The notes below the pieces were generated by a model. The model was not told the origin of the DNA. It was given only the letters and a program-made list of their open reading frames with translations, and did no database searches. A stretch of 64,000 nt of DNA, taken from positions 1 to 64,000 of the forward strand of contig CATQIH010000013.1 of the NCBI GenBank assembly GCA_958296015.1, written 5' to 3'. A program made the translations under genes and the position numbers. The DNA comes from Cyclobacteriaceae bacterium (lineage in GTDB: Bacteria > Bacteroidota > Bacteroidia > Cytophagales > Cyclobacteriaceae). Shown here piece after piece: positions 1-64,000 of the stretch (positions within the stretch are counted from its first letter, which is position 1; each line of letters starts with the position of its first letter).

Positions 1-97
1 GAGCTATTGCCCCGCTCGGGGCAGTCGTTCCGCACTGCTCCGGAGCTATTGCCCAACAGGTGGGCAGTCGTTGCGCACTACTCCGGAACTGTTGCCC
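1..97. repeat. Tandem ~42-43 bp hairpin-containing repeat (two copies plus the start of a third)
   Basis: GAGCTATTGCCC...GGGCAGTCGTTCCGCACTGCTCCG at 1-42, GAGCTATTGCCC...GGGCAGTCGTTGCGCACTACTCCG at 43-85, then GAACTGTTGCCC. Inner stems TGCCCC/GGGGCA and TGCCCA/TGGGCA. Confidence 0.7.
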
Positions 98-177
98 TGA
101 TTTTATAGAAGGATTTGCTTTAATTGTTGGTAGTTCTCTGCTAATTTTCGCATCTGTATCCAATAGCTTTTCAAACA

Positions 178-2553
178 TGCATCACCAGCGACACTTCTTC
201 TTATGCATCATCATTGCTTTCTGTGGTTTTCACCATCTGGCGGCGCAGGACAATATCACCCAGACGGTCAGAGGCAAAGTATATGACAGCGAAACGTACC
301 AGCCGCTGGCAGGCGCTTCAGTGGTAGTGAAAGATGCCCAGGATACCCTTAAAACCATTAGCACAGATGAAGACGGTAGCTTCAGAATAGAAGATGTTCC
401 AGTAGGTCGCTACGTTATCAGGGCAAGCTATGTGGGATACACGCCCTATGTAGCATCGGATGTGCTGGTGCAGGCAGGCAAAGAGACCGTGCTTGAGATG
501 GCACTCACAGAGAAGACGACCAATCTGAACGAAGTGGTGGTAGAAGAAGAAACACAAATATACCAAAGCCCATCAGCCCGGTCAGCAGCCGGACCTTCAC
601 CGTAGAAGAAACACGTCGCTATGCGGCTACTTTCTTTGATCCGGCGCGGCTCTCTACTTCGTTTCCCGGTGTGGTTGGCGTCAACGACCAGGGAAACCAC
701 ATCGCCGTGCGGGGCAACTCGCCCAACAGCCTGCTATGGCGTTGGAAGGCGTGGATATTGTCAACCCCAATCATCTGTCCAATGCCGGTACTTTCAGCGA
801 CCGCCGCGTACAGAACAGCGGGAGCCAGAGCATCCTGAGTATGCAGGTGCTGGATAACTCCACCTTCTGACCGGAGCCTTCCCGGCACGGTATGGCAATG
901 CTATCGGGGGCGTGTTTGATATGCGCCTGCGCAAAGGCAACAACCAACAAAGGGAATATACTGCACAACTGGGGCTGATCGGTTTGGAGTTTGCCGCAGA
1001 AGGGCCTTTCAAAGAGAGCACAGAAAATTCTTATCTGGTCAACTATCGCTATTCTACCGTAGGGCTGCTCACCAATGTGCTGGGCATAGACTTTGGCGGC
1101 GAGACGTATTACTTTTCAGGATCTGTCCTTCAACCTATCGTTCCCAACAGACAAGGCCGGTGATTTCACCCTATTTGGCGTTGGGGTACAGGAAGTAATG
1201 TGTTTCAAGCCCCCCGCGATTCGTCCACGTGGGAAGAATCCAAAGACCGCTACGATATCACCTTCACCAACGATATGGGTGCCCTGGGCCTGACGCATAC
1301 CTTACCGCTGGGCAAGTCGCTGCTAAAGACCACTGGCCACCCTCAGCCCTCAGCAGCACCCGCCTGGGTGACAGGCTTGGGGGAAAACTACGATACCACG
1401 CGCGTAGAGACCGATGATTACCTGGAAATGCGCGTGTCGGCCACTTCGTCGTTTACGCGCAAGCTCAGCGGAGGCAACAGCCTGGGAGTCGGGCTGTTTT
1501 TTGACCACCTCTTTATCAGCTCAACAGCCAGGACAAAAGCCTGCCAGGTGCCGGACAACTCATAGAGGGAGAAGGCGGTGGCGTACTCTGGCAGCCTTAT
1601 GTGAGCGGGCGATACAACATCAGCAGGCAACTGGAACTCAATGCCGGGTTGCATTATACATATCTTTACACTCAATGGCAGCCAGTCGCTGGAGCCGCGT
1701 GTCTCTTTGCAATGGAGCATCAGCCGGAGCAGTCGCTGGCATTGGCCTACGGGCTGCACAGCCAGCTACAACTGCCTGGTGTGTATTTCTATGCAGCCAC
1801 TTTACCCGATGGTAGTGTCATCAATCCTAACAAAGGACCTAGGACTTACCAAAGCCCATCATTATGTATTGAGCTACAACCACCTGTTAGGGAGCAGTGC
1901 GAAGGTAAAGCTGGAGACGTATTACCAAAGCCTGTTCAACGTGCCCATATCTACCAATCCGGCTAGCACCTTCTCTGCCCTCAACCTGTTTGAAGGGCTT
2001 TGTGCGCGAACCGCTCGTCAACAAAGGCACCGGCAAAAACTATGGCGCAGAGCTTACCCTGGAGAAAAGCCTGACTGATAGCTATTATATGTTGTTCAGC
2101 AGCTCGCTATATAGCTCTAAATACACGGCAGCAGAAGCATACAGCGCAATACCCGCTACAATGGCAACTACGTCTTGAGCCTGACGGCGGGCAAAGAGTT
2201 TCCCTGGAACAAAAAGGAGAAGAAGCGGGTCATCGCATCAACCTGCGAGGTGTATATATGGGTGGGGTCGCACCACGCCTATTAATGTCAATGCGTCGGA
2301 ACAAACGCAGACCACAGTTTTTGTAGCATCCGAAGCATTCTCAGAGCAGCTACCTGCCTATTTCAAGTTTGATCTGCGGCTCAGTCTGCGAAAAAACAAG
2401 GCCCGCTACAACAGCGTACTTTCACTGGACCTGCAAAATGCTTTCAACCAAAAAAACGTCGCCTTCCAGTATTATGATGCCGTACAGGGCAAAGTCATCA
2501 CCAAATACCAGCTAGGGTTGATTCCTGTATTGACGTACAGAGTGGAGTTTTGA
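178..2553 (+). pseudogene. TonB-dependent receptor with N-terminal carboxypeptidase-regulatory-like domain, disrupted by many frameshifts
   Basis: Intact N-terminus (signal peptide, VRGKVYDSETYQPLAGASVVVKD). Homologous-looking peptides then continue in shifting frames (ARLSTSFPGVVGVNDQGNHIAVRGNSPNS; LEGVDIVNPNHLSNAGTFSDRR; LTGAFPARYGNAIGGVFDMRLRKGN; DMGALGLTHTLPLGKSL), ending TYRVEF*. Confidence 0.85.
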
Positions 2554-2585
2554 AAGTAACAGGCGCAAGCTATTGTTTAAGCATA

Positions 2586-3005
2586 CTATCTTCTTACTGA
2601 ATGAATCACTTTTTCTATCTCTGAAAGCTCCCCATCTGAAACATATTTGTGGATGGTCAACACTTCCGTTAGATCAAATTCACGGCAAAGAAACTTCATA
2701 TCAAACTCTGCTTCATCTGCTTTCATAAAATTGAGGTTTTGGCAATGCTGTACAAATGCATAGGCTTTTAACTCTAATAAGCTTTGAGGAGAGGCAATCT
2801 GCTTGCCTTTTTCTTTGTGGTAAATCTCCCTAAAGAACTTATTGCCATTGGCATTCAGGTAATCGATGTTCTTAAAATTGTCTCTCAGAAAAGGTTCTCT
2901 GCTAGATTTATCGTAAACAAGGTAATCGCTGTCCTGGGTATTTCTTGAACTGCCCAACGCTACCAAAGCACGGCCGCCCACAAGTATCTGATCTTCATAT
3001 TTCAT
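2586..3005 (-). CDS. Hypothetical protein, possibly nucleotidyltransferase-like fold
   Basis: 139-aa ORF; GGRALVALGSSRNTQDSDYLVYD resembles the start of nucleotidyltransferase-like proteins. Confidence 0.5.
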   Translation of the reverse strand: MKYEDQILVGGRALVALGSSRNTQDSDYLVYDKSSREPFLRDNFKNIDYLNANGNKFFREIYHKEKGKQIASPQSLLELKAYAFVQHCQNLNFMKADEAEFDMKFLCREFDLTEVLTIHKYVSDGELSEIEKVIHSVRR

Positions 3006-3211
3006 AGAACCAATTTAAGGGTTTGATAGAAATGTATGTGTTAAAGATATAAGTATAATATAACAAAATCCGGCATGTTTATCAACAAAGTTTCACACTA
3101 AAATGGCGGGTTGGAATCCATGAATAAGGATAAGAATGTTAAGGAATTACAGCTTATTATTAATAATTTTGGAAGGTTCAAACAGAATCCCCCAATAGCT
3201 AAGCAATCAAT

Positions 3212-4006
3212 ATGAAGCAGTACCACGATCTACTCAAAGACATTCTGGAACATGGTGTGAGAAAAGAAGACCGGACCGGCACCGGCACGTTGTCTGTATT
3301 TGGGCGACAACTCCGGTTTGATCTTTCGGAAGGCTTTCCGCTGGTCACTACCAAAAGGCTGCACCTCAAATCTATCATTCACGAGCTGCTTTGGTTTTTG
3401 AGTGGAGCAACCAATATTGCTTACCTCAAAGAAAATGGCGTCAGCATCTGGGATGAATGGGCCGATGAGCATGGCGAACTCGGACCGGTATACGGGCACC
3501 AGTGGCGAAGCTGGACCGATAGGGAGGGCAACACTATTGACCAGATAAGAGATGTAGTAGACCAGATCAAGCGTACACCCGATTCCCGCAGGCTGATCGT
3601 GAGTGCCTGGAATGTAGGAGATATTCCAAAAATGGCCCTACCGCCCTGCCACGCATTCTTTCAGTTTTACGTAGCCAATGGCAAGTTATCTTGCCAACTG
3701 TATCAAAGGTCGTGTGATACCTTTTTGGGCCTTCCGTTCAACATCGCTTCGTATGCTTTGTTGGTACATATGATAGCGCAGCAATGCGACCTGGAAGCAG
3801 GCGACTTTGTGTGGACAGGGGGCGATGTGCACCTTTACCTTAACCATATCGAACAGGCAAACCTACAGCTATCAAGGGCAACCTATGCATTGCCCACCCT
3901 GAAAATCCACAGAAAGCCCGATTCTGTTTTTGATTACCAGTTTGATGACTTTGAGATAGTCAACTACCAGTACCACCCGGGTATCAAGGCCCCGATAGCG
4001 GTGTAA
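3212..4006 (+). CDS. thyA: Thymidylate synthase
   Basis: 264 aa, [55 protein letters not shown]; ends with typical APIAV. Confidence 0.98.
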
Positions 4007-4409
4007 CAATTTATCGTACGTTGCTTGCCGTGATAGGCATGGATAACTTTTTTCATCAGGAAATATGCGCAAACTACATTTAAGGTATCTTTTTATACAT
4101 TTCTGGAAGGAATGATGCAGTGTAGGTAAGTAAGGGTTTTGCAAATTTATGGAGGATGCTTTAACTTCTGTTGATTCCTGTTGTACTTCAAAACATCAAA
4201 AACAGAGGTTAAGGCTGATGCGCCCTGTTGGTTATATACAAAGCACATGGCATAAAATACGTCCAATCGTCATTCTCTTAATGATTCATCGTTTCATTAC
4301 ACCCATGATATAAGCAGTCTATTCAGCCAATCGTTGAGCACATCAGGCTACAAGTTTGATACAGGTAGTACAATTATAAAAGATTGTACCACACTGTTTA
4401 TCATTCGTT

Positions 4410-5063
4410 ATGCGCTGTATCGCCACAAAGTATTTGTATGTTTTCATCTTGCTCCTATCTTCTTTCGCTGCCAAAGCTGCCAACGATGATGGCCTTTGGT
4501 GCAACGGACGTATTGAACTGGACAATGGAGAGTTGCTGGAAGGAGAAATTAATTATGACCTGAAATTTGAGGTTATTCAAATCAGAACCAATGGTATGCT
4601 CAGGGCATTCACCGCAGAGAATGTAGTTCATTTCTCGTTGTTTGATCCTGTCAAATACCGCCAGCGCGATTATGTTTCTCTAGAATACGAAGTTAGCGAG
4701 GCGTACAAGAGAAAGACTTTCTTTGAGGTGGTGGCCGACGGAAATCTCACCGTACTACGCAAAAGCCGTTATGTGCGACGCCCCCGCATTACAGAAGATA
4801 ACAGAGCACCGCATATCTATCTGAACAATGTTTGCAGGCATAGCTATTTTGTGGTGAAAGACCAGAAGTGGACAGAGATCGACAATTTCAAAACCACGGT
4901 GCTATCCTGGATGGATGATTTTGAACAGGAGATTGATCAGTACATCAGCCAACACAGGCTCAAGCTGAAGAACCTGACAGATAGAATGCGTGTTGTAAGC
5001 GTCTACAACCAATTGAGCGACAGCAGAAAGCTGGTCAACCAGCAGGCAGAGCTGCGCCATTGA
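4410..5063 (+). CDS. Hypothetical secreted protein
   Basis: 217-aa ORF with N-terminal signal peptide; no family recognised. Confidence 0.6.
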   Translation: MRCIATKYLYVFILLLSSFAAKAANDDGLWCNGRIELDNGELLEGEINYDLKFEVIQIRTNGMLRAFTAENVVHFSLFDPVKYRQRDYVSLEYEVSEAYKRKTFFEVVADGNLTVLRKSRYVRRPRITEDNRAPHIYLNNVCRHSYFVVKDQKWTEIDNFKTTVLSWMDDFEQEIDQYISQHRLKLKNLTDRMRVVSVYNQLSDSRKLVNQQAELRH

Positions 5064-5089
5064 TCGCTTATGATGAAGGAGCAACGAGC

Positions 5090-5902
5090 CTACAGCTTGA
5101 AAACTCTGACGGTATGATCATCGCCGAAGCTATCTTCCCACTGCGGCTCTGTATCAAATATGCCGTACAAAGCCGCACCCGAGCCGCTCATGCTGGCATA
5201 TGCTGCGCCCAGATCATATAACTTGTCTTTGAGACTGCTCAATGCCGGGTGCTTTTGCAATACGGATACTTCAAAATCATTTTTCACCACATCTTTCCAT
5301 TGCGCTACAGGCGTATGTTCCAGTACGTTTTTCAGGTCAGTTTCAGGCTTTTCGGGTGTGATACCCGCGTAGGCATCAACCGTTGAAACGTGTATAGGAG
5401 GAACCACAAGCAATAAGTGCTTACCGGACAAATCCAGGGTGATATTTTCAAACTCATTGCCTCTGCCATAGGCCATCATCGGCTTGTTTTGAATAAAAAA
5501 TGCACAATCGCTGCCCAGTTGTGCTGCATAGTCTTCCAGCAGGCTATCGTCCAGGAAAAGCTCAAACAGCACGTTGAGGCTCTTGAGCACAAAAGCACCA
5601 TCCGCAGAGCCGCCCCCCAGTCCGGCACCCATCGGAATCAGCTTGTGCAGGTACATGCTCACTTCCTGCAACCCAAAATCTTTCTTCAGCAGCTTGAATG
5701 CTTTCACACACAAATTCTGCTCCGGCCGGCCAGAAATGGGGATGCCGGAAGAAGTGAAAGCATATTTACCACTTTTGATCACTTCCAGCACATCGCAGAA
5801 AGGCACCGGCACAAAGCAGGATTCCAGATCGTGGTACCCGTCCTTACGCTTCCGGGCCACATGCAGCCCTATGTTGATCTTGGCATTTGGAAAACTAACC
5901 AT
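5090..5902 (-). CDS. ispE: 4-diphosphocytidyl-2-C-methyl-D-erythritol kinase
   Basis: PNAKINIGLHVARKRKDGYHDLES, PMGAGLGGGSADGA, SMSGSGAALYGIF GHMP kinase motifs. Confidence 0.96.
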   Translation of the reverse strand: MVSFPNAKINIGLHVARKRKDGYHDLESCFVPVPFCDVLEVIKSGKYAFTSSGIPISGRPEQNLCVKAFKLLKKDFGLQEVSMYLHKLIPMGAGLGGGSADGAFVLKSLNVLFELFLDDSLLEDYAAQLGSDCAFFIQNKPMMAYGRGNEFENITLDLSGKHLLLVVPPIHVSTVDAYAGITPEKPETDLKNVLEHTPVAQWKDVVKNDFEVSVLQKHPALSSLKDKLYDLGAAYASMSGSGAALYGIFDTEPQWEDSFGDDHTVRVFKL

Positions 5903-5940
5903 AAAACGGCATTTAAAAGGAAACCAGAATCAGGGAAACC

Positions 5941-5980
5941 GAAGACCGAAGTTAAGAGTTATCTTCTAACTTCGGTCTTC
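5941..5980. repeat. Perfect 14-bp inverted repeat
   Basis: GAAGACCGAAGTTA (5941-5954) and its reverse complement TAACTTCGGTCTTC (5967-5980), in the ispE/fabI intergenic region. Confidence 0.75.
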
Positions 5981-6001
5981 TGACTCCGGTCTCCCAACTT
6001 C

Positions 6002-6814
6002 TCACTTACTCAGGCTTTCTATAATTTCTTCTGTGATGCCGGAGGAGGAGAAACCGCCATCGTGCATCAGGTTCTGCATAGTGACCATACGGGTGAAGTC
6101 CGAGAACATGGCTACGATGTAGTTGGCACAATCTTCGGCAGAAGCATTGCCAAGCGGCGACATCTTGTTGGAATAATCGTAAAAGACATCGAAGCCGGAA
6201 ATACCGGTGCCTGCCGTAGTTTTGGTAGGCGACTGCGAAATGGTGTTGACACGAACCTTTTTGGATTTGGCAAAGCGATACCCGTAGCTGCGGGCAATGG
6301 ACTCCAACACAGATTTTGCCTGTGCCATATCGCTGTAGTCAGGAAAATTCCGCTGGGCTGCAATGTAAGTCAGGGCCAGAATAGAACCCCACTCGTTCAT
6401 GATGTCCATTTTTTCGGCTACCTGCATAATCTTATGGAAAGACAAGCCGGAAATATCGAGCGTCTTTTGAAACCAGTCGTAGTTGAGGTTGCCATAAGTC
6501 CTTTGCTTACGCACATTGGGACTCATACCAATGGAATGCAGGATAAAATCAATCTTGCCGCCCAGCGCATCGGTAGATGCTGTGTACAGTTTTTCTATGT
6601 CTTCCAGCGAAGTAGCATCTGCGGGAATCACTTTGGCATCACATTGTGCGGCAAGGTCGTTGATCTTGCCCATGCGCATGGCAATTGGAGCGTTGGTCAG
6701 GGTGAAGGTAGCCCCTTCTTCTTTGGCTTTGAGTGCCACTTTCCATGCAATAGAATTTTCATCCAGTGCGCCAAAGATGATACCTCTTTTTCCAGCTAAT
6801 AATTGATAGGCCAT
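6002..6814 (-). CDS. fabI: Enoyl-[acyl-carrier-protein] reductase [NADH]
   Basis: LAGKRGIIFGALDENSIAWKVA, ILHSIGMSP, YGYRFAKSKKVRVNTISQSPTKT. Confidence 0.96.
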   Translation of the reverse strand: MAYQLLAGKRGIIFGALDENSIAWKVALKAKEEGATFTLTNAPIAMRMGKINDLAAQCDAKVIPADATSLEDIEKLYTASTDALGGKIDFILHSIGMSPNVRKQRTYGNLNYDWFQKTLDISGLSFHKIMQVAEKMDIMNEWGSILALTYIAAQRNFPDYSDMAQAKSVLESIARSYGYRFAKSKKVRVNTISQSPTKTTAGTGISGFDVFYDYSNKMSPLGNASAEDCANYIVAMFSDFTRMVTMQNLMHDGGFSSSGITEEIIESLSK

Positions 6815-7080
6815 TGATGTACAGTTAGGTTAAATCAAAAGTTCAGTAATGATAGCAAAGGTAAACACAATTGACAAATTACGCCTACCTTCTGTGTGCT
6901 ATCCTTCGAAGCTGCAAGCGAAATACCAGCTTTTTTGTACGATAACGAACACGCTACTGTACGATGGCGAACATTTCTGGTGTAGGTAGCTGCTCAAATA
7001 GCCTGAAAAAGCCCTATTTACCCTGTGGCATACTCATTGAAAAGGCTATAGCATTGTTCCACCAATTAAACCAAACAGCC

Positions 7081-7848
7081 ATGACACGATTTTCAATACT
7101 GATGATACTCACCACGCTTGTAACAGCACCTGCTTTTGCACAAAAAACGGTTGAAGCGCAGGAAATCATCGACCAGATCAACCAGGGAAAAGCCGTGTAC
7201 TACGAAAAGGTAACGGTTCGCGGTACATTGGACCTGACAGACCTAGACAACAAAGAAAAATCCGGCAGCAACTGGGGCTTTTTCTCCAGCAACGATACCT
7301 ATGAAAGCGAGGTAGAGCAGCCCATCACGTTCATCCACTGTGTATTTCAGGATGATGTACTGGCCTATCACCACAACGACCGTAGTGACGATACATTTGT
7401 GGCAAATTTTGCAGGGAATGCGATTTTCCAGGACTGTGTATTTGAGCAGGCCAGCGAGTTCAAGTATTCCGAATTTTCGGAAGAGGCTGTCTTTCAAAGC
7501 TGCGTTTTTCAGGAAGATGCCAACTTTAAGTATGCAGAGTTTGCAGAAGCACCCAATTTCGGGCAAGTGGTGTTTGAAAGTGACGCTAACTTCAAATATG
7601 CGGAGTTTCCGGAAAACACCAATTTTGCAGAAGCTATCTTCAAGAGCGAAGCTAACTTTAAGTATGCTGATTTTCCCGGCGGAGCTGTGTTTGAAAATAC
7701 GATCTTCGTTGGGTTGGCCAACTTCAAATATTCTAAATTCTCCACGCCACTCAATATGAATAACGTAGCATTCAATGGCAGCGAAGACTTTAAGTACACA
7801 GAAGTAGATGGGGAAGACTTCACCGGCTATTTGCTTCATCGAAAATAA
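7081..7848 (+). CDS. Secreted pentapeptide-repeat-like beta-helix protein with 22-aa repeats
   Basis: Signal peptide MTRFSILMILTTLVTAPAFA; repeated (N/E/D)FKY(A/S)(E/D)F....F....F at an exact 66-nt period from about 7456. Confidence 0.8.
   Translation: MTRFSILMILTTLVTAPAFAQKTVEAQEIIDQINQGKAVYYEKVTVRGTLDLTDLDNKEKSGSNWGFFSSNDTYESEVEQPITFIHCVFQDDVLAYHHNDRSDDTFVANFAGNAIFQDCVFEQASEFKYSEFSEEAVFQSCVFQEDANFKYAEFAEAPNFGQVVFESDANFKYAEFPENTNFAEAIFKSEANFKYADFPGGAVFENTIFVGLANFKYSKFSTPLNMNNVAFNGSEDFKYTEVDGEDFTGYLLHRK
7456..7806 (+). repeat. 66-nt in-frame tandem repeat (about 6 units)
   Basis: FKY motif codons begin at 7456, 7522, 7588, 7654, 7720 and 7786, an exact 66-nt spacing. Confidence 0.85.
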
Positions 7849-7955
7849 ATAGCCCTTGGTTCTGGAATCCATCTCATGGCCGTAAAACGTAATTGATACA
7901 AACTATCCTTGCAGAGATGTTGTTGATAGTGTGTAACAAAAAAATTCAACAAGTG

Positions 7956-8537
7956 ATGAGTAAACTTATTTTATTACTAGGATTGATGGCAGCCGCCTGT
8001 TCCAATGAAAAGGGAACTGCTCAGCAAAGTCCAAATCAGGAAAACCAACAATATATAGGAACCATGAACCCGGACAAACCATACGAAGTACAGCTGACCA
8101 GTCAGGAGTGGAAGGAGCGTCTGACCCCCGAACAGTACGATGTGCTGCGCGAAAAAGGTACGGAGCGTGCCTTTAGTGGTAAGCTTAATGATAATAAGAA
8201 GAAAGGTGTCTACTATTCGGCAGCTACCGGACAGCCACTTTTTTCTTCCGAAACCAAATTTGATTCCGGTACCGGCTGGCCTAGCTTTTACGAGCCATTG
8301 GACAAAAAAGCGGTAGTGTTGGAAGAAGACAATACATACGGCATGTCACGGCTCGAAGTGCTGGATAGCAGTAGCGGGTCGCATCTTGGCCACGTTTTTC
8401 CCGATGGTCCTAAACCCACAGGGTTACGCTATTGCCTCAACTCGGCATCCTTGGTCTTTGTGCCCGAAGGACAAGAAGCACCCCAACTGGTGAAAGATTA
8501 TCTGACTAAACATCCGGACGAAAAGCCACAGATATGA
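7956..8537 (+). CDS. msrB: Peptide-methionine (R)-S-oxide reductase, lipoprotein
   Basis: [39 protein letters not shown]; lipobox-like LMAAAC near the N-terminus. Confidence 0.92.
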
Positions 8538-8564
8538 TGTAGGAAGGGTTATCAAACATTTATG

Positions 8565-8596
8565 AAGCCTGCTGGTATTACTGGCAGGCTTTTATC
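8565..8596 (+). terminator. Intrinsic terminator after msrB (possibly bidirectional)
   Basis: AAGCCTGC tggtattactg GCAGGCTT followed by a T-rich tract, between convergent msrB and yaaA. Confidence 0.75.
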
Positions 8597-9365
8597 TTAT
8601 GTAGACCCACTCATTACCGTTTGAATGCTGATTACTGTAGCTGTAACCACCTTCTGCAAATGCTTTGAGTGCTTCCGGCTGGTCTATGCGGTGCCTGATG
8701 ATGTGATTGGCCATCATGCCCCTGGCGCGTTTAATATAGATGGCGACTACTCTGTAAGTATCTCCTTTCTGCTCTTTAAAAACAGGCGTGATGATGCCGG
8801 CCTGTATATTTTTAGGCTGCAACGCTTTGCAATACTCATTGGAAGCCAGGTTGATGACTACTTTCCGATCCTGCAATGCCAGCAACTGATTTAGGGTATC
8901 TGTAAGTTGGCTGTTCCAGAAGTTGTACAAACTTTTCCCTGCCGGATTGGTCAGCTTTGTCTTCATTTCCAGCCGGTAAGGCTGTATAAGGTCCAGCGGC
9001 CTGAGCAGGCCATAAAGTCCCGATAAAATACAAAAATGTTGCTGCGCAAAATCAAAATCTGCTTTGGTATAGTTATCTGTATCCATATCGGTGTACACAT
9101 CACCTTTGAAAGCCAGCAGGGCCGGGCGGGCATTTTTGGCACTGAAAGGAATGGAAAAATCCTGAAAGCGGTTGTAGTTGCATGTAGCAATAGTTTCGCT
9201 TACCTGCATCAGCCGACTGATATCATCAATGGATTTTTTTCGGAGTATATCAACAAGTATCGCGGAGCTTTCCAGCAGTAAAGGTTGCGTATGTGTATCT
9301 TTTACGACTGTTGGAAAATTACTGGCGAAATCCTGCGTTTTAGATGGCGACAGAAGTGTAAGCAT
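8592..9365 (-). CDS. yaaA: YaaA family peroxide stress protein
   Basis: MLTLLSPSKTQDF, FSAKNARPALLAFKGDVYTDMD, LSGLYGLLRPLDLIQPYRLEMKTKL, VINLASNEY. Confidence 0.95.
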   Translation of the reverse strand: MLTLLSPSKTQDFASNFPTVVKDTHTQPLLLESSAILVDILRKKSIDDISRLMQVSETIATCNYNRFQDFSIPFSAKNARPALLAFKGDVYTDMDTDNYTKADFDFAQQHFCILSGLYGLLRPLDLIQPYRLEMKTKLTNPAGKSLYNFWNSQLTDTLNQLLALQDRKVVINLASNEYCKALQPKNIQAGIITPVFKEQKGDTYRVVAIYIKRARGMMANHIIRHRIDQPEALKAFAEGGYSYSNQHSNGNEWVYIR

Positions 9366-9376
9366 ATTGTATATTT

Positions 9377-9946
9377 TTGTGGCGGGCAAAAATAGACAGG
9401 AGTCCAGCGTTTAACAAACATATTTTTTTATCCTTGAACATCAAACGAAGGCTTTTCAGAATCAGGCTAGTACGAAAGCTGGCAAAGTTACTCCGGCAGG
9501 GCACGTCGCCTCACAAGATGGCGTTAAGTATCACGATGGGATTCCTCCTGGGCATTATTCCTGCTTTCGGTTTTGTGGCTCCTATGTGTGCTGCGCTGGC
9601 TGTGTGGCTTCGGCTCAATGTACCTTTGGCATTAACGGTGCTTTATCTGGTATTTCCTTTGCACATCGCCCTGTTTTTTCCTTTCCTTGAAATGGGTGAA
9701 GTTGTTTTTAATCTTCCTGAACTTCCCTTTTCACCTACTATGCTCACGCAAATGATCAAAACCGACTGGTGGGATACCCTACAAATGATGGGCATCAACA
9801 ACCTGGCTGCCATCGCCGTATGGCTGATCGTTTCTATTCCAACCAGCTTTGTGCTGTACGGTATTCTGCTGCTGCTGCTAAAAAGGTTTAAAAAGGCGGG
9901 AAGAAGGAAGGCAGAAAACCGGAGTCCGGAGCCTTCTGATGTCTAA
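9377..9946 (+). CDS. DUF2062 domain-containing membrane protein
   Basis: GTSPHKMALSITMGFLLGIIPAFGF followed by hydrophobic segments, typical of DUF2062. Confidence 0.8.
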   Translation: MWRAKIDRSPAFNKHIFLSLNIKRRLFRIRLVRKLAKLLRQGTSPHKMALSITMGFLLGIIPAFGFVAPMCAALAVWLRLNVPLALTVLYLVFPLHIALFFPFLEMGEVVFNLPELPFSPTMLTQMIKTDWWDTLQMMGINNLAAIAVWLIVSIPTSFVLYGILLLLLKRFKKAGRRKAENRSPEPSDV

Positions 9947-10111
9947 ATCCATGTCCTATGTCGCCGCGGAACGGACTTACAAGGCAATTAAATACCTTGG
10001 CCTGTGAGACACAAGGTCACGGAGTTGGGCGGGTAAATATAAAATATATATACTCTAAACGGCAGCACAGCCTTCGGATCCGGTCTTCCGTTCCACCGGG
10101 GAGCCAGACTT

Positions 10112-13100
10112 CTAACGCAGCACCGTCACGCCACCACGTTTTTCGTATGTTCTACCGTTTTCAGTGCCATCAGTAGTAGATTTGTAATGGATAACGTAGG
10201 GGTAAGAACCCAGCGGCACATCCTGGCTTTTGTACGTACCATCCCACACAAAATCAGGATCACTGGATTGATACACCAACTCTCCCCAACGGTTATATAT
10301 TTTCACATCAAACCCATCTTCTGCCACATAGCGATGGTACACAGAGAAAACATTGTTGGTGCCGCCCGGACGAATAGCATTGGGTGCGATGATATCCGGA
10401 CTGCAATCGTTGGTAACCAGCACGGAGTCAGTGGTGGTACAGCCAGACAGGTTGGTTACGGCCACTTTGTAATAGCCTTCTGCTGTAGCCGCTACTTCAA
10501 AAGGGGTAGGACCGGTATTGTTAAGCACACTGGTGGTGTTGCCATCCACCGAAACGTAACTCCAGGCAACCATACCCTGTACTGGCTCTATTTCAACCAT
10601 CACCGACTGGTCTTCTGCCGGAGCGGAAGCGTCGTTGCAGATGATATATCCGTTGTCAACGAACTGTATCGTGGGCGAAGGATTGCGCCTGATGGTAGCA
10701 AACCGTTCCACCACACAGCCATCCGGTGTGCTGATCTCCACTCGGTATTGTCCGGTAGACATGGTAGGAGCAATATACAGGGTGTCGCCTCCTACGCTTT
10801 CTTTGTTTTGCACCATCTTGTTGGCACTATCGTACCATACATAGGTAAGTGTATCTGTGAGGCTAGTGCGGGCAATAACCGGCGAAGAAGAACCCGCGCA
10901 GGCAGGGCCATACAATAAGTTTGGTATACCCGACACTGGCGCACTGACCGTCACATCTATTGCAGCAGTAGCCGTACAGCTTGCACTGTTGCTGTTTCGC
11001 TCTCTGACCTCCACTGCATAATTGCCGGATTGGTTGACGGTGATTGTCTGCGTGTAAGCAGGGAAAGGCGCACCGTTGAACGTCCAGCGATACGACAAAT
11101 TACGGTTGGCATCCGCTTCTGGATCAAACTGCGCAGTCAGTTGCCTTGTGCCGGTTTCACAACTGTTATCCTCATCCGGTGTGATAGCAGCCGTTAATGG
11201 CTCGTTGATCGTTACCTCTACTCTGCGAGTGGAAGAGCATAAGCCTGAAGCACTAGGTGGCGTAGCCCTTACTTCATACGTTCCAGACTGATTGACAACA
11301 GCTTCGAAACTGGTGCGTGAACCTAAAATACCTGTAGCTGGTGATGCTCCAGGTGTTATGTTAGTCCAACTGATGTCCCAATTGAGTACATCCGGTGTAA
11401 AAACTATAGCCAATGTATCCGGAGTACAGCTATTCACAAACCGTCTTTCTACATTGAAATCCAATGAATCCGGTTCAGGTACTAAGACGTCTGCAAAATT
11501 GACTCTGCACCCACTGGTGTTGTCTCTGATTGATATATTATAATTACCAGATGGCAATAGGATACCAGTGTTAGGGAAAGGAAGTGTACTTTTGCCAAAA
11601 GGCACATTATTAAACTGTATGTTTGCCTCACCACTGAATGTAACCTGAAAATTATTGTTTGTTCCACCTGGCTTATTCTCTATATCTAAAGTGATCGTGT
11701 TTTCGTCATCGCATTTCGAAGTTGGTACAGGTGTATCTACTGTAAACGTGGCATCACTGTCATCAATACCAAAACTCTGGGTGCTGCTACAGCCTGCGGA
11801 ATTGGTGACGGTCAGTGTATAGATGCCTGAAGCAAGGCCCGTCAGGTCTTCCGTATTAGGCAGTACACTGCCATTTTCATCCCGCCAGTCGAAGGTATAC
11901 GTATCAGCAGGGTCGCTGGTAATGGTAATGTCTATGGCTCCATCACTAGAACCACAAGTTGTACGTGTGGTGTCGCCGGTAAATGTAGGAGCTTCCAGAA
12001 TAGTGACCACAACGGTATCCTGCACGAAACAAGCATCGGGGGAATCATCCGTTACCGTCACTGTATAGGTGTAAATGCCTGGATCGGGTGTGAGGGACTT
12101 GACATCAATCACTGGGTCATTGCTGGTGGTTTCTACAGAGCCGCTTTGGTTGAGTATCACCCAGGCATAACCGTTTGGTGGGCTGGCCGGACTGGGGATT
12201 TCTACGTCCAGTTCACGGGTTTCTTCTCCGCAGAGGGTAAAGTCGTTGGGTAACTGAATTTGCGGACGGCTGTCCACTACAAACACTTCGCCTTCGCTGG
12301 TACATCCTTCGTTAGAAGTTACTGTCACGCGGTAAAGACCTTCCGTATCTACAGTAATGGTATTCTGCGCTGGCAGATTGCCCCCGCCTGAAGCTCCTAC
12401 CAACACCCATTGCACCGTGGCAATGCTAGCAGAGTCTGGCGAGTCTACAGCACTGATTCTTTGTGCACCCTGGCAAAGCAGCATACTTTCAGGGATGGTA
12501 AGCTCCGGTCCGGCAGTCATCGTAAAGTTTTGCTGCATAACAGAGTCCACATCACAACGGTTGGAGAGCGTTACCCTGGCGATATAATCTCCCAACGTGT
12601 CCAGCGCAAAGCTAAACGTCTGGGCAGTCGTCAGCGAATCGGGCAAGCCAATGCGTTTGGTAGTATCACTAAGGGGGATAATCTCCCAGAAATACGTTTC
12701 TATCACATCGTCTCTGCCTTGCGCCGCGAAGGTGACTTCGTTGCCCACGCAGGCATTTTCTACCGTGATGAGCGGATCAGGAAAAGAATTGCCGCCCATT
12801 TTCACTTCCGTAGGCAGCCCAAGCCCTACCGTAGCCCCATTTAGCAGCTGTACGGCATCCGGTGCATAACTGGACTGTGCAGGGTTGTTAGCATTGACTG
12901 TTACGGTTCCCAAAGTAGTCAATCCTTGTTGTGCTACGTAGATTTGCCCGTCGGAAGCCTGCTGTATAGCACCAAAATTGCCGGATGTAGCACCTTGTAC
13001 CGGATAGATTGCAGGGGTTACACCTGTCTGCAAAGCATCGGTTATATACAAACCTTTATCGGTAGAAATAAGCACCACTTTATTGCCCGATGAATCCTGA

Positions 13101-15568
13101 TACACATAAGTACCGTAAGGCGTTCCATTAGGAACTGGGACAGTAGTGGGATCGGATAGTTTAAGCGTGCTGTCGGCAAAATTATAAATCTCTACCTTAT
13201 TTCCCAGCGCGGCAGCTACGATAGTGCCGGTAGAATCGCCACCAACAGAAAGGTAGCCCTGTGCATCATTGCCTGGAGCCGCGGGATTACTCTCTACCGG
13301 AGAGCGGTACACAGAACCTGTGGCAGAAGTAACCGGTAAGCCTATCCCCTCTGCGGTGATAGGATACGAACGGAACACGTTGTTGCCATATTCGTGCGCG
13401 ATCAGCACGGCGTTGTTGCCATTGCCGCCGCTGATGGCAATCTTTTCAGTGCTTTTGACAAAAAGCAGGTTGTTGCTGGAAACCACTTCCTGCGTACGCA
13501 GATCAAAAACAGAATAACGAAGCTCATAGCCGCCGTTCTCTACAGCTGTGGTCGTAAAAATATAGTATACACCATCTGCTCCCGGCACTTGCACAATGGC
13601 TACCTGGCTTGTTTTAGGATCACCACCAATGCCGGTAGCTCCTGGAGGATCAACAATCGGTACGGCTGCTCCTTCGTTGGTAGCACGATCCTGAAAATAC
13701 ACGGTTTCTCCGTCGGTATAAAATAAGATGTCGCCATTATTGTCCGAAACACTGGCTATTGCTTCCGGAGCACTCTGCGCACCATTGCTTAGTGGTGTGA
13801 TTTGCCCTTCGTTGGCTACACCATCTCCGTTATCGTCCGGGTTCTCCGGATTATCATAAAGCGTATTGAAATTTATACCGGCACCCGTCCCGAAATACCA
13901 GGTATTATAAGTCTGATTTTGTATCTGGTACTCTTTAACATTGCTTTCGGCATAGGCAGTACAGCCGGTGCTTGGGTCGGTCACCAGTACCCAATACACG
14001 CCTGCGGTAGTAACCTGAATAGAATCAGTAGTTTCACCGGTGCTCCAGTAGTAGGTGTAGTTTCCGCCACCACCCTGGCCGCCTCCGGTTCCTCCACCAA
14101 TACCACCACCGCCTTGTTGTCCGCCGCCGCCTTCAGGTTTGGCTTTCAGCGTAGCTGTTTCATCCGGGCAGATAGTCGTGTCCTGTACCAAAGGTACCTG
14201 CAAATCAAATGGCTGTATATTTAAAGGTACGCTCTGCACGCTGGTGTACACAGAATCGCCGCGGGTCCAGTAGGCGGTAGCCGTTCCTCCGGAAATGGCC
14301 TGGTCAGGAATCAGTGCCGGACTAATACCATAATAGCTTTGTCCATTCACTTCCCATACAATACTGTCGGGTTCAGGCGTGGTGCTTCCCAGTTCGGAGA
14401 TAAGCTGTACGGGTTGGTTGGCACAGTTACCCACGGGCGGTTTTACCAAAAACTCATAGTTCGGTGATGGAGCTGGTGATACCTGCGGAAAATTAGGGTT
14501 TCCAAAATTAGCACCATCAAATAAGGCACCTTCTACCGTCACCAAACTGGCTATACTGTCTGCATTAACGATACGCCCGAGTTGGTAATTGCTGCCACTG
14601 CCATACAAATAATACAGGTTGCCATCTGGTCCGAGTTTCAGTCCGCCAGCACCTGAGATGCCGGGAACAAGAGTTTGGGCAAGGCCGTTTGCTACATCAT
14701 ACTGGCGGACGCTGCCACCTGTGCTTACATACAACTTAGTGCCATCTTCCGACCATGCCGCGTCCGTTGTATTTCCGGTGATGCTATTGTTGAAAGTGAT
14801 GATATTGGCAGGAGTAGCCGCAGGATCAAACGATACAATGTGTACACCTTGGGGACTGGATACAGCGATCTTTCCGGTAGCTTCGTTATAAGCAAAGCTG
14901 CTGGCTGTGATGCTTCCGGCTCCCTGTCCGAGCAGATTAAATGTCTGAGGGATGCCCGTACTGATATCAATAAGGCGATAAGTGGCCGATCCGTTTTCCT
15001 GTGCCAGGATATAAAAGGTGTTACCGCCCGGCAATACGGTGATAGGACCGGAAATATTACTGATCCCGGTGTTCTGCGCCGGTCCGGTGGAATTCACCTG
15101 GGGATAACCAGGGTTATTGGTATTGACTGTCACAGTATAATAACGTATAGTACCTCCTATGCCTCCTTCATTGACATACACCCGATACTCTTGCTGGTCG
15201 GCGGCATCTGGCACCCCTACCGGCACAACGGCAACCTGCTGGCTTTTGCCAGGGTCGCCCTGCATTCCTGTTCTGATTGCCTGCCCACGGGAGTTGTAAA
15301 TAGCTGTGCCATCCGTATAAAAAAGCACTTCGCCGCTTTTAGGGTCGGTGACAACCGCACCGTTTTGCCCGGCAGTGGCAGGAAGATTGAACGTATTGGT
15401 TTTGTTAGAAAGGGAGTCGTCGGAATAGTTGAACTGTATCCACTGACCGTTTCCGAAAATCCAGTTATTGCCGGATCTGTCTTGTGCCTGCGTTGCCTGG
15501 GTGCCAAAACATAGGAACAGGGCTAGCAGACTGCTACACAAAGAAGACAAATAGTATTTTTGAGACAT
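10112..15568 (-). CDS. Very large T9SS type-B sorting domain (gliding motility-associated C-terminal domain) surface protein with PKD/Ig-like repeats
   Basis: ~1.8k aa; signal peptide near N-terminus; many Ig/PKD-like modules; C-terminus NAIRPGGTNNVFSVYHRYVAEDGFDVKIYNRWGELVYQSSDPDFVWDGTYKSQDVPLGSYPYVIHYKSTTDG...GGVTVLR. Confidence 0.93.
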   Translation of the reverse strand: MSQKYYLSSLCSSLLALFLCFGTQATQAQDRSGNNWIFGNGQWIQFNYSDDSLSNKTNTFNLPATAGQNGAVVTDPKSGEVLFYTDGTAIYNSRGQAIRTGMQGDPGKSQQVAVVPVGVPDAADQQEYRVYVNEGGIGGTIRYYTVTVNTNNPGYPQVNSTGPAQNTGISNISGPITVLPGGNTFYILAQENGSATYRLIDISTGIPQTFNLLGQGAGSITASSFAYNEATGKIAVSSPQGVHIVSFDPAATPANIITFNNSITGNTTDAAWSEDGTKLYVSTGGSVRQYDVANGLAQTLVPGISGAGGLKLGPDGNLYYLYGSGSNYQLGRIVNADSIASLVTVEGALFDGANFGNPNFPQVSPAPSPNYEFLVKPPVGNCANQPVQLISELGSTTPEPDSIVWEVNGQSYYGISPALIPDQAISGGTATAYWTRGDSVYTSVQSVPLNIQPFDLQVPLVQDTTICPDETATLKAKPEGGGGQQGGGGIGGGTGGGQGGGGNYTYYWSTGETTDSIQVTTAGVYWVLVTDPSTGCTAYAESNVKEYQIQNQTYNTWYFGTGAGINFNTLYDNPENPDDNGDGVANEGQITPLSNGAQSAPEAIASVSDNNGDILFYTDGETVYFQDRATNEGAAVPIVDPPGATGIGGDPKTSQVAIVQVPGADGVYYIFTTTAVENGGYELRYSVFDLRTQEVVSSNNLLFVKSTEKIAISGGNGNNAVLIAHEYGNNVFRSYPITAEGIGLPVTSATGSVYRSPVESNPAAPGNDAQGYLSVGGDSTGTIVAAALGNKVEIYNFADSTLKLSDPTTVPVPNGTPYGTYVYQDSSGNKVVLISTDKGLYITDALQTGVTPAIYPVQGATSGNFGAIQQASDGQIYVAQQGLTTLGTVTVNANNPAQSSYAPDAVQLLNGATVGLGLPTEVKMGGNSFPDPLITVENACVGNEVTFAAQGRDDVIETYFWEIIPLSDTTKRIGLPDSLTTAQTFSFALDTLGDYIARVTLSNRCDVDSVMQQNFTMTAGPELTIPESMLLCQGAQRISAVDSPDSASIATVQWVLVGASGGGNLPAQNTITVDTEGLYRVTVTSNEGCTSEGEVFVVDSRPQIQLPNDFTLCGEETRELDVEIPSPASPPNGYAWVILNQSGSVETTSNDPVIDVKSLTPDPGIYTYTVTVTDDSPDACFVQDTVVVTILEAPTFTGDTTRTTCGSSDGAIDITITSDPADTYTFDWRDENGSVLPNTEDLTGLASGIYTLTVTNSAGCSSTQSFGIDDSDATFTVDTPVPTSKCDDENTITLDIENKPGGTNNNFQVTFSGEANIQFNNVPFGKSTLPFPNTGILLPSGNYNISIRDNTSGCRVNFADVLVPEPDSLDFNVERRFVNSCTPDTLAIVFTPDVLNWDISWTNITPGASPATGILGSRTSFEAVVNQSGTYEVRATPPSASGLCSSTRRVEVTINEPLTAAITPDEDNSCETGTRQLTAQFDPEADANRNLSYRWTFNGAPFPAYTQTITVNQSGNYAVEVRERNSNSASCTATAAIDVTVSAPVSGIPNLLYGPACAGSSSPVIARTSLTDTLTYVWYDSANKMVQNKESVGGDTLYIAPTMSTGQYRVEISTPDGCVVERFATIRRNPSPTIQFVDNGYIICNDASAPAEDQSVMVEIEPVQGMVAWSYVSVDGNTTSVLNNTGPTPFEVAATAEGYYKVAVTNLSGCTTTDSVLVTNDCSPDIIAPNAIRPGGTNNVFSVYHRYVAEDGFDVKIYNRWGELVYQSSDPDFVWDGTYKSQDVPLGSYPYVIHYKSTTDGTENGRTYEKRGGVTVLR

Positions 15569-15824
15569 ATTATTGCACATGCTGAGTTGAGTATGCGAAA
15601 ATAGGTGTATGCATGATAACGAAAAAACACAGTGTTTCATGTGCCATGTAAGCAAAATCCATGCTTTACAGATTTATCATTGGTTTCTTATGTTTCAAAA
15701 CATACATGCAACCACTTTATGTATCAATTAAGCTGTATTTCGTAGTAAATTTTGAAAAAGCTATAATAACGTATGTCTGTAATTAATCGCTTTTATCGTA
15801 AAACATTATCTGGTAGGAAAGGTA

Positions 15825-15832
15825 TACCTTTG
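15825..15832 (+). promoter_or_regulatory. Candidate Bacteroidetes -7 element (TAnnTTTG) upstream of the porP/sprF-like gene
   Basis: TACCTTTG about 80 nt before the ATG at 15914; the -33 element is not clear. Confidence 0.35.
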
Positions 15833-15913
15833 GTCGCAAAAGATTTCCGAATCTTACAATAAATCAATTACTTAGACGGTTTTACTGACACAGGCTACTG
15901 GCTGTTTTACACA

Positions 15914-16945
15914 ATGCATAAACGTTTATCTATTCTTCTCATAGGATTTCTGCTACTGACCGGCGTACACAAGCTGTATGCACAGGACCCGCAGTTTTCG
16001 CAGTTTTATGCTGCGCCATTGTATCTGAATCCTGCTTTTGCCGGTTCCACAGAACTGACACGAGCAGGTATGAACTTTCGTAGCCAGTGGCCTTCTCTGC
16101 AAGCCAACTTCACAACCTTGTCTGTCTACTTCGACCATTTCTTCGAAGATTATAACAGCGGCATAGGTGTGATCATCACCGGAGACCAGCAGGGTCCTTC
16201 CGGCCTACAATCTATCAATATTGGCTTGCAGTATGCATATCAACTGCGGCTCACCGATGAATGGACTTTCAGACCAGGTGCGGAGGTGGCTTTTTACAAC
16301 CGTGATATCAACTACAACAGTTTTATTTTCAGAGACCAGATAGACAACAATGGTGTCATTGGTGGCAACACCGGCGAGATATTACCTGCCGGTATAGGCA
16401 CCTCTTTTGCTGATGTCAGTCTGGGCGGTATCATCTATAACCACAATTTCTATTTTGGCTATACGGCCAACCATATTACCGAACCCAACCAGTCGCTGCT
16501 GGGCGAGGTGTCTAACTTGCCTATGAAAAGTTCATTCCATACCGGATACCGTATTATGCTACCGACAGGGTTTCAGCAATCGGGATACAACAAAGATGGC
16601 AAAGAGCGCAGCGTCACGCCTACGGCACAATATAAGAAGCAAGGCAAGTTTGATCAACTGGATGCGGGTGTGTACCTCACCTATGAGCCATTGGTATTTG
16701 GCGTATGGTACAGAGGGATTCCTATTCCGCAACTGGAAACCTTCAACAACAACGAGTCTGTTATCCTACTGGCTGGTTTTGTCCTGGGCGACTTGCATGT
16801 AGGCTACAGCTTTGATTATACCATTTCCGGCCTGGGCATCCAGAGTGGCGGAGCACATGAGCTTTCCATTGCCTATCATTTCTCGCTGCGCGATCCGCAT
16901 AAACCACCCCGTAGTATTATGAAACTGCCTTGCCCTAAATTCTGA
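15914..16945 (+). CDS. PorP/SprF family type IX secretion system membrane protein
   Basis: AQDPQFSQFYAAPLYLNPAFAGSTELTRAGMNFRSQWPSL and later VLLAGFVLGDLHVGYSFDYTISGL. Confidence 0.95.
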   Translation: MHKRLSILLIGFLLLTGVHKLYAQDPQFSQFYAAPLYLNPAFAGSTELTRAGMNFRSQWPSLQANFTTLSVYFDHFFEDYNSGIGVIITGDQQGPSGLQSINIGLQYAYQLRLTDEWTFRPGAEVAFYNRDINYNSFIFRDQIDNNGVIGGNTGEILPAGIGTSFADVSLGGIIYNHNFYFGYTANHITEPNQSLLGEVSNLPMKSSFHTGYRIMLPTGFQQSGYNKDGKERSVTPTAQYKKQGKFDQLDAGVYLTYEPLVFGVWYRGIPIPQLETFNNNESVILLAGFVLGDLHVGYSFDYTISGLGIQSGGAHELSIAYHFSLRDPHKPPRSIMKLPCPKF

Positions 16946-16974
16946 CAAATTTTTTTGCATAAATTTGCGTTCAT

Positions 16975-18267
16975 ATGCATATGGACGCACAAACAATTCT
17001 GACCATCATTGTGGCTATCGCAACGCTGAATTTTGCGTTGGAACGATGGCTGGATTTCCTGAACCGAAAAAACAAAAAACTTCAATTGCCGGAAGAACTG
17101 GCTGACGTTTACGATGAGGCACAGTACCGGAAATCTATGGAGTATCAGCAGGCAAACGATCAGTTTGGTGCTGTTTCTGCCGCGTTTGGCTTTTTACTGA
17201 CACTCATGCTGTTGCTTACCGGTGCTTTTGGCTGGCTGGATGGCCTGCTTCGTCCCTATGTTGACAATCCTGTCTGGTTGGCCCTGGTTTATTTTGGCAT
17301 TCTATATGTGGCATCCGACCTGATCAATCTTCCTTTTCAGCTATACAGCACCTTTGTGATAGAAGAAAGATTCGGTTTCAACAAAACGAACGCCCGGATC
17401 TTTGTGCTGGATAAGCTCAAAGGATATTTGCTGACGGCCATCATCGGCGGTGCTGTGCTGGGGTTGTTTATCTACCTGATTATCACTATTGGAGCCAGTT
17501 TCTGGTGGTATTTCTGGATCATCGCCTCTGTGCTGATGGTGCTGATCAATATGTTCTACACTTCCATCTTTGTGCCCATGTTTAATAAGCTGACACCGCT
17601 GGCCGATGGAGCGTTGAAGCAGGCCATAGAAGGTTACAGCCGGAAGGTGGCTTTTCCGCTGGATCAGATTTATGTGATCGATGGTTCCAAACGGTCTTCC
17701 AAGTCCAATGCTTTTTTCTCCGGCATAGGCAGTAAGAAAAAAGTGGTGCTGTACGATACGCTGATTGAAAACCACACTACCGAAGAACTGGTAGCAGTGA
17801 TTGCCCATGAAGTAGGGCATTATAAGAAAAAACATATCATCACTGGTATGGTACTTTCTATTTTGCAGATAGGGTTTACCTTGTTTGTGCTTTCGCTGCT
17901 GGTCTTCAACAAAGAGCTATCGCTGGCATTGGGTGCCGACCAGTTGGGTATTCATCTCAACCTGATTGCCTTTGGTATTCTTTATTCACCCATCAGCGCG
18001 ATGACCGGGCTGCTGATGAATGTGATAAGCCGCAAGAATGAGTACGAAGCAGATGCTTATGCCACGCACACTTATGGCGGCAGACCCTTACAGCAGGCAC
18101 TGAAAACATTATCGGTGCATAATATGAGCAATTTGCTGCCTCATGCCTGGTACGTGTTTTTTCATTACTCACATCCCCCATTGCTGCAACGCTTGCAGGC
18201 CATTCGCCAGGAAATGCGTGCAAAAAACAGTGAGCAGATGGTTAGTTTTCAAGATAAAAATATTTAA
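16975..18267 (+). CDS. M48 family (Ste24/CAAX prenyl protease-type) metallopeptidase
   Basis: HEVGHYKKKH zinc motif, IYVIDGSKRSSKSNAFFSGIGSKKKVVLYDTL, NEYEADAYA. Confidence 0.95.
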   Translation: MHMDAQTILTIIVAIATLNFALERWLDFLNRKNKKLQLPEELADVYDEAQYRKSMEYQQANDQFGAVSAAFGFLLTLMLLLTGAFGWLDGLLRPYVDNPVWLALVYFGILYVASDLINLPFQLYSTFVIEERFGFNKTNARIFVLDKLKGYLLTAIIGGAVLGLFIYLIITIGASFWWYFWIIASVLMVLINMFYTSIFVPMFNKLTPLADGALKQAIEGYSRKVAFPLDQIYVIDGSKRSSKSNAFFSGIGSKKKVVLYDTLIENHTTEELVAVIAHEVGHYKKKHIITGMVLSILQIGFTLFVLSLLVFNKELSLALGADQLGIHLNLIAFGILYSPISAMTGLLMNVISRKNEYEADAYATHTYGGRPLQQALKTLSVHNMSNLLPHAWYVFFHYSHPPLLQRLQAIRQEMRAKNSEQMVSFQDKNI

Positions 18268-18315
18268 GCAAAGTTTACACTATCATTAAACTTAAGGATT
18301 CTGTAAATTGCATGG

Positions 18316-20010
18316 ATGGAAAATTTTGTCGTTTCAGCCCGTAAATATCGGCCTACCGGATTTGAGGAAGTGGTAGGACAGGAACATATCACTACCACCC
18401 TGCAAAACGCCATTGACAAAAAGCAACTTGCGCAGGCATTGCTATTTTGTGGTCCACGGGGTGTAGGCAAAACTACCTGTGCGCGTATTCTTGCCAAGAT
18501 GATCAATGGCTTTGACCAGCAGGAGCAGACCAATGCGCTCAATATCTATGAACTGGATGCGGCATCCAACAACTCAGTAGACGATATACGTAACCTGATA
18601 GACCAGGTGCGCTATCCGCCGCAGCAGGGTAGTTTTAAGGTGTACATCATTGATGAGGTACATATGCTCTCCAACCAGGCGTTCAACGCCTTTCTGAAAA
18701 CGCTGGAAGAACCGCCTGCGTATGCTATTTTTATCCTAGCTACCACAGAAAAGCATAAAGTCATTCCTACCATTCTTTCTCGCTGCCAGATATTTGATTT
18801 TAACCGTATTCAGGTGAGCGATATTGTGCATCACTTGGAAGCCATCGCCAGGCGCGAAGGCATCGAAGTAGAAGACGAAGCCCTGAACCTGATCGCGCAG
18901 AAAGCAGATGGGGCCTTACGGGATGCCCTGTCTATCTTCGACCTGATCGTGACTTTCTCTGCCGACCGCAAAGTCACCTACCAGGCTACCATCAAAAACC
19001 TGCATATCCTCGATTACGATTACTACTTCAAGATAACCGATCTGTTGACGAAGCAGCAGATGCCTCAGGTAATGCTTGTCTTTGATGAAATTCTTAAAAA
19101 AGGCTTCGATGGGCACAACTTTATCATCGGACTGGCAGAGCATTTCCGCAACCTGATGATCTGTAAAGATGCTGCTACGGTAAGGCTTTTGCAGGCATCT
19201 GACAATGTGCAGACCCGTTACCTGCAACAGGCAAAGGCTACCCCTCTCTCCTTTTTGCTGACAGCCCTCAACATGGCGGGTCAGTGCGATATCAACTACA
19301 AAAGCAGCAAAAATCAGCGGCTGCATGTAGAGCTGGTACTGGTTAAGATGACGTACATACCGTCTGCTGTAAGGCTGGCGCAGGCTCAGAGGCCGGACAA
19401 TACGATAGAAGAGGACAAAAAAAAAGTTAGCCAGTCACTAAGCGAAAAGCCTGCTGCCGTGCCTGTCAATGGTAATAGCTCTGCGCATGAGGTAAGCTCC
19501 GGAAGACCTGCTATCCAGCTCGGAAAATTGAAGAGCACCGTACGTATTCCTGATCCTGCTGCTACTGCCCCAGTGCAAAAGCAGCAAGCATCAGAAGATG
19601 TGGCTGTGATGGAGGAAGAAGCTCCTGAAGTGCCGGAAGAAAAAGTAGTGGACATGGAAGTACTGAAAGCTGTATGGAAAGACTTTGCCGAACAACGCAG
19701 GCAGTTGGGTAAAGAATCGGAATATATGATGCTCAACCAGGAAATAGCCTTGGCAGAAGATGGCTTTACCGTTCCGGTTAAATTTTCCAACGTATTGCAA
19801 GAAGACGTGCTCAATGGCATACGCCCAGAACTGGTGCAGTACCTGCGTAAAGCACTGGGCAACCGCAGCATAAATGTTGTGCCTAATATGGTGCGCGAAG
19901 AAAAGCAGCGCAAACTTTATACGCCCGGTGAAAAGCTACACTACCTGATAGAAAAGTATCCGGCAGTGCAGGAGTTAAAAGAAAAGCTGGGGCTTGATCC
20001 TGATTTTTAG
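18316..20010 (+). CDS. dnaX: DNA polymerase III subunit gamma/tau
   Basis: ARKYRPTGFEEVVGQEHITTTLQNAI, FCGPRGVGKTTCARILA, VYIIDEVHMLSNQAFNAFLKTLEEPP. Confidence 0.98.
   Translation: MENFVVSARKYRPTGFEEVVGQEHITTTLQNAIDKKQLAQALLFCGPRGVGKTTCARILAKMINGFDQQEQTNALNIYELDAASNNSVDDIRNLIDQVRYPPQQGSFKVYIIDEVHMLSNQAFNAFLKTLEEPPAYAIFILATTEKHKVIPTILSRCQIFDFNRIQVSDIVHHLEAIARREGIEVEDEALNLIAQKADGALRDALSIFDLIVTFSADRKVTYQATIKNLHILDYDYYFKITDLLTKQQMPQVMLVFDEILKKGFDGHNFIIGLAEHFRNLMICKDAATVRLLQASDNVQTRYLQQAKATPLSFLLTALNMAGQCDINYKSSKNQRLHVELVLVKMTYIPSAVRLAQAQRPDNTIEEDKKKVSQSLSEKPAAVPVNGNSSAHEVSSGRPAIQLGKLKSTVRIPDPAATAPVQKQQASEDVAVMEEEAPEVPEEKVVDMEVLKAVWKDFAEQRRQLGKESEYMMLNQEIALAEDGFTVPVKFSNVLQEDVLNGIRPELVQYLRKALGNRSINVVPNMVREEKQRKLYTPGEKLHYLIEKYPAVQELKEKLGLDPDF
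19417..19425 (+). promoter_or_regulatory. A9 homopolymer, candidate programmed slippage/frameshift site in dnaX
   Basis: Codons 368-370 are AAA AAA AAA; the -1 frame stops at TAG (19428-19430) and the +1 frame stops at TAA (19439-19441). Confidence 0.65.
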
Positions 20011-20109
20011 TAAAATAAGCAGACGAAGCCAGCACCAAAAAATACGCTATACATACCTAAATCTGTCTTCTGTAAGAGTTTCCCCATTTGCGCATAAAGC
20101 CTAACCTGG

Positions 20110-20395
20110 TATCTCTTTGAGCAGTTCTAAGAGATGGGTACTTTTTGCTGGGTCGTTTAGCCTACCTCTCTGATCTCTTCTACCAGAAGTGCTTTTTTGT
20201 CAGTGGGTTGTTTGTACGCACGTAAGGCAAACTTTGAGCACTTCCAGTAAGTGTGCCGCTTTGTCGTCTTTCATATCCGGCAATACTATGATCTGTGGGC
20301 ATATAGGCAACGCATCCGGGGGGGTAATAGGAAAGTTTACACCTGTTAATTTCTTCAATACATACTTTAAATCTGTAAAGTACACACTCACTGTA
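20110..20395 (-). pseudogene. Decayed coding remnant
   Basis: Reverse-strand peptide TGVNFPITPPDALPICPQIIVLPDMKDDKAAHLLEVLK continues after a frame change as FALRAYKQPTDKKALLVEEIREVG*; a related peptide DPAKSTHLLELLKEIPG* follows. Confidence 0.5.
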
Positions 20396-21263
20396 GCAGA
20401 CAGTGGTCACTACAGATCAGGTGGGGAGCTGGTTCAGAGGTGATGTTGCCCAGGCTGTGCAGCGTGCTGATTACCAGCCGGAGCGTATCTTCTGCCACGG
20501 CTGCGTTGGTAGCCCAGGTGGTTTGTGCAAACCATGCCTGCGCGTCCTGCTCCTGTAAGCTATATTGCTGCGCTACTTGTTGCGGAGCATTTTTGTCTGC
20601 CATAAATAGCTGACAAGCCCTGCTGATGACTTTCAACAGCTTACCGATGGCTTCCGGCTTTTCGTCCAGTGCCGTGTGGCTGGCTACCATCACAAAGCAG
20701 GGCCAGGGCGTAGGGCATTCTCCTATTCTGCGAAAATCACCACGGTCTACCAATGGCTTGGTCATAAACTTTTCCCACATAAATACATCTGCTTCACCCT
20801 GTGCCAATGCCTTTCGGGCATTTTCCAGCGTACCTACAGTTACCAGCGACAGTTCATTAGGGTTCCACCCCCGCTGCTGTGCATTGACAAACGCCATCAG
20901 GTGAGAACCTGACCCCATGCGACTGATGGCATACCGTTTATTGGCCAGCTCGTCCACCCTCTGCCACGGAGATGCGGCAGCCACATGAATGCCCCAGATA
21001 AGGGGTGAGGTAACATAATATTGCAGAATCTTGCCTACTTGCTGGTTGATGATGCTGGCTACGGAGCCTTCTGTAAGGGCAACGGCTATATCAAGCGTAT
21101 CCTGCTGCAAGTCCTGCATCATGGCACCGGTGCCTGAAGGATAATCCTGCCATCTGGCTTCCACGCCTTGTTCCAAAAACTTGTTTTGCCCGATTGCCAG
21201 ATGCCACGGCAGGTTGAAGTGTTCGGGAACACCTCCAATACGAAGAACAGTAGGTTGCTGCAT
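20388..21263 (-). CDS. Substrate-binding-fold protein (Ca3427-like / NMT1-THI5-like PBP2), no obvious signal peptide
   Basis: RIGGVPEHFNLPWHLAIGQNKFLEQGVEARWQDYPSGTGAMMQDLQQDTLDIAVALTEGSVASII. Confidence 0.7.
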   Translation of the reverse strand: MQQPTVLRIGGVPEHFNLPWHLAIGQNKFLEQGVEARWQDYPSGTGAMMQDLQQDTLDIAVALTEGSVASIINQQVGKILQYYVTSPLIWGIHVAAASPWQRVDELANKRYAISRMGSGSHLMAFVNAQQRGWNPNELSLVTVGTLENARKALAQGEADVFMWEKFMTKPLVDRGDFRRIGECPTPWPCFVMVASHTALDEKPEAIGKLLKVISRACQLFMADKNAPQQVAQQYSLQEQDAQAWFAQTTWATNAAVAEDTLRLVISTLHSLGNITSEPAPHLICSDHCLLQ

Positions 21264-21361
21264 ACGTTTATCTACATTATTATTGCAATGTATAAGAAAC
21301 ACGACGAACTACAAAAGCTGCTCCACAGGCAGCCAGAACAAAAGACAACACGACCTTACCC

Positions 21362-22147
21362 ATGAGCCATGTAAAGAATAAATTTATCTATGCTTTTGCT
21401 ACTTTTTTACTGCTTGCTTCCTGTCTGCCTGTCAAAGCGCAGCCTGTGTGCAAGCTTACGGTAGCGGTGGCTGCCAGCCTTATAGCCTCTTTTCAGCAGA
21501 TAGAACAACAATTTGAGCAGACGCATCCAGCTATTCAGCTCACCGTTGTTACGGCATCTTCCGGTAAGCTTACCGCCCAGATTCTGCATGGAGCACCCTA
21601 TGATATCTTTATATCTGCCGATATGCATTATTCCAGGCAGGTAGAAGCGAAGTACCATGCCAAGCAAAAACCTATCGTACTGATGCAGGGCCAATTGGTA
21701 TTCTGGAGCAAAGCAAAAATACAGGAAGGTGATATAGACGGTTTACTGACAGGCAGCAACGTCAAAACGCTGGCGATAGCACAACCCGAGCTGGCACCCT
21801 ATGGCCAAAGTGCCAAAGACTGGCTGGAAGGGCAGCATCTGTATGATATGGTGTCAGATAAGGTCATATTTGGAGAAAGCATTAACCAAGTGAACCAGTA
21901 TATCAAATCCGGAGCAGTAGACGCTGCGTTCACGGCCATTTCTGCCATGTATGCCCCTATATTGCATGACGTAGGCCATTGGCTGCCACTGAAAGCAACA
22001 TCAGGCGACCCACATCAGCTAGACCAGGGCTTGGTGGTGCTCACCAATGGCGAGGCTGACGCGCATACGGTAAACCTGTTCCTGAAATTTTTACAGTCGC
22101 CTGCGGCCCGCGGTGTTTTTTCAAACTTTGGCTACCAGTTGCCCTAA
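21362..22147 (+). CDS. modA: Molybdate ABC transporter substrate-binding protein
   Basis: LTVAVAASLIASFQQIEQQFEQ..., ASSGKLTAQILHGAPYDIFISADMHYSRQVEAK. Confidence 0.93.
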   Translation: MSHVKNKFIYAFATFLLLASCLPVKAQPVCKLTVAVAASLIASFQQIEQQFEQTHPAIQLTVVTASSGKLTAQILHGAPYDIFISADMHYSRQVEAKYHAKQKPIVLMQGQLVFWSKAKIQEGDIDGLLTGSNVKTLAIAQPELAPYGQSAKDWLEGQHLYDMVSDKVIFGESINQVNQYIKSGAVDAAFTAISAMYAPILHDVGHWLPLKATSGDPHQLDQGLVVLTNGEADAHTVNLFLKFLQSPAARGVFSNFGYQLP

Positions 22148-22172
22148 ACATCACCTCATCAGACTATTTACT

Positions 22173-22847
22173 ATGGCTATTGATCTCCAACCCTTTCTAC
22201 TTAGCCTTGAGCTGGCATTATATACCACCTTGCTATTGATAGCCTTAAGCATTCCGCTGGTCTATTTTCTGCATTTTCATGGTGGAAAAGCTGCGCCTGT
22301 GCTCAAAGCGATTGTTAGTCTTCCGCTGGTACTGCCGCCTACGGTGCTGGGCTATTATCTGCTGGTATGCTTCCGGCCCGAAGGGTGGGTAGGCCAGATC
22401 AGTGAGCAGCTTTTTGGGTTGCGGCTGGTATTTAGCTTTCCGGGGCTGGTCATCGCCTCTGTGGTTTTCAGCCTGCCGTTCATGATTAATCCTATCCTGT
22501 CGGCACTAGAAAGCCTGCCTGCTGCTTATCAGGATGCGGCCTACACGCTGGGCAAGTCCCGATGGAATACGCTCTGGCATGTTCTGTTGCCCAATATCAA
22601 ACCTTCGGTAGTGGTTGGGATTGTCATGACGTTTGCCCATACCATCGGCGAGTTTGGTGTCATTCTGATGATCGGCGGCAACATTCCGGAAAAGACCAGG
22701 GTAGCTTCCATTGCCATTTACAACGAAGTAGAAATGCTCAATTATGATTATGCCAACACATATGCTATTGTGTTGCTGGTCTTTTCTTTTATAGCTTTAC
22801 TATTGGTATATGCTTACCAAAACCACCGTTCGCGGCAAATTATATGA
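22173..22847 (+). CDS. modB: Molybdate ABC transporter permease
   Basis: Multiple TM segments, SLPLVLPPTVLGYYLLVCF, TLGKSRWNTLWHVLLPNIKPSVVVGIVMTFAHTIGEFGVILMIGGNIPEKT. Confidence 0.95.
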   Translation: MAIDLQPFLLSLELALYTTLLLIALSIPLVYFLHFHGGKAAPVLKAIVSLPLVLPPTVLGYYLLVCFRPEGWVGQISEQLFGLRLVFSFPGLVIASVVFSLPFMINPILSALESLPAAYQDAAYTLGKSRWNTLWHVLLPNIKPSVVVGIVMTFAHTIGEFGVILMIGGNIPEKTRVASIAIYNEVEMLNYDYANTYAIVLLVFSFIALLLVYAYQNHRSRQII

Positions 22848-23695
22848 TCAGCATAGCAGTCAGGAAAGAATTACAGGGTGCTGCCGGCACCATGCTGTTG
22901 GACGTGTCTTTTGACGTAGCCAAAGCGGCTATCGTAGCCCTCACGGGCCATTCGGGAGCCGGCAAAACCAGCATACTCAAAATGATCGCCGGCCTGATGC
23001 AGCCTGGCGAAGGACAGATAGCGGTAGCAGGAGAAATATGGTTTGACAGTCGCCAGTCGGTGAATAGGTGGCCGCAGAAAAGAAATATAGGCTTCGTATT
23101 TCAACAGTATGCGCTCTTTCCTAACATGCGTGTGCTGGAGAATCTGACGTATGCCTTGCCAGGTAGGCAAGATTATCCGATGATTGAAGAAGTGCTTGCG
23201 ATGATGGATATTGCAGACTTGCAGCAACAGTACCCCATCAACCTCTCAGGCGGGCAGCAGCAGCGGGTGGCACTGGCCAGAGCGATCATCCGCAAACCTC
23301 AGATACTGTTGCTCGATGAGCCTTTTGCTGCACTGGACAGAGCGATGCGCAACCGTCTTCAACAAGACCTACTACAGATTCATGCACGCTATCATACCAC
23401 CACACTGATTGTAAGCCACGACACATCAGAAGTGGCCCATATGGCGGACCAGGTTATTGTTTTGGATAACGGACGTATAGCAAAGCAGGGAACGCCCTGG
23501 CAAGTGCTTCCTCGCATGTCTCCGGATTGTATGGAAGGCGAAGTGATTGCTATTGATCATGCAAACCAGCGTGTAGTACTGGCCATACCTCATGCATTAG
23601 GCTATGTTACTGTTTCCAGTGCTATATTGTCTTCTGCCAAAAAGGGAGACTACCTACGCATTCCTCTCAAAGACCAGATAAACCCGGGCTTATAA
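22844..23695 (+). CDS. modC: Molybdate ABC transporter ATP-binding protein
   Basis: Walker A GHSGAGKTS, LSGGQQQRVALARA, LLLDEPFAALD; overlaps the modB stop. Confidence 0.92.
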   Translation: MISIAVRKELQGAAGTMLLDVSFDVAKAAIVALTGHSGAGKTSILKMIAGLMQPGEGQIAVAGEIWFDSRQSVNRWPQKRNIGFVFQQYALFPNMRVLENLTYALPGRQDYPMIEEVLAMMDIADLQQQYPINLSGGQQQRVALARAIIRKPQILLLDEPFAALDRAMRNRLQQDLLQIHARYHTTTLIVSHDTSEVAHMADQVIVLDNGRIAKQGTPWQVLPRMSPDCMEGEVIAIDHANQRVVLAIPHALGYVTVSSAILSSAKKGDYLRIPLKDQINPGL

Positions 23696-23876
23696 TCACG
23701 CTACCCTTTTACGAGCAAAGGTTGTTCTATATAATCTTCGCCACATCAGGCAGGGGGTATTGCCAAAGCTGTAAAGTCGTATTTTAGCAATAAAATTACA
23801 CAGGTAGGAGTTTCTACTTTTGCTCATGCCGTAGAAGTATTGAAATATCCATATTTGCTCAAAATCTAATATTGCT

Positions 23877-26099
23877 ATGTCGCTACCTTATAAGCTTATC
23901 AAACGTGCCGAACTGGAGGCATTTAAAACGCTTGTCGCACAGAAAGAGAAAGCCATTGAACGTGCTTCTTATTTTGTCAAAGAAATAGAGAAAGGAAACC
24001 TGGAAATAGAGTTTGCCGATGATGATGCTGAAGATACTGACAGCCTGCATGTATCGCTGATCAGCATGAGGGATCAGTTGAAGAAAATATCCCTTGATGA
24101 GAAAGAAAGAAACTGGATAACAGAAGGGCTGGCAAAATTTGCAGATATCCTCCGGAAAGACAGTGATGATATGCATCACCTGGCCAACAATATTCTGATC
24201 AACCTGGTAAAATACATGCATGTGAACCAGGGTGCATTGTTCATTCTCAGCGAAGATGATGCTGATACTCCCTATCTGGAGCTTTATGCCTGCTATGCAT
24301 ACAACAGGCAGAAGTATCTTCAGAAAAAGATCAACATTGGTGAAGGGCTCATCGGGCAGGCATTTCTTGAAAAAGAGCCTATTTATCTTACAGAAGTTCC
24401 TGACCAATACGTTGCTATTACCTCCGGCCTGGGCGATGCGCCTCCAAAAAATATCCTGATCGTTCCGCTCAAACTGAATGAACAAGTCTATGGACTGGTT
24501 GAACTGGCCTCATTTTACCTCATAAAGCCCTATCAGCAGGATTTTGTAGCGCGGCTGGGAGAATCTATTGCCTCTACCATTTCTTCTGTCAGAGTTACCA
24601 ACCGTACAAAGATATTGCTGGAAGAATCGCAACAACAGGCAGAAGAGATGCGGGCACAGGAGGAAGAGGTACGGCAGAATATGGAAGAACTGTCGGCCAC
24701 ACAGGAAGAGATGCAACGCATCCTGAAGGAAGTGCAGGCCAGCGAGCAATTTATGAACGACCTGCTGGATGCCTATCCGGATACCATCTTTACGTATGAT
24801 AAAAACTACACACTGGTTAATTACAACAAAATATTTGAGAACAACTGGTCTCCTCTTGGATTTAAGATAGAGAAAGGATTTGATGTGCTCTCAATGTTTG
24901 ATAGCAAAAAGAAGCTTATTCACAAAGACTTGTATGACAGAGTGCTTCGGGGCGAAACCTTTGAGCAACTGGAAGAAATACAGGCAGGCAAAGCAATACA
25001 GTTTTACTCGTCTGTCTACGCTCCTTTGCGCAATGAACGAGGTGAAGTAATAGGCGGAGCTTTATTTGCCAAAGACATTACAGAAACGGAAACTATCAAA
25101 AGAAATAACGAAAAACTCTTAGAGGAAAGCCAGCAGCAGACAGAAGAGATGCAGGCGCAGGAGGAAGAACTCAGACAGAATATGGAAGTGCTGTCTGCTA
25201 CACAGGAAGAGATACAAAGAAAAGCGGCAGAAACTGAAAATCGCATAAAAGCTATTGAAAATAGCGGTATTGCTTCTATTGAATTTGATTTGAAAGGTAA
25301 TATTCTTGCTGCTAATGATAACTTTCTAGCACTAATGGGTTATACGCTTGAGGAAATTCAGGGAAAACATCACCAATTGTTTGTTTCATCCGAATATGCC
25401 AACAGCAAAGAGTATCAACAATTTTGGAAAGAACTCGGCGAAGGAAAGCCACAAATCGGAGAGTTTATCCGTTCTAAAAAACAAGGAGAAGTAGTTTATC
25501 TGCAAGGAAGTTATTCTATTATATCAGATAACAATGGAAACCCGTTGCGTCTGCTTAAGCTGGCTACCGACATTACCAACACAAAAATGGCTTATCAGGA
25601 AGCGCAGGAGCAGGCAGAAGAATTGCAGGCGCAGGCACAGACACTCCAGAGCAACGCTGATGAGTTTGAAGCCATGCAAAGTGAACTGCAAAGGATGATG
25701 ACAGACATGCAGGCGCATGAGCATCTTCTTAAAGAAATGCTTGATAGTTCCAAGGCTGGTATCATAGCGTTTGATAAAGACTACAAACTTCTTTCCTGCA
25801 ACAAAACCTTCGAAACAGCCTTACAATCTATGGGACTGGCAGTTGAAAAGGGCCTTGACCTGGTAGCCTTGCTGGTGCCGGAAGAAAAAGAAGCTACTAT
25901 TATGCTGTGGGAAAAGGTGCTGAAAGGAGAAACATCGCCCCACAACCTGCACTTGTCGGGCCTGCTACTAGAAGTTGATCTCTCACCACTCAAAAATGCA
26001 AAAGGAAATATTATTGGCATCACACTATGCGCCAATGATACAACGGCATTGACTAAGCACAAGGAAACTAATGTACAGCATAAGCAAAGCAAGAAATAG
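23877..26099 (+). CDS. GAF/PAS sensory protein with repeated coiled coils, no kinase domain visible
   Basis: GAF-like segment (ILINLVKYMHVNQGALFILSEDD...), PAS-like segments, coiled-coil motif LLEESQQQ[AT]EEM[RQ]AQEEE[VL]RQNME[EV]LSATQEE. Confidence 0.82.
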   Translation: MSLPYKLIKRAELEAFKTLVAQKEKAIERASYFVKEIEKGNLEIEFADDDAEDTDSLHVSLISMRDQLKKISLDEKERNWITEGLAKFADILRKDSDDMHHLANNILINLVKYMHVNQGALFILSEDDADTPYLELYACYAYNRQKYLQKKINIGEGLIGQAFLEKEPIYLTEVPDQYVAITSGLGDAPPKNILIVPLKLNEQVYGLVELASFYLIKPYQQDFVARLGESIASTISSVRVTNRTKILLEESQQQAEEMRAQEEEVRQNMEELSATQEEMQRILKEVQASEQFMNDLLDAYPDTIFTYDKNYTLVNYNKIFENNWSPLGFKIEKGFDVLSMFDSKKKLIHKDLYDRVLRGETFEQLEEIQAGKAIQFYSSVYAPLRNERGEVIGGALFAKDITETETIKRNNEKLLEESQQQTEEMQAQEEELRQNMEVLSATQEEIQRKAAETENRIKAIENSGIASIEFDLKGNILAANDNFLALMGYTLEEIQGKHHQLFVSSEYANSKEYQQFWKELGEGKPQIGEFIRSKKQGEVVYLQGSYSIISDNNGNPLRLLKLATDITNTKMAYQEAQEQAEELQAQAQTLQSNADEFEAMQSELQRMMTDMQAHEHLLKEMLDSSKAGIIAFDKDYKLLSCNKTFETALQSMGLAVEKGLDLVALLVPEEKEATIMLWEKVLKGETSPHNLHLSGLLLEVDLSPLKNAKGNIIGITLCANDTTALTKHKETNVQHKQSKK

Positions 26100-26232
26100 A
26101 AGAAGCTGGAAGATCATAGGTTGAAGAAAAACTTCCGGCCGCGAGCTTCGGGCGACTTATTTTATCTCAGATTACATAAAACCAGCATTAAGTCTTAAAT
26201 TTGCGGTCTGATAGATAAAATACGGACGACAA

Positions 26233-29200
26233 GTGAAATATCCTGAATACAAAAACCCTGATTACGCGAAGATAGCCGACGAAATTCTGGCTTACTGGCA
26301 GGAAAACAACATATTCCAGAAATCTATAACAACCCGTCAGGGTAAACCCTCATTTACTTTTTACGAAGGTCCGCCTTCCGCCAACGGCACACCCGGTATT
26401 CACCATGTGATGGCGCGAACGATCAAGGATATTTTTTGCCGTTACAAAACCCTGAAAGGCTTCCAGGTGAAAAGAAAAGGCGGATGGGATACCCACGGCC
26501 TGCCGGTAGAGCTTCAGGTAGAAAAGCAGTTGGGCATTACCAAAGAAGATATTGGCCGCAAGATATCCATAGAAGAATACAACCAGCAATGCCGTGAGGC
26601 TGTTATGAAGTTCAAGGGCGAGTGGGATGAGCTGACCCGCAAGATGGGCTACTGGGTAGACCTGGATGATCCGTATATCACTTTTGATACCAAATATATG
26701 GAGACATTGTGGTATCTGCTCAAACAACTCTACGAAAAAGGGCTGCTCTACAAAGGTTACACCATTCAGCCCTACTCACCTGCCGATGGCACCGGACTCA
26801 GCTCGCACGAACTGAACCAGCCGGGCTGCTACCGCAATGTAAAAGATACCTCCATCGTAGCACAGTTCAAGGTAAAAGGTACGGAAAACGATTACCTGCT
26901 GGCCTGGACTACCACGCCCTGGACGCTGCCAGCCAACTCCGGCATTGCCGTAGGCGAAAATATAGATTACGTAAAGGTCAAAACATTTAATCCATATACT
27001 TTTGAACCGGTGAACGTTATTCTAGCGAAAGAGCGTATGGATGCGTACTTTAATGAAAAGGCACGTGATCTCAAAGTAGAAGATTACATACTCGGAGACA
27101 AACTGATTCCATACGAAATTAGCGACACATTCAAAGGAAAAGCCCTGGTAGGCACCGAGTATGAGCAACTGATGTCCTATGTGCCTCTGGCTAAGCCAGC
27201 CTTCACAGTCATTGCTGCCGACTTTGTAACTACCGACGATGGAACCGGGCTGGTGCATCTGGCAAAGACTTTTGGTGCTGATGACTTCAGGGTGCTCGAG
27301 CAGCAGGGTATTCCGGGCGTGATGGTGAAGGATGAGAACGGCAAAGAGGTGCCTATCGTCAACAAGCAGGGGCGGTTTGTTAGTGAAATTACAGACTTTG
27401 CTAATATGCCCGTCAAAAACTACGATGATGAGGATGAGAATGCTCCGGATTATAAGTCTACGGATGTTAAGATCGCCATCAAGCTCAAAGAAGAGAATAA
27501 GGCATTTAAGGTAGAAAAGTACGAGCACTCTTACCCGCACTCCTGGCGCACAGACAAGCCTGTGCTGTATTACCCGCTGGATTCATGGTTTATCAAAACC
27601 ACCGCAGCCAAGGAAAAACTGGTGGCCCTGAACAAAACCATCAACTGGAAACCGGAATCTACCGGTACCGGTCGCTTTGGCAACTGGCTGGAAAACCTCG
27701 TAGACTGGAATTTGAGCCGCTCACGCTTCTGGGGTACACCACTGCCTATCTGGCGCACAGAAGACGGCAAAGAAGAAAAGTGCATAGGCTCTGTTGCAGA
27801 GCTGCAAGAGGAGGTCGCCAAGGCCAATACCGCTTTTGCCAGTGATACAACATTGACAGAGAAAAACAAGGCTGCCCTGGCCAAAGAAGACCTGCACCGG
27901 CCCTATGTAGATGATATTGTGCTGGTGAGCGAGAGCGGAGAAAAAATGATGCGCGAACCAGACCTGATAGACGTATGGTTTGATTCCGGCGCGATGCCCT
28001 ATGCCCAATGGCATTATCCTTTTGAAAACAAAGAAACCTTTGAGAAAAGCTTCCCGGCAGACTTTATCTCTGAAGGTGTAGACCAGACACGCGGCTGGTT
28101 TTTCACGCTACATGCCATTGCCGGGTTGCTGTTCGATAGTGTAGCTTTCAAAAATGTGGTTTCTACAGGGCTGGTGCTGGACAAAAATGGCAACAAAATG
28201 TCTAAACGCCTCGGCAATGGCATCGATCCGTTCAGCACCATCAACGTGTATGGCCCGGATGCTACCCGCTGGTACATGATTGCCAATGCCAATCCCTGGG
28301 ACAACCTGAAGTTTGACCTGGAAGGGGTGAAGGAAGTCATGCGCCGCTTCTTCGGCACGTTGCAGAATACCTACGCTTTCTTTGCGCTGTATGCCAACCT
28401 GGATGGATTCACCTATGCAGAAGCTGCCATACCGGTAGCCGAAAGAACGGAAAGCGACCGGTGGATCATCTCCCGACTCAACTCCCTGATAGCGCAGGTA
28501 GATGAGGCTTACGCGCAGTATGAACCTACCCGTGCAGCCCGCCTGATCCAGGATTTTACCATAGATGATATGAGCAACTGGTATGTACGGCTGAATAGGA
28601 AACGCTTCTGGCAGGGAGAATACGACAAAGACAAGCAGGCTGCTTACCAAACGCTCTACGAATGCCTGGTGACCATTGCCAAGCTTTCTTCTGCTATCGC
28701 ACCGTTTTATACTGACCGCTTGTACCGCGATCTGAACAACATCACCGGTAAAGAAAGTTTTGAGTCTGTGCATCTGGCAAACTTCCCGGAAGCAGACAAC
28801 CAGGCCATAGACAAAGAGCTGGAAACCAGGATGGAGTTGGCGCAAAGTGCCTCATCGCTGGTGCATTCGCTGCGAAAGCAGCATACCATTAAGGTTCGTC
28901 AGCCGCTGTCCAAAATACTGATTCCCGTGCTGAACGAAGACTTCAAGAAGCGCGTTCAGGCAGTAGAAAAGCTTATTCTTTCTGAAGTGAATGTCAAGGA
29001 CATTGCCTATATTGATGATACTTCCGGTATCCTTGTCAAGAAGATCAAACCCAATTTTCGTAAGCTGGGCAAGCAATACGGACCAAAGTTGAAGGCTATT
29101 ACTGCTGCCATTGCGGGTATGGGCCAGGATGAAATCAACCGCCTGGAACAGGAGCAACAGTACGAGATCGATCTGCCTGGCGAGCGTATTGCGCTAACAA

Positions 29201-29559
29201 CGGAAGATGTGGAAATCACGTCAGAAGACATACCGGGCTGGTCGGTAGCCAGAGAAGGTGACATTACCGTGGCACTTGACATTCATATTACGGATGAACT
29301 CAGGAAAGAAGGCATTGCCCGCGACCTGATAAACCGTATCCAAAACCTGCGCAAAGACACGGGGCTTGATGTGCAGGATAAGATCAATGTACGTATTGAA
29401 AAGAGCAGCGAATTGGTAGATGATGCTATCCGGACTTATATGGACTACATCTGTACAGAAACGCAGGCTCTTACGCTTGAAGTGACAGACCGGTTATCTG
29501 ACAACTTTGAGATACTAGAACTTGATGATATGCAGTTAAAGATAAAGATTACCCTATAG
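26233..29559 (+). CDS. ileS: Isoleucine-tRNA ligase (GTG start)
   Basis: FYEGPPSANGTPGIHHVMARTIKD (HIGH region), KNGNKMSKRLGNGIDP (KMSKR), ~1108 aa. Confidence 0.98.
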   Translation: MKYPEYKNPDYAKIADEILAYWQENNIFQKSITTRQGKPSFTFYEGPPSANGTPGIHHVMARTIKDIFCRYKTLKGFQVKRKGGWDTHGLPVELQVEKQLGITKEDIGRKISIEEYNQQCREAVMKFKGEWDELTRKMGYWVDLDDPYITFDTKYMETLWYLLKQLYEKGLLYKGYTIQPYSPADGTGLSSHELNQPGCYRNVKDTSIVAQFKVKGTENDYLLAWTTTPWTLPANSGIAVGENIDYVKVKTFNPYTFEPVNVILAKERMDAYFNEKARDLKVEDYILGDKLIPYEISDTFKGKALVGTEYEQLMSYVPLAKPAFTVIAADFVTTDDGTGLVHLAKTFGADDFRVLEQQGIPGVMVKDENGKEVPIVNKQGRFVSEITDFANMPVKNYDDEDENAPDYKSTDVKIAIKLKEENKAFKVEKYEHSYPHSWRTDKPVLYYPLDSWFIKTTAAKEKLVALNKTINWKPESTGTGRFGNWLENLVDWNLSRSRFWGTPLPIWRTEDGKEEKCIGSVAELQEEVAKANTAFASDTTLTEKNKAALAKEDLHRPYVDDIVLVSESGEKMMREPDLIDVWFDSGAMPYAQWHYPFENKETFEKSFPADFISEGVDQTRGWFFTLHAIAGLLFDSVAFKNVVSTGLVLDKNGNKMSKRLGNGIDPFSTINVYGPDATRWYMIANANPWDNLKFDLEGVKEVMRRFFGTLQNTYAFFALYANLDGFTYAEAAIPVAERTESDRWIISRLNSLIAQVDEAYAQYEPTRAARLIQDFTIDDMSNWYVRLNRKRFWQGEYDKDKQAAYQTLYECLVTIAKLSSAIAPFYTDRLYRDLNNITGKESFESVHLANFPEADNQAIDKELETRMELAQSASSLVHSLRKQHTIKVRQPLSKILIPVLNEDFKKRVQAVEKLILSEVNVKDIAYIDDTSGILVKKIKPNFRKLGKQYGPKLKAITAAIAGMGQDEINRLEQEQQYEIDLPGERIALTTEDVEITSEDIPGWSVAREGDITVALDIHITDELRKEGIARDLINRIQNLRKDTGLDVQDKINVRIEKSSELVDDAIRTYMDYICTETQALTLEVTDRLSDNFEILELDDMQLKIKITL

Positions 29560-29560
29560 T

Positions 29561-30226
29561 GTGTTAAAATACCAAACACTTAAATTAATAATCGTGAAGT
29601 ATCTGAAATATTATCTCCTCAGTCTGGGCATCATTATACTGGATCAAACTGTTAAGCTGCTGGTTTACAATAATATGGACATGGGCATGATCGGGCAGAT
29701 TTCTGTGTTTGGCGATTGGTTTAAGCTGCATTACACGCTCAATCCGGGTATGGCTTTTGGTATGCAATTGGGGTCATCTTATGGCAAGCTCATTCTCACC
29801 ATATTCCGGCTTTTTGCGATGGTAGGTATTGGGTATTATTTGTATGTACTAACCAAAAGAGGCGTGCATCAGGGCTTGCTATGGTCGGTAGCACTCATAC
29901 TGGGTGGTGCCATTGGCAATGTGATAGACAGCGCATTCTATGGCGTTTTGCTGGGCAATGCTCCTTATGGTTCCAGCACAGCCTGGTTTCACGGGCAGGT
30001 CATTGATATGTTCTATATTGATATATGGGAGGGCAAAGTGCCGGATTGGGTGCCGATCTGGGGAGGCGAATATATGGCCTTGTGGCCTATTTTCAATATA
30101 GCTGATGCTTCTATCTTTGTAGGCGTTGCTATTATCCTGGTAATGCAAAACAAATTCTTTGGCGAAAGCAAACACAAAGACACCGAAACAGAGGTTCACT
30201 CACAGCAGCAACTGGAGAACCAATAA
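29561..30226 (+). CDS. lspA: Lipoprotein signal peptidase (signal peptidase II)
   Basis: IILDQTVKLLV, LHYTLNPGMAFGM, GGAIGNVIDSAFYG, FNIADASIFVGV. Confidence 0.95.
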   Translation: MLKYQTLKLIIVKYLKYYLLSLGIIILDQTVKLLVYNNMDMGMIGQISVFGDWFKLHYTLNPGMAFGMQLGSSYGKLILTIFRLFAMVGIGYYLYVLTKRGVHQGLLWSVALILGGAIGNVIDSAFYGVLLGNAPYGSSTAWFHGQVIDMFYIDIWEGKVPDWVPIWGGEYMALWPIFNIADASIFVGVAIILVMQNKFFGESKHKDTETEVHSQQQLENQ

Positions 30227-30257
30227 AAAAGGATAAGCTGCTGTACTTATCCCTTTT
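30227..30257. terminator. Intrinsic terminator between lspA and nhaD (convergent)
   Basis: AAAAAAGGATAAG ctgctgta CTTATCCCTTTT. Confidence 0.75.
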
Positions 30258-30276
30258 GCTTTGTGAATTATGCTTA

Positions 30277-31632
30277 TCAAAATATGCTTACAATGTACTG
30301 GGTGATATAGGAAAGCTTAAAGTTTAATGCTGTTATCAGATTGGCGTTGAAGCCATGCGTGAGTATTTGCTGTTGGATCAGAAACGTGACAGCACCGGCA
30401 ATATATCCCATGAATGCCAGCAAACTCACCTTTTTTACATACCACATAAAGTTGATCTTTTCCAGACTCATCGCAGCTACACCTGCCGCAGAACCAATGA
30501 TCAGGATACTTCCGCCCGTGCCGGCACAATAAGCCAGAAACTCCCAGAAAGTATGGTCTACCGGGTAGCTTACCTGGTACATACGCATCATGGCAGCCAC
30601 TAGCGGCACATTATCTACAATAGAAGAAAGTACGCCTACCAGCAGGTTGATTATATAAAAGTTGCCCACCTCGGCATCCAAATAGTTAGCCATCAGTGCC
30701 AGTTGCCCGGCTGACTGTAAGGCACCTATGCTCAACAGGATACCCAAAAAGAATAATACCGTAGAAGTATCTACTTTGCGCAAGGCATTGAGCACGGAAA
30801 ACTTATCACGCTTCTCTTCGTTTTTGGTACGGTGCAACACTTCTGTCACAGCCCACAGAAAGCCTAGTCCCAGCAAAATGCCCATGTAAGGCGGCAGATG
30901 TGTCAGTAGTTTGAACACTGGCACAAAAACCAGCGTCAGCACACCCAGGCCAAGCACTAGTTTTTGCTCAAACGGGTCAGTATGTGATGCCTGCTCACCT
31001 TCTGCTTTTTCCCTTTTGCTGACCTTTCCCCTGGAAGATTTGGTCAGGTAGATCAAAGGGACCAACATGCATATCAGGCTTGGCAAAAACAATTTTTGCA
31101 TCACATTACCTGGCGTAATCTGCCCTCCAATCCACAGCATGGTGGTGGTTACATCGCCAATAGGTGTAAATGCCCCACCGGCGTTGGCGGCAATCACCAC
31201 AACGCAGGCGTAGAGCATACGCTCATTTTTATCTGTCACCAGTTTTCTCAATAAAGAGACCAGCACAATAGTAGTGGTAAGGTTATCCAGAATGGCTGAC
31301 AGACAAAACGCCAGAATACTCAAAATCCATAGCAATTTTCTGGAACTATCAGTTTTAATACGCCCTACAATCACTTCAAAGCCATCGTGTGCGTCAATAA
31401 TCTCGACGATTGTCATGGCACCTAGCAGGAAAAACAGAATACCGGCAATCTCACCAACATGGTGCCCTAGCTGCTCGGTGACCAGTTCGGTATCTGGCAC
31501 ATGAAGGATGTACACCGTCCAGCATAACACACCCGCCAGCAGTGCTGTAGCTGCTTTGTTGATGTGGAAGGAATGCTCTAAGGTAATCAAAGCGTACCCT
31601 ATCAGAAAAATAATAATCATCCAGATCATCAT
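30277..31632 (-). CDS. nhaD: NhaD-type sodium:proton antiporter
   Basis: FFLLGAMTIVEIIDAHDGFEVI, LDNLTTTIVLVSLLRKL, ANAGGAFTPIGDVTTTMLWIGGQ. Confidence 0.93.
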   Translation of the reverse strand: MMIWMIIIFLIGYALITLEHSFHINKAATALLAGVLCWTVYILHVPDTELVTEQLGHHVGEIAGILFFLLGAMTIVEIIDAHDGFEVIVGRIKTDSSRKLLWILSILAFCLSAILDNLTTTIVLVSLLRKLVTDKNERMLYACVVVIAANAGGAFTPIGDVTTTMLWIGGQITPGNVMQKLFLPSLICMLVPLIYLTKSSRGKVSKREKAEGEQASHTDPFEQKLVLGLGVLTLVFVPVFKLLTHLPPYMGILLGLGFLWAVTEVLHRTKNEEKRDKFSVLNALRKVDTSTVLFFLGILLSIGALQSAGQLALMANYLDAEVGNFYIINLLVGVLSSIVDNVPLVAAMMRMYQVSYPVDHTFWEFLAYCAGTGGSILIIGSAAGVAAMSLEKINFMWYVKKVSLLAFMGYIAGAVTFLIQQQILTHGFNANLITALNFKLSYITQYIVSIF

Positions 31633-31985
31633 ATAAATATCGTTTAATCTTTACCGTATAATATGTGTGTTCATAGCACTATAATCTTGGATAAAGATAG
31701 ATAGGCCCTGCCTCCCGATTTGCTTCAATATCAATGGGATATTACCTACTACAGAAAGTATGAATTGTGAAGTATAATAACATGAAATAGTTATATTCTT
31801 ACTTAAACGAGTGATGAATAATTACTTAAAATGATAGCCCGAACTCCAAATAAAGATAGCATCTTATTAGTGAACACTATAGATAGCTACTAGAGGGCAA
31901 CAAAAAACTTTTGTCAATGTATTAGAGTGTTTAGCCGGTAACTTCTACCTTTGCCATCCTCTTGAACAAAAATTAATTATGCGGC

Positions 31986-32486
31986 ATGAAAACATGGTTT
32001 ATCTGTAAAGTAAAATACCAGAAACAAGATGAAAAAGGCAACGTCAAAAAGATATCGGATCAATACATGGTAGATGCTGTATCTTTTACGGAAGCTGAAG
32101 CAAGGATTTATGAGAAGCTTGGCAGTGTTTTGCCCGGCGAATTTTACATTGCCAACATCAGCAAAACCAATGTGACTGATATTTTTCACTACAAAGACAG
32201 CGACATATGGCATAAGTGTAAAATGACTTATAGCCTGGAAGTGGAGGGTAGCGGCAAAGAAAGGAAAGTTACCAACTATATCTTACTCACGGCACCCAAT
32301 GCCAAAACTGCTTACGACAGGGTATACGAAAGCCTGAACAACATGCTGGTAGAATTTCGGGTGCCCGAGGTGGCCGAAAGCCCGATCGTAGAAGTATTTC
32401 CTTATGAAAGTGAAGAAGAGCAGATGCAGGAAGCTCCGGAAAACTGGAAACCGCTCTCGGAAGTAGATGCCAATCGGCAAGCTTAA
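31986..32486 (+). CDS. DUF4494 domain-containing protein
   Basis: WFICKVKYQKQDEKGNVKKISDQYMVDAVSFTEAEARIYEKL. Confidence 0.8.
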   Translation: MKTWFICKVKYQKQDEKGNVKKISDQYMVDAVSFTEAEARIYEKLGSVLPGEFYIANISKTNVTDIFHYKDSDIWHKCKMTYSLEVEGSGKERKVTNYILLTAPNAKTAYDRVYESLNNMLVEFRVPEVAESPIVEVFPYESEEEQMQEAPENWKPLSEVDANRQA

Positions 32487-32492
32487 AAGCAC

Positions 32493-32522
32493 AGCCGGAC
32501 ATCATATTCCGGCTATTTTTTT
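32493..32522 (+). terminator. Intrinsic terminator after the DUF4494 gene
   Basis: AGCCGG acatcatatt CCGGCT ATTTTTTT. Confidence 0.8.
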
Positions 32523-32578
32523 CACTTACAAAACATTGATGCGTTCATCTGTGTTTTTTGAATTAAATATATAGTTGA

Positions 32579-33364
32579 GTGAAAACCGCAGAAACAATAG
32601 GTAGCGCACCCCAAAAGTGGCAAGCCTTTTTCATCAAAATAGCTGATATCTACCGTTTCATTGTTCGCATCTTTAAGGAAACATTTAGCTTTCCTATAGA
32701 GATAGAAGAACTGCTGAAACAGTGCTATATTCAGGGAAACAGAACATTATGGCTGGTAAGTTTCGCTTCGTTGCTGGCAGGTGTAGTGTTTACCAAGCAG
32801 TCCAGACCTTCATTGATAGAGTTTGGTGCCGAAAGCTGGCTTCCCTCGCTGGTTTCTCTGGCAATTGTACGCGGACTTGGCCCTTTGATCACTGCATTAA
32901 TTTGTGCTGGCAAACTGGGTTCCAGCATGGGGGCAGAGCTGAGTTCTATGAACGTGACAGAGCAGATAGATGCTATGGAAGCCTCTGGTACCAATCCTTT
33001 CAAGTACTTAGTGACCACCCGGGTGCTGGCAATTACGCTGATGTTACCAGTGCTGGTGGTGTATTCCAATATGGTGGCTTTGATGGGTTCTTATATTGCC
33101 GTACATTTCTTTTCTCAGACGACGTTTAAATTATTTTTTTCACAGGCATTTGAGTCAATTACCTTTCTGGACATATTCTCTACGCTTATCAAACCTATTT
33201 TGTATGGCTTTGCCATTGGTGTGGTCAGTACTTATGCAGGATATTACTCCTCCAGAGCTACAGTGGGTGTAGGCAAAGCGGCCAATCAGGCAGTGGTGGT
33301 TTCTATGGTCATGGTTTTTGTTATTGAGTTCATCACTATACAAGTATTAGGCACGATGCGATGA
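32579..33364 (+). CDS. MlaE family ABC transporter permease
   Basis: RGLGPLITALICAGKLGSSMGAELSSMNVTEQIDAMEASGTNPFKYLVTTRVLA. Confidence 0.93.
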   Translation: MKTAETIGSAPQKWQAFFIKIADIYRFIVRIFKETFSFPIEIEELLKQCYIQGNRTLWLVSFASLLAGVVFTKQSRPSLIEFGAESWLPSLVSLAIVRGLGPLITALICAGKLGSSMGAELSSMNVTEQIDAMEASGTNPFKYLVTTRVLAITLMLPVLVVYSNMVALMGSYIAVHFFSQTTFKLFFSQAFESITFLDIFSTLIKPILYGFAIGVVSTYAGYYSSRATVGVGKAANQAVVVSMVMVFVIEFITIQVLGTMR

Positions 33365-34131
33365 ATACAAACCCGATCATACATACGCAACCCGTCGTTT
33401 TGCGTGTAGAACATCTTTACAAATCCTTTGACGGACGCCAGGTGCTCAAAGATGTCAATCTGCTGCTGCACCATAGTGAAAACCTAGTCATCCTGGGCCG
33501 ATCGGGCATGGGGAAATCCGTACTGATTAAATGTATTATCGGATTGATCCAACCTGATGAAGGGTACGTTAATATTCTGGGCGAGAACATCCTGGATATG
33601 GATGTTAAAGCACTCAATCGTCTGAGGCAGAGCATTGGTTTTTCTTTCCAGGGCAGTGCATTGTATGATTCTATGAGTGTGCGCGACAATCTGACATTTG
33701 CCCTAAAAAGAAATCTGGGCATCCGCGACGCTGACCAACTGGAGCAAATGGTGCGGGAGACCCTACAAGCTGTAGGACTTGAAGGAGCTATTGATCAGAT
33801 GCCTTCTGAACTGTCGGGTGGTATGCGCAAAAGAATTGGTGTGGCGCGTTGCCTGATTCTGAAGCCCAAAATTATGCTCTACGACGAGCCTACTGCCGGT
33901 CTGGACCCTGTTACTTCCAGCGAAATCAATGAGCTGATTGTGGAGGTAAAACAGAAGTACGATACATCGGCCATCATCATCACACATGATATTGCCTGCG
34001 CTAAGGCTACTTCCGACCGTATTATATATATGGAAGACGGCAGTTGCCACTTGGAAGGCACTTTTGAAGAACTTGAACATAAAAACGATCCCCAATTGAG
34101 CACCTTTTTCAATTATTTTAAAGTCCATTGA
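33361..34131 (+). CDS. MlaF-type ABC transporter ATP-binding protein
   Basis: GRSGMGKSVLIKCIIGL, LSGGMRKRIGVARCLIL, LYDEPTAGLDPVTS. Confidence 0.93.
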   Translation: MNTNPIIHTQPVVLRVEHLYKSFDGRQVLKDVNLLLHHSENLVILGRSGMGKSVLIKCIIGLIQPDEGYVNILGENILDMDVKALNRLRQSIGFSFQGSALYDSMSVRDNLTFALKRNLGIRDADQLEQMVRETLQAVGLEGAIDQMPSELSGGMRKRIGVARCLILKPKIMLYDEPTAGLDPVTSSEINELIVEVKQKYDTSAIIITHDIACAKATSDRIIYMEDGSCHLEGTFEELEHKNDPQLSTFFNYFKVH

Positions 34132-35114
34132 CGATGAAGAAAGAAAATATTAAACGAAATACCATGTTGGGCATCTTTGTCGTGACCAGCGTTCTGATCT
34201 TTCTCCTGGCCATCTTTCTGCTGGGTAGCGAACAATCTCTGTTTCGCTCTAATTTCTCTGTCCGGGCTAATTTTACTGATGTCAATGGTTTACAAAAAGG
34301 AAACAACGTGTGGCTGGCCGGTGTCAAAATAGGTACGGTAAGCGGTGTTACCATCATCGACGACTCTACCGTGCAGGTAGCTATGCGTGTGCAGGAAGAT
34401 CTGCATAAGTTTATCAAGACGGATGCCACGGCCAGTATCAGTTCCGAAGGTTTCGTGGGCAATACCATTGTGGTCATTACGCCGAGAGGCTACGGAGAAG
34501 TAATTGCAGAAAACGGTATATTGCCAACAGGTCATCAGACCAGCACACAAGATATGCTCAATGCGCTGCAAGCTACTGCCGACAACATTGGCAACATCAC
34601 CAACGACTTGCGCAGACTAATGTACAGTGCTACCCAGCCAGGCACGATAGGCTATCTGCTCACAGATACTACCCTGGGGCAGGAAGTCAGGCTTGCCATA
34701 GACAATATAGAAACAACTGGCAGGCGGTCTTCCACACTGGCAGCCGATCTGAAACAGATGGTTAACGGAATACAAGGCAATGAAGAAGGTGTGGTTAATA
34801 CGCTGCTGAACGATACCACTTTCGCCAGCACGTATGAAGAAACACTTAGGAACATTCGCACGGCTGGTGAAACCGCTGCCAAAGCCTCTACTGACCTCAA
34901 CCAACTGGTTGGCAAAATTGATAATAACAACAATGCAGCCGGTGTAGTCTTAAATGATACGGCTTTTGCTCGGAAGATCAAAATAACAGCTGCGGAGCTT
35001 TCTCAGGGAATGGAAAAATTCAACGAGAATATGGAAGCTGCTCAGCACAACTTTCTGTTCAGGAGATATTTTAAAAAGAAGAGAAAGCGGGAAGAAAAAG
35101 ACGCAAAAGAGTAA
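34128..35114 (+). CDS. MlaD/MCE family protein
   Basis: Single N-terminal TM, VRANFTDVNGLQKGNNVWLAGVKIGTVSGV MCE motif. Confidence 0.92.
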   Translation: MTMKKENIKRNTMLGIFVVTSVLIFLLAIFLLGSEQSLFRSNFSVRANFTDVNGLQKGNNVWLAGVKIGTVSGVTIIDDSTVQVAMRVQEDLHKFIKTDATASISSEGFVGNTIVVITPRGYGEVIAENGILPTGHQTSTQDMLNALQATADNIGNITNDLRRLMYSATQPGTIGYLLTDTTLGQEVRLAIDNIETTGRRSSTLAADLKQMVNGIQGNEEGVVNTLLNDTTFASTYEETLRNIRTAGETAAKASTDLNQLVGKIDNNNNAAGVVLNDTAFARKIKITAAELSQGMEKFNENMEAAQHNFLFRRYFKKKRKREEKDAKE

Positions 35115-35266
35115 TTTCCTCTGTTAGTTTGCAAATAATGTAGTGTGGAGAATGAATGTATGTTGAATTGGCGTATTTAATTCTAACTCCAACGCCGTCA
35201 AGCTGGTTTACAAGTTTTAATTAAAAACACCATTTTGTCAAGTGGTGGTGCCTTCTTATCCATCAG

Positions 35267-35295
35267 ACCTTCCAGGTTTTCAAAACCTGGAAGGT
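35267..35295. repeat. Near-perfect palindrome (14-bp arms, 1-nt centre), REP-like
   Basis: ACCTTCCAGGTTTT C AAAACCTGGAAGGT between convergent genes. Confidence 0.85.
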
Positions 35296-35306
35296 TTGGA
35301 AATTCA

Positions 35307-37211
35307 TCAATATGCCCGTACCATCTTTCCTTCCATAAAGTTAACAAAGGCTTTATTGACAATCCTATTGCCCCCCTGTGTAGGATAATCACCTGTAAAG
35401 TACCAGTCGCCGGGGTGTGCGGGGCATGCCTTGTGCAGGTTATCTACTGTCTGGTACACAATTTCCAGGTCTGCCTTCAGGTCATCGGGTCGGCATATTT
35501 TAGTGATCATCTCCGATAGTTGCTCATAAGCGAATGGCTCATACAAGCGTTTCACATGATTGGGCGCATCAGGGTTGACCTTATCAGCAAGGCATTGCTC
35601 ATACACATCGTCTATCAGATTGTCCAGGCCGCTTTCTTTCAGCAGTTGCAAAACAGCACGGAAGGCCACAAAGTCCCCCATTTTAGACATATCAATACCA
35701 TAGCAATCGGGGAAGCGAATCTGAGGGGCTGAGGAGGCAATCACAATTTTGCGTGGCTCCAGCCTGTCGAGCATTCTTAAAATACTTTTCTCCAAAGTAG
35801 TGCCTCGCACAATAGAATCGTCTACCACCACAACGTTATCTACATTCTTTCGGATTACTTCATAGGTAGTGTCATACACATGAGCCACCAGATCGTCGCG
35901 GTGCACATCATCTGTGATAAAAGTGCGCAGTTTGGCATCTTTAACAACCAGCTTTTCTACCCGCGGCCTAAAAGACAACATACGCTTGAAGTACTCTTCA
36001 TCAATCTGATCTCCTTTTTTATGGCTCTCCTGTAGTGCCAGTATACGCTCCCTTCCCAGATGGTCTTCCAAGCCTTGCAATATGCCATAAAAAGACGTTT
36101 CTGCGCTGTTGGGAATGTAAGAGAACACCGTGTTTTGCAGATCGTAATCGATAGACTTTAATATCTGAGGAATCAGAAGTTTTCCGAGCATTTTGCGCTC
36201 ATCGTAAATGTCCGGGTCAGAAGCACGGGAGAAATAAATACGCTCAAAACTACAGGGTTTTTTCTCAAGTTTGTCAATAAACTGCTTTTGAGAATATTCA
36301 CCGTTTTTATCGATAATCAACGCATGTCCGGGTTCAATCTCATGAATTTGATCGTACGGTACGTTAAAAGCTGTTTTGATGGGCGGCTTTTCTGAAGCTA
36401 CCACCACCACTTCATCATCGGCGTAGTAGTAGGCTGGGCGAATACCTGCGGGGTCGCGGGCCACAAAGGAAGATCCGCTACCGATCATACCTGCCATTGC
36501 GTAGCCGCCGTCAAAATCTTTGCAGGAGCGTTGCAGCACCCGTTGCAGGTTCAGGCTGTCCTCGATAATTTCGGTAGCTTGTTGGTTGGTATGTGTAAAC
36601 TTGTACTGATCAAACAGGTCTTGCACTTCCAAGTCCAGAAAATGCCCGATCTTTTCCATCACCGTTACAGTATCAGCTTTTTCTTTAGGGTGCTGTCCCA
36701 GGCTCACCAGCACATCGAAAAGCTCATCTACATTGGTCATGTTGAAGTTACCGGCCACTACCAGGTTGCGGCTGCGCCAGTTGCTTTGCCGCAGCATCGG
36801 GTGGCAGTATTCTATAGAGTTGGTACCATGTGTGCCATAGCGCAAATGCCCAAGCCACACTTCGCCTGTAAAAGCACAATGCTCCTGAAGCCAGTCAGCA
36901 TCTTTCAGTTTGGAAGAACCATGCTGTTTTTTTACTTTCTTAAACTTTTTGTTAATTTTTTTAAAGACAGATGAGATAGGGCTGTCGGCAATAGAACGGT
37001 AGCGGCTGATGTATCGTGAACCAGGACTCACGTTGATCTTAATGTTAGCTACCCCCACACCATCCTGACCACGGTTATGCTGCTTTTCCATCAAAAGATA
37101 GAGTTTGTTGACAGCATAAAGCGGCGTACCATACTTGTCAATGTAGTACTGAAGCGGTTTGCGCAGGCGAATCATGGCAATGCCGCATTCGTGCTTGATC
37201 TGGTCGCTCAT
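35307..37211 (-). CDS. Amidophosphoribosyltransferase-like class II glutamine amidotransferase
   Basis: HECGIAMIRL, GHLRYGTHG, VVVVDDSIVRGTTLEKSILRML (PRPP motif), DCYGIDMSKMGDFVAF. Confidence 0.9.
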   Translation of the reverse strand: MSDQIKHECGIAMIRLRKPLQYYIDKYGTPLYAVNKLYLLMEKQHNRGQDGVGVANIKINVSPGSRYISRYRSIADSPISSVFKKINKKFKKVKKQHGSSKLKDADWLQEHCAFTGEVWLGHLRYGTHGTNSIEYCHPMLRQSNWRSRNLVVAGNFNMTNVDELFDVLVSLGQHPKEKADTVTVMEKIGHFLDLEVQDLFDQYKFTHTNQQATEIIEDSLNLQRVLQRSCKDFDGGYAMAGMIGSGSSFVARDPAGIRPAYYYADDEVVVVASEKPPIKTAFNVPYDQIHEIEPGHALIIDKNGEYSQKQFIDKLEKKPCSFERIYFSRASDPDIYDERKMLGKLLIPQILKSIDYDLQNTVFSYIPNSAETSFYGILQGLEDHLGRERILALQESHKKGDQIDEEYFKRMLSFRPRVEKLVVKDAKLRTFITDDVHRDDLVAHVYDTTYEVIRKNVDNVVVVDDSIVRGTTLEKSILRMLDRLEPRKIVIASSAPQIRFPDCYGIDMSKMGDFVAFRAVLQLLKESGLDNLIDDVYEQCLADKVNPDAPNHVKRLYEPFAYEQLSEMITKICRPDDLKADLEIVYQTVDNLHKACPAHPGDWYFTGDYPTQGGNRIVNKAFVNFMEGKMVRAY

Positions 37212-37243
37212 AGGTATATCAGTTATTTAATAAATTTTCGATC

Positions 37244-38860
37244 CTAAAACTCAAAAGAAATAGTACTGATCAATTCAATTAGCCAGCTCGATTGAAAGAA
37301 CAAAATCACCAATGGAATAATTAGCACAAAGGCCAATATCTTATCGAAAAGATTAAATTTTGTTTTATAAACAACCTGTTTTGTTTTGCGCTCCCTAAAA
37401 TTATTAAACTCTGACTGCACGGAAGAAGTTTCGGCTTTTTTGAAAAACATATAATACGGAATTTTCAAATAGTAAAAAAGAGAAATAACGGTATTAAAAA
37501 GACCTGCTATCAGCAAAATGAATAGCATGGTATTATTACTAGCCTGATATGCCTGCCACAGCGATGAAAATACCAGAAGTTTGGCTGTGAAACCAGCGGT
37601 AGGAGGAAGCCCTGTCAGGGAAATGAGCACAACTAACGCTAAAATTCCGATCCACGGATACTGTAATCCAAGTCCTCTATACTGCCCGATCTCCTCTGCG
37701 CCTGTTTTTCGGCTGATCATATTGATAATCAAAAAAATAGCCAGGTTCATCAGTGCGTAAACACTCATATAGAAAGCCACGCTGGTCATTCCCAAATTAT
37801 TATACGACAACACGCCTGTCAGTACAAAACCTGAATGAGCAATGGAAGAGTAGGCCATCATCCGCTTGGCATTCTTCTGCCACAAAGCTACAAAATTCCC
37901 TATTACAATGGTCACCAGGGCTAATACAGCCAGTATGGCCTGCCAGGGTATAGTGGTTTCAGCAAAGAAAACTACAATAAATCGCATCAGCACTACAAAA
38001 GCTGCGGCTTTGGGTACTATAGAGAAGAAAGCTGCAATGGGTGTGGGAGCACCTTCATATATATCAGGTGCCCAGAGATGGAAAGGCACCGAAGATATTT
38101 TAAACAAGAAACCACTGATAGTGAATACACTGGCAATAGTGACCAGCAAAGGAGCAGCAGCAGCAATAGCTTCATAAAAACCAGGTTGACTAATCACCAG
38201 ACTTCCCGTTAGCCCATACAGCAACGACATGCCATACAACATGATGCCGGAAGATACACCGCCAAAAAGCACATACTTGATACTGGCCTCTGCACTTGCA
38301 CGGTTGAAGTTGAAGTTGGTAAGAATGTAAGAACTGATAGAAATCAACTCTATGGCCAGGTAGATCATGAGCAAATGCGTGCTCATCGTCAGCAGCATAG
38401 CCCCCAGAACCACACCAAAAAGCACACTATAATACTCTCCGATCTTTCTCAACGACTCAATATGAAAATTTGCGAAAGTGCTTGTCTTTGTACTGGCTGC
38501 GGTGGTATAATTGATGGAGACCAGCACAGTGAAAAGTGCCGATGAACAGATCAGAAGCTTAAAGTAGATACCTAATCTGTCTAGTTGCAGCATATTTAGC
38601 AGCAATGAGGTATGCGGTTGGTCGTGCGTAAGCTGCCATTGCTGCACCAAGGTTAGCAGCGTAGCTACCAGCCCCAGGATAGCCAGCACCGATAACAACC
38701 AGCCTCGCTGTTTCTTGAATATCAGATCAGCCAGCACAAGCAGGATCAAAAAGGCAAATACGCAGATCTCAGGTCTGACCCAGGCGATATCCCTGACAAT
38801 AGCAGACAGTTGCCTGGTAAGCAGTTGTGCAATATCGGTGATGGGCAGTTCCGCTAACAT
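37244..38860 (-). CDS. nuoN: NADH-quinone oxidoreductase subunit N
   Basis: 538-aa polytopic protein, KISSVPFHLWAPDIYEGAPTPIAAFFSIVPKAAAF, MMAYSSIAHSGFVL. Confidence 0.95.
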   Translation of the reverse strand: MLAELPITDIAQLLTRQLSAIVRDIAWVRPEICVFAFLILLVLADLIFKKQRGWLLSVLAILGLVATLLTLVQQWQLTHDQPHTSLLLNMLQLDRLGIYFKLLICSSALFTVLVSINYTTAASTKTSTFANFHIESLRKIGEYYSVLFGVVLGAMLLTMSTHLLMIYLAIELISISSYILTNFNFNRASAEASIKYVLFGGVSSGIMLYGMSLLYGLTGSLVISQPGFYEAIAAAAPLLVTIASVFTISGFLFKISSVPFHLWAPDIYEGAPTPIAAFFSIVPKAAAFVVLMRFIVVFFAETTIPWQAILAVLALVTIVIGNFVALWQKNAKRMMAYSSIAHSGFVLTGVLSYNNLGMTSVAFYMSVYALMNLAIFLIINMISRKTGAEEIGQYRGLGLQYPWIGILALVVLISLTGLPPTAGFTAKLLVFSSLWQAYQASNNTMLFILLIAGLFNTVISLFYYLKIPYYMFFKKAETSSVQSEFNNFRERKTKQVVYKTKFNLFDKILAFVLIIPLVILFFQSSWLIELISTISFEF

Positions 38861-40612
38861 TTACTTTGTTAAAATCAGCTTGAGATTATCTTCTCCAACA
38901 GTGCTCACAAAATGAACAAATCCACTGACAGACGTATTCACCATATCAAGATACAAAGAAGGAAAGATGCCAAAGGCCAGAGTAGCCACTGCTAGCGGCA
39001 CCAGCATGGTATATTCCATAAAGGTGAGGTCTTTCAAGGCAACATTCCATGCTGCTTTCTTCACATAATAGGGTCCGAAAAACATGCGTTGTAGTGTCCA
39101 TAAGTAATAAGCCGCTCCGAGCACTAGCCCTCCGGTAGCCAGTATCGCCATCCAGCGTGGTAGTAGATGGTTGATGGTCGCCGAATTAAAGCTTCCCAAA
39201 AAGACCAGAATTTCTGCAATAAATCCCGAAAATCCAGGCAGCCCCAGCGAAGCAAAAAAGGCGATAGTCACCATTGCGGTAAAATAAGGCATTTTACTGG
39301 CCAGTCCGCCGTAATTCTCGATCATACGATCGTGTGTGCGGTCATAAACAACCCCTGCGAGCAGGAAAAGCATGGAAGAAATAATACCATGACTAAACAT
39401 CTGAAACAAACTACCGCTCACACCTTCTGAAGTGAGAGAAGCCAGTCCGAGCAGCACAAATCCCATATGTGATATAGAAGAATACGCAATCAGCTTTTTG
39501 AGGTCTCGCATAGCCAGTGCATTCATGGCACCATACAGGATGGCGATCACGCCCAGCAGACCGATCCACCAGGCATAGTAAATAGCACCTTCCGGAAAAA
39601 TACTGTACGCTGTGCGGATCATACCATACCCACCTACTTTGAGTAGTATGCCTGCCAGCACCACCGACACAGGCGTGGGAGCTTCTACGTGCGCATCGGG
39701 CAGCCAGGTATGCAGCGGCACTGCCGGAAGCTTGATAGCAAAACCAATGAACAGTGCCAGAAACGCCAGCAACCTTACCGGATAGCCAAAGATTGTTGAC
39801 TGCGAAGTTACTGCCAGCAAAGAATCAGGAATGTAGTTGGCTGGTTCCAGCATGGAGATGATGCTGAACGTCCTGACTATTTGATGCCCCGGTATAGCGT
39901 TGGCAGCAATGGCTTGTTGCACCTGCACGATCTGTTCTACCGTCACATCTGCTCCGTTGCTGATGATCCCTGCATGGATGCCGGTTTCTACCGGATCAAT
40001 TACACTGGCGTATAATCCTATCATCACAATCAGAATGAAGATAGAACCCACCAGTGTGTACAGAAAGAACTTGATGGCGGCATACTCTTTTCTAGGCCCG
40101 CCCCACATGCCTATCAGAAAATACATGGGAAGCAGCATAAACTCAAAGAAGAGATAAAATAAGAAGAAATCCAGCGCCACAAAGCACCCAACCACCGAGG
40201 TACATAGCAATAGGTACAAAACAACATACCCCTTCACATGAATAAGTATCTGCCAGGAAGAAATAGCCCCAATCAGCAAAACCAGAGCCGAAAGAATCAC
40301 CATCGTGATGCTCAATCCGTCTACGCCTACATGATAATCTATGGAAAGATGTCCGAAAGTGCTGAGGTTCAGGTCAATCCAGTCAGTCTTTTCCTCTAAC
40401 TGAAAGAAAAAATCTGCCTGTTCTGTACGGGCAGCTGCCTCTTCCATATCGCTGAATCGCTGGTAAATAAAGATGGCCAGCAGCACCTGAAATGCCGTGG
40501 CAGTGATGGCAGCCATCTTGAATAACCTTTGGTAATGCCCCGGCACGAACAAGAGCAACAACGCTGTGATTAACGGAACAAAGACAATATACGAAAGCAG
40601 GTGGTTGTACAT
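38861..40612 (-). CDS. nuoM: NADH-quinone oxidoreductase subunit M
   Basis: AIKLPAVPLHTWLPDAHVEAPTPVSVVLAGILLKVGGYGMIR, LKKLIAYSSISHMGFV. Confidence 0.96.
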   Translation of the reverse strand: MYNHLLSYIVFVPLITALLLLFVPGHYQRLFKMAAITATAFQVLLAIFIYQRFSDMEEAAARTEQADFFFQLEEKTDWIDLNLSTFGHLSIDYHVGVDGLSITMVILSALVLLIGAISSWQILIHVKGYVVLYLLLCTSVVGCFVALDFFLFYLFFEFMLLPMYFLIGMWGGPRKEYAAIKFFLYTLVGSIFILIVMIGLYASVIDPVETGIHAGIISNGADVTVEQIVQVQQAIAANAIPGHQIVRTFSIISMLEPANYIPDSLLAVTSQSTIFGYPVRLLAFLALFIGFAIKLPAVPLHTWLPDAHVEAPTPVSVVLAGILLKVGGYGMIRTAYSIFPEGAIYYAWWIGLLGVIAILYGAMNALAMRDLKKLIAYSSISHMGFVLLGLASLTSEGVSGSLFQMFSHGIISSMLFLLAGVVYDRTHDRMIENYGGLASKMPYFTAMVTIAFFASLGLPGFSGFIAEILVFLGSFNSATINHLLPRWMAILATGGLVLGAAYYLWTLQRMFFGPYYVKKAAWNVALKDLTFMEYTMLVPLAVATLAFGIFPSLYLDMVNTSVSGFVHFVSTVGEDNLKLILTK

Positions 40613-40706
40613 AAGGCATTAAAAGCCCAAATTTTGCTGACTAATTGAAGAAGAACAAGCATATATCACGAAAACTTTGAAAAAAGTTATGATTAACTTC
40701 CGTATG

Positions 40707-41348
40707 CTACTTCTTCCTTTTGTAATCTCCCCGTTTGATAGACTTGATAAACTCGCCCCAGGCAAAGGGATTGAGCAAAGGATTGGGCCGCGGACCGGCA
40801 TACTGGAGGCGGTCGAACTGTTGGTTCATAAAATAGCGATGGTTCATGCTGCCATCCATAGGCATGGCGGCAAACATTTTTGCCAGCAGATCATCAGCCA
40901 GATTTCCGCGCATATTTGCATACTGGTCTTCATCGGGAAGGTTCAACGCCAGAATAGCCTCTTTGAATACCTTTTCCGTAGGATATGGAAACACGGTGAT
41001 AGCTGGAAGGAATGTAGTATCCATGCTAAGTTCTACTACTACGGTCAGAGATTCTCCGCGGTCTTTAGGCACCAGATAGTACTGCCTTTTGTGGCCAATA
41101 GAACTAAATATGACGCTATCGCCGGGTAATACAGGCAAAGAAAAATAGCCGTATTGATTGGTAGAAGTTCCTCTGCCGACACTTGGTACATATATATTGG
41201 CTCCTGCCAGTGCTGCCGTACTATCTTCGCCCAATACCAGTCCGGAAAGCTGTATGACATTAGATCGGCCTTGTGCAAATACTTGACTTACCAAACCTAA
41301 TGATAAGAAAACGAATAGCAGTAATATGTTAACGAATGTCTTCAACAA
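40707..41348 (-). CDS. Secreted carboxypeptidase-regulatory-like domain protein
   Basis: Signal peptide then LSGLVLGEDSTAALAGANIYVPSVGRGTSTNQYGYFSLPVLPGDSVIFSSIGHKRQ. Confidence 0.8.
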   Translation of the reverse strand: MLKTFVNILLLFVFLSLGLVSQVFAQGRSNVIQLSGLVLGEDSTAALAGANIYVPSVGRGTSTNQYGYFSLPVLPGDSVIFSSIGHKRQYYLVPKDRGESLTVVVELSMDTTFLPAITVFPYPTEKVFKEAILALNLPDEDQYANMRGNLADDLLAKMFAAMPMDGSMNHRYFMNQQFDRLQYAGPRPNPLLNPFAWGEFIKSIKRGDYKRKK

Positions 41349-41447
41349 TGATGATCTACTTAATACTTGGATGATACTACGTATAATTTACTAAGATAAA
41401 CAAGAAATATGCTATATAATAGTAAAATGAACGAATAAAGTAGTGAT

Positions 41448-42923
41448 TCATTCGCTCTGGCCGCGCTTTCTGATCAGTAACAAGCCCAGGAAAGTCAGTG
41501 CCCCGTTAACGATCAGAATAAAGAACCTAAACTTGAAACCGTTGAACCATGCTGCTGAGTTCACATCCAGGATAAAACTGATAACCGGAGCCATCACACA
41601 CACCACCGGCACCCACTTGTCTTTCAGATTTATTTTAGTATAAAGTCCACATGCATACAAGCCCAGCAGCGGACCATAAGTATAACCAGCTATTCTAAAA
41701 ACGGCCACAATCACACTATCGCTGTTGAGTGCCTGAAAAGCCAGGATCACCACAAACAGCAAAGCCGAAAACATGATATGAACGCGCATCCGCATGTTTT
41801 TCTCGATGGCTGCGGCCTTTTCAGCTTGCGTTTGCTCCAACTTGCTCTCTCCCAGGCCCAGTATATCCACACAAAAGGAAGTGGTGAGGGCTGTTAGCGC
41901 AGAATCTGCACTGGAGTAAGCGGCTGCAATGATTCCCAGTAAGAATATGATACCTGTAAAAGGACTAAAGTGGTTGAAGGCCAGCATAGGAAACAACTCA
42001 TCCGTGCGGGCTGGCACGTCAATGTTTTTTGCTTTTACATAAAAGTAGAGAAGGGCACCCAATATCAGGAAAAACAGGTTGACAATTACCACGGCTACAG
42101 TAAACCACTTCATGTTTTTCTGCGCTTCTCCCAGGTTTTTGCAGGTCAGGTTTTTCTGCATCATATCCTGGTCAAGGCCCGTCATCACAATGGCGATGAA
42201 GCCACCTGAAATAAACTGCTTAAAGAAGTTGACAGGACTGTTCCATTCCCAAAAGAATATCTGAGACAATTCGCTATCTCTCACGGTACTAAACATTTCT
42301 CCTACCGACAGATTCAGTTCGGTGCCAACCATGTATATACTGGCCACAACGGCAGCTAGCATAAAAAATGTCTGTAAGGTATCTGTCCACACGATCGTTT
42401 TGATGCCTCCCCGAAAAGTATATATCCAGATCAGCAATATGGTGATAAGCACCGTGAGCCAGAAGGGCAGGTCAAACCTATCAAAAAAGGCAAGCTGAAG
42501 TACACTTGCCGCCAGAAACAGGCGGGCCGCAGAACCCAGGAGTCTGGAGAGCAGAAAAAAAGATGCTCCTGTTTTATAGGAGAAAAAACCAAACCGTTGC
42601 TGGAGATAACCGTAGATAGAGACCAGGTTGAGCTTGTAATACAGCGGCATCAGCACCAGGGCGATGAAAGCATAGCCCGGCACATAGCCCAACACCACCT
42701 GAAAGTAAGAGAACTCCGAGTTGCCTACCTCACCCGGCACAGAAATGAAGGTAACCCCGGACAGAGAGGCCCCAACCATACCAAATGCTACCAGGTACCA
42801 GGGCGACTGGCGGTTTCCGGTAAAAAAAGTCTGGTTATCGGCATTGCGTGAGGTAAAATAAGAGATAGTAATCAACAGCAGAAAGTAGCCTGCTATCACT
42901 GCGAAAACTAATAATGGAGACAT
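41448..42923 (-). CDS. Sodium:solute symporter family protein
   Basis: ~491 aa, GNRQSPWYLVAFGMVGASLSGVTFISVPGEVG, YGYLQQRFG, AAYSSADSALTALTTSFCVDI. Confidence 0.93.
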   Translation of the reverse strand: MSPLLVFAVIAGYFLLLITISYFTSRNADNQTFFTGNRQSPWYLVAFGMVGASLSGVTFISVPGEVGNSEFSYFQVVLGYVPGYAFIALVLMPLYYKLNLVSIYGYLQQRFGFFSYKTGASFFLLSRLLGSAARLFLAASVLQLAFFDRFDLPFWLTVLITILLIWIYTFRGGIKTIVWTDTLQTFFMLAAVVASIYMVGTELNLSVGEMFSTVRDSELSQIFFWEWNSPVNFFKQFISGGFIAIVMTGLDQDMMQKNLTCKNLGEAQKNMKWFTVAVVIVNLFFLILGALLYFYVKAKNIDVPARTDELFPMLAFNHFSPFTGIIFLLGIIAAAYSSADSALTALTTSFCVDILGLGESKLEQTQAEKAAAIEKNMRMRVHIMFSALLFVVILAFQALNSDSVIVAVFRIAGYTYGPLLGLYACGLYTKINLKDKWVPVVCVMAPVISFILDVNSAAWFNGFKFRFFILIVNGALTFLGLLLIRKRGQSE

Positions 42924-42993
42924 AAGTTAATGTTGGTGGAGGCAACGAATTTGATGCTTTTTTTTTAAATTTGCTAAAAGAACGTTCAAAACT

Positions 42994-43290
42994 ATGAATT
43001 ACGCATCGCTGGGCGGCATTCCGCAGGAAGAAATATTAGAAGAAGTTATCATCGATGAGGCACTGAATGAATTAAAAGACCTTGTAGTATTGAATGATGA
43101 TTATAATACTTTTGATCACGTCACTAAAACGCTGATCCGAGTCTGTAAGCATACTCAGGAACAGGCCGAGCAGTGCACGCTTATTATACACTACAAAGGC
43201 AAATGCGCTGTTAAAAACGGCAGTTTCGAAGAACTCAAACCCATGTGTGATGCCATTCACGATGCCGGTATCGGCGCAGAGATCTATTAG
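42994..43290 (+). CDS. clpS: ATP-dependent Clp protease adaptor ClpS
   Basis: VVLNDDYNTFDHVTKTLIRVCKHTQEQAEQCTLIIHYKGKCAVKNGSFEELKPMCDAIHDAGIGAEI matches the ClpS core. Confidence 0.88.
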   Translation: MNYASLGGIPQEEILEEVIIDEALNELKDLVVLNDDYNTFDHVTKTLIRVCKHTQEQAEQCTLIIHYKGKCAVKNGSFEELKPMCDAIHDAGIGAEIY

Positions 43291-43345
43291 CACTTTTTCT
43301 CATTTGACTTGGTTATTCAATCAGCCATAACTTCACAACTACTAT

Positions 43346-43957
43346 ATGGAATACCCCTCCAAGCTAATAGAAGATGCTGTCAATGAGATAGCCAAGCTTC
43401 CCGGTATTGGAAAAAAAACAGCCTTACGGCTGGCACTACATTTATTGAAAGTGGAAGAAGAAAGGACGCAATCATTGTCAGACGCTTTGGTCAACTTACG
43501 CACCAAAACGCAGTATTGCCAACGTTGTCACAACATCTCTGACGCTGCTTTGTGCGCTATCTGCACCGGCAACCGGCGTGATCATGGTGTGATATGTGTA
43601 GTAGAAAGCACCACCGACCTGATTGCCATCGAGAATACCTCGCAATATAATGGATTGTATCACGTGCTGGGTGGAGTCATCTCTCCGATTGAAGGCGTTT
43701 CTCCTGGCGACCTGAACATAGATTCGCTTATAGAGAGGGTTCACAACGCTGACGGTGATGTCAAGGAGATTGTGCTGGCTTTGAGTTCTACAATGGAAGG
43801 CGATACCACGTCGTTTTTCCTTACCAAAAAGCTACGCAGTTATCCTGTCAGCATCACCTCTATTGCCCGGGGTGTGCCCATTGGCAGTGAGTTGGAATAT
43901 ACGGATGAGATCACGCTGGGAAGAAGTATTGTAGGTAGAAAAGCTTACGAACAGTAA
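43346..43957 (+). CDS. recR: Recombination mediator protein RecR
   Basis: IAKLPGIGKKTALRLALHLL, CQRCHNISDAALCAIC zinc finger, YHVLGGVISPIEGVSPGDLNI. Confidence 0.97.
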   Translation: MEYPSKLIEDAVNEIAKLPGIGKKTALRLALHLLKVEEERTQSLSDALVNLRTKTQYCQRCHNISDAALCAICTGNRRDHGVICVVESTTDLIAIENTSQYNGLYHVLGGVISPIEGVSPGDLNIDSLIERVHNADGDVKEIVLALSSTMEGDTTSFFLTKKLRSYPVSITSIARGVPIGSELEYTDEITLGRSIVGRKAYEQ

Positions 43958-44037
43958 CGTCTTCTGCTAACCGCCGTCTGCCATTTTGGAAGGGAGTTTT
44001 TGCTATCTTTGTTACTTCCTTTAGATATTGGATGATT

Positions 44038-44104
44038 GTACCCCCCACTTCCATACATCAAACGAGGTTCTTTTTATATCTCGCTTGACTCTTTTTGTAT
44101 CTTG
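44038..44104. repeat. Upstream partial copy of the 21-bp repeat block, with a C-tract leader
   Basis: GTACCCCCCACTTC... then CGAGGTTCTTTTTATATCTCG and CTTGACTCTTTTTGTATCTTG; the same leader recurs at 44119, an 81-bp offset. Confidence 0.7.
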
Positions 44105-44145
44105 CGAGGGTATTTGAAGTACCCCCCCCACTTCAGAATGTCATG

Positions 44146-44292
44146 CTTGATTCTTTTTGTATCTCGCTTGATTCTTTTTATATCTTGCTTGACTCTTTTT
44201 GTATCTCGCTAGATTCTTTTTGTATCTCGCTTGACTCTTTTTGTATCTCGCTAGATTCTTTTTGTATCTCGCTTGCATGTTCTTGTATCAGG
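44146..44292. repeat. 21-bp tandem repeat (minisatellite), 6 close copies plus 1 degenerate copy
   Basis: CTTGATTCTTTTTGTATCTCG with C/T and T/A variants; units start at 44146, 44167, 44188, 44209, 44230, 44251 and 44272. Confidence 0.95.
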
Positions 44293-44340
44293 ATAGAGAT
44301 TATAATGATCAAACGAGCTTGTTTTTGTGTCAGCCTAGAC

Positions 44341-44372
44341 AAAAAAATATCCGCCGATGGGTTATCGGCGGA
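44341..44372 (-). terminator. Intrinsic terminator on the minus strand
   Basis: Perfect 9-bp stem TCCGCCGAT gggtt ATCGGCGGA (44350-44372); read on the minus strand it is followed by ATATTTTTTT. Confidence 0.75.
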
Positions 44373-44428
44373 CAGTATTAGTATAATGATTGTTTGTTTG
44401 CGAAGTTGCGTAGTGTATTTAAACGTTT

Positions 44429-45325
44429 GGTAGTTATTTAAAAGGTGTTGATGCATTTTTGATTATAATCAACGATAAAGAGTTTAGTGACTAAATGATG
44501 ATACCGCGCCACGGTGGCTTTAACTTACGAGAGAAAGATAAACTTCTACGCACATATCCCGGCGGGGAACCGCTGGTTATTCTTGCTCTAAGCGTAGCCC
44601 AATAACGCTCAATATGATTGGCCGCCGTGGCACGGTTTGTCTTTCTTATTTCCCTACTTGTTGATGATTTCCTTTACTACAAAGTATCTTGTAAGACTTC
44701 CATAGGTCGCTGTAAGATTGACATCGTAGGTACTCAAGAGGAATTTTGCGTACCAATCTTCGGAAAGTCTTCTTACCCGGTCTGGGCGACTGCGGTCACC
44801 AATGATATAAGCTACAATCTGTCGTGTATGACGGCTAAGGGCCGCCCATAGCCACTGTTTATTAGCTTTCCGTCCGCAAAATCCACACAATTCATCCAAT
44901 TCTATAATGTCATCAGCCTGACAGCTAGCCACCTGTGTCTTGAAATCAGCTAAAAGTAAGCAGGTCATGTTGAGTTGATGGTACACTTGGTAATAGCTAA
45001 TAGCAAAAACACGTGCCACACCACATAGACTCAAACGCTCTAAAAAAGAACGGATCAAACAGTTGACATCCACATCAAGTGATTTTTTGCGATCTAATAC
45101 AGGGCAACTGCCACAAGCTTTGCATTTGATACGTTGATTGCAGTGACGGCTAAAGCCATTTTTAACAATGTCTGCACTATTACATTTGGAACATTTCTCT
45201 ATCGCGCGGCGAACCGTCTTTACTTCTGTAAGCATAGCGGTTTTGGTGTTTTGTTTATTTGATCACTCAAAACTAATCAAAACCCTCTATGCTTACCTTT
45301 CCATCAACACCTTTTTAGAACTACC
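44429..45325 (-). mobile_element. IS1-family insertion sequence, 897 bp, with TIRs and an 8-bp target-site duplication
   Basis: Left end GGTAGTTATTTAAAAGGTGTTGATG; reverse complement of the right end GGTAGTTCTAAAAAGGTGTTGATG. Flanked by AAACGTTT at 44421-44428 and 45326-45333. Confidence 0.92.
44480..45235 (-). pseudogene. IS1-family transposase disrupted by frameshifts
   Basis: Start MLTEVKTVRRAIEKCSKCNSADIVKNGFSRHCNQRIKCKACG zinc-ribbon and DELCGFCGRKANKQWLWAALSRHTRQIVAYIIGDRS. The C-terminal half is in other frames: RRLVRKIPLEYLRCQSYSDLWKSYKILCSKGNHQQVGK, then REIRKTNRATAANHIERYWATLRARITSGSPPGYVRRSLSFSRKL. Confidence 0.88.
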
Positions 45326-45423
45326 AAACGTTTGTTTCTTTGCTTTTTGAAGTGGTTTATGAAGCACATCAGGTTTGATAAATTCTAGTAGTGCATCAGA
45401 ACCGCAATCCATTGCAACTTGAC

Positions 45424-45801
45424 TCAATCCAGCCCTTTGTAACAGGCAAAAAACAGCAACACCCAACCTGCTATAAAGAACAAACCGCCTACGGGCGTAA
45501 TCATACCCAGCCAGCGGTATCCGCTTCCGCTCAGCAGATACAGGGAGCCACAAAATACAGCGATGCCGATCATCATCGAAATGGCCGCATAATCTAATAA
45601 CCTGTCATTGATCTTAAACATAAGCACACCAATAGCCAACAGTGCCAATGCGTGATAGAACTGGTATTGCACGGCTGTTTCAAAAGTGGCTGTCCTGCCT
45701 TTTGCTTCCAGTATTTCCTGTAGAGCATGTGCCCCAAAGGCACCAATCATCACCGAGAAAGCTCCCAAAGCAGAAGCTGTGATCAATACGAATTTTTGCA
45801 T
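45424..45801 (-). CDS. DUF423 domain-containing membrane protein
   Basis: ASALGAFSVMIGAFGAHALQEIL...FETAVQYQFYHALALLAIG. Confidence 0.92.
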   Translation of the reverse strand: MQKFVLITASALGAFSVMIGAFGAHALQEILEAKGRTATFETAVQYQFYHALALLAIGVLMFKINDRLLDYAAISMMIGIAVFCGSLYLLSGSGYRWLGMITPVGGLFFIAGWVLLFFACYKGLD

Positions 45802-45814
45802 ATATAGTTTATTG

Positions 45815-46483
45815 TTACCGGCTTCCAAAAATTGTAGTACCAATCCTGATCATGGTACTACTTTCTTCCAGTGCTATCTGAAAGTCGCTGCTCATACCCA
45901 TAGACAACACCTGCATTTGGATGTTGTCAGGAAGGTCAGCCTTGCTTTTTATACGCTCAAAGAGTTGTTTCAAATAAGCAAATTCTCTACGCACCTGTAC
46001 CTGATTGTCTGTAAAAGTAGCCATACCCATCAACCCAAGTACACGCACCTGTTTAAACTTTGCGATGTCCTGATTGTTCAGCATATCCAGTAGTTCTTCT
46101 TCTGAGAATCCAAACTTCTCTTCCTCTCTGGCAATATGAACTTGTAACAGACAATCAACTACTTTGTCTATTTTTTGGGCCTGCTTGTCAATTTCCTGTA
46201 GCAATCTATAACTGTCTACTGCATGGATCAAATGCACAAAAGGCACGATATACTTCACTTTATTTCGTTGCAAATGCCCTATCATATGCCATCTGATATC
46301 TTTGGGCATAGCATCGTATTTGTCAGTAAGCTCCTGCACTTTATTCTCTCCAAAATCTCTGACACCTGCTTCATAAGCTTCCATGAGCATAGATACCGGC
46401 TTGGTTTTACTCACAGCTATTAGCTGACATGAATATGCTGTAATCTGTTCCTGAATTGATTTTATATTATTAGCAATACTCAT
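45815..46483 (-). CDS. YggS family pyridoxal phosphate-dependent (PLP homeostasis) protein
   Basis: LIAVSKTKPVSMLMEAYEAGVRDFGENKVQELTDKY, IRWHMIGHLQRNKVKYI, LSMGMSSDFQIALEESSTMIRIGTTIFG. Confidence 0.96.
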   Translation of the reverse strand: MSIANNIKSIQEQITAYSCQLIAVSKTKPVSMLMEAYEAGVRDFGENKVQELTDKYDAMPKDIRWHMIGHLQRNKVKYIVPFVHLIHAVDSYRLLQEIDKQAQKIDKVVDCLLQVHIAREEEKFGFSEEELLDMLNNQDIAKFKQVRVLGLMGMATFTDNQVQVRREFAYLKQLFERIKSKADLPDNIQMQVLSMGMSSDFQIALEESSTMIRIGTTIFGSR

Positions 46484-46590
46484 AGAGCTTGGGTAGTTTG
46501 ATCTGGTTTGCATTAAAAACTCTAACAATCAAGCCTTGTGTAAGTTCTGTTATTGCCATCAAAATTATACAAAATCAACTAACTACCAGC

Positions 46591-47181
46591 ATGTACAAGA
46601 AAATTATAGCCAGCATAGTACTTGCCGCCCTTGGCACAGCAGGATATGCGCAGCAGCAACAACTCAATACGCTTAACAGGCAAAGAAATAAAAGCATCAA
46701 AGCGGGTATGGTCACGTTAGGAAGCTGGTCTGTATTAAATATAGCCATAAGTACAATACTGATGCCCCAAACCTCTGGAGAACGCTATTACTTTTTGCAA
46801 ATGAATGCCTTATGGAATGCCGTCAACTTAGGCATAGCCGGCTTAGGATACTACAACGCGCTTCACACTCCATTGCCTGAGAATGTCTCTTCTTCTGTTA
46901 AACAGCAGTATAAGTTGCAGAAAATATTACTCTTTAATGCTGGCCTAGATGTGGCGTATATGGCTACCGGCGTATATCTGAATGAAAAGGCAAAAACCAG
47001 CCCCGACAAAGCAGCACGCTTTCGGGGTTACGGAAAATCTGTCATACTACAGGGAGCGTTTCTGCTCACTTTCGATGTAATATTATATTTTGTGCTCAAC
47101 AAGCAGAATCAACACCTGCTTTCTATGCTCAAAAATGTGAGAATAAGCACGAATAGTATTGGTTACAGAAAGATTTTCTAG
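46591..47181 (+). CDS. DUF6992-like multi-pass membrane protein
   Basis: Signal peptide, GMVTLGSWSVLNIAIS, QMNALWNAVNLGIAGLGYYNAL; family assigned from memory. Confidence 0.6.
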   Translation: MYKKIIASIVLAALGTAGYAQQQQLNTLNRQRNKSIKAGMVTLGSWSVLNIAISTILMPQTSGERYYFLQMNALWNAVNLGIAGLGYYNALHTPLPENVSSSVKQQYKLQKILLFNAGLDVAYMATGVYLNEKAKTSPDKAARFRGYGKSVILQGAFLLTFDVILYFVLNKQNQHLLSMLKNVRISTNSIGYRKIF

Positions 47182-47205
47182 CTGGCTTTTTTGTTATGTA
47201 AACAT

Positions 47206-49017
47206 ATGGAAGTACCAAGTTACACAAGAGAAGAATACAACAAACTGCCCGATGAGCCTGGCGTATACAGGTTTTATAATGCAGCAGATACGCTAATCTA
47301 TGTAGGCAAAGCCAAAAGTCTTAAAAAACGTGTTAGCAGTTATTTTAACAAATCAGCCAATGCCAATCGTAAGACCATCAAGATGGTTAGCGAGATCAAA
47401 TACATAGAGTTTACGATTGTCAATTCGGAGTTTGATGCTTTGCTGCTGGAGAATAGCCTCATTAAAAAGAACCAGCCCAAATACAATATTCTACTTAAAG
47501 ATGACAAAAGTTATCCATACATACTGCTGACCGGCGAGCGTTTTCCACGTATCATTCCTACCCGACGCATGGTGCCCGGTGCAGGTCGCTATTTTGGTCC
47601 TTTTGCAAGCATCAAAGCCATGAACAACATCCTGGATCTGCTGCGCAATCTTTATACGATCCGCACCTGCCGTTATGACCTTTCCGAAGAAAATATCCGC
47701 CAAGGTAAATTTAAAATATGCCTGGAATATCATCTGGGCAACTGCAAAGGTCCCTGCGAGGCGTTACAATCGGAGGAAAACTATATGAAGGACATAGAAC
47801 AGGCGACCAACATTCTGAAGGGTAACCTGGCTGTTGCCCGCACGTATTTCAAACAAAAGATGCAAGAAGCCGCAGAAACATTGAACTTTGAGATGGCGCA
47901 ATACTTCAAAGATAAACAGGAACTTCTATCAAAATACCAGGCCAAATCTACAGTTGTCAATCCAGAAATAGGCGATACGGATATTTTTACCATTGTATCC
48001 AATGATAAAACAGCTTTTCTCAATTATATGAAATCAAACAATGGTGCAATTGTATTAACTAAAACTATCGAGGTGAAGAAAAAGCTGGATGAGAGCGAAG
48101 GAGAAATCCTGGCTTTGATGATCGTTGAACTCAGAGACAGGTATCTAAGCACCACAAAAGACATACTAACCAATGTGGAAGTGCCCTTTGAGCTGCCCGA
48201 TGTTAACATTGTGGTTCCAAAAATTGGTGATAAACGCAAGCTGGTTGATCTGTCTATCAAAAACGCTCTGTACTACAAAAAGGAAAGGCAGGAGCAGACT
48301 GTTTCTACCAAACACAAGGAGAATAGGGTGCTCATCAAGCTTAAAGAAGATTTGAGGCTTACCCAGCTGCCTATGCGTATTGAGTGCTTTGATAACTCTA
48401 ACTTTCAGGGTACCAATCCGGTAGCTTCTATGGTATGTTTTGTCAATGGCAGACCTTCTAAAAAAGACTACCGGAAATTCAATATCAAAACCGTAGTCGG
48501 GCCTGATGATTTTGCCTCTATGCACGAAATTGTTTTCAGAAGATACAACCGCCTCATCACAGAAGACATTCCGCTGCCTGACCTTATTGTGATAGATGGG
48601 GGCAAGGGCCAGCTAGGTGCTGCCTGTGATGCACTCAAAGAGCTTGGCATTTACGGGCAAGTGCCGATCATTGGCATCGCCAAAAGGCTGGAAGAGATTT
48701 ATACTCCTGATGATCCGTATCCGCTGCACATAGACAAAAAATCAGAGTCTCTGATGCTAATCCAGCGTGTCCGGGATGAGGCACACAGATTTGCCATCAC
48801 ATTTCACAGAAAAAAGCGGTCTATCAGCACCTTCAGAAGCGAACTGGAAGATATCAAAGGCATTGGCAAACAAACGGCTATGTTGTTATTGAAAAATTTT
48901 AAATCTTTGAAAAATATCAAAGACTCATCTTTAGAAGACATTGCTAGTGTGGTTGGTACCCAAAAGGCTAAGATCGTAAAAGATGCACTCAATCAAACAA
49001 AAAAGGAAGCCTCCTAA
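47206..49017 (+). CDS. uvrC: Excinuclease ABC subunit C
   Basis: PDEPGVYRFYNAADTLIYVGKAKSLKKRVSSYF, CLEYHLGNCKGPCE, LPDLIVIDGGKGQLGAA, C-terminal HhH. Confidence 0.98.
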   Translation: MEVPSYTREEYNKLPDEPGVYRFYNAADTLIYVGKAKSLKKRVSSYFNKSANANRKTIKMVSEIKYIEFTIVNSEFDALLLENSLIKKNQPKYNILLKDDKSYPYILLTGERFPRIIPTRRMVPGAGRYFGPFASIKAMNNILDLLRNLYTIRTCRYDLSEENIRQGKFKICLEYHLGNCKGPCEALQSEENYMKDIEQATNILKGNLAVARTYFKQKMQEAAETLNFEMAQYFKDKQELLSKYQAKSTVVNPEIGDTDIFTIVSNDKTAFLNYMKSNNGAIVLTKTIEVKKKLDESEGEILALMIVELRDRYLSTTKDILTNVEVPFELPDVNIVVPKIGDKRKLVDLSIKNALYYKKERQEQTVSTKHKENRVLIKLKEDLRLTQLPMRIECFDNSNFQGTNPVASMVCFVNGRPSKKDYRKFNIKTVVGPDDFASMHEIVFRRYNRLITEDIPLPDLIVIDGGKGQLGAACDALKELGIYGQVPIIGIAKRLEEIYTPDDPYPLHIDKKSESLMLIQRVRDEAHRFAITFHRKKRSISTFRSELEDIKGIGKQTAMLLLKNFKSLKNIKDSSLEDIASVVGTQKAKIVKDALNQTKKEAS

Positions 49018-49052
49018 GAAGCTCCCTTTCGATGTTTGTGTTATGAAAACTA

Positions 49053-49979
49053 TTAATATTCCCAAAGTTGGTGCTCTCGCTCAAGCATATCATACTCATA
49101 GTCCAAAGATTTGAGCAATGCCTGACGGCGGTTACCATCCTCCATGTCTATGATATATTCATCATCCGGGTTGGAATACTTCACAACTCTGCCACTAAAC
49201 AACCTCAAGTCAAAAGCATACTCCAGATTAAGGTGCTTGGCATTGTTATAAGGGTTTACCCAAACCGCTGTTTCAGGGTTTTCATGGAAAACACGAATCA
49301 AATCTTTGTATTTGAAAGAAGCTACCGGGCGCAGTAAGCCTGTTTCCGGAAAATTCTCAGGAGGAAGAATCATAGTAACTGCCTGAATGTCATAATACTG
49401 ACGACCACGCTCTTTATCAAAAATTACATCCTCCATCAATTCCAGTACGGTAACATCACGCGGCCCAAAAAGCAATGGCTCGTTGGCATTGGCCGCAGGC
49501 GTACTTTCGCCTTTTACTTTTGTGCCTTCTGCACCCTGTCCGGAGGAACTACTGTCTCCCCAGGCATCGCCCCAACCATCATCCTGCTTTTGCTCTTGCC
49601 CAAAACCCATCGCAATCTCATCTTCCGTAGGACCTACCTCATCCGTGGGGATGGAAAGTTTCTCGATGAACTGCTCTTTAGACATACGCGTAGTGAGCGA
49701 ATCACTGGTGTATGGATACAGCGTACCATTCATAACTGCATCGATGATCGTTTTGGTAATTTGCCGGTTTTCAGAAAAGAAGGGTTTATTCTGCTTTTCT
49801 CTCAGATCTATCCTGCGCCACACACGGGTGGCATATAGCTGATCTGATTCTGCAATAGGCCGGACGGAATTAGGATTGTATTCGCTGGTGGCTTCCTGTG
49901 CATTTGCTGCCAGAGAAACGCAGCAGGAAATTGCAACAGCTCCTATTCCATGTTTTAGTAAAGAATTAAAAGTTTTCAT
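49053..49979 (-). CDS. gldN: Gliding motility / T9SS protein GldN (PorN)
   Basis: Position after gldM; RPIAESDQLYATRVWRRIDLREKQNKPFF, YDIQAVTMILPPENFPETG. Confidence 0.93.
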   Translation of the reverse strand: MKTFNSLLKHGIGAVAISCCVSLAANAQEATSEYNPNSVRPIAESDQLYATRVWRRIDLREKQNKPFFSENRQITKTIIDAVMNGTLYPYTSDSLTTRMSKEQFIEKLSIPTDEVGPTEDEIAMGFGQEQKQDDGWGDAWGDSSSSGQGAEGTKVKGESTPAANANEPLLFGPRDVTVLELMEDVIFDKERGRQYYDIQAVTMILPPENFPETGLLRPVASFKYKDLIRVFHENPETAVWVNPYNNAKHLNLEYAFDLRLFSGRVVKYSNPDDEYIIDMEDGNRRQALLKSLDYEYDMLEREHQLWEY

Positions 49980-49999
49980 AACACCTGTTTTTACACAAA

Positions 50000-51592
50000 T
50001 TAATTCAAGAATATCGTACTGATTTTATCAGATTCAGTGAGTTTCACATCTTCCAACTGACCTTTAAAATTCATTCTTTGTACTTTTTTCACTTCTATCA
50101 CCAAGCGATCGCCAGGTTTTGCTTTAGACATCATGCTACTGATGTTGGCAGATTCATTAGTCAGCTTCATAATTCCTCCAGGAACAGGGCGGCTACCACG
50201 AGCCAGCACGATGTCCGCTTCTATCACTTTGTAACGAGCGTCTTTTGGTAAGAAACTAGCAAAGTCTTCATCAGGAATAGCCTTCACTGTTAGGGAGCGG
50301 AAACGGTTGATTTCCTCACCTTTTTTCAGATCAACAGGCTTATTTCCCGGACCAAAAACTTCAATGCTAGGCTTTGGCACTCGTTTTACAGAGAAAGACT
50401 CGCTGCCAATGCTGTAGCCATTGCTGCTCACACTTAGATTCACCTTTGCATTACTAGGTACAACGGTGACCGCACCGGTTTTTTTACCGGGGAAAGTAGA
50501 AGCTCCGTTTGCTGTGAACGAAGGGTTATACGTGGTTCCTAACGCAGGAACGTTGATCTGTAGTTCATTACCACAGTTGAGGTATAACGCCTGCACAGAA
50601 GCAGACTGCACCTGGATCACAGGTTTTGTCACATAGTAGGAGAAAGTCTGCTCGTATACTTCTTTGTTAGCTCCCTGCTCTACTGCAATAGCTGCTTTGA
50701 AACTACGCTCTGCACGGTTGTCAGCATCGTATTTGTCTGCATCGGCCGTAAACTCAATCTTACCCATGCCATTTTCTACCGGAACGCTTTTGCCGTTAAC
50801 CGTCATCACAGGATTCACTGCACTTGAAGACGCTGCGATAAACAGGTCAGCCTTATATTTGGTACCCGCAGCCACTACGTTAGATTCAGGGCGAACCATG
50901 GCTACGATATTGTCAAATTTAAGGTCTTTAGCACCCACCTGGCGAGCCAGATGGTCGAGTGCTGCTGTTTCGCGTGCCAGTACTTCTGTTTTCAACTGGC
51001 TCAGTGAAGCTAACCCTGCTACCATCGGCGTGTTCAGAAAGGTAATCTCTGAAAAACTCTTCATGTTTTGCTCAGGATTATCTTTGAACGTAGGATTGTC
51101 CTTCGCATCCAGCGCAATCGGGCTGATATCCATACCGGTGGTACTAGCAATATAGCTTGCATACGAGTTCAAATCTGCCTTCAACTGATCTCCATGCTTC
51201 TGGCGTACCATAAGATCGGCAATCTCTTCTTCGTTCTTCATGCCTTTGTAAGTACCATCTTCCTCAAGATCGCCAGTCATTACAACAAACTTTCTTTTTA
51301 GAGAATCAAGAATGTTGATCACCTGACTGGTCTTCTCACGTACATCGCGGGCCTTTTGCAGTACAGCCACGTCTTCTTTTCTGTCACCTGCTTCTTTAAC
51401 AGCACCACTAATTCTATCAACTGTATTGTTGTTTTTGATTTTAGAATTGTCTACTGCTTGCTCTAAGCTGTTATCTATAAAGATAAACTTCTCTAATACG
51501 GTATTACTTACCTGCAACGCCAGAAGCGCTGTTAACACCAGGTACATCATACCGATCATCTTTTGTCTTGGGGTTTCTTTTCCGCCAGCCAT
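50000..51592 (-). CDS. gldM: Gliding motility / T9SS protein GldM (PorM)
   Basis: MAGGKETPRQKMIGMMYLVLTALLALQVSNTVLEKFIFID N-terminus. Confidence 0.97.
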   Translation of the reverse strand: MAGGKETPRQKMIGMMYLVLTALLALQVSNTVLEKFIFIDNSLEQAVDNSKIKNNNTVDRISGAVKEAGDRKEDVAVLQKARDVREKTSQVINILDSLKRKFVVMTGDLEEDGTYKGMKNEEEIADLMVRQKHGDQLKADLNSYASYIASTTGMDISPIALDAKDNPTFKDNPEQNMKSFSEITFLNTPMVAGLASLSQLKTEVLARETAALDHLARQVGAKDLKFDNIVAMVRPESNVVAAGTKYKADLFIAASSSAVNPVMTVNGKSVPVENGMGKIEFTADADKYDADNRAERSFKAAIAVEQGANKEVYEQTFSYYVTKPVIQVQSASVQALYLNCGNELQINVPALGTTYNPSFTANGASTFPGKKTGAVTVVPSNAKVNLSVSSNGYSIGSESFSVKRVPKPSIEVFGPGNKPVDLKKGEEINRFRSLTVKAIPDEDFASFLPKDARYKVIEADIVLARGSRPVPGGIMKLTNESANISSMMSKAKPGDRLVIEVKKVQRMNFKGQLEDVKLTESDKISTIFLN

Positions 51593-51626
51593 ATTTTCTG
51601 TTTATAAGTTTGTGATAAGAAAATAA

Positions 51627-52424
51627 TTAAGCTTTCATAGCACTTAACATGTTGCCATAAACCTTGTTGAGCGAAGCAATATTGCCGTTCAGAGAAGAGA
51701 AATTATTCTTGAACTGTTCAGCATCTTTGCTTGCCTGTGCCACGTTGTCCATAGCACCACTCAGGTTAGCATAGAACTTATTCATAGCTTTCAAATGGCT
51801 ATTGGCATCCTGTAGCTCCATTTCATATACAGCATTCAAAGAAGCCAGGTTTTTGGTGACCACCTGCACCTGCTCATGGTATTGCTTGGCATCTTTGGAA
51901 GCGTCGGCAAAAGTAGCCATTGCTGTCATAGATGTAGCATACGACTTATTCATGTTGGATAGCGACTGAGAAGCAGCACTTACGTTTTTAGCATATTCGT
52001 CAGTAGCTACGGCAGCATTTGTCATAGTGCCCATTTTGTTGACAGATTCAGAAAGGTTTTTCATACCTCTTCCCAGGCTGTCGATCAATTCTGGACCTAC
52101 TTTAGAGCTTTCCAGCATAGCGTCCAGCTTTTTGGTTACTGAATCGCCGTTGCCTACCTGCTTTCTCATAGGAGCAGCAATTTCACCTGCGAGTTCAGGA
52201 TACACCAGCGACCAGTCATATTCATTATGTTTTGGCTCAAAGGCACTGAAGAGGAAAATCACAGCCTCAGTAGTCAGACCTACGCCAAGCATAATACCTG
52301 CGCCTGGTAAATGGAGAATTTTAAACATTGCTCCTACGATTACGACAGCAGCACCAATTCCGTAAATTTTGGGCATAATTGAGCCGTACAGTAATTCCGA
52401 GAATCCACCTTTTTTCTTACTCAT
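51627..52424 (-). CDS. gldL: Gliding motility / T9SS protein GldL (PorL)
   Basis: LLYGSIMPKIYGIGAAVVIVGAMFKILHLPGAGIMLGVGLTTEAVIFLFSAFEP. Confidence 0.97.
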   Translation of the reverse strand: MSKKKGGFSELLYGSIMPKIYGIGAAVVIVGAMFKILHLPGAGIMLGVGLTTEAVIFLFSAFEPKHNEYDWSLVYPELAGEIAAPMRKQVGNGDSVTKKLDAMLESSKVGPELIDSLGRGMKNLSESVNKMGTMTNAAVATDEYAKNVSAASQSLSNMNKSYATSMTAMATFADASKDAKQYHEQVQVVTKNLASLNAVYEMELQDANSHLKAMNKFYANLSGAMDNVAQASKDAEQFKNNFSSLNGNIASLNKVYGNMLSAMKA

Positions 52425-52486
52425 TTTTTGAAATTTTGATTGTTTGATGATTTAGACTGATTGTCAAAAAGATATTTGATTGATTG

Positions 52487-53533
52487 TTAAAATTCGTTAC
52501 CTGATGACCTGCCAATGTATGTCATAGCACATCTGAAGCCTGTGTAGGCAGTGGTAGAATCTTTGTTCATAAAACCACGTGTACCAGTTTGCAGGAAATA
52601 AGAGATGTCTTTCCATGAGCCACCTCTCACTACTTTGCGAGGCTCATTGGGGTCGTTATAGGTAGGGTTCAAATCCCAGACGATGGCAGTAGCTGCCGGA
52701 TTGTAGGCATCTTCGCACCACTCTGCTATGTTACCGGCCATATCATACAGGCCAAAGTCGTTGGCAAAGTAGGAAGCTACCGGTGCTGTATATGCAAAAC
52801 CATCGTCAAAATAGTTTCCACGGCCTGGCTTAAAATTGGCCAGCATACAGCCTTTGGAGTTTCTGATGTAAGGACCACCCCAGGGATATTTAGCCATATC
52901 TCTACCACCGCGGGCTGCATATTCCCATTCAGCTTCTGAAGGAAGCCTGAAATTTGGCATAGGAACCTCGCCATTGTTTTCGCGGTAATTGTTGAGATAA
53001 TCTGTTCTCCACAGGCAGAACACTTTAGCCGCCTCCCAATCCACGCCTACAACTGGGTAGTTGTCAAAGGCAGGATGAGACCAGTAATATTGGACAAGAG
53101 GATCTCCCATGTGATGCGTATAGTTTCTAGACCATACGGCAGTGTCGGGATACAACTCATCCATCAGGAAGTTGGCACCTTTGCCAACCATAAATTCATA
53201 TTCACCTCCTCCTTCCTGGAGTTCATTGATGAACTGACGATACTCATTGTTGGTAATTTCGGTATCATCCATATAAAACGCGCCAATTGTCACCTGCTTG
53301 TTAAAGCTGATCTGGGTGGCAATGGGATCTTCGTCTGCTTGCCCTGTATGAAATGTTCCGGCAGGAATCTGCACCATACCATAAGGGGTGGGCATACCAT
53401 CGTATTCCCTTCCTTGTACTCCTACGAGTTGGCCATGGTCATCATCTCCCCCTCCGAACAATCCACACCCTTGTAGAGCAAGCAATACTATCGCAGAAAG
53501 TATAGCGCTTCCGCTTCTAGAAGTTTTGCACAT
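52487..53533 (-). CDS. gldK: Gliding motility / T9SS lipoprotein GldK (PorK), FGE-sulfatase-like domain
   Basis: Lipobox, VQIPAGTFHTGQADED, GVDWEAAKVFCLWR, NFRLPSEAEWEYAARGG, RKVVRGGSWKD. Confidence 0.93.
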   Translation of the reverse strand: MCKTSRSGSAILSAIVLLALQGCGLFGGGDDDHGQLVGVQGREYDGMPTPYGMVQIPAGTFHTGQADEDPIATQISFNKQVTIGAFYMDDTEITNNEYRQFINELQEGGGEYEFMVGKGANFLMDELYPDTAVWSRNYTHHMGDPLVQYYWSHPAFDNYPVVGVDWEAAKVFCLWRTDYLNNYRENNGEVPMPNFRLPSEAEWEYAARGGRDMAKYPWGGPYIRNSKGCMLANFKPGRGNYFDDGFAYTAPVASYFANDFGLYDMAGNIAEWCEDAYNPAATAIVWDLNPTYNDPNEPRKVVRGGSWKDISYFLQTGTRGFMNKDSTTAYTGFRCAMTYIGRSSGNEF

Positions 53534-53700
53534 AACACAAATAAATTTTATACATACACAAATACAAGAACACAAATATTGCAAATGCTGTTCTAATTCA
53601 ACTACCTAAAACTCAATAAATTGTGACACTGTAATATTTTAGGTAAAAAGGATAAATAAATTGAATTATACTAAGCAAGCATGGTAATATAAGCAAAAAA

Positions 53701-54663
53701 CTATTGTCTAAATCTAGGAGTTCGTATAATTTTCTTCTCATTCGCAGAAGAAATAGGCAAACTATACGTAACCATTACTTCATGTGAGGCAGCAGCCTTG
53801 GCAATCTGTGCAACGACCACGTAGTCAAATGCATAGCCTAGCTTCAGAGATTTTTCTTTAAAGAAGCTATAGCCTATCATACCCACCACAGCTTCCTGCT
53901 GCCTGAAGGACAAACCGCCCCAGAAAGTATCATCATAAGTAGCCAGTACACCTATATCAAAAGAATATACATTCAGGTCTGTCTGGATTAGCACTGTAGG
54001 CGTGAGCCTCAGTTTATAAGCCAGGTCATAATCATATCCCCCTGTAAATGTGAGATGATTGACCAAAGGGTTAGATACACTATCAATGCCGAAGACATCA
54101 AATTTAGCATCTATCAAATGCTGAAACCCTACACCTAAATAATATTGCCTGGCACGATAAAATATACCAGCAGAAAAATCAGGCCTTATTTGTGATATTT
54201 TGCCAGAACCTAGCAACAAAGCATCATTAGAATCTACTGGGCGATATTTATCATAATCGGTAGTTTGAGAATACATTCCTCCTCGAATACCTAAACTTAA
54301 TTTAGAGTTTCCAATGCCAAGATGATAAGCAAAAGAGGCTTGTATATCCAAGTTATTAAGCGCTCCAAGCTGGTCATTTACTACATGCAGACCAAATCCA
54401 CTCCGTAACCTTAACAAAGGGGTATTGAGACTAATTACCTGAGTATTGATTCCCCCACCCGGATCACCCGAAGTGGGTTGGTATCCTGCCCATTGTGATC
54501 GGTAAAAGGCAGTAATAGTAGTTACACCTTCCACGCCTGCATAAGCAGGGTTATAATACAGCGTATTAAACATGTATTGGCTAAATTGGGCGTTTTGCTG
54601 TCCAAAAGCCTGACTAAAGGCTGTTATAACCAGAATAATTATTAGGAGTGGTTTGTTGTTCAT
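53701..54663 (-). CDS. PorP/SprF family T9SS membrane protein
   Basis: QNAQFSQYMFNTLYYNPAYAGVEGVTTITAFYRSQWAGYQ. Confidence 0.95.
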   Translation of the reverse strand: MNNKPLLIIILVITAFSQAFGQQNAQFSQYMFNTLYYNPAYAGVEGVTTITAFYRSQWAGYQPTSGDPGGGINTQVISLNTPLLRLRSGFGLHVVNDQLGALNNLDIQASFAYHLGIGNSKLSLGIRGGMYSQTTDYDKYRPVDSNDALLLGSGKISQIRPDFSAGIFYRARQYYLGVGFQHLIDAKFDVFGIDSVSNPLVNHLTFTGGYDYDLAYKLRLTPTVLIQTDLNVYSFDIGVLATYDDTFWGGLSFRQQEAVVGMIGYSFFKEKSLKLGYAFDYVVVAQIAKAAASHEVMVTYSLPISSANEKKIIRTPRFRQ

Positions 54664-54796
54664 ATAGCAATATTCTCAAACTCAGCCTAAAAGTAAATCT
54701 TTAACCAGTAACTTTTTTTCTGTTTTATACTTTTTTCATACAACGTGTTTTAATCGCTCTAATTGTATCCTCAGTAATAATAAAAAAATGGTTTGA

Positions 54797-55582
54797 TTAC
54801 GTTTTGTTAGCTGTTTTGATATATACTTCCAGTGCCCCTGTCATAGAGGGAGCATTAGGCATCGGGGCTTCTATATCCAGAATCAGCCCGGCATCTTTTA
54901 CAGCCTGACCGGTAGTAGGCCCAAAAGCCGCTATGCGTGTTTTGTTTTGCTTAAAATCTGGGAAATTAACAAAAAGAGAATTAATACCCGAAGGGCTGAA
55001 GAAAGCGATAATATCATAATTGACATCTGCCAGGTCTGATAAATCTGCGGCTACTGTTTCATACATGACAGCTTCTGTGTGTTTATACCCATTATCTTTG
55101 AGAAAATCGGGAATATCGTTTTTCCGTATGCTCGAGCAAGGAAACAGATACTTTTCGTTCTTATGTTTTTTAAGAATTTCTATCAGATCCTGTGCGGTTC
55201 TGAAGCCAGTAAATATCTTTCGTTTTCTAATGACAATATACTTCTGAAGGTAATTGGCTGTCTGTTCGGAAACACAGAAATACTTCATGTCTGAGGGTAC
55301 CTCTATTTTCAGTTCGCTACAAATGCTAAAGAAATGGTCTACTGCATTCCGGCTCGTTAAGATAATAGCAGTGTGATCGAGAATCTCTACTTTTTGCTTT
55401 CTGAAATCTTTGCCGCTTACTGGCTTTACTTCAATGAAGGGTCTGAAATCTATCTTTAAATTGTACTTTTCCGCTAAATCAAAATAAGGGGACTTATCTT
55501 CTTTTGGCTCAGGCTGCGACACCAGAATACTCTTTATTTCGTGTAACCTGTCTTTAGATGTTTCCATTAAACTTTCACTCAT
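54797..55582 (-). CDS. hemD: Uroporphyrinogen-III synthase
   Basis: ILVSQPEPKEDKSPYFDLAEKYNLKIDFRPFIEV, AIILTSRNAVDHFF, IAFFSPSGINSLF, IAAFGPTTGQAVKDAGL. Confidence 0.9.
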   Translation of the reverse strand: MSESLMETSKDRLHEIKSILVSQPEPKEDKSPYFDLAEKYNLKIDFRPFIEVKPVSGKDFRKQKVEILDHTAIILTSRNAVDHFFSICSELKIEVPSDMKYFCVSEQTANYLQKYIVIRKRKIFTGFRTAQDLIEILKKHKNEKYLFPCSSIRKNDIPDFLKDNGYKHTEAVMYETVAADLSDLADVNYDIIAFFSPSGINSLFVNFPDFKQNKTRIAAFGPTTGQAVKDAGLILDIEAPMPNAPSMTGALEVYIKTANKT

Positions 55583-55705
55583 ACCAATACCTATTTAATC
55601 ATTAAATATATTATTTTAAGACAGGCTGGTAGGGCCTGTATTCTCTCATTTGCTATCTGCTAGGCTTATATATCTCCTCTGAAGTTGCGAAACTTTAGAA
55701 GGTTA

Positions 55706-56851
55706 TTAGTTGACAAAAAGTTCAATCCCAATAAGTAAAGGGACAACTTCAGACGTACAAATGTATGAAAATAAATACAGATTTCTAAATGAAGTTCCTG
55801 TAAACAAACGGGAGTACAGGATGAAGACACGGATGATGGCAAAGGCAATAAACACATATACCAAAATGGTAGTATACATAGAACTGCTTAATGTGAAACC
55901 GGAAAAGATGAGTGCGAAAATGGCAAAAAGTATGCTCCAAAAGATCAATGACATACGCATAAAATCAAAGATGTGAAGATACTTTAGATTGCGCAGCCCA
56001 AACAATGTTCCAAACATCATGACAATGAAATACTTCAAGCAAATCAACAAAAGAACGAATACTGTTAGCTTGAGCCAGGTGAAGACAAATTCGGAGAACG
56101 TATGCGGCTGATCTATGAATGAGGAAGTGTTAAGCGCGTCGCTGATAGAAAGCAGCAACACCAGCAGATAAGATACCAAGAAACAATGGTGGATTAGAAA
56201 TACAAGGTTTGCTTCGTTGATCAACCTGATCTTGCCTGTTTCTTCTCTGATTTTAAAAGAAAATACTTTTTTGAGATCGTATAACTTTCTGAATGTTTTT
56301 GGATATTGATTAAGCTGAAATGCATAGGAGGCCAGCAACACCAGCAGGCCAACAATAAAAAAATTTTCCAAAGCTGAATCTGTTCTTTCCAACGGTACAT
56401 GCTGAGCCTGCGCATTTGCAGCTCCCTCTTTTACGACAAGCAACTGCATTTTGTCATAATTTTCGTCAGGAGAGTATAGTGAGACCAATATCTGATCGCG
56501 TTTATAGACCTGTTGCAAACTGTCCAGATCCAGGATAATCGTAGAGGCTTTGTCATAATGTCCTACAATCTGCTGTTCGATAAGCAGGGAGCTTCCGGAG
56601 GTAGCATAGCAAAGCAGGCTATTGCCGCTATATTGTTGTAAATCGAACAAAACGGCTACAATAGGCGATTCGCTGGCATGATCATCTTCAATGAATGGCA
56701 CGTATTTGTTGTTTTCATCAACTTTAAGCCATTCTTCTTTCAGGTCTTTTACCACCTGATAATCTTGCTGAATATATGCAGGAATTGTGTTTGCACTGGC
56801 ACAAGTGCTGACAGACAAAAACAGTAGAAGTAAACAAATTTGTGTTTTCAT
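55706..56851 (-). CDS. DUF4271 domain-containing membrane protein
   Basis: Signal peptide and multiple C-terminal TMs; located next to hemD and the T9SS genes. Confidence 0.75.
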   Translation of the reverse strand: MKTQICLLLLFLSVSTCASANTIPAYIQQDYQVVKDLKEEWLKVDENNKYVPFIEDDHASESPIVAVLFDLQQYSGNSLLCYATSGSSLLIEQQIVGHYDKASTIILDLDSLQQVYKRDQILVSLYSPDENYDKMQLLVVKEGAANAQAQHVPLERTDSALENFFIVGLLVLLASYAFQLNQYPKTFRKLYDLKKVFSFKIREETGKIRLINEANLVFLIHHCFLVSYLLVLLLSISDALNTSSFIDQPHTFSEFVFTWLKLTVFVLLLICLKYFIVMMFGTLFGLRNLKYLHIFDFMRMSLIFWSILFAIFALIFSGFTLSSSMYTTILVYVFIAFAIIRVFILYSRLFTGTSFRNLYLFSYICTSEVVPLLIGIELFVN

Positions 56852-56974
56852 TTTGTAGTATTGCTACTAGCTTTAAGCAGGAGTCGTACCACAAAATTAG
56901 CAGAGAATCAGATAGTTGCAGATATTAGGTAATGTTTTTTTGTGAATTGCCGCAAATCTTTTGCTGGTAGACAG

Positions 56975-58768
56975 CTAAAACCGGCTGATATAACCAAAAT
57001 GCACTTTGGAATATTGCATGTTGAAAGGCTGTGCAACTGATCTGCCCAGGCCATATACCAAACTGAAAGTTCCTGCCGGAGTACTCAGATTGATACCTGC
57101 TCCCAAACCCAGGGGGTGATCTCGCGTATCTATTATAGTTGTTTTCTTTCGCAGATAAGCCTGATCATAAAAAGCAAAGAGGTAAGAATAGGTCTCTTTT
57201 GTCTGTTCAAACAACAGTCGTAGCTCCAGGTTTGAAAGCCCGTACTGAGAGGCAAAGAAAAAGTTGTCGTAAAATCCGCGCAGCGAGTGGATACCTCCTA
57301 TTCTATACATATCGTTAACAAATATGCTTTTTCCAAACAACCCTGCTCCACTGAGTTTGTAAAAAAACAGCCAGTTGTTTCCTATTCTGCGGTACAATTC
57401 ACCTGAAATATGCACCGCCTGCTGTCCAACTGATGTCTTTTTTGGTAGTTCTCCCACGCTATCAGAGGCTGCATATACATTGGGTTGTATGGTTTTTCGT
57501 CCTGTTTCTCCTCCCAGTGAGAATGTATACCCGCCAGTAGGATAGTAGACCTGGTTAGTCTTTTGCCGGGTGAAGTTTGCTGAAATACTCATCAAATCGA
57601 ACCCCCTCATATCTGCTGGCCTGTTTTCTACAGAAGTAATTCCTTCCAGCAGGCGGCTGGTTTGCCATCCTGCCGTAGTAGTAAGTTGATTGTTGCTAAA
57701 GGGAAAATCTAGCGTGAAGGCCATTTTGCGGTTATAAAATAGGGTATCTTCTTTAAGCATGTTAAACCATATAGCTGCATCCACTGGCAACCGGAAGGGC
57801 CGTGTATGCCTGTAGCTCATCTCGATGCGCTGGGAGGCTATCTGCAAGCGTTGCCAGCGAAGCAAAAACTCTTTGCCACTTTGCCAGAGGTTGTTAAGGT
57901 GAATATTGAGTTCGCCGGTCAGCAACAGGCTACCTTCTTTGCCTTCGGCAGGCAAAAAATTGATCACACCATCGGCACTGTTGCTTTTCGTTTCTGACAG
58001 GTTGAGGATCACATCGGCTGTTTCATTCTGAAAAGTAACTTCCACAGGCGCGCTGAGCGACAAGAAGGGCAAATTCATGAGCATCTCAGGAATCTGCATT
58101 ATCTTTCGTTCGTCGTAAGTACGTTTTGGTAAAATACCCAGATAAGCTTCTAGAAAGCTGCTTTTTACCTTGGCATTACCGGCAACCTGAAGCCTGCCAA
58201 AAGTGATCTTTGGGCCTGGTTGATAGTTGACGGCCGCATGTATTTTATGGTGATTAATGGCAGTATTGGCAAAACTTACCGTGGCAAACGGATGTCCGTT
58301 ATTTTCTGCATGTTTTAGCAATTTGCCAAATAATTTATCTACTTCGTCGTAATGAAATGGCTTGTTGATGAAAAATTTTTCACGAAAACCGGATCTTTCC
58401 TGTGCTAAGGCATCCAGATTACCAGGTTGCAGATAGGCCCACTCAAAATGTTCACCTAAGTTTAGGGCGGCAAAAAGCGTATCCTGTATTAATGTGTCTG
58501 AGAGGACACGGGCCGTGAAATAGCCTTCTTTCTGCACACTACTGATAAGTTTGGCCAATACCAGAGAAGCTCCGCGATCAGCCTGTTCTATGTGCTTCAG
58601 ATGCGCCTGGAATATTTTCATATCCGGCTCACTGCCTGATAATTTCAGCCTCTGGGCCACCACTGTGACTGACACTGATATACCATAAATGGTGAAAAAA
58701 AAACAAATAATCCAGCGGAATGGTAGATGCATAAGCTGACAATAGCGGTGGCTATGTAAAGCTTTCAC
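56975..58768 (-). CDS. BamA/TamA-like outer membrane protein (POTRA plus surface-antigen beta-barrel)
   Basis: N-terminal POTRA-like region, barrel segments, GGIHSLRGFYDNFFFASQYGLSNLELRLLFEQ, LGLGAGINLSTPAGTFSLVYGLG. Confidence 0.8.
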   Translation of the reverse strand: MKALHSHRYCQLMHLPFRWIICFFFTIYGISVSVTVVAQRLKLSGSEPDMKIFQAHLKHIEQADRGASLVLAKLISSVQKEGYFTARVLSDTLIQDTLFAALNLGEHFEWAYLQPGNLDALAQERSGFREKFFINKPFHYDEVDKLFGKLLKHAENNGHPFATVSFANTAINHHKIHAAVNYQPGPKITFGRLQVAGNAKVKSSFLEAYLGILPKRTYDERKIMQIPEMLMNLPFLSLSAPVEVTFQNETADVILNLSETKSNSADGVINFLPAEGKEGSLLLTGELNIHLNNLWQSGKEFLLRWQRLQIASQRIEMSYRHTRPFRLPVDAAIWFNMLKEDTLFYNRKMAFTLDFPFSNNQLTTTAGWQTSRLLEGITSVENRPADMRGFDLMSISANFTRQKTNQVYYPTGGYTFSLGGETGRKTIQPNVYAASDSVGELPKKTSVGQQAVHISGELYRRIGNNWLFFYKLSGAGLFGKSIFVNDMYRIGGIHSLRGFYDNFFFASQYGLSNLELRLLFEQTKETYSYLFAFYDQAYLRKKTTIIDTRDHPLGLGAGINLSTPAGTFSLVYGLGRSVAQPFNMQYSKVHFGYISRF

Positions 58769-58832
58769 ATAATTTGCTTAAAAGCAAAAATGTGTGACCT
58801 ATTCTGCTGATCATGAAAGAAATAAGGTGAAA

Positions 58833-59777
58833 TTACATTTTAAAGAAATCGTTGGTATAAAGCATAGATGAGTCGATTTGTCCCTGGTTCATTGGTATAC
58901 CTTTGTGGTCTTTCAGCACTTGGTGTGCTACCATCCATTCTACAAAATCTACCCAGTGATAACCTTCCATAAATCCCCATTGGCTGTCACTATTGAACAA
59001 AACAGGTTTCAGCATTTCCAAAGATTGCGTCAACATATCTTCGTCTTCGAAGTCAGCCTGGTTTATGTATTTTTTTAACTGTACTGCTGCTTTCTTTGGG
59101 TTATCATATACATGTCGCCAGCCTTCTTCTACTGCTTTCAAAAAAGCTCTTAGCACGTCATTTTGCTCTCGGATAAAGTCTTGATGGGTGATGAGCAAAG
59201 GAGAATAGCCATAAGGGATACCATAATCTTTTAGCTGAAAAGCATTGAATGCAATACCTTCCTGTCTGGCTCTGATGCCTTCCCAGGGCAAAAATATCCA
59301 CGCAGCATCAATAGATCTGTTGGTTAAATTCTGCCACATATCCAGTTTGTCAGGATTTTTTGCGTGGAACGTTCCTGTACCTCCGTCTTTTATGATCAAT
59401 TGCCTTACAATATCATCTTCAAACCGTGCTCCGTAGGAGCCTATATTTTTCCCCTCTAACTGTGCGGGGCGCTCGATACCGCTTTCTTGCAAAGTAACGA
59501 TGGCACTGGTATCTGCCTGGAACATGGTGGCAATTGCTACCAAAGACACAGACTTATCGCCCAGCGTATTATAACTGATTACGCTTTCTGCTGGGGCAAT
59601 AGCGATATGTACCTCTTTTTTCGCCAATTTCTGAGCTGGTGTCGCCGAATAATTATCTTCCGCAGGACTTACAAACTCAACCTCCAGTTCATCTCCGAAA
59701 TAATGATTGGCTTCGGCCAGCAGTAAACCAGCGTGTAGTGTATTGGGTGTCCAGTCGAGTGCTACTTTGATTTTCAT
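58833..59777 (-). CDS. ThiY/THI5-NMT1-like pyrimidine-binding protein without a visible signal peptide
   Basis: MKIKVALDWTPNTLHAGLLLAEANHYFGDELEVEFVSPAEDN, GKNIGSYGARFEDDIV; downstream of a TPP-riboswitch-controlled TonB receptor. Confidence 0.82.
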   Translation of the reverse strand: MKIKVALDWTPNTLHAGLLLAEANHYFGDELEVEFVSPAEDNYSATPAQKLAKKEVHIAIAPAESVISYNTLGDKSVSLVAIATMFQADTSAIVTLQESGIERPAQLEGKNIGSYGARFEDDIVRQLIIKDGGTGTFHAKNPDKLDMWQNLTNRSIDAAWIFLPWEGIRARQEGIAFNAFQLKDYGIPYGYSPLLITHQDFIREQNDVLRAFLKAVEEGWRHVYDNPKKAAVQLKKYINQADFEDEDMLTQSLEMLKPVLFNSDSQWGFMEGYHWVDFVEWMVAHQVLKDHKGIPMNQGQIDSSMLYTNDFFKM

Positions 59778-59914
59778 AATTAAATATATTAAATGTAAGT
59801 TATGAATTTGTTTGTTGTACGTTGTTCAAACGAGCAGTAAGCTAAAAGGTATAGAAAAAACAGGTGTTGCGCCATGCTTTCATTGGTTTTGGTAGCGGCT
59901 ATAGCCTGTATTTT

Positions 59915-62215
59915 TTAAAATTTTATATCAAGCATCATGTAGAAGTTTGCAGGCGGTTGTACAAAATAGCCAGGTACCCGTTGCTTGTTGTACTCAACAG
60001 GTTCTCCGCCTGTGAAATATTCTTGGTTGAAAATATTATTCACATGCAGGCTCAGCGTATGCCGTTGCCACAGACTCACATTGGCATGAGCATCCAATAC
60101 AAAAAAATCTGGCATCGTGAGGTTTGGCTGATTGGTCAGTTCCAGGTACGACTTGCTCACATAGCGTGGACTGACGCTCAGTTGCCAGCCACTGCCGTAG
60201 TAGGTGGCACTGGCATTAATAAGCCAGTTGGGGCTGATCACCGGATGTACATCTGTATAAGTCTGGTCGCTTCCGGCAGGAGTGTATGCACGGACGCGGC
60301 TTTGCATATAAGTAAGATCGCCGCTAAAGCCAAAATAGCGGACTGGCTGGTAGTTCCAGTTGGTTTCTACACCTCTTCTGTAGCTGGATGATACGTTTTC
60401 TGTGAGTGTGATAAACCCTTGCACAGATTGCCCGATAGCTGTGATCTCATTTTCGAACTGCATATAGAAAAGGTTGGCTTGTACTGATAATTTTTCCTGA
60501 TGGATTCGCACGCCGGCTTCCAGGTCATTGACATATTCCGGCTTAATGGAATTTGTATTCCTCACCATTGGCAGGTTGTCGGCATTGATGGTAGAGGATC
60601 CTAGAATATCAGATCGGGTAGGTTCTCTGCCACTTCGTCCGTAAGAAGCATAGGCATCTATATCTTCGCTAAACTGATAGGTAACTCCTACTTTTGGGTT
60701 GATAAAAGTCCACTGCCGCACTGGTACGGCTGCTTGTTGGCCCAGAAAAGCCAGATCGGGTGTCAGCCCCAGCCATACCGAGCGCACCTGCACATCGCCA
60801 AACAACAGCAGGTTATCCAGTTCATAACTTACCTTACCAAAAGCACTGACTTCATCTTTTTGCGCTCTATCTTCATAGTAAGGAGTGATGCGGTTGGGAA
60901 TAATGTATTCTATGTCTTTTCGCCTGAAAGTGTAGAGATGAACCCCTCCATCGATGGTTAACCTGTTTTCCAGTGTACTATAGCTCAGATACGACATAAA
61001 TCCGTAATGATCGTTGTACAGAGGATAGTTTATTTGTGAAAATGTGCTTTCTGCTATATAGCCATATGGAAAATCTCCTCCGGCGCTACCATAATAAAGT
61101 GTAGAAGTAAGCGATGTATAATCAGTAAAAAGGTGGGTATGTTGCAGTTGCACCAGGCTTTGCCCAAAGTTGTCTATGTCATTTTCTGAAACATAGTTGG
61201 TGCGCGGGTTCTGTTTGATATCTGGCAGCGCAACGGGCAGGTAAGCCAGACCGTTCTTTGTTCTACCAGTAAAACCTGTAAGCTTTACCAGGTCTTTCTC
61301 TCCAAAATAGCCTCCTGAAAAGAAAAAAGAATAAGAATCAGTACCGGAATGTTCGCGGTAACCTTCAGAATAAGTTTTGCTGAAACGAGAATAAAAAGAG
61401 AATTTATCGTTGATTAGTCCGGTTTTTACTTCTCCGCTGCCTCTGAAGGTATTAAAAGAACCGCCTGTTAGCTGTAGCTCCGCACTGGGTTTGGCATCCT
61501 GTAGGTTGACGGACTCGAAGTTGATAGATCCGGCATAGGAAGCTGTACCATTGGTGCTGGTACCTACGCCTCTCTGTACCTGCACAGACTCCACACTATT
61601 GCCAAAATCGGTGAAGTTGGAGAAGTACACGCCCTGGTCTATCATGTCGTTGAGTGGCACACCGTTGAGCGTAATGTTGATACGCTTCTGGTCGATGCCA
61701 CGCAGGCGCATCTTTCCGTAGTTGGTTAATTTTGTACCCGATTCGGAATAAGTAAGAATAGATGGTGTCGTTTTTTCCAGTACATACAGTGCATCCTGAC
61801 CTACATACAGCTTTTCAATTTCTTCTCTTTCTACGGTTACCTGGGTCACTGGTGCCCTTTCATCAGCACGAATGGATTTGATAACGACTTCTTCTAAGGC
61901 AGTGGAAGGCTTCAGTAGAAAATCCAGGGTGCTGTTTTCTCCTGCCGGAGCTACTTTTGTCTGGGTTTGGTATCCGACATAGCTGGCTTTTATCTTGGTA
62001 TTTTCAGCAGAAACAGGGCTGGTGATTTGCAAGGAATAATGGCCATGCTGATCGGTGACAGTGCCTTGTGTAGTATTTGCAACTACAATGCTGGCACCTG
62101 GCAGTGGCTCGCCGGTTTGTGCATCCATTACCTGTCCGCTCATGGTGATTGATTGTGCGCATACCAAAGCAGGCAACAGCCACAAGGGCAATGATAAAAA
62201 AGTAAAAATTCTCAT
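59915..62215 (-). CDS. TonB-dependent receptor, probably thiamine-related
   Basis: Signal peptide, carboxypeptidase-regulatory-like N-terminus (GQVMDAQTGEPLPGASIVVANT), plug MRLRGIDQKRINITLNGVPLNDMIDQGVYFSNF, barrel; a TPP riboswitch lies directly upstream. Confidence 0.93.
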   Translation of the reverse strand: MRIFTFLSLPLWLLPALVCAQSITMSGQVMDAQTGEPLPGASIVVANTTQGTVTDQHGHYSLQITSPVSAENTKIKASYVGYQTQTKVAPAGENSTLDFLLKPSTALEEVVIKSIRADERAPVTQVTVEREEIEKLYVGQDALYVLEKTTPSILTYSESGTKLTNYGKMRLRGIDQKRINITLNGVPLNDMIDQGVYFSNFTDFGNSVESVQVQRGVGTSTNGTASYAGSINFESVNLQDAKPSAELQLTGGSFNTFRGSGEVKTGLINDKFSFYSRFSKTYSEGYREHSGTDSYSFFFSGGYFGEKDLVKLTGFTGRTKNGLAYLPVALPDIKQNPRTNYVSENDIDNFGQSLVQLQHTHLFTDYTSLTSTLYYGSAGGDFPYGYIAESTFSQINYPLYNDHYGFMSYLSYSTLENRLTIDGGVHLYTFRRKDIEYIIPNRITPYYEDRAQKDEVSAFGKVSYELDNLLLFGDVQVRSVWLGLTPDLAFLGQQAAVPVRQWTFINPKVGVTYQFSEDIDAYASYGRSGREPTRSDILGSSTINADNLPMVRNTNSIKPEYVNDLEAGVRIHQEKLSVQANLFYMQFENEITAIGQSVQGFITLTENVSSSYRRGVETNWNYQPVRYFGFSGDLTYMQSRVRAYTPAGSDQTYTDVHPVISPNWLINASATYYGSGWQLSVSPRYVSKSYLELTNQPNLTMPDFFVLDAHANVSLWQRHTLSLHVNNIFNQEYFTGGEPVEYNKQRVPGYFVQPPANFYMMLDIKF

Positions 62216-62283
62216 GGTCAACAAAAATTAAAAAGGTCAGTAAATCAGAAGCCAGGGGATAGCTTCTATTCATATAGTATTTA

Positions 62284-62378
62284 CTATACCAGTTCCCTTC
62301 GCCCGCATTACCGGTATCAGGTTCAATGGGTATAATCTCAGCCCGTGATATTTGGGCACCCCTTTTATGTGCAGCCGG
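62284..62378 (-). promoter_or_regulatory. TPP riboswitch (THI element)
   Basis: Minus strand AAAAGGGGTGCCCAAATATCACGGGCTGAGATTATACCCATTGAACCTGATACCGGTAATGCGGGCGAAGGGAACTGGT carries the GGGGTGCC, CTGAGA, GAACCTGAT and GCGAAGGGAA conserved blocks. Confidence 0.95.
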
Positions 62379-62428
62379 AAAAACGCAGTCTTTCCAGCTA
62401 ACAAAGTCACAAAGCTATACAGGAAAGT

Positions 62429-62932
62429 TTACTTTAACAAAGAATCGACTGCTTGTATTGCAATGCTTAGCCGTTGGTCTTCATCTCCGCGAATTTCCAT
62501 GTGGCTTTTTTCCAGTTCATGCTGGTAGATCGTGAACAGCCGGTGGCGGTCTTCCGGGTTCTCACGTTGCGGGTCGGGTTGCCACGGGATGTCAGGAGCA
62601 CAGAGCAAATACAAGTCTATTTGCTGCTTTTGCAGTTGGTCAAGAATCCAGGGATGGCAGGTCTGGTATTTTTCCTGACTCCATATTTTGATCACTTCCA
62701 GACTGGTATCGCAGATGAGTAGTTTTTGGTCTTTCATTCTAGCCACTTCTTCACTGGCAAGCTGCCCTTTGGCAATGCTCAGCAGGTCGGCCAGTTCATA
62801 AGGGTGGTGCAGATTATTAAGGTAAATGCGTGCATATTCAGCCACCCATGCTGTTTGGTAGTGAGCCGCCAATTGCTGCGCGAGGGTCGTTTTTCCGGTA
62901 GACTCCGGCCCGGTAACTACAATTTTTACCAT
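62429..62932 (-). CDS. NadR-C-terminal-like (ribosylnicotinamide kinase-type) P-loop ATPase/kinase
   Basis: VVTGPESTGKTTLAQQLAAHYQTAWVAEYAR; FLLICDT-type motif (LLICDTSLEVIKIW), DPQRENPEDRHRLFTIY. Confidence 0.85.
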   Translation of the reverse strand: MVKIVVTGPESTGKTTLAQQLAAHYQTAWVAEYARIYLNNLHHPYELADLLSIAKGQLASEEVARMKDQKLLICDTSLEVIKIWSQEKYQTCHPWILDQLQKQQIDLYLLCAPDIPWQPDPQRENPEDRHRLFTIYQHELEKSHMEIRGDEDQRLSIAIQAVDSLLK

Positions 62933-63502
62933 TCAAGCATATTGATTTTCCCGGAGCGACTTTCTCCAGTTGATAAAACCGTATGTAGCTAATCCAAGGT
63001 ATAAAAAATACAACAGCGAAAGCATATAGAGTTCTTTGTAAAAGTAAATACCTGCTGCCGCGGTATCTACCACCAGCCAGAGTATCCAATTTTCTATTTT
63101 TTTTTTGGCCAGCATATACTGCCCTACTAGGCTGAAAGAAGTAGTGAATGCATCCCAATAGGCCAGATCAGCATCTGTGTAGTTGTCGAATAAGTAACCA
63201 ATCAGCACTACCCCAACAGCCCCTGCCAAGATCAGACCGGCCAAAACCTGCGGACTCAGCGTACTTACTTTTTTCTCAGACTTGCCTTTTCCTCCATACA
63301 GCCATTCGTACCACCCATAAAAACCCAGCACAAAATACACCACATGCAGAATCAGGTCAGAATATAGGCGAGCATCATAAAAAAGAATACCACTCAGCAC
63401 TACACCTACGATACCGAGCGGCCAGCCCCATATCTTTTCTCTGCTGTTGAAATACACAGCTACAACTCCAAAGACCAATGCAAAAAACTCTACCGTTTTC
63501 AT
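62933..63502 (-). CDS. PnuC/PnuT family nicotinamide riboside or thiamine transporter
   Basis: VYFNSREKIWGWPLGIVGVVLSGILFYDARLYSDLILHVVYFVLGFYGWYEW; overlaps or abuts the kinase gene. Confidence 0.88.
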   Translation of the reverse strand: MKTVEFFALVFGVVAVYFNSREKIWGWPLGIVGVVLSGILFYDARLYSDLILHVVYFVLGFYGWYEWLYGGKGKSEKKVSTLSPQVLAGLILAGAVGVVLIGYLFDNYTDADLAYWDAFTTSFSLVGQYMLAKKKIENWILWLVVDTAAAGIYFYKELYMLSLLYFLYLGLATYGFINWRKSLRENQYA

Positions 63503-63647
63503 GGAAGGCGAAGGTAAGCCACCGCGCATTTTTTACCAAAATATCTATGATTTTGAAAATATAAAAGTTCTTGCTTTATGCAGGCCAGTAAAATGGAATT
63601 TTTCTTTACACTTGTGGCTTCTTATACCAGCATAACCTCAAAACATA

Positions 63648-64000
63648 GTGGCTGGCATTTATTTTCATATTCCTTTCTGCAAGCAGGCTTGTCATTACTG
63701 CGACTTTCACTTTAGCACCAACACCAGCCGCAAAGCAGATATGGTACAGGCCATTTGTAAGGAGTTGGTGCTACAAAAAGAATATCTTGGCAAAGAAAAG
63801 GTACAGACGCTCTACTTCGGGGGCGGCACACCTTCATTGCTGACCGAAGCTGAATTACATTACATCCTAAACACTGTATATCAGCACTTTAACATCGCCG
63901 ACGATGCGGAAATCACCCTGGAGGCTAATCCTGATGATTTGAGCAAAAATAAACTTCAACAGCTCCGGCAGGCGGGCATCAACCGTTTGAGTATAGGCAT
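63648..64000 (+). CDS. hemW: HemW-type radical SAM protein (coproporphyrinogen III oxidase-like), truncated by the window edge
   Basis: GTG start; MAGIYFHIPFCKQACHYCDFHFSTN, VQTLYFGGGTPSLL, ITLEANPDDLSKNKLQQLRQAGINRLSIG; open to the window end and not in the supplied ORF list. Confidence 0.92.
   Translation, partial: MAGIYFHIPFCKQACHYCDFHFSTNTSRKADMVQAICKELVLQKEYLGKEKVQTLYFGGGTPSLLTEAELHYILNTVYQHFNIADDAEITLEANPDDLSKNKLQQLRQAGINRLSIG

What the first reader, a model, noticed from the sequence alone, without database searches (positions are those of the whole stretch)
19411..19441. A9 slippery run in dnaX with stop codons immediately in both alternative frames: predicted tau/gamma production
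The dnaX ORF contains GAG GAC AAA AAA AAA GTT AGC CAG TCA CTA AGC, with A9 at 19417-19425 (codons 368-370). A -1 shift (or one extra A in the transcript) gives AGT TAG. A +1 shift (or one A lost) gives AAG TTA GCC AGT CAC TAA. Either would make a ~371-374 aa gamma-like protein ending where the clamp-loader core appears to finish, before the low-complexity linker. Gamma is made by -1 frameshifting at A-AAA-AAG in E. coli, and slippage on an A9 run is known for Thermus dnaX. The site in this Bacteroidota gene is inferred, not demonstrated.
Basis: partly seen in the sequence, partly recalled or inferred. Interest (0 to 1): 0.72.

Follow-up and report, generated by a model that had tools for sequence, protein, structure and literature searches.

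The report
Slippery A-run makes two dnaX proteins
A run of nine adenines in a DNA-replication gene very probably makes RNA polymerase stutter, so that one gene yields a long and a short protein; related bacteria across the phylum keep this run (mostly ten A's) even where single-base changes have swapped which protein is read directly from the DNA.

Summary
A9 at 19417-19425 is codons 368-370 of a 564-codon dnaX. Stops follow after 1 codon in the -1 frame and after 4 codons in the +1 frame. The run is not chance or a lysine patch. Of 323 dnaX loci sampled over the phylum, 290 have A9-A11 at the same place (79/79 in the family), against 1/580 control windows in the same genes. In most of the family the 0-frame ORF is gamma-sized and ends just after an A10. 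Over all loci the tau C-terminus lies in the -1 frame in 168, in frame in 116 (as in the window), and in the +1 frame in 6. Shifted C-termini are homologous and under purifying selection. The layout changed at least 37 times on the tree, including within genera by one A more or less. Both non-tau frames close within 7 codons in 81-94% of loci (null 13-14%). This fits bidirectional transcriptional slippage (Thermus-type) better than fixed -1 ribosomal frameshifting. No RNA or protein was measured. Thermus A9 slippage and the split layout (17 genes, 2013) are published. The near-universality in Bacteroidota, the interconverting layouts and the +1 layout were not found in the papers searched.

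The parts
18316..20010 (+). dnaX, clamp-loader subunit gamma/tau; tau (564 aa) read in one frame
   Evidence: NF011531 1.1e-216, TIGR02397 7.3e-114; PF13177 and DNA_pol3_gamma3 PF12169; E. coli gamma/tau structures 1e-60 by sequence and by fold
18316..19386 (+). clamp-loader core shared by gamma and tau (residues 1-357)
   Evidence: Confident model up to the helix ending at 357; residues 360-442 disordered (pLDDT below 50); domain III match ends at 350
19417..19425 (+). A9 slippery run, codons 368-370 (Lys-Lys-Lys), about ten residues past the core, in the disordered linker
   Evidence: conserved as A9-A11 in 290/323 relatives
19428..19430 (+). TAG stop used after a net +1 A (or a -1 ribosomal shift): 371-aa gamma
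   Evidence: near stop in this frame enriched over null in relatives
19439..19441 (+). TAA stop used after a net -1 A or +2 A: 374/375-aa gamma
   Evidence: near stop in this frame enriched over null in relatives
19654..19989 (+). tau-specific C-terminal domain (residues 447-558), absent from gamma
   Evidence: Folded block in the model; homologous domain found in the -1 or +1 frame of split relatives

Best explanation
RNA polymerase slips on the A9 run (T9 on the template strand) while transcribing dnaX and adds or drops A's in a fraction of transcripts. Transcripts with 9 or 12 A's give full-length tau. Those with 8, 10 or 11 A's run into TAG or TAA within 1-4 codons and give a 371-375-aa gamma that keeps the clamp-loader core but lacks the linker and the C-terminal tau domain. 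Because slippage puts some transcripts in each frame, it does not matter which product is templated in frame. Relatives therefore keep an A-run of about 10 and stops in both other frames, while the tau frame itself drifts between 0, -1 and +1. Shown: run, stops, conservation, three layouts, purifying selection on shifted tau. Inferred: slippage itself, the tau:gamma ratio, and a role for gamma.
For: A9-A11 at the gamma/tau boundary in 290/323 loci (A10 237, A9 33, A11 20, none longer). Tau in frame 0 (116), -1 (168) or +1 (6); shifted-frame C-termini match in-frame tau in 166/169 and 6/6 loci, with dN/dS 0.07-0.35 where measurable. At least 37 layout changes on the core tree, and mixed layouts within genera g36, g65, g96, g194, g236. 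Both non-tau frames stop within 7 codons in 81% (tau in frame) and 94% (tau at -1) versus 13-14% null, and 20% after other A>=6 runs in the core. The third frame, which a -1 ribosomal shift does not need closed, is enriched too (z=5.0 and 8.6, genus-thinned). Non-conserved shift direction is the criterion for transcriptional realignment in Antonov 2013 (PMC3711429). Bacteroidia ribosomes do not recognise SD sequences (PMC9976891 abstract), which removes the E. coli-type upstream stimulator. Insertion is about threefold commoner than deletion for E. coli RNAP (PMC6260861), which fits 168 loci needing one added A versus 6 needing a loss or two additions.
Against: No RNA-seq or protein data. Any A10 run also contains an A_AAA_AAA shift site, so ribosomal slippage may contribute. 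SD-like purine motifs upstream of the run are mildly enriched (14-18% vs 3-4%), and a minority of in-frame relatives have strong hairpins just downstream (21% with z<-2 vs 6% control), although that test missed the known E. coli hairpin. The third-frame enrichment is weaker for in-frame loci (37% vs 19% within 3 codons).
Confidence: 0.8

Rival explanations
1. Programmed -1 ribosomal frameshifting on A_AAA_AAA within the run makes gamma (in-frame species) or tau (split species), as in E. coli dnaX.
For: The heptamer is present in frame; the nearest stop in in-frame loci is usually in the -1 frame (80% within 3 codons); some relatives have hairpins or SD-like motifs; some loci without a long run keep E. 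coli-like sites, e.g. two Pontibacter-type loci with A_AAA_AAA and a -1 stop after 1 codon, and L197 with A_AAA_AAG.
Against: The tau frame is +1 in six loci; the third frame is also closed; run length is held at 9-11 although 7 would do; SD recognition is blocked in Bacteroidia (PMC9976891); the window shows no excess downstream structure (z=+0.7, a weak test).
Confidence: 0.13
2. The run only encodes a conserved lysine patch in the linker and has no recoding role.
For: K369-K370 are invariant and K368 nearly so in 19 aligned tau proteins.
Against: AAG is not used at in-frame KKK sites; in more than half of the relatives with the run tau cannot be made at all without a slip; a KKK-coding A10 in pnuC of the same window is kept as A>=9 in only 2 of 30 relatives.
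Confidence: 0.02
3. In split relatives gamma and the tau C-terminal domain are simply two separately translated proteins, and the run in the window is a relic.
For: The two ORFs are adjacent; the GeneTack paper (PMC3711429) lists translational coupling as a common cause of such arrangements.
Against: 140 of 174 shifted loci have no ATG/GTG/TTG in the tau frame from the run to 60 nt past the gamma stop, and only 2 have ATG; the tau frame is open right from the run through the linker in all; the layout switches repeatedly between split and in-frame.
Confidence: 0.03
4. Assembly or sequencing errors at a homopolymer create the apparent layouts, or the tract is a DNA-level phase-variation switch.
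For: Homopolymers are error- and mutation-prone.
Against: Layout is shared by many species within a genus and by single-contig genomes, with both downstream frames co-adapted; an essential replicase gene is an unlikely on/off switch.
Confidence: 0.02

Closest known systems
Thermus thermophilus dnaX (transcriptional slippage at A9; described in PMC1088944 and PMC5009743; original report Larsen 2000 not held)
   Same: A9 coding run, tau in one ORF, near stops in both other frames, gamma ending near the run
   Different: Different phylum; slippage not yet measured here; most relatives have A10 and a different tau frame
Split two-ORF dnaX of Antonov et al. 2013 (PMC3711429): 17 genes in 12 genera, nine with A10, tau needs recoding
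   Same: The layout found in most of the window's family (A10, 0-frame gamma, tau in -1)
   Different: The window has tau in frame; Antonov saw only -1 shifts, whereas here in-frame, -1 and +1 layouts interconvert within one phylum
E. coli dnaX (-1 ribosomal frameshift at A_AAA_AAG with SD and hairpin)
   Same: Same gene and same outcome (tau and gamma)
   Different: Long A-run instead of a heptamer, both alternative frames closed, no SD use in Bacteroidia, no clear hairpin in the window

Membership tests
dnaX (DNA polymerase III subunit gamma/tau) | Clamp-loader core homology, AAA+ plus lid plus domain III, followed by a tau-specific region | tested here: met
Thermus-type transcriptional-slippage dnaX | Uninterrupted A/T run of about 9 or more at the gamma/tau boundary | tested here: met
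   A9 at 19417-19425; A9-A11 in 290/323 relatives
Thermus-type transcriptional-slippage dnaX | Stops shortly after the run in both non-tau frames | tested here: met
   Window: 1 and 4 codons; relatives 81-94% vs 13-14% null
Thermus-type transcriptional-slippage dnaX | Transcripts with varied numbers of A's | not testable with these tools
   No RNA data available
Thermus-type transcriptional-slippage dnaX | Two proteins, tau and gamma, in comparable amounts | not testable with these tools
   No protein data available
Split dnaX (Antonov 2013) | 0-frame ORF ends as gamma and tau C-terminus lies in another frame | tested here: not met
   Window tau is one ORF; met in 174 relatives
E. coli-type -1 PRF dnaX | A_AAA_AAG shift site | tested here: not met
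   Site is AAA AAA AAA GTT; A_AAA_AAA is present
E. coli-type -1 PRF dnaX | Downstream stimulatory stem-loop | tested here: inconclusive
   Window z=+0.7, but the E. coli positive control also scored z=+0.25, so the test has little power
E. coli-type -1 PRF dnaX | Upstream Shine-Dalgarno stimulator | tested here: inconclusive
   Mild enrichment of SD-like motifs in relatives, but Bacteroidia ribosomes do not use SD (PMC9976891)

The most novel reading that the evidence does not exclude
Across Bacteroidota and Chlorobia, dnaX carries a frame-agnostic slippage element: a ~10-A tract with stops in every non-tau frame. Which subunit is templated in frame is selectively near-neutral and flips repeatedly (0, -1 and +1) through one-base changes, because polymerase slippage supplies the other subunit either way. 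In the majority of these species tau, a replicase component, would exist only through transcription errors.
Probability: 0.7. Interest if true: 0.68.

Novelty: new member of a known kind. Interest (0 to 1): 0.58.

Why it matters
It would make programmed polymerase slippage the ordinary way a whole phylum obtains its two clamp-loader subunits, and argues by conservation that the short form is worth keeping. It gives a natural experiment (37 or more layout flips) on how two decoding outcomes stay balanced. It also implies that many dnaX genes in these genomes read as a ~370-aa ORF plus a downstream orphan ORF although they are one split gene, so tau may be missing from databases.

Tried and rejected
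Chance run in an A-rich gene: rejected (1/580 control windows). Plain lysine conservation: rejected. Hairpin test as a discriminator: dropped, because the E. coli positive control failed. Rfam element near the site: none above threshold. Larsen 2000 could not be read, so Thermus facts come from PMC1088944 and PMC5009743. Paper searches for dnaX slippage/frameshifting with Bacteroidota/Bacteroidetes gave only PMC3711429 and an unrelated translatome paper; subscription papers were not searchable. Supplementary Figure S3 of Antonov 2013 could not be read, so it is unknown which of its nine A10 species are Bacteroidota.

Full report
The observation. The window contains a 564-codon dnaX at 18316-20010 (NF011531 and TIGR02397). 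Codons 368-370 are AAA AAA AAA (19417-19425), followed by GTT AGC. An extra A brings TAG after one further codon (371 aa, 42.1 kDa). A lost A brings TAA after four (374 aa, 42.4 kDa). Two extra A's also end at that TAA (375 aa). Three extra A's restore tau with one more Lys. The predicted fold is ordered to residue 357, disordered from 360 to 442 and folded again from 447 to 558, and the ordered core matches E. coli clamp-loader subunits. The run therefore sits just past the core, where a gamma/tau switch should be.

Is it more than chance? Long A-runs are not rare in the window as a whole, so I compared dnaX genes. Searches of the genus, family, order, class and phylum, regions taken from those genomes and one scan of named genomes gave 323 non-redundant loci; 7 of these had no A5 or longer near the site. 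A run of nine or more A's is present at this place in 290: 237 A10, 33 A9, 20 A11, none longer. The window's family has it in 79 of 79 loci. Controls: 1 of 580 400-nt windows in the same genes, 14 runs in 458 kb of the rest of dnaX, and 25 same-strand runs in 1.14 Mb of locus sequence. In in-frame genes Lys is AAA 69% of the time and 1 of 13 other KKK tracts is all AAA, yet every KKK at the site of A>=9 genes is nine A's. An A10 coding KKK in pnuC of the same window is kept as A>=9 in 2 of 30 relatives, which is what an unselected run looks like. Family f1 is Cyclobacteriaceae and the order Cytophagales, by match with named records such as Fulvivirga, Roseivirga and Algoriphagus.

What the relatives show. 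In most of the family the 0-frame ORF stops at about 365-380 aa, directly after an A10, and the tau C-terminal domain continues in the -1 frame. Over all loci with A>=9, tau is in frame in 116, at -1 in 168 and at +1 in 6. The shifted C-termini are true tau: 166 of 169 (-1) and 6 of 6 (+1) have an in-frame homologue, down to E 2.5e-68 for +1. Where synonymous sites are not saturated, dN/dS is 0.07-0.35 in the shifted frame. The +1 layout recurs in two species of one genus (L176, L359). On a tree of the core proteins, which excludes the run, the layout changes at least 37 times (FastTree, so a rough figure). Five genera hold two layouts. For example, within g65 an A10 split gene and an A11 in-frame gene have nearly the same flanks (L053, L018). 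The other 33 loci have shorter runs or none, many of them in deep phylum branches and in reduced genomes of f20.

Mechanism. A -1 ribosomal shift needs only one alternative frame closed and a constant direction. Slippage by RNA polymerase puts transcripts in all frames, so both non-tau frames should close early and the tau frame should be free to drift. Both frames stop within 7 codons in 81% (tau in frame) and 94% (tau at -1) of loci, against 13-14% at control positions and 20% after other A-runs in the core. The third frame, irrelevant to -1 shifting, is enriched too (z 5.0 and 8.6, one locus per genus). Antonov et al. use loss of a fixed shift direction as the mark of transcriptional realignment (PMC3711429), and this set meets that mark. 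E. coli RNA polymerase inserts about three times as often as it deletes (PMC6260861), in line with -1 layouts (one added A) far outnumbering +1. Bacteroidia ribosomes do not recognise Shine-Dalgarno sequences (PMC9976891), so the E. coli-type upstream stimulator should not work. Ribosomal slippage on the same run is not excluded: A_AAA_AAA is present, SD-like purines are mildly enriched and a few relatives have strong downstream hairpins, but the hairpin test failed on its E. coli control and carries little weight. Independent translation of the tau C-terminus is unlikely, since 140 of 174 shifted loci lack any start codon in the right place.

What is known. Thermus dnaX uses A9 slippage with tau in one ORF (PMC1088944, PMC5009743), the layout of the window. 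The reverse layout was described in 17 genes of 12 genera in 2013, nine with A10, with slippage proposed by sequence comparison. [quoted passage not shown] Not found in the papers searched: near-universality in Bacteroidota, three layouts interconverting many times, the +1 layout, and conserved closure of both non-tau frames. The window gene itself is a new member of the Thermus-type kind; the phylum-wide pattern is the more interesting part.

Limits. No RNA or protein evidence exists here. Counts of loci are not independent events, so the genus-thinned test, the tree count and the within-genus flips carry the weight. Individual homopolymer lengths in draft genomes may be wrong, but layouts shared by whole genera and by single-contig genomes are not explained by that.

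Noticed in passing
window 63097-63106 (-), in ORF 62933-63529: A10 coding Lys-Lys-Lys in a PnuC-like gene; used as a control, it is kept as A>=9 in only 2 of 30 relatives, so it looks unselected.
   Followed up: yes
window 58695-58703: A9 on the + strand, antisense to the beginning of the outer-membrane-protein-like ORF 56975-58768 (-), i.e. T9 in its sense strand; possible slippage site not examined further.
   Followed up: no
window 43411-43418, in ORF 43346-43957: A8 near the start of a recR-like gene (GKKTALR).
   Followed up: no
L165, L196 (f12 g152, Pontibacter-type): The long run is replaced by GCA AAA AAA GCT AAG, an A_AAA_AAA site with a -1 stop after 1 codon and somewhat stable downstream RNA (z about -2): a possible switch from polymerase slippage to ribosomal frameshifting.
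   Followed up: partly
L191, L158, L160, L170, just 3' of the run: Strong hairpins (z -3.5 to -7.2) directly downstream of the A-run in some in-frame relatives; could stimulate slippage or frameshifting there.
   Followed up: partly
L184, L187, L192, L194 (f20, genomes about 1 Mb): Reduced-genome relatives of the order have lost the A>=9 run and may make tau only.
   Followed up: no
L361-L368, L375-L377 (f81) and L343, L344 (f79): In the phylum-level group f81 the A9/A10 run is also kept, and tau is in frame in some species and at -1 in others of the same genus.
   Followed up: partly
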